Of a stretch of DNA of 10,210 nucleotides, positions 1 to 10,210 are shown one piece after another. A program made the translations under genes and the position numbers. Numbering within the stretch: position 1 is the stretch's first letter; the number at the start of each line of letters is the position of its first letter. The stretch covers positions 1-10,210 of the forward strand of contig JAGUYV010000140.1 in NCBI GenBank assembly GCA_020061125.1, given 5' to 3'. The notes below the pieces were generated by a model. It made no database searches and was not told the origin of the DNA. It saw only the letters and a list, made by a program, of their open reading frames with translations. The stretch comes from a bacterium. Lineage in GTDB: Bacteria; UBP15; UBA6099; DSWB01.

Positions 1-65
1 GCCCCGGCCCGCGAGGCAGGTTTGCGTGCAGCCGCACGCGGCGGCGCCGGACGGCATTCCACATT

Positions 66-84
66 CCCCGCCCCGGCGGCGGGG
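66..84. other. GC-rich hairpin upstream of the flagellin gene
   Basis: A perfect 7-bp stem, CCCCGCC (66-72) with GGCGGGG (78-84), encloses a 5-base loop. Only two T follow on the plus strand, so it is a poor intrinsic terminator. It could still mark the 3' end of a transcript entering from the left, which lies outside the window. No coding region was recognised in bases 1-188. Confidence 0.4.
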
Positions 85-104
85 TTCCATATCCCATATC
101 CGCG

Positions 105-119
105 CGGCACGGACGGCGC
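105..119 (+). promoter_or_regulatory. Candidate sigma-54 promoter of the flagellin gene
   Basis: CGGCACG at 105-111 matches six of seven bases of the sigma-54 -24 element (TGGCACG). The invariant spacing GG-N10-GC is kept, with GG at 106-107 and GC at 118-119. The -12 half is weak, reading GCGC instead of TTGC, and chance matches are easy in such GC-rich DNA. Flagellin genes are often transcribed by sigma-54 or sigma-28. No sigma-28 pattern (TAAA-N15-GCCGATAA) and no clear sigma-70 pattern was found between 85 and 180. The start would lie near 131, giving a leader of about 60 bases that contains a CCGGCC/GGCCGG hairpin (134-155). Confidence 0.3.
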
Positions 120-172
120 GCGAATTCGACAACCCGGCCTTTGCTCCGGGGCCGGCCCATTCTCACCCCTCG

Positions 173-180
173 AAAGGAGG
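173..180 (+). promoter_or_regulatory. Ribosome binding site deciding the flagellin TTG start
   Basis: AAAGGAGG ends at 180, eight bases before the TTG at 189-191. This TTG is the first possible start in the flagellin frame that yields the conserved N-terminus beginning M-V-I-N-T-N. An ATG at 182-184 lies only one base after the GGAGG and is in a different frame, so it cannot be the flagellin start as the sequence stands. Confidence 0.75.
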
Positions 181-188
181 AATGCGGC

Positions 189-1742
189 TTGGTTATCAAT
201 ACCAATTTATCAGCCATGATGGCGAACACGCAGGCGTTGCGCATTCGCGGCGAGGTGGGCCGCCACCTCGAACGCCTGTCCACGGGACTGAAAATCAACC
301 GGGGGGGCGACGACCCCTCGGGCCTTGGCATCGCCCGCAACACGCAGGCCCAGGTGCGCGGCACGAACACCGCCATCCACAATGTCGAGGAAGGCGTCCA
401 TGTTTACAACATGCGCGATGCGCTTCTGGCCGAAGATCAGGAAATGGTGCAGCGCATCCGCGACCTGGCCGTGCGCAGCGCCAACGAGGCCACCCTCACC
501 ACCCGGGACCGCCAGGCCATGCAGCAGGAAGTGGCCAAACTCATGGAGCAGATCAATCAGGCGGCCTACGCCTCACCCAAAGTCGGCGGCACCGCCCGTC
601 TGCTCTACGCCCCCAGCAAGCTCGATGTGATCTGGGTTCTCGACGCCACGGCCAGCATGATCCCTGCGGCCACGGCCCTTCGCGACGCCTCCGCACAGAT
701 GTTCAACGAGTTCCAGGCAAACGGTCTTGATGTCCGCATGAATGTCACGCCTTTTGCATTCGACATTTTCCAGACATGGGGCGCCAACTCCGTATCATGG
801 AGTTTCCAGCAGGACGCCGTTTCATTCCAGGACGATGTTGATGAGATCGTCGGCATGATAACAACGGGCACCGGCGGGCTGGAAAACGGACTGACCGCAA
901 TTAATAACACTATTGACAATGGCCAGCTTGGCGGCGCTTTCAGAACAGGCAGCGATGTGACGCGGGCGATCATTCTGATAACTGACGAGGATGCTGATGA
1001 TTTTGGCGATCCAATAGATGTCAACGCAAACATGACTCCAATTGGAATTGCCGCGCGCGCCGCGCTGACCGCAAAACTCCAGGCAAATGACATCACGATG
1101 CATGCGGTGGGCATGGAACGATATCTGATCTGGCCGGCCCAGTGGCCCGCGCCGGACGAGGACTACGCCGAAGTGGCCCGCAACACCGGCGGTTCGGTCA
1201 TCACGCTCGAAGACGCCGGAACCGCCTGGACCACGCAGATCACCAGCGCGCTCAAGGCTTCCTATGCGGACTGGGACGCGGAGTTCCAGGTCGGCCCGGA
1301 CAGCGGCATGAACGACAGCGGCCACAGCATGACCTTCACATTCAGCTCCGTGACCACGGACTCCATGGGCCTGGCCAGCGCCAATGTGGCGACCACGGCC
1401 GGAGCGCAGGCCACCATTGACATCGCCAACAACGCTCTGGAATGGTTGAGCAACGAGCGCGCCGAAACCGGCTGGGCCGTGGAGCGCCTCAAGCACATCG
1501 CCAACGACCTCGCCGCCATGTCCATCGGCAACTCCGCGTTTAAATCCGGCCTCGAAGACGCGCTCATGGATCAGGAAATCGTGGACATGACCATCCAGAA
1601 CATGTTGAGCAACACCGTGGCCGCGGCGCAGGCACAAGCCAACGCCACGGTCGAGACTGCGTCACAGTTCATCAGCGTGGTGAGCAACTCGGAAAACCTC
1701 GACCAGTTCAGCGGCATCTTCACGGTGCAGCAGACGCTGTAG
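189..1742 (+). CDS. Flagellin with an inserted von Willebrand factor A domain
   Basis: 517-residue filament protein, exported unfolded through the flagellar type III channel. Residues 1-140 are a typical flagellin D0/D1 N-terminus (VINTNLSAM, LSTGLKIN, DDPSGLGIA, RDLAVRSAN). Residues 365-517 are the returning D1/D0 half (FQVGPDSG, LSNERAETG, RLKHIANDL, AQAQAN). Between them, about 145-358, lies a VWA domain in place of the usual variable D2/D3 region: strand and MIDAS motif VIWVLDATASM (D152, T154, S156), a TGTGG loop with T228, and ILITDEDAD with D266. From family knowledge these residues bind a divalent metal that mediates ligand contact. DxTxS replaces the classical DxSxS, a common variant. 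The protein has no cysteine, and the C-terminus runs about 20 residues beyond the usual end. TTG at 189 is chosen for the AAAGGAGG eight bases upstream. Bases 901-1020, inside the VWA domain, are far less GC-rich than the flanks. The gene stands alone. The two-part reading is secure; the role of the VWA domain is inferred. Confidence 0.93.
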   Translation: MVINTNLSAMMANTQALRIRGEVGRHLERLSTGLKINRGGDDPSGLGIARNTQAQVRGTNTAIHNVEEGVHVYNMRDALLAEDQEMVQRIRDLAVRSANEATLTTRDRQAMQQEVAKLMEQINQAAYASPKVGGTARLLYAPSKLDVIWVLDATASMIPAATALRDASAQMFNEFQANGLDVRMNVTPFAFDIFQTWGANSVSWSFQQDAVSFQDDVDEIVGMITTGTGGLENGLTAINNTIDNGQLGGAFRTGSDVTRAIILITDEDADDFGDPIDVNANMTPIGIAARAALTAKLQANDITMHAVGMERYLIWPAQWPAPDEDYAEVARNTGGSVITLEDAGTAWTTQITSALKASYADWDAEFQVGPDSGMNDSGHSMTFTFSSVTTDSMGLASANVATTAGAQATIDIANNALEWLSNERAETGWAVERLKHIANDLAAMSIGNSAFKSGLEDALMDQEIVDMTIQNMLSNTVAAAQAQANATVETASQFISVVSNSENLDQFSGIFTVQQTL

Positions 1743-1769
1743 CCCTGTTGCATCGTTCCCGCAAAGCAC

Positions 1770-1814
1770 AAAACCCCGCCAGTTTTTCCGGCGGGGTTTT
1801 TGATTTTTCGTGAA
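1770..1814 (+). terminator. Intrinsic terminator of the flagellin gene, probably bidirectional
   Basis: An 11-bp perfect stem pairs AAAACCCCGCC (1770-1780) with GGCGGGGTTTT (1790-1800) around a 9-base loop. It is followed by more T-rich sequence on the plus strand and starts 28 bases after the flagellin stop. The A run at the stem base gives a U run on the other strand, so it can also end the convergent minus-strand transcript, whose last stop codon is at 1828. Confidence 0.9.
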
Positions 1815-1827
1815 TGCGCGGCGAGAA

Positions 1828-2604
1828 TTACAGGCCCTGGGATTTGATGATGCGGCCGAGCTGCCCCGTGAGGTGCCAGGACACGGTCATGGAATACGGC
1901 AGGGTGACCAGCACGCCCACGAGCAGCGCGCACAGTCCCAGCGCGCCCACGATTCCTATTACTATGTCCATCAGAACCAGCAGCAGCACGGTCACGAAAT
2001 TCTTTGACAGGGCATTGAACGCGCGGCTGAACTGGAACACCGCCCAGGGATTGTCCTCGGCCACGGCGATGGCCAGCGCGGGCTTCATATACAACTGTAT
2101 CGCAATGCTCACAAAAACCGACAGGAACGCAACCACAAACGACGCCACCGCTGACAAAATTCCGAAAATCAGCAGCGCGAGAAGAAACATGATCCCCGTG
2201 GAAAACTGCGGGCCGATTTTGATTTCTGGCAACTCGCTCTCGCGGCCATGAAACACATCCCGCGCCAGCTCCACAAGGTATCCAATCACAAAAAAGTTCA
2301 GAATTGGGACCAGCATCAGAAACCCGAGCAGGAACATGCGCCCGATCCAGCCGTCGGTTTTGGTTGCGAATTTGAACGCAGCTTCATAGTCAATGTCTGC
2401 GGGCGCAGGCGACTGGCCCGGCGGCTGGTCCGGAGGCGGCGCGCCCTCCTGCCCGAGAATCTGTCTGTATCCCGGAGGCGGCGGCGGAATGGGCGCGCGC
2501 CCGCTCTGCGGCTGAACAGGCGGCTGGGCCACGGGCGCACCGCATGCTGTGCAGAATCGCGCGCTTTCGTCCAGGCCAGCTCCGCATTGATGGCAGTATT
2601 TCAT
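1828..2604 (-). CDS. Zinc-ribbon, DUF4013-like membrane protein
   Basis: 258-residue protein of unknown function. The N-terminus is a short zinc ribbon with C4, C7, C18 and C21 in two CxxC pairs. A proline- and glutamine-rich linker follows (about 23-70). The C-terminal half is strongly hydrophobic, with likely membrane segments near 89-112, 138-172 (possibly two) and 203-236. The stretch IGYLVELARDVFHGRESELPE (108-127) is the kind of motif seen in DUF4013 membrane proteins, so I assign that family from memory. The reading frame continues upstream, but the ATG at 2604 is chosen because it gives the intact zinc ribbon and has GAGG a few bases before it. It lies 49 bases downstream of the metallo-beta-lactamase-fold gene on the same strand and is probably co-transcribed with it. 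The zinc ribbon would face the cytoplasm. No function can be given from sequence. Confidence 0.85.
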   Translation of the reverse strand: MKYCHQCGAGLDESARFCTACGAPVAQPPVQPQSGRAPIPPPPPGYRQILGQEGAPPPDQPPGQSPAPADIDYEAAFKFATKTDGWIGRMFLLGFLMLVPILNFFVIGYLVELARDVFHGRESELPEIKIGPQFSTGIMFLLALLIFGILSAVASFVVAFLSVFVSIAIQLYMKPALAIAVAEDNPWAVFQFSRAFNALSKNFVTVLLLVLMDIVIGIVGALGLCALLVGVLVTLPYSMTVSWHLTGQLGRIIKSQGL

Positions 2605-2653
2605 ACAAAGCCTCGCTTCCCGGCCTTGCGCCGGATTTTTCAGCCTGCGGCTC

Positions 2654-3679
2654 TCACTGAACCGGCGGCCAAACGACCTTCTCGCCCCAGGCCGGAACCA
2701 CGAACGGCACGCCCACGGTGGGCAGCACTTTGTACAGCTCTCCATACTCGCGCCGCCCGGCAACCGGGTGCCCCACTTCGTGCTCGTGGCTGCTGATCAT
2801 GAGTTTCGGTTTAACAAAATTCAGCAGCAGCGCCAGGTTCGGACACCAGCAATTTGGGATTAACACATCTATTTCCAATGGTTTCTTTTTGAAAATCCGA
2901 AACCACTCCTGCCCCATCTTCATGCTTTCATTGTCGTCTCCAAGGTGCATGATGCGCACCCCGCCAGGCGTTTCGATAAGATACACATTATTTATCGTGG
3001 TTTTCTGGAACGCCGGGAATGCATGGATTTTGACTCCGTTGATTTCCATGGACGCATCCCGGAACAGGGTGATGTACTCGGTGTCCGCTTCGCCCGCCCA
3101 CCATGAGGGGACATTGGGCGCGTACACGGGCTTGCCCGCGGCCTTGAATTTGCGCAGAACGCGCAGGTCCACATGGTCCCCATGCTCGTGGGTGATAAGC
3201 ATGGCGTCCACGCCCGCAATCAGCCTGTCTATGCCCGCGTCGTCCCAATAAATTTCGCCCCAGCCCTGGATAAGATCCGTGACCAGGGTGACTTCAGGGG
3301 TTTTAATGACCTCTGTGTGGTTGTAGAGTTTCCAGATCACTGCGCCGGAGTCCACCCTGGTATTTTCAAAGTCCCGGAGAAATGCATCCATGCGCGCGCG
3401 GAAGAAGCGGCCCACGACGGGCAGATACCCCGCGTCAGGCTCGAGCAGAACCGGGTCCAGGCGCAGCAGCATGTCCTTGCGTTCGGGATCGTCCGGAAGC
3501 ACGGCGCGGCCCCCGGACAGCCATTCCAGAACCGCATCCACGGCGCCCTGGTATTGATCCGAAAGCGCCTGAAGCGCGGCTTTGTCCTGCGGCTCGGCCG
3601 GGATGGCGAGGGCCGCGGCAGCGGCCAGGAAAACCCAAGCAATCGCGGCCACAAGCGGCGCTGTTTTTTTCATGATCAT
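2654..3679 (-). CDS. Secreted metallo-beta-lactamase-fold hydrolase, UlaG-like
   Basis: 341 residues with an N-terminal signal peptide (MIMKK followed by a hydrophobic stretch, cleavage probably after A-L-A near residue 25), so it likely acts in the periplasm or is membrane-attached. Residues 28-115 are a helical, charged extension. The metallo-beta-lactamase core follows, with the signature THEHGDH giving H164, H166, D168 and H169. The later metal positions are uneven. In UlaG-type proteins (COG2220) a histidine usually follows the P-A-x of the next core strand, but here the motif reads FPAFQ with Q225. The GDx aspartate is present (LGDD, D248), as is a C-terminal histidine (ISSHEH, H298). 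Substrate is unknown; relatives cleave phosphoesters, lactones or phosphodiesters. The first ATG (3677-3679) is preferred over the second (3671-3673) because AGGAG lies about 11 bases upstream of it. First gene of a likely two-gene unit with the zinc-ribbon membrane protein. Confidence 0.85.
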   Translation of the reverse strand: MIMKKTAPLVAAIAWVFLAAAAALAIPAEPQDKAALQALSDQYQGAVDAVLEWLSGGRAVLPDDPERKDMLLRLDPVLLEPDAGYLPVVGRFFRARMDAFLRDFENTRVDSGAVIWKLYNHTEVIKTPEVTLVTDLIQGWGEIYWDDAGIDRLIAGVDAMLITHEHGDHVDLRVLRKFKAAGKPVYAPNVPSWWAGEADTEYITLFRDASMEINGVKIHAFPAFQKTTINNVYLIETPGGVRIMHLGDDNESMKMGQEWFRIFKKKPLEIDVLIPNCWCPNLALLLNFVKPKLMISSHEHEVGHPVAGRREYGELYKVLPTVGVPFVVPAWGEKVVWPPVQ

Positions 3680-3751
3680 GGCAAATGATTCTCCTGTGGT
3701 TCATTGGCGCCGCGCCCGCGCATCCCGCAGCCCGCGCGGCGCTTCTTCTTC

Positions 3752-3780
3752 ATTGTACCGGGCCGTGCGCACGCGGGCAA
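3752..3780 (-). promoter_or_regulatory. Sigma-70-type promoter for the minus-strand pair
   Basis: Read on the minus strand, TTGCCC (3780-3775) is followed after exactly 17 bases by TACAAT (3757-3752), which is 4/6 and 5/6 to consensus. Transcription would start near 3745, about 65 bases before the ATG at 3679. The spacer contains a 10-bp perfect palindrome, CGTGCGCACG (3764-3773), a possible operator, though such palindromes are not rare in GC-rich DNA. Confidence 0.55.
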
Positions 3781-3809
3781 CGCCCGGCGAAATATCCCCC
3801 CGGATCACC

Positions 3810-3839
3810 TTGACAACGGCAACCCGCTTTTGTTAAGAT
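3810..3839 (+). promoter_or_regulatory. Near-consensus sigma-70 promoter for the SCP2-like gene
   Basis: A perfect -35 hexamer TTGACA (3810-3815) is followed by an 18-base spacer and a -10 hexamer TAAGAT (3834-3839, 5/6). The start would be near 3846, giving a leader of about 90 bases. It lies back to back with the minus-strand promoter at 3752-3780, with 29 bases between the two -35 boxes, so both could share control. Confidence 0.75.
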
Positions 3840-3845
3840 GCAGCA

Positions 3846-3876
3846 CATTGTGAACAAATTATCAAAAGACACAATG
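3846..3876. repeat. Inverted repeat at the predicted transcript start
   Basis: CATTGTG (3846-3852) and CACAATG (3870-3876) form a perfect 7-bp inverted repeat around an AT-rich 17-base centre. It begins at the predicted first transcribed base. It could be a repressor operator or a 5' hairpin that stabilises the mRNA. A 7-bp repeat can also arise by chance. Confidence 0.35.
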
Positions 3877-3937
3877 CGAGCGATTCACGGGGGATACACC
3901 ACAAAGTCATTCAAATCATTCAGGAGGTGCATTGCAC

Positions 3938-4261
3938 ATGCCGACATGTGAAGAGATTTTCAACGAAATGCCCAACCGCTTTGACGCGGAAGCCGCGGGC
4001 GACTGGGAAGCCAAAGTGCAGTACAAAATCGAAGGCGACGGCGGCGGCAACTGGATCGTGGCCGTGAGCGGCGGCGCCGCCAGCGTGTCCGCAGGCGAAG
4101 CCGATGACGCTTCCGCCACCGTGGAAACCGATGTGGAAACCTGGGTCGGGATCGCCGAAGGCAGCGTGGAGCCGACCACCGCATTCATGACCGGCAAAAT
4201 CCGCATTCAGGGCAACATGGCCGATGTCATGAAGAGCCAGAGCGTGTTCAAGAAGGACTGA
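3938..4261 (+). CDS. SCP2 sterol-carrier-like lipid-binding protein
   Basis: 107-residue cytoplasmic protein with no signal peptide or membrane segment. It is essentially one SCP2 domain. After a short helix (IFNEMPNRF) come beta strands typical of the family (AKVQYKIEG, NWIVAVSGG), then the acidic ATVETDVETWVGIAEG segment and the characteristic C-terminal part with FMTGKIRIQGNMADVMK. SCP2 proteins carry lipids or fatty acyl chains in a hydrophobic tunnel; the bacterial ligand cannot be read from sequence. ATG at 3938 is chosen because AGGAGGTG (3922-3929) ends eight bases before it. An upstream in-frame TTG at 3932 would leave only about two to four bases. The gene is a complete one-gene unit, with a near-consensus promoter at 3810-3839 and a strong terminator at 4337-4371, which suggests steady, fairly high expression. 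Confidence 0.88.
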   Translation: MPTCEEIFNEMPNRFDAEAAGDWEAKVQYKIEGDGGGNWIVAVSGGAASVSAGEADDASATVETDVETWVGIAEGSVEPTTAFMTGKIRIQGNMADVMKSQSVFKKD

Positions 4262-4336
4262 ACGCCTTCTCTTCACCATTGAACCGCAGCATCGCGCGGC
4301 CCCGCAATCGGGCCGCTCATCACTGGTATACAATCA

Positions 4337-4371
4337 AGCCCGGGTTCTCTCGAACCCGGGCTGTTTTTTTT
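4337..4371 (+). terminator. Intrinsic terminator after the SCP2-like gene
   Basis: An 11-bp perfect stem pairs AGCCCGGGTTC (4337-4347) with GAACCCGGGCT (4352-4362) around a TCTC tetraloop. A G and eight T follow (4363-4371). It starts 76 bases after the stop codon. Confidence 0.95.
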
Positions 4372-4579
4372 CGTCCGGCGAACCAGAAGCGAACGCCTTG
4401 ACCATGATTGCGCCGCACCCGATCCGGGCTTATTATTGATGTGGAGTGTATGATTCCCGGCTGCATGAAAGCAATCCCGGATTTGTTGCATGTATGATCA
4501 ATAAAGCTGCCGTTACGCAAGACGCCGAAGAAACCGCGGCCGGGGCCGCTTTCAAAATCAAAGCACAAGGAGAACCTGA
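4372..4579. other. Non-coding spacer before the protease gene
   Basis: With the terminator and the gap before it, the gene-free stretch is 4262-4579. This part is clearly more AT-rich than the genes on either side. It holds one plausible promoter (4408-4436), two copies of GTATGAT (4448-4454 and 4492-4498), and ATCCGGG (4422-4428) inverted relative to CCCGGAT (4476-4482). No credible small gene was seen. Confidence 0.5.
4408..4436 (+). promoter_or_regulatory. Candidate promoter of the protease gene
   Basis: TTGCGC (4408-4413, 3/6) and TATTAT (4431-4436, 5/6) are separated by 17 bases, giving a start near 4443 and a leader of about 137 bases. The -35 box is weak. TATGAT copies at 4449 and 4493 are alternative -10 boxes but lack a -35 partner at normal spacing. 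Confidence 0.35.
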
Positions 4580-6835
4580 ATGAGAGGCTTTTCACGATAC
4601 GGCTTCCGGGCGGCGGCCGCGGCGCTGTTGTTCGCGTTCGCGCTGAACGGGTGCGGCGGAGGCGGGGGCGGTTCGGTCATCGTCGCCACCAATCCGTTCG
4701 GGGGCACGGAATTCGGCGGCATCTCCGGCACACTTGATGTGCCGATCAGCACTTACCGGACACTTGTCCCGGATTCGGGCAACACCCTCGACGCGCCCAT
4801 CAGCATCGAACCGGAACAGCGGCGCGCTGTGGACCGCCTGGCCGCATCCGCGCCGCCGGCGCAGGCTTGCGAGGGCGGCAGTTTCGCTCCCGGCCAGTTG
4901 ATTGTGAAACTGCCCGGAGGCATGGCCGCCGCGGAGTTCGCGGCCGCGCACAACCTGTCCGTGATGCGGTCCGGGGCTTCGGGCATGGGCCTGTTCTCAC
5001 TGGACCTCGGAGGGCTGGACGGAACAGCGGCGCAGGCGATCACGCGCCAGGTGTGCAGAACCCTGTCCGGCGCGGCGGGAGCAGAGTTCGTGGACCTCAA
5101 TCATGTGCGCCAGAAAACCTCCACGACGCCCAACGATCCGCATTTTTCCAGCCAGTGGCATTACACGCAAATCAACCTGCCCCAGGCATGGGACATCACC
5201 ACGGGCAGCAGCAATGTGACCGTGGCCGTGCTTGACACCGGCATCGTGTCCGGGCACACGGACCTGGACGGAAAGCTGGTGTCGGGATACGACTTCGTGA
5301 GCGACAGCGAATCGGCGTGCGATGGGAACGGCATAGACCCCGACCCCGAGGACAGGGCGGATTCGCGCTGTTCAGCAGGCGCCATTTCGCAACAGGACCC
5401 GCGCCACTCGGGCTACCACGGCACGCATGTGGCGGGCACCGTGGCCGCGGAAACCAACAACGGAGCGGGCGTGGCGGGCGTGAGCTGGTCCGCGCGCATC
5501 ATGCCCGTGCGCGTGCTCGGCGCCAGCGGCGGCACCGATTACGACATCCAGCAGGGCATGCTCTACGCCGCGGGACTGGCCAACAACTCCGGCATCACCC
5601 TGGCCACCCCCGCGCACATCATCAACATGAGCCTCGGCGGCGAACCCGGCGACCCCTGCCCTTCGTCCTATCAAACCATCATCAACCAGATCGCCGCGCT
5701 CAACATTCCGATCTTTGTGGCCGCGGGCAACGAGGGAGCCTCCGCCCTCAACCCCCTGGCCGTGTGCAACAATGTATTCGCCGTGGGCGCCGTGGGCCGC
5801 GACAGCGTGCGCGCGCCCTACTCCAACATCGGTTCTGGACTTGACATCACGGCGCCCGGCGGCAACCAGCAATATGCGTCCAGCGACGGCGTGTTGAGCG
5901 CCCTGCGCAACGACACAACGAGCGTGAACACGGCCTACGGCTATTATCAGGGCACCTCCATGGCCACGCCGCACGCCGCGGGCGTGGCTGCTCTCATGCT
6001 CGCCGTGAATCCCGCCATCACTCCAACCCAGATTCTGTCCATCTTCCAGCAAACATCCACGGACCTCGGCTCGACTGGCTATGACACCACCTACGGCTAC
6101 GGACTTGTCAACGCGTACAAAAGCGTGGTCGAGGCCCAGCGGCTCGTGACCACGCCGTCGGAGCCGAACCAGCCCGTACTCGCCGTGTCAACGGACAGGC
6201 TCTATTTCGCATCCAGCGAAACCACCAAGACCGTGATCATCACCAACACCGGAACCCAGACCCTGACCCTCACCAGCGTGAGCAATTCCGAAAACTCGGG
6301 CGGCAACTGGATGAGCACGAGCACTTCTTCCGGCGCAACATCCATCACCCTCACGGTGAGCGTCAGCCGCACAGGCCTGGCCGCGGGATCGTACACCGGA
6401 ACCATCAGCATCGTGTCCAACGGCGGCTCGGCCAGCATCCCCGTCACAATGGCCGTGCAAACCTCCGCAGTGTCATCCCCCGCCGGTTGCGTGGACACCA
6501 GGCTCTGGATCCTGGCCGTGGACCCGGACTCGTACGACACAACCGGTCAGGCCGTGGTTTCCGCGTCAGGCGGCTCCTATTCCATGATCGAAGTGCTTCC
6601 GGGCAGCCACTATGTCGTGGCGGGCACGGATTGCAACGACGACGGTGAAATCTGCGATCAGGACACGGATTACTGCGGCATCTATCCCATCTGGACGGAC
6701 GCCAGAACAATTTCGGTCACCAAACAGCAATACACCTCCAGCGTCTCGTTCGCAGTCACCCAGACCGTGGCCGCGCGCCCGGCGGGCGGATCGTCAAACG
6801 CCCTGTCCGGCCGCTCATTCAAGAAACTCAAATAA
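4580..6835 (+). CDS. Subtilisin-like (S8) serine protease lipoprotein with C-terminal beta modules
   Basis: 751-residue cell-envelope or surface endopeptidase. The N-terminus is a lipoprotein signal: a hydrophobic run ending A-L-N-G-C with C25 as the lipidated residue (Asn before Gly is unusual), followed by six glycines as a tether. Residues 105-170 (PGQLIVKL to FVDLNHVRQ) look like an inhibitory propeptide. The S8 domain (about 185-510) has the full catalytic set: D219 in VAVLDTGI, H280 in HGTHVAGT, oxyanion N384 in VAAGNEG, S460 in GTSMATPHAAG. Residues 534-627 form a BACON-like beta-sandwich (RLYFASSETTKTVIITNTG to GSASIPVTMAV). A C-terminal module (about 637-740) carries C637, C685, C692 and C699 in an Asp-rich context that might bind calcium. 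AAGGAG lies seven bases before the ATG. Own candidate promoter and terminator, so probably monocistronic. Substrate unknown; degradation of external protein or processing of surface proteins are both possible. Confidence 0.93.
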   Translation: MRGFSRYGFRAAAAALLFAFALNGCGGGGGGSVIVATNPFGGTEFGGISGTLDVPISTYRTLVPDSGNTLDAPISIEPEQRRAVDRLAASAPPAQACEGGSFAPGQLIVKLPGGMAAAEFAAAHNLSVMRSGASGMGLFSLDLGGLDGTAAQAITRQVCRTLSGAAGAEFVDLNHVRQKTSTTPNDPHFSSQWHYTQINLPQAWDITTGSSNVTVAVLDTGIVSGHTDLDGKLVSGYDFVSDSESACDGNGIDPDPEDRADSRCSAGAISQQDPRHSGYHGTHVAGTVAAETNNGAGVAGVSWSARIMPVRVLGASGGTDYDIQQGMLYAAGLANNSGITLATPAHIINMSLGGEPGDPCPSSYQTIINQIAALNIPIFVAAGNEGASALNPLAVCNNVFAVGAVGRDSVRAPYSNIGSGLDITAPGGNQQYASSDGVLSALRNDTTSVNTAYGYYQGTSMATPHAAGVAALMLAVNPAITPTQILSIFQQTSTDLGSTGYDTTYGYGLVNAYKSVVEAQRLVTTPSEPNQPVLAVSTDRLYFASSETTKTVIITNTGTQTLTLTSVSNSENSGGNWMSTSTSSGATSITLTVSVSRTGLAAGSYTGTISIVSNGGSASIPVTMAVQTSAVSSPAGCVDTRLWILAVDPDSYDTTGQAVVSASGGSYSMIEVLPGSHYVVAGTDCNDDGEICDQDTDYCGIYPIWTDARTISVTKQQYTSSVSFAVTQTVAARPAGGSSNALSGRSFKKLK

Positions 6836-6871
6836 CTTGTTCGTTCAGTCTTGCAACGATTGTGATAAAGA

Positions 6872-6898
6872 GGCCTCCGGAATCCGGGGGCCGTTTTT
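6872..6898 (+). terminator. Intrinsic terminator after the protease gene
   Basis: A 9-bp stem, GGCCTCCGG (6872-6880) with CCGGGGGCC (6884-6892) including one U-G pair, has a 3-base loop and is followed by G and five T (6893-6898). It starts 37 bases after the stop codon. Confidence 0.85.
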
Positions 6899-6931
6899 CA
6901 TGAGCCGGTTTTCCGTGCGGCGATCCCGCGC

Positions 6932-6976
6932 GTAACACGCTCCACCTCGATAATATAATTTTGTAATTCGTGTTAC
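6932..6976. repeat. Inverted repeat flanking the receptor promoter -35 region
   Basis: GTAACACG (6932-6939) and CGTGTTAC (6969-6976) are exact inverted copies 29 bases apart. The second copy lies in the promoter spacer and the AT-rich centre covers the -35 box. It could be a pair of half-sites for a regulator. A match of this size can occur by chance. Confidence 0.3.
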
Positions 6977-6989
6977 CGATGCCTATAAT
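6961..6989 (+). promoter_or_regulatory. Sigma-70-type promoter of the TonB-dependent receptor
   Basis: TTGTAA (6961-6966, 4/6) and a perfect TATAAT (6984-6989) are 17 bases apart, with an AT-rich tract at 6949-6960 that could act as an UP element. Transcription would start near 6996, giving a leader of about 93 bases. No Fur-box consensus and no cobalamin-riboswitch B12 box was recognised here. Confidence 0.65.
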
Positions 6990-7007
6990 TTCATTGATTA
7001 ATTGCAC

Positions 7008-7032
7008 AGCGCCGCCTTGAGCGGGGCTTTTT
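7008..7032 (+). terminator. Terminator-like hairpin in the receptor leader
   Basis: AGCGCCGC (7008-7015) pairs with GCGGGGCT (7021-7028) except for one internal G-G mismatch, with a 5-base loop CTTGA and a T run to 7032. It lies between the predicted transcript start (about 6996) and the ribosome binding site (7075-7081). It could therefore cause premature termination, that is attenuation. The stem is short, so strength is uncertain. Confidence 0.4.
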
Positions 7033-7088
7033 GTGATATCATTGCAATAACAACAAGGGTACAAAATCTGCTTCAAGGAGGACGATTT

Positions 7089-9095
7089 ATGAGACGGGCA
7101 GTAGTGATTGTGATGCTTTGCGCCTTGCTTGCCGCGCCCGGCGCGGCGCTGGCCCAGGACGAACCGCTCGACCTGGGCGATGTGGTCATCACCGCAACGA
7201 AGACGCCTACGCAAATTGAAAATGTAACACAAAAGGTGGATGTGGTGTCGGAACAGGAGATCGGCCGTCTGATTCTGGGTAACGGGAATGTGGCCGAACT
7301 CTTGAGCTGGCAGCCGGGAGTGTACACCAGCGTGCTGTCGCGCAACGACGCCAACTGGGGTTCCTACGGCAGCATCGGTCCCAAGTACAACACTTTCATG
7401 CTGGACGGCCTGCCCGTGGATTCCTTCGTGGACGCGCAGACCCTGGACCCCATGATTTTCCAGCGCGTGGAAACCCAGCGCGGGCCGGCTTCCGTGCTGT
7501 ACAGCAATTACCTGTCCCAGGACTTCGCGGGCAACCAGGCGCCCCTGGCCGGAACCACGAACCTGATTCTGCGCGAAACCGTGGAAGCGCCCATGACCCG
7601 CATCTCCGCGGGTTACGGCTCCTACAACACCTACAAAGGCCGGTACTATCATCAGACAAAATCCGGCGACGACCTGCACCTCATGGTTGGCGCGGACTAC
7701 GAGAAATCCGACTACACCAGCTATGGCGCGCCCAATTCCTGGCTGGACATGACAAAAAAACCGGACTTCAAGAAGTCCAAAATCTATGTGCGCACCGCGC
7801 AGGTCTTCAGCGGCCCGGATCACAAGCTGACCCTTTTCGCCAACCACGCGCAGCATGACTACAGCCTCGGCCGCCCGTATCGCGATCACAACCACGACTA
7901 CGATCTGCTCAACGCCGCATACCAGGTTCCGCTGGACGAGCGGCTCACCGGACAGTTCAAAATCGGCTACCGTGACTATGACCGCTCCTGGCAGAACGAC
8001 AATTACGACCCCACGGCCGTAATCAAGGACTACAGCCTGGCCTCGATCAGCGGCGTGAAGCAGAAGATCCTGCCCGTGGACGCATCCCTGGCGTGGAAGC
8101 TGAACGGCAACAGCCTGCTCACCGCGGGCGTGGACTGGCAGAGCGCGGAATACAAGACCTGGACCAAAACCACGGCCGGCGCCATATCCACGGACAACGA
8201 CGCCACGGCCAAACAGTACGGGATTTATATTCAGGAAGATGTGGCGCGGGACGAATTCGTGTGGCGCCTGGGCGCGCGCTACCAGCACATCAACATTGAC
8301 ATAGACCGCGTACAGGGCGCCGCGCCCGGACAGAGCAGCCGCTCATGGAACGAGTTCCTGTGGAGCGCGGGCATGCGGTGGAAACCCGAGGGCCGCGCGT
8401 GGTCCCTGTTCTCCAACGCGGGCACGAGCTTCATGGCCCCCTCCCTGAAATCCACGGGCGGCACCATCCCCACGGGCAGCGCCGCCAACGGCCAGCTCCC
8501 CAATCCGGCCCTGCAGCCCGAGGAGGGCATGGCCCTGGACCTGGGCATTGACTACGCCATCAGCGAAGTCCAGAACATGGGCCTGCGCCTGTTCTACAAC
8601 AAGGTGGATGACGCCATCCTCGACAATGTGGTCAGCGCGGTTCCCTCGCAGACCATGTCCGTGAACGCGGGCGAACTCAAATCCTGGGGCGTGGAATTCG
8701 AGTACGAGCACGATGTGTGGTTCGCCAACTTCACATGGAGCAAGTCCGAAATCAGCAACCCACTGGACGCGAACCAGGACGGGAACGAGGCTACCTTCGT
8801 GCCCTCCACCACGGCCAATATCGGCGGCACATTTGATCTGGGCAAAGGATGGTCCGCCAGCCCGTACCTGCGCATCACGGGCGGCATCTACGACAGCACG
8901 GACAAGACCTCCCGCACGCGCTTCAAGGGCTACCAGGTCATGAATCTGAAGATCCAGAAGGCGTTCAGCCGCGCGGCGCGCGACACCACATGGACCCTGG
9001 ATCTGTACAACCTGCTCGACAAAGAGTTCAGTATGCCGTGGGCGTTCAAGGATCCGGGCTTTTCTTTCACGCTCGGCGCCGAGATCGCCATGTAA
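7089..9095 (+). CDS. TonB-dependent outer-membrane receptor
   Basis: 668-residue outer-membrane beta-barrel that imports a scarce ligand such as a ferric siderophore, haem or corrinoid using TonB energy. Residues 1-22 are a signal peptide ending A-L-A. The TonB box is DVVITATKT (31-39). The plug (about 41-165) contains NTFMLDGLPV and the conserved RGPASVLY (131-138). After RGPASVLY the plug has a longer loop, SNYLSQDFAGNQAPLAGT, before the final plug strand TNLILRE, unlike the short form seen in BtuB or FepA. The barrel (about 170-668) shows alternating aromatic strands and a late DLYNLLDKEF motif, and ends in FSFTLGAEIAM. AAGGAGG (7075-7081) lies seven bases before ATG 7089, which beats the upstream in-frame ATG at 7002. 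It is followed after 91 bases by a periplasmic-binding-type lipoprotein gene, which supports a role in metal-chelate uptake. The exact ligand is not readable. Confidence 0.93.
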   Translation: MRRAVVIVMLCALLAAPGAALAQDEPLDLGDVVITATKTPTQIENVTQKVDVVSEQEIGRLILGNGNVAELLSWQPGVYTSVLSRNDANWGSYGSIGPKYNTFMLDGLPVDSFVDAQTLDPMIFQRVETQRGPASVLYSNYLSQDFAGNQAPLAGTTNLILRETVEAPMTRISAGYGSYNTYKGRYYHQTKSGDDLHLMVGADYEKSDYTSYGAPNSWLDMTKKPDFKKSKIYVRTAQVFSGPDHKLTLFANHAQHDYSLGRPYRDHNHDYDLLNAAYQVPLDERLTGQFKIGYRDYDRSWQNDNYDPTAVIKDYSLASISGVKQKILPVDASLAWKLNGNSLLTAGVDWQSAEYKTWTKTTAGAISTDNDATAKQYGIYIQEDVARDEFVWRLGARYQHINIDIDRVQGAAPGQSSRSWNEFLWSAGMRWKPEGRAWSLFSNAGTSFMAPSLKSTGGTIPTGSAANGQLPNPALQPEEGMALDLGIDYAISEVQNMGLRLFYNKVDDAILDNVVSAVPSQTMSVNAGELKSWGVEFEYEHDVWFANFTWSKSEISNPLDANQDGNEATFVPSTTANIGGTFDLGKGWSASPYLRITGGIYDSTDKTSRTRFKGYQVMNLKIQKAFSRAARDTTWTLDLYNLLDKEFSMPWAFKDPGFSFTLGAEIAM

Positions 9096-9120
9096 TGTGC
9101 TAACATAAGTTCCGACAATC

Positions 9121-9157
9121 GAGAAACCCGCGGCTTTGCAATACGCCCGGGTTTTTC
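9121..9157 (+). terminator. Imperfect terminator between receptor and binding-protein genes
   Basis: GAGAAACCCG at 9121-9130 can pair with CGGGTTTTTCTC near 9148-9159 with small bulges, around a loop of about 17 bases that has further GCG/CGC pairing. A run of five T follows the GC part. It may lower expression of the downstream gene relative to the receptor, or end the receptor transcript. No clear promoter is visible in the rest of the 91-base gap. Confidence 0.55.
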
Positions 9158-9186
9158 TCATTGCGGGGAAGTTGAGGAAACGCAAC

Positions 9187-10210
9187 ATGAAGCGCCGGAC
9201 TCGAATGCTTGCGCTGTGCGCGGCGATCGCCTGCATGCTGTGCGCGGCGTCGTGCGACAAACAGACGCCGGGCGCGGCAGGAGGCCGCATCGCCGTCACC
9301 GATTTTCGCGGCAAAAAGCTCTCGTTGGACAAGGAGCCGCAACGCATCGTGTGCCTTATCGAAAGCGCCCTGTCCGGAGTGTACATGCTCGGGGCGGAAG
9401 ACCGCATTGCAGGCGTGTCCACGAACATCTACGAGCAGACCGTGTTTCCGTTCTACGCGGCCATGGACCCTCGAATCGAGAAAAAACAGATTCCCGCGCC
9501 GGGCAACTGGGACTTCGTGAATATCGAAAGCGTGGCTGCTCTGCGCCCGGACCTGGTCATCATCTGGTCCCACCAAGAGGACTCCATCCGGGCGATCGAG
9601 GGCCTGGGCATTCCCGTGTACGGGGTCTTCATTCAGAGTGTGGACGATGTGTACAAGGAAATGCGGGACCTGGGCGCGCTTACGGGCCGCACCGCGCGCG
9701 CGGAAGAACTGATCGAGTACACACAAAACGAACTCGAAACCTTCGCGGCCGCGGCCGCGCGCGTGAACCCGGCCCGCAAAACCCGGGTGTTTTTCATGTG
9801 GCCCCAGAGCAGCCTGGACACAGCGGGCGACCCCAGCATCGTCACGGACCTCATCACCCGTGCGGGCGCTGTGAATGTGGCAGGTGGCATCTCACAGGAA
9901 CATGTGGTGGCCAACATGGAAACCGTGCTCGACTGGGATCCGGAAGTCGTGATCATGTGGCACAACGCGCAAAAGGATCCGTCGCATCTGGAGTCGGCCC
10001 CGAACTGGAAAACCGTGTCCGCAGTGCGCGCAGGACGGGTGCATGAATTCCCGTCCGCATATTCCTGCGACCTCTGGACCTTGAAATTCCAGTACGCGCT
10101 CAAGATGGCGGCCAAGTGGAGTTATCCCGGCGCATTCGACGGTATAGACGAGGTCCGTGCGCGGGAAACCATGTATCGGGTTCTTTATGGGGATAGAGAC
10201 GGACTCAAAA
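9187..10210 (+). CDS. ABC-transporter substrate-binding lipoprotein, FepB/BtuF type (3' end cut by window)
   Basis: 341 codons are visible and the frame is open at the window end, so the C-terminus is missing; family size (roughly 350-390) suggests little is lost. It is the binding component of an ABC importer for metal chelates (COG0614-like class III fold). The signal peptide ends C-A-A-S-C with C23 as lipid site. The next residue is Asp, which in enterobacteria retains lipoproteins in the inner membrane and suits a binding protein docked near its permease. Lobe one: FRGKKLSLDKEPQRIVCL (40-57), MLGAEDRIAGV (67-77), RPDLVIIW (120-127) and GIPVYGVF (141-148). A long connecting helix near 153-190 and lobe two (about 198-310: VFFMWPQSS, DPEVVIMW, RAGRVHEFPS) follow. 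GAGGA (9174-9178) lies eight bases before the ATG. It sits behind the TonB-dependent receptor; permease and ATPase genes would be expected just beyond the window. Confidence 0.9.
   Translation, partial: MKRRTRMLALCAAIACMLCAASCDKQTPGAAGGRIAVTDFRGKKLSLDKEPQRIVCLIESALSGVYMLGAEDRIAGVSTNIYEQTVFPFYAAMDPRIEKKQIPAPGNWDFVNIESVAALRPDLVIIWSHQEDSIRAIEGLGIPVYGVFIQSVDDVYKEMRDLGALTGRTARAEELIEYTQNELETFAAAAARVNPARKTRVFFMWPQSSLDTAGDPSIVTDLITRAGAVNVAGGISQEHVVANMETVLDWDPEVVIMWHNAQKDPSHLESAPNWKTVSAVRAGRVHEFPSAYSCDLWTLKFQYALKMAAKWSYPGAFDGIDEVRARETMYRVLYGDRDGLK

Follow-up and report, generated by a model that had tools for sequence, protein, structure and literature searches.

A flagellin with a von Willebrand factor A domain in its hypervariable region, and the modular flagellins of its bacterial order

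The flagellin gene and its locus

The window, by which we mean the whole stretch of 10,210 bp analysed here, is one complete contig (C287) of a draft genome (G000) of 513 contigs and 4.1 Mb, 79% complete. At the contig end lies a gene (189 to 1742, forward strand) for a flagellin of 517 amino acids with a predicted von Willebrand factor A (VWA) domain. The frame is open throughout and leads from a flagellin N-terminus through the VWA domain to a flagellin C-terminus, as an earlier sequence-only reading of this DNA had described it. It starts with a TTG at position 189, which coincides in the alignment with the ATG starts of its orthologues; full-length orthologues are found in the genomes G001 and G006. 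The Shine-Dalgarno sequence AAAGGAGG (173 to 180, forward strand) is placed 8 nt 5' of the TTG, and an intrinsic terminator composed of the stem CCCCGCC...GGCGGGG and a T run (1770 to 1806, forward strand) is found downstream of the gene. This terminator was detected by folding (-19.8 kcal/mol, z -4.7) and missed by a terminator scan with a loop limit; apparently it is bidirectional and serves the convergent gene too.

Both flagellin domains are called by Pfam. The N-terminal D0/D1 (residues 3 to 124; 195 to 560, forward strand) matches PF00669 at 1.5e-19, above cut-off, and the C-terminal D1/D0 (residues 410 to 487; 1416 to 1649, forward strand) matches PF00700 at 8.8e-6, with 26.4 bits versus a cut-off of 23 bits. 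The top matches of the 517 amino acid protein in the PDB are filament flagellins (2e-27), with the C-terminal D1/D0 as second match segment. At the 125 D0/D1 positions conserved in short flagellins, 68 are retained, with 5 gaps, and both halves are kept approximately as in other flagellins with inserts. A tail of about 24 amino acids past the usual flagellin end (1668 to 1739, forward strand; alignment columns 701 to 732) is common to the three orthologues. When genome contigs were searched with the window protein only two Sporosarcina flagellins were retrieved, which match the N-terminus. By its predicted domains the window protein is an intact flagellin with a VWA domain in the hypervariable region.

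According to Pfam the genes 3' of the flagellin encode a DUF4013/zinc ribbon protein, a metallo-beta-lactamase fold protein, an SCP2 protein, a subtilase and a TonB-dependent receptor, none of them flagellar, and on this contig the flagellin gene is an orphan, remote from flagellar genes. Comparison of the window with the loci of the orthologues showed nothing in common except the flagellin. The subtilase (4580 to 6835, forward strand; Peptidase_S8, 4e-55) has a lipoprotein-like N-terminus (LNGCGG) and is followed by the TonB-dependent receptor-like gene (7089 to 9095).

Sigma-28-type sites, searched for as TAAA-N14-16-GCCGATAA with up to 2 mismatches, precede 32 of 69 flagellin-type genes versus about 2.4 in shuffled sequences, and two other VWA flagellin genes (C107 and C614) are among those with such a site. 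Neither a sigma-28 site nor any other convincing promoter was found in the 188 bases upstream of the window gene, and sigma-54 sites showed no excess before flagellins. The source genome has FliA and FliD; FlhA was found in five of the seven genomes of the order and not in the source draft, which is 79% complete.

The VWA domain and its metal site

The insert occupies about residues 138 to 357 (600 to 1259, forward strand) and its assignment is based on family-level profile matches to Pfam and the PDB. Searches with the window protein itself were poor in result: Pfam does not call VWA, with VWA_4 reaching an E value of 0.11, below cut-off, only when the middle region is the sole query, phmmer with the insert alone found nothing significant in the PDB, and AlphaFold2 on the insert from the single sequence gave a pLDDT of 36. 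This VWA is only 23 to 45% identical to those of the other family members, and as it is too divergent for Pfam the case for the domain rests on its relatives. Ten VWA flagellins were aligned, of which nine belong to the order of the window and the tenth to an outside genome (G035); eight of them match PF00092, the best at 6.8e-12. The full-length orthologue G001:C88, 48% identical to the window protein, matches VWA with 25.2 bits versus the Pfam cut-off of 23.8 bits. The order Flagellin_N, VWA, Flagellin_C expected by the sequence-only reading was thus recovered for the two outer domains in the window protein itself and for the VWA domain in the orthologue and the family. Compared to the PDB, the profile of the insert family matches collagen VI (5e-16), PTMP1 (9e-11), the fimbrial protein Mfa5 (3e-5) and integrin beta-6 (4e-5), with further matches to integrin beta-8, integrin beta-3, MIC2 and integrin alpha-1. 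We regard the VWA prediction as secure through the family.

The metal site (MIDAS) of VWA domains is composed of three loops. In the window protein loop 1 is D152-A-T154-A-S156 (DxTxS; 642 to 656, forward strand), with D152 and S156 invariant in all ten VWA flagellins, and loop 3 is D266-E-D-A-D270-D271 (984 to 1001, forward strand), an Asp followed by a family-specific acidic cluster, in which D266, D270 and D271 are equally invariant. The sequence-only reading had taken the site as D152-x-T154-x-S156, T228 and D266; D152, S156 and D266 are borne out by their invariance, while T228 was rejected, since its column is not conserved and the invariant residue of loop 2 is E232 (882 to 884, forward strand). 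The Thr of alpha-I-type sites has no counterpart in this loop, where the window protein has L231, at a position variable in the family, followed by the invariant Glu. In the profile alignment E232 falls on the Glu of the DTPEGG motif of integrin beta-6, which is the loop 2 residue of integrin-beta-type sites; in integrin beta-3 the MIDAS is formed by D119, S121, S123, E220 and D251. This alignment of the loop 2 Glu indicates that the putative metal site, D152-x-T154-x-S156, E232 and D266, is integrin-beta-like and not of the alpha-I type with Thr. The HExxH motif of gluzincins is absent from the window protein.

Relatives and the flagellin repertoire of the order

Other flagellin-VWA fusions were found, with the same architecture, in genomes of three families of the order and in the outside genome G035. 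In a profile search of 386 genomes, full-length VWA flagellins were present only in the order of the window and in one other family (that of G035) among the best four candidates per genome, a depth of scoring which makes absence elsewhere weak evidence. Further full-length profile matches, in G261, G265 and G119, proved to be ordinary flagellins whose inserts are of kinds other than VWA. G317, a relative of G035, carries a flagellin (L102:1501-3018, reverse strand) whose insert starts like those of the VWA flagellins, with DTGSAVTT in place of the MIDAS and no Pfam VWA match, and it was rejected as a member with the metal site. No VWA relatives were found in the viral contigs scanned.

A maximum likelihood tree was built on the flagellin cores, inserts excluded; several of its branches are long and the bootstrap is not fully settled. 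In this tree the window gene groups with G001_C88 and G006_C375 in a clade spanning three families (support 100/99). Insert classes cluster on the core tree, with 13 changes versus 39.5 when labels are shuffled, which points to insert classes being orthologous lineages inherited across the order. The VWA flagellin of G035 groups with the short flagellin of the same genome, which suggests that its VWA domain was captured independently.

The VWA flagellins C107 and C614 (L071:3682-5316, reverse strand, and L088:593-2128, forward strand) differ by a dN of 0.06 and a dS of 0.25, indicating purifying selection. They have a degenerate N-terminal D0, a truncated C-terminus, an intact MIDAS and a strong sigma-28 site, and perhaps they are no longer shaft subunits. 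Three shorter proteins of 435 to 442 amino acids, L136, L138 and L141 (G006:C346, G002:C203 and G001:C34), have D1 end remnants and a flagellin-like HIGP stretch without D0; their MIDAS is broken (SRSAS, DRNRW), the proteins are kept across families, and from their sequences they look like derivatives of VWA flagellins.

Source genome and order are rich in flagellins. Flagellin_N has 21 matches in the source genome and 7 to 21 per genome in the seven genomes of the order; in flagellated genomes outside the order, from a sample of 193 genomes, there are mostly 1 to 9, with the exception of G014 with 19. Several flagellin frames of G014 exceed 600 amino acids, and this genome may represent a second lineage of display flagellins. 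Short flagellins are present in several copies per genome of the order, often in tandem (e.g. C379), and alongside them ten flagellins of the source genome carry inserts of 196 to 751 amino acids. Four of these are VWA flagellins (C287, which is the window, C69, C189 and C433). The inserts of C422 and C487 are PD40-type beta-propellers, that of C423 combines TSP3-like DxDxDG repeats with PD40, C328 has an HEMTH (HExxH) motif, C180 a beta-rich-looking module and C299 an insert of 689 amino acids. Upstream of the gene with the beta-propeller-like insert (G000:C422:2135-3838, reverse strand; L022) there is a sigma-28-like site at 74 nt. Orthologous flagellins with HEMTH inserts are G000:C328 (L021), G002:C138 (L067), G003:C7 (L073) and G004:C54 (L076). 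Pfam calls no peptidase in these inserts, so this group is either flagellinolysin-like and beyond the reach of Pfam by divergence or a separate peptidase fold. A flagellin of G001 (L058:2284-3585, reverse strand) has an insert weakly matching the sugar-binding N-domains of rhamnosidase and GH2, and by this match might possibly bind carbohydrate.

Base composition differs between insert and core in several of these genes. GC at fourfold sites is 0.73 in the insert versus 0.90 in the core of the window gene (p 4e-4), 0.59 versus 0.83 in C189 (p 2e-5) and 0.37 versus 0.75 in C422 (p 7e-10), while none of 54 other long ORFs, a set unfiltered for real genes, reached a p of 1e-3. The orthologues of the window gene in G001 and G006 have no GC drop in the insert. 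The drop fits inserts acquired or exchanged in native cores, and the insert of C422 looks like a recently acquired cassette; GC-biased conversion among cores is an alternative cause of the contrast.

We tentatively propose, as something that may well be the case but of which we are not convinced, that the order uses flagellin as a general display platform. Short flagellins would form the shaft, decorated in each genome by a set of as many as about ten inherited "cassette" flagellins. Modules would be exchanged or newly gained at the D1 boundary, as is suggested by inserts which, in several genes, have a lower GC at fourfold sites. With similar reserve, the modules on display could comprise several integrin-like VWA domains, an HExxH domain, beta-propellers, TSP3-like repeats and a carbohydrate-binding-like domain. 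This repertoire of one order is a less expected observation than the single gene, and going by it the "hypervariable" region would seem able to house functional modules that are stable and inherited, beyond antigenic variation.

Function of the VWA flagellin and known systems

In our view the window protein is probably a minor flagellin in a filament of mostly short flagellins, displaying a MIDAS-bearing VWA domain for adhesion. It would leave the cell through the flagellar type III apparatus and, as the preserved D0/D1 ends suggest, would co-assemble with the short flagellins which make up most of the filament. With one half of D1 on either side of it in the chain, the VWA domain would project from the filament surface. 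By analogy with the VWA proteins PilB, Mfa5 and Bd0875 described below, the integrin-beta-type site (D152, T154, S156, E232 and D266) would hold Mg2+ or Mn2+ and could engage an acidic group on a ligand, be it a surface, a polymer, another cell or another filament, making the filament adhesive. An adhesive role, already proposed in the sequence-only reading, seems the best interpretation of a VWA domain with a conserved MIDAS-type site. Its companion idea of thousands of such binding domains per filament is unsupported: the several short flagellins per genome are the likelier bulk subunits, and as these are numerous and the window gene is an orphan without a sigma-28 site, a minor subunit is more likely.

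The VWA domain might instead make contacts within or between filaments (dimerisation, sheath or bundle) and so adjust how stiff the filament is or how the cell swims in viscous media, with no foreign ligand. For other flagellins, PMC8931119 reports that dimerisation of outer domains modulates motility, and non-enzymatic beta-rich modules as other inserts in these genomes are consistent with bulky outer shells. We nevertheless consider this unlikely, since the invariant metal-site residues exceed the needs of a spacer and several unlike modules per genome are ill-suited to one regular outer lattice.

It is more doubtful still that the window protein is not a shaft subunit at all and is located at the tip or a junction, or is set free as a secreted, monomeric adhesin that resembles flagellin. 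The C-terminal tail common to the orthologue group would face the narrow filament channel in normal packing and so counts against packing in the shaft, and an orphan gene without a sigma-28 site also agrees with such a location. C107 and C614 have lost much of D0 and three further relatives retain no more than D1-like remnants, with a broken MIDAS, so proteins of this line can be lost from the filament. However, both D0/D1 halves are retained in the window protein about as in other inserted flagellins, and its match to FlgL is weak (NCBIfam, 54 bits versus a cut-off of 127).

Inserts without a ligand of their own, whose main use would be a varied filament surface as a defence against grazers or phages that bind flagella, appear very improbable. 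The presence in a single genome of ten flagellins that bear bulky surface modules would suit this, as would inserts whose base composition is unlike that of the core in several genes, which is expected of exchanged cassettes; but the MIDAS residues are conserved while the remaining VWA diverges, and the insert classes are old orthologous lineages and not fast-changing. A mis-assembled fusion or pseudogene, suggested by a gene at a contig end in a draft of 513 contigs, is hardly conceivable, as the same architecture in independent genomes of three families refutes an assembly chimera and the open frame has a proper ribosome site and terminator.

Flagella are usually seen as propellers whose stickiness is incidental, and to our knowledge a peptidase is the only insert so far shown to work in a flagellin. 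An integrin-like VWA domain in a filament protein, retained over three families and with as many as four copies in a genome, makes specific filament-borne adhesion testable.

VWA flagellins as a kind are not new, contrary to the sequence-only reading, which knew of none described. Among 26,587 flagellins, Eckhard et al. 2017 (PMC5595980) counted 21 with a vWFA insert, which ranks eighth in frequency in their Table 1; these are built like the window protein, as Flagellin N - vWFA - Flagellin C. There they are a count in a table, the main text giving no sequences, metal site or function. In the open-access literature we found no paper studying a VWA flagellin and no description of a multi-module flagellin repertoire in one order, so that the kind is known and counted and nobody appears to have studied one. 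A supposed link between vWFA and flagellin in Paenibacillus was discarded, since vWFA there belongs to a separate secreted protein, CmoA.

Flagellinolysin (FlaMP; PMC5595980) is a working insert in a filament, that of haemolyticum, and like the window gene it has a functional module in the flagellin hypervariable region. Its module is a gluzincin peptidase with HExxH, whereas the window gene has no HExxH and C328 separately has HEMTH.

Mfa5 (PMC7835359) gives an experimental precedent for a VWA domain on a filament subunit and is itself matched by the profile of the flagellin inserts; its MIDAS has the alpha-I-type Thr, in contrast to the Glu of the flagellin family. The pilus tip adhesins Mfa5 and RrgA/GBS104, and Bd0875 of Bdellovibrio, are bacterial VWA/MIDAS adhesins of other filaments or, in one case, a lipoprotein. 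Bd0875 (PMC11003981) has a conserved Glu, E213, near its site. Integrin beta I-like domains share with the flagellin family a MIDAS of DxSxS, Glu and Asp; the flagellin VWA differs in having no ADMIDAS-like acidic pair after DxSxS, and in being bacterial and inserted in a flagellin.

The adhesive VWA-type modular type IV pilin PilB of Streptococcus sanguinis (PMC8179133) is, like the window protein, a filament subunit on which a bulky VWA domain with MIDAS has been grafted, and is a second experimental precedent beside Mfa5. PilB binds fibronectin and fibrinogen independently of metal (PMC8179133), so a conserved MIDAS is no proof of metal-dependent adhesion. The VWA domain of PilB is C-terminal and modelled at the pilus tip, whereas that of the flagellin is mid-chain and could lie along the shaft; if the display platform proposed above is true, it would be a multi-function filament comparable with the modular type IV pilins, but built on the flagellum.
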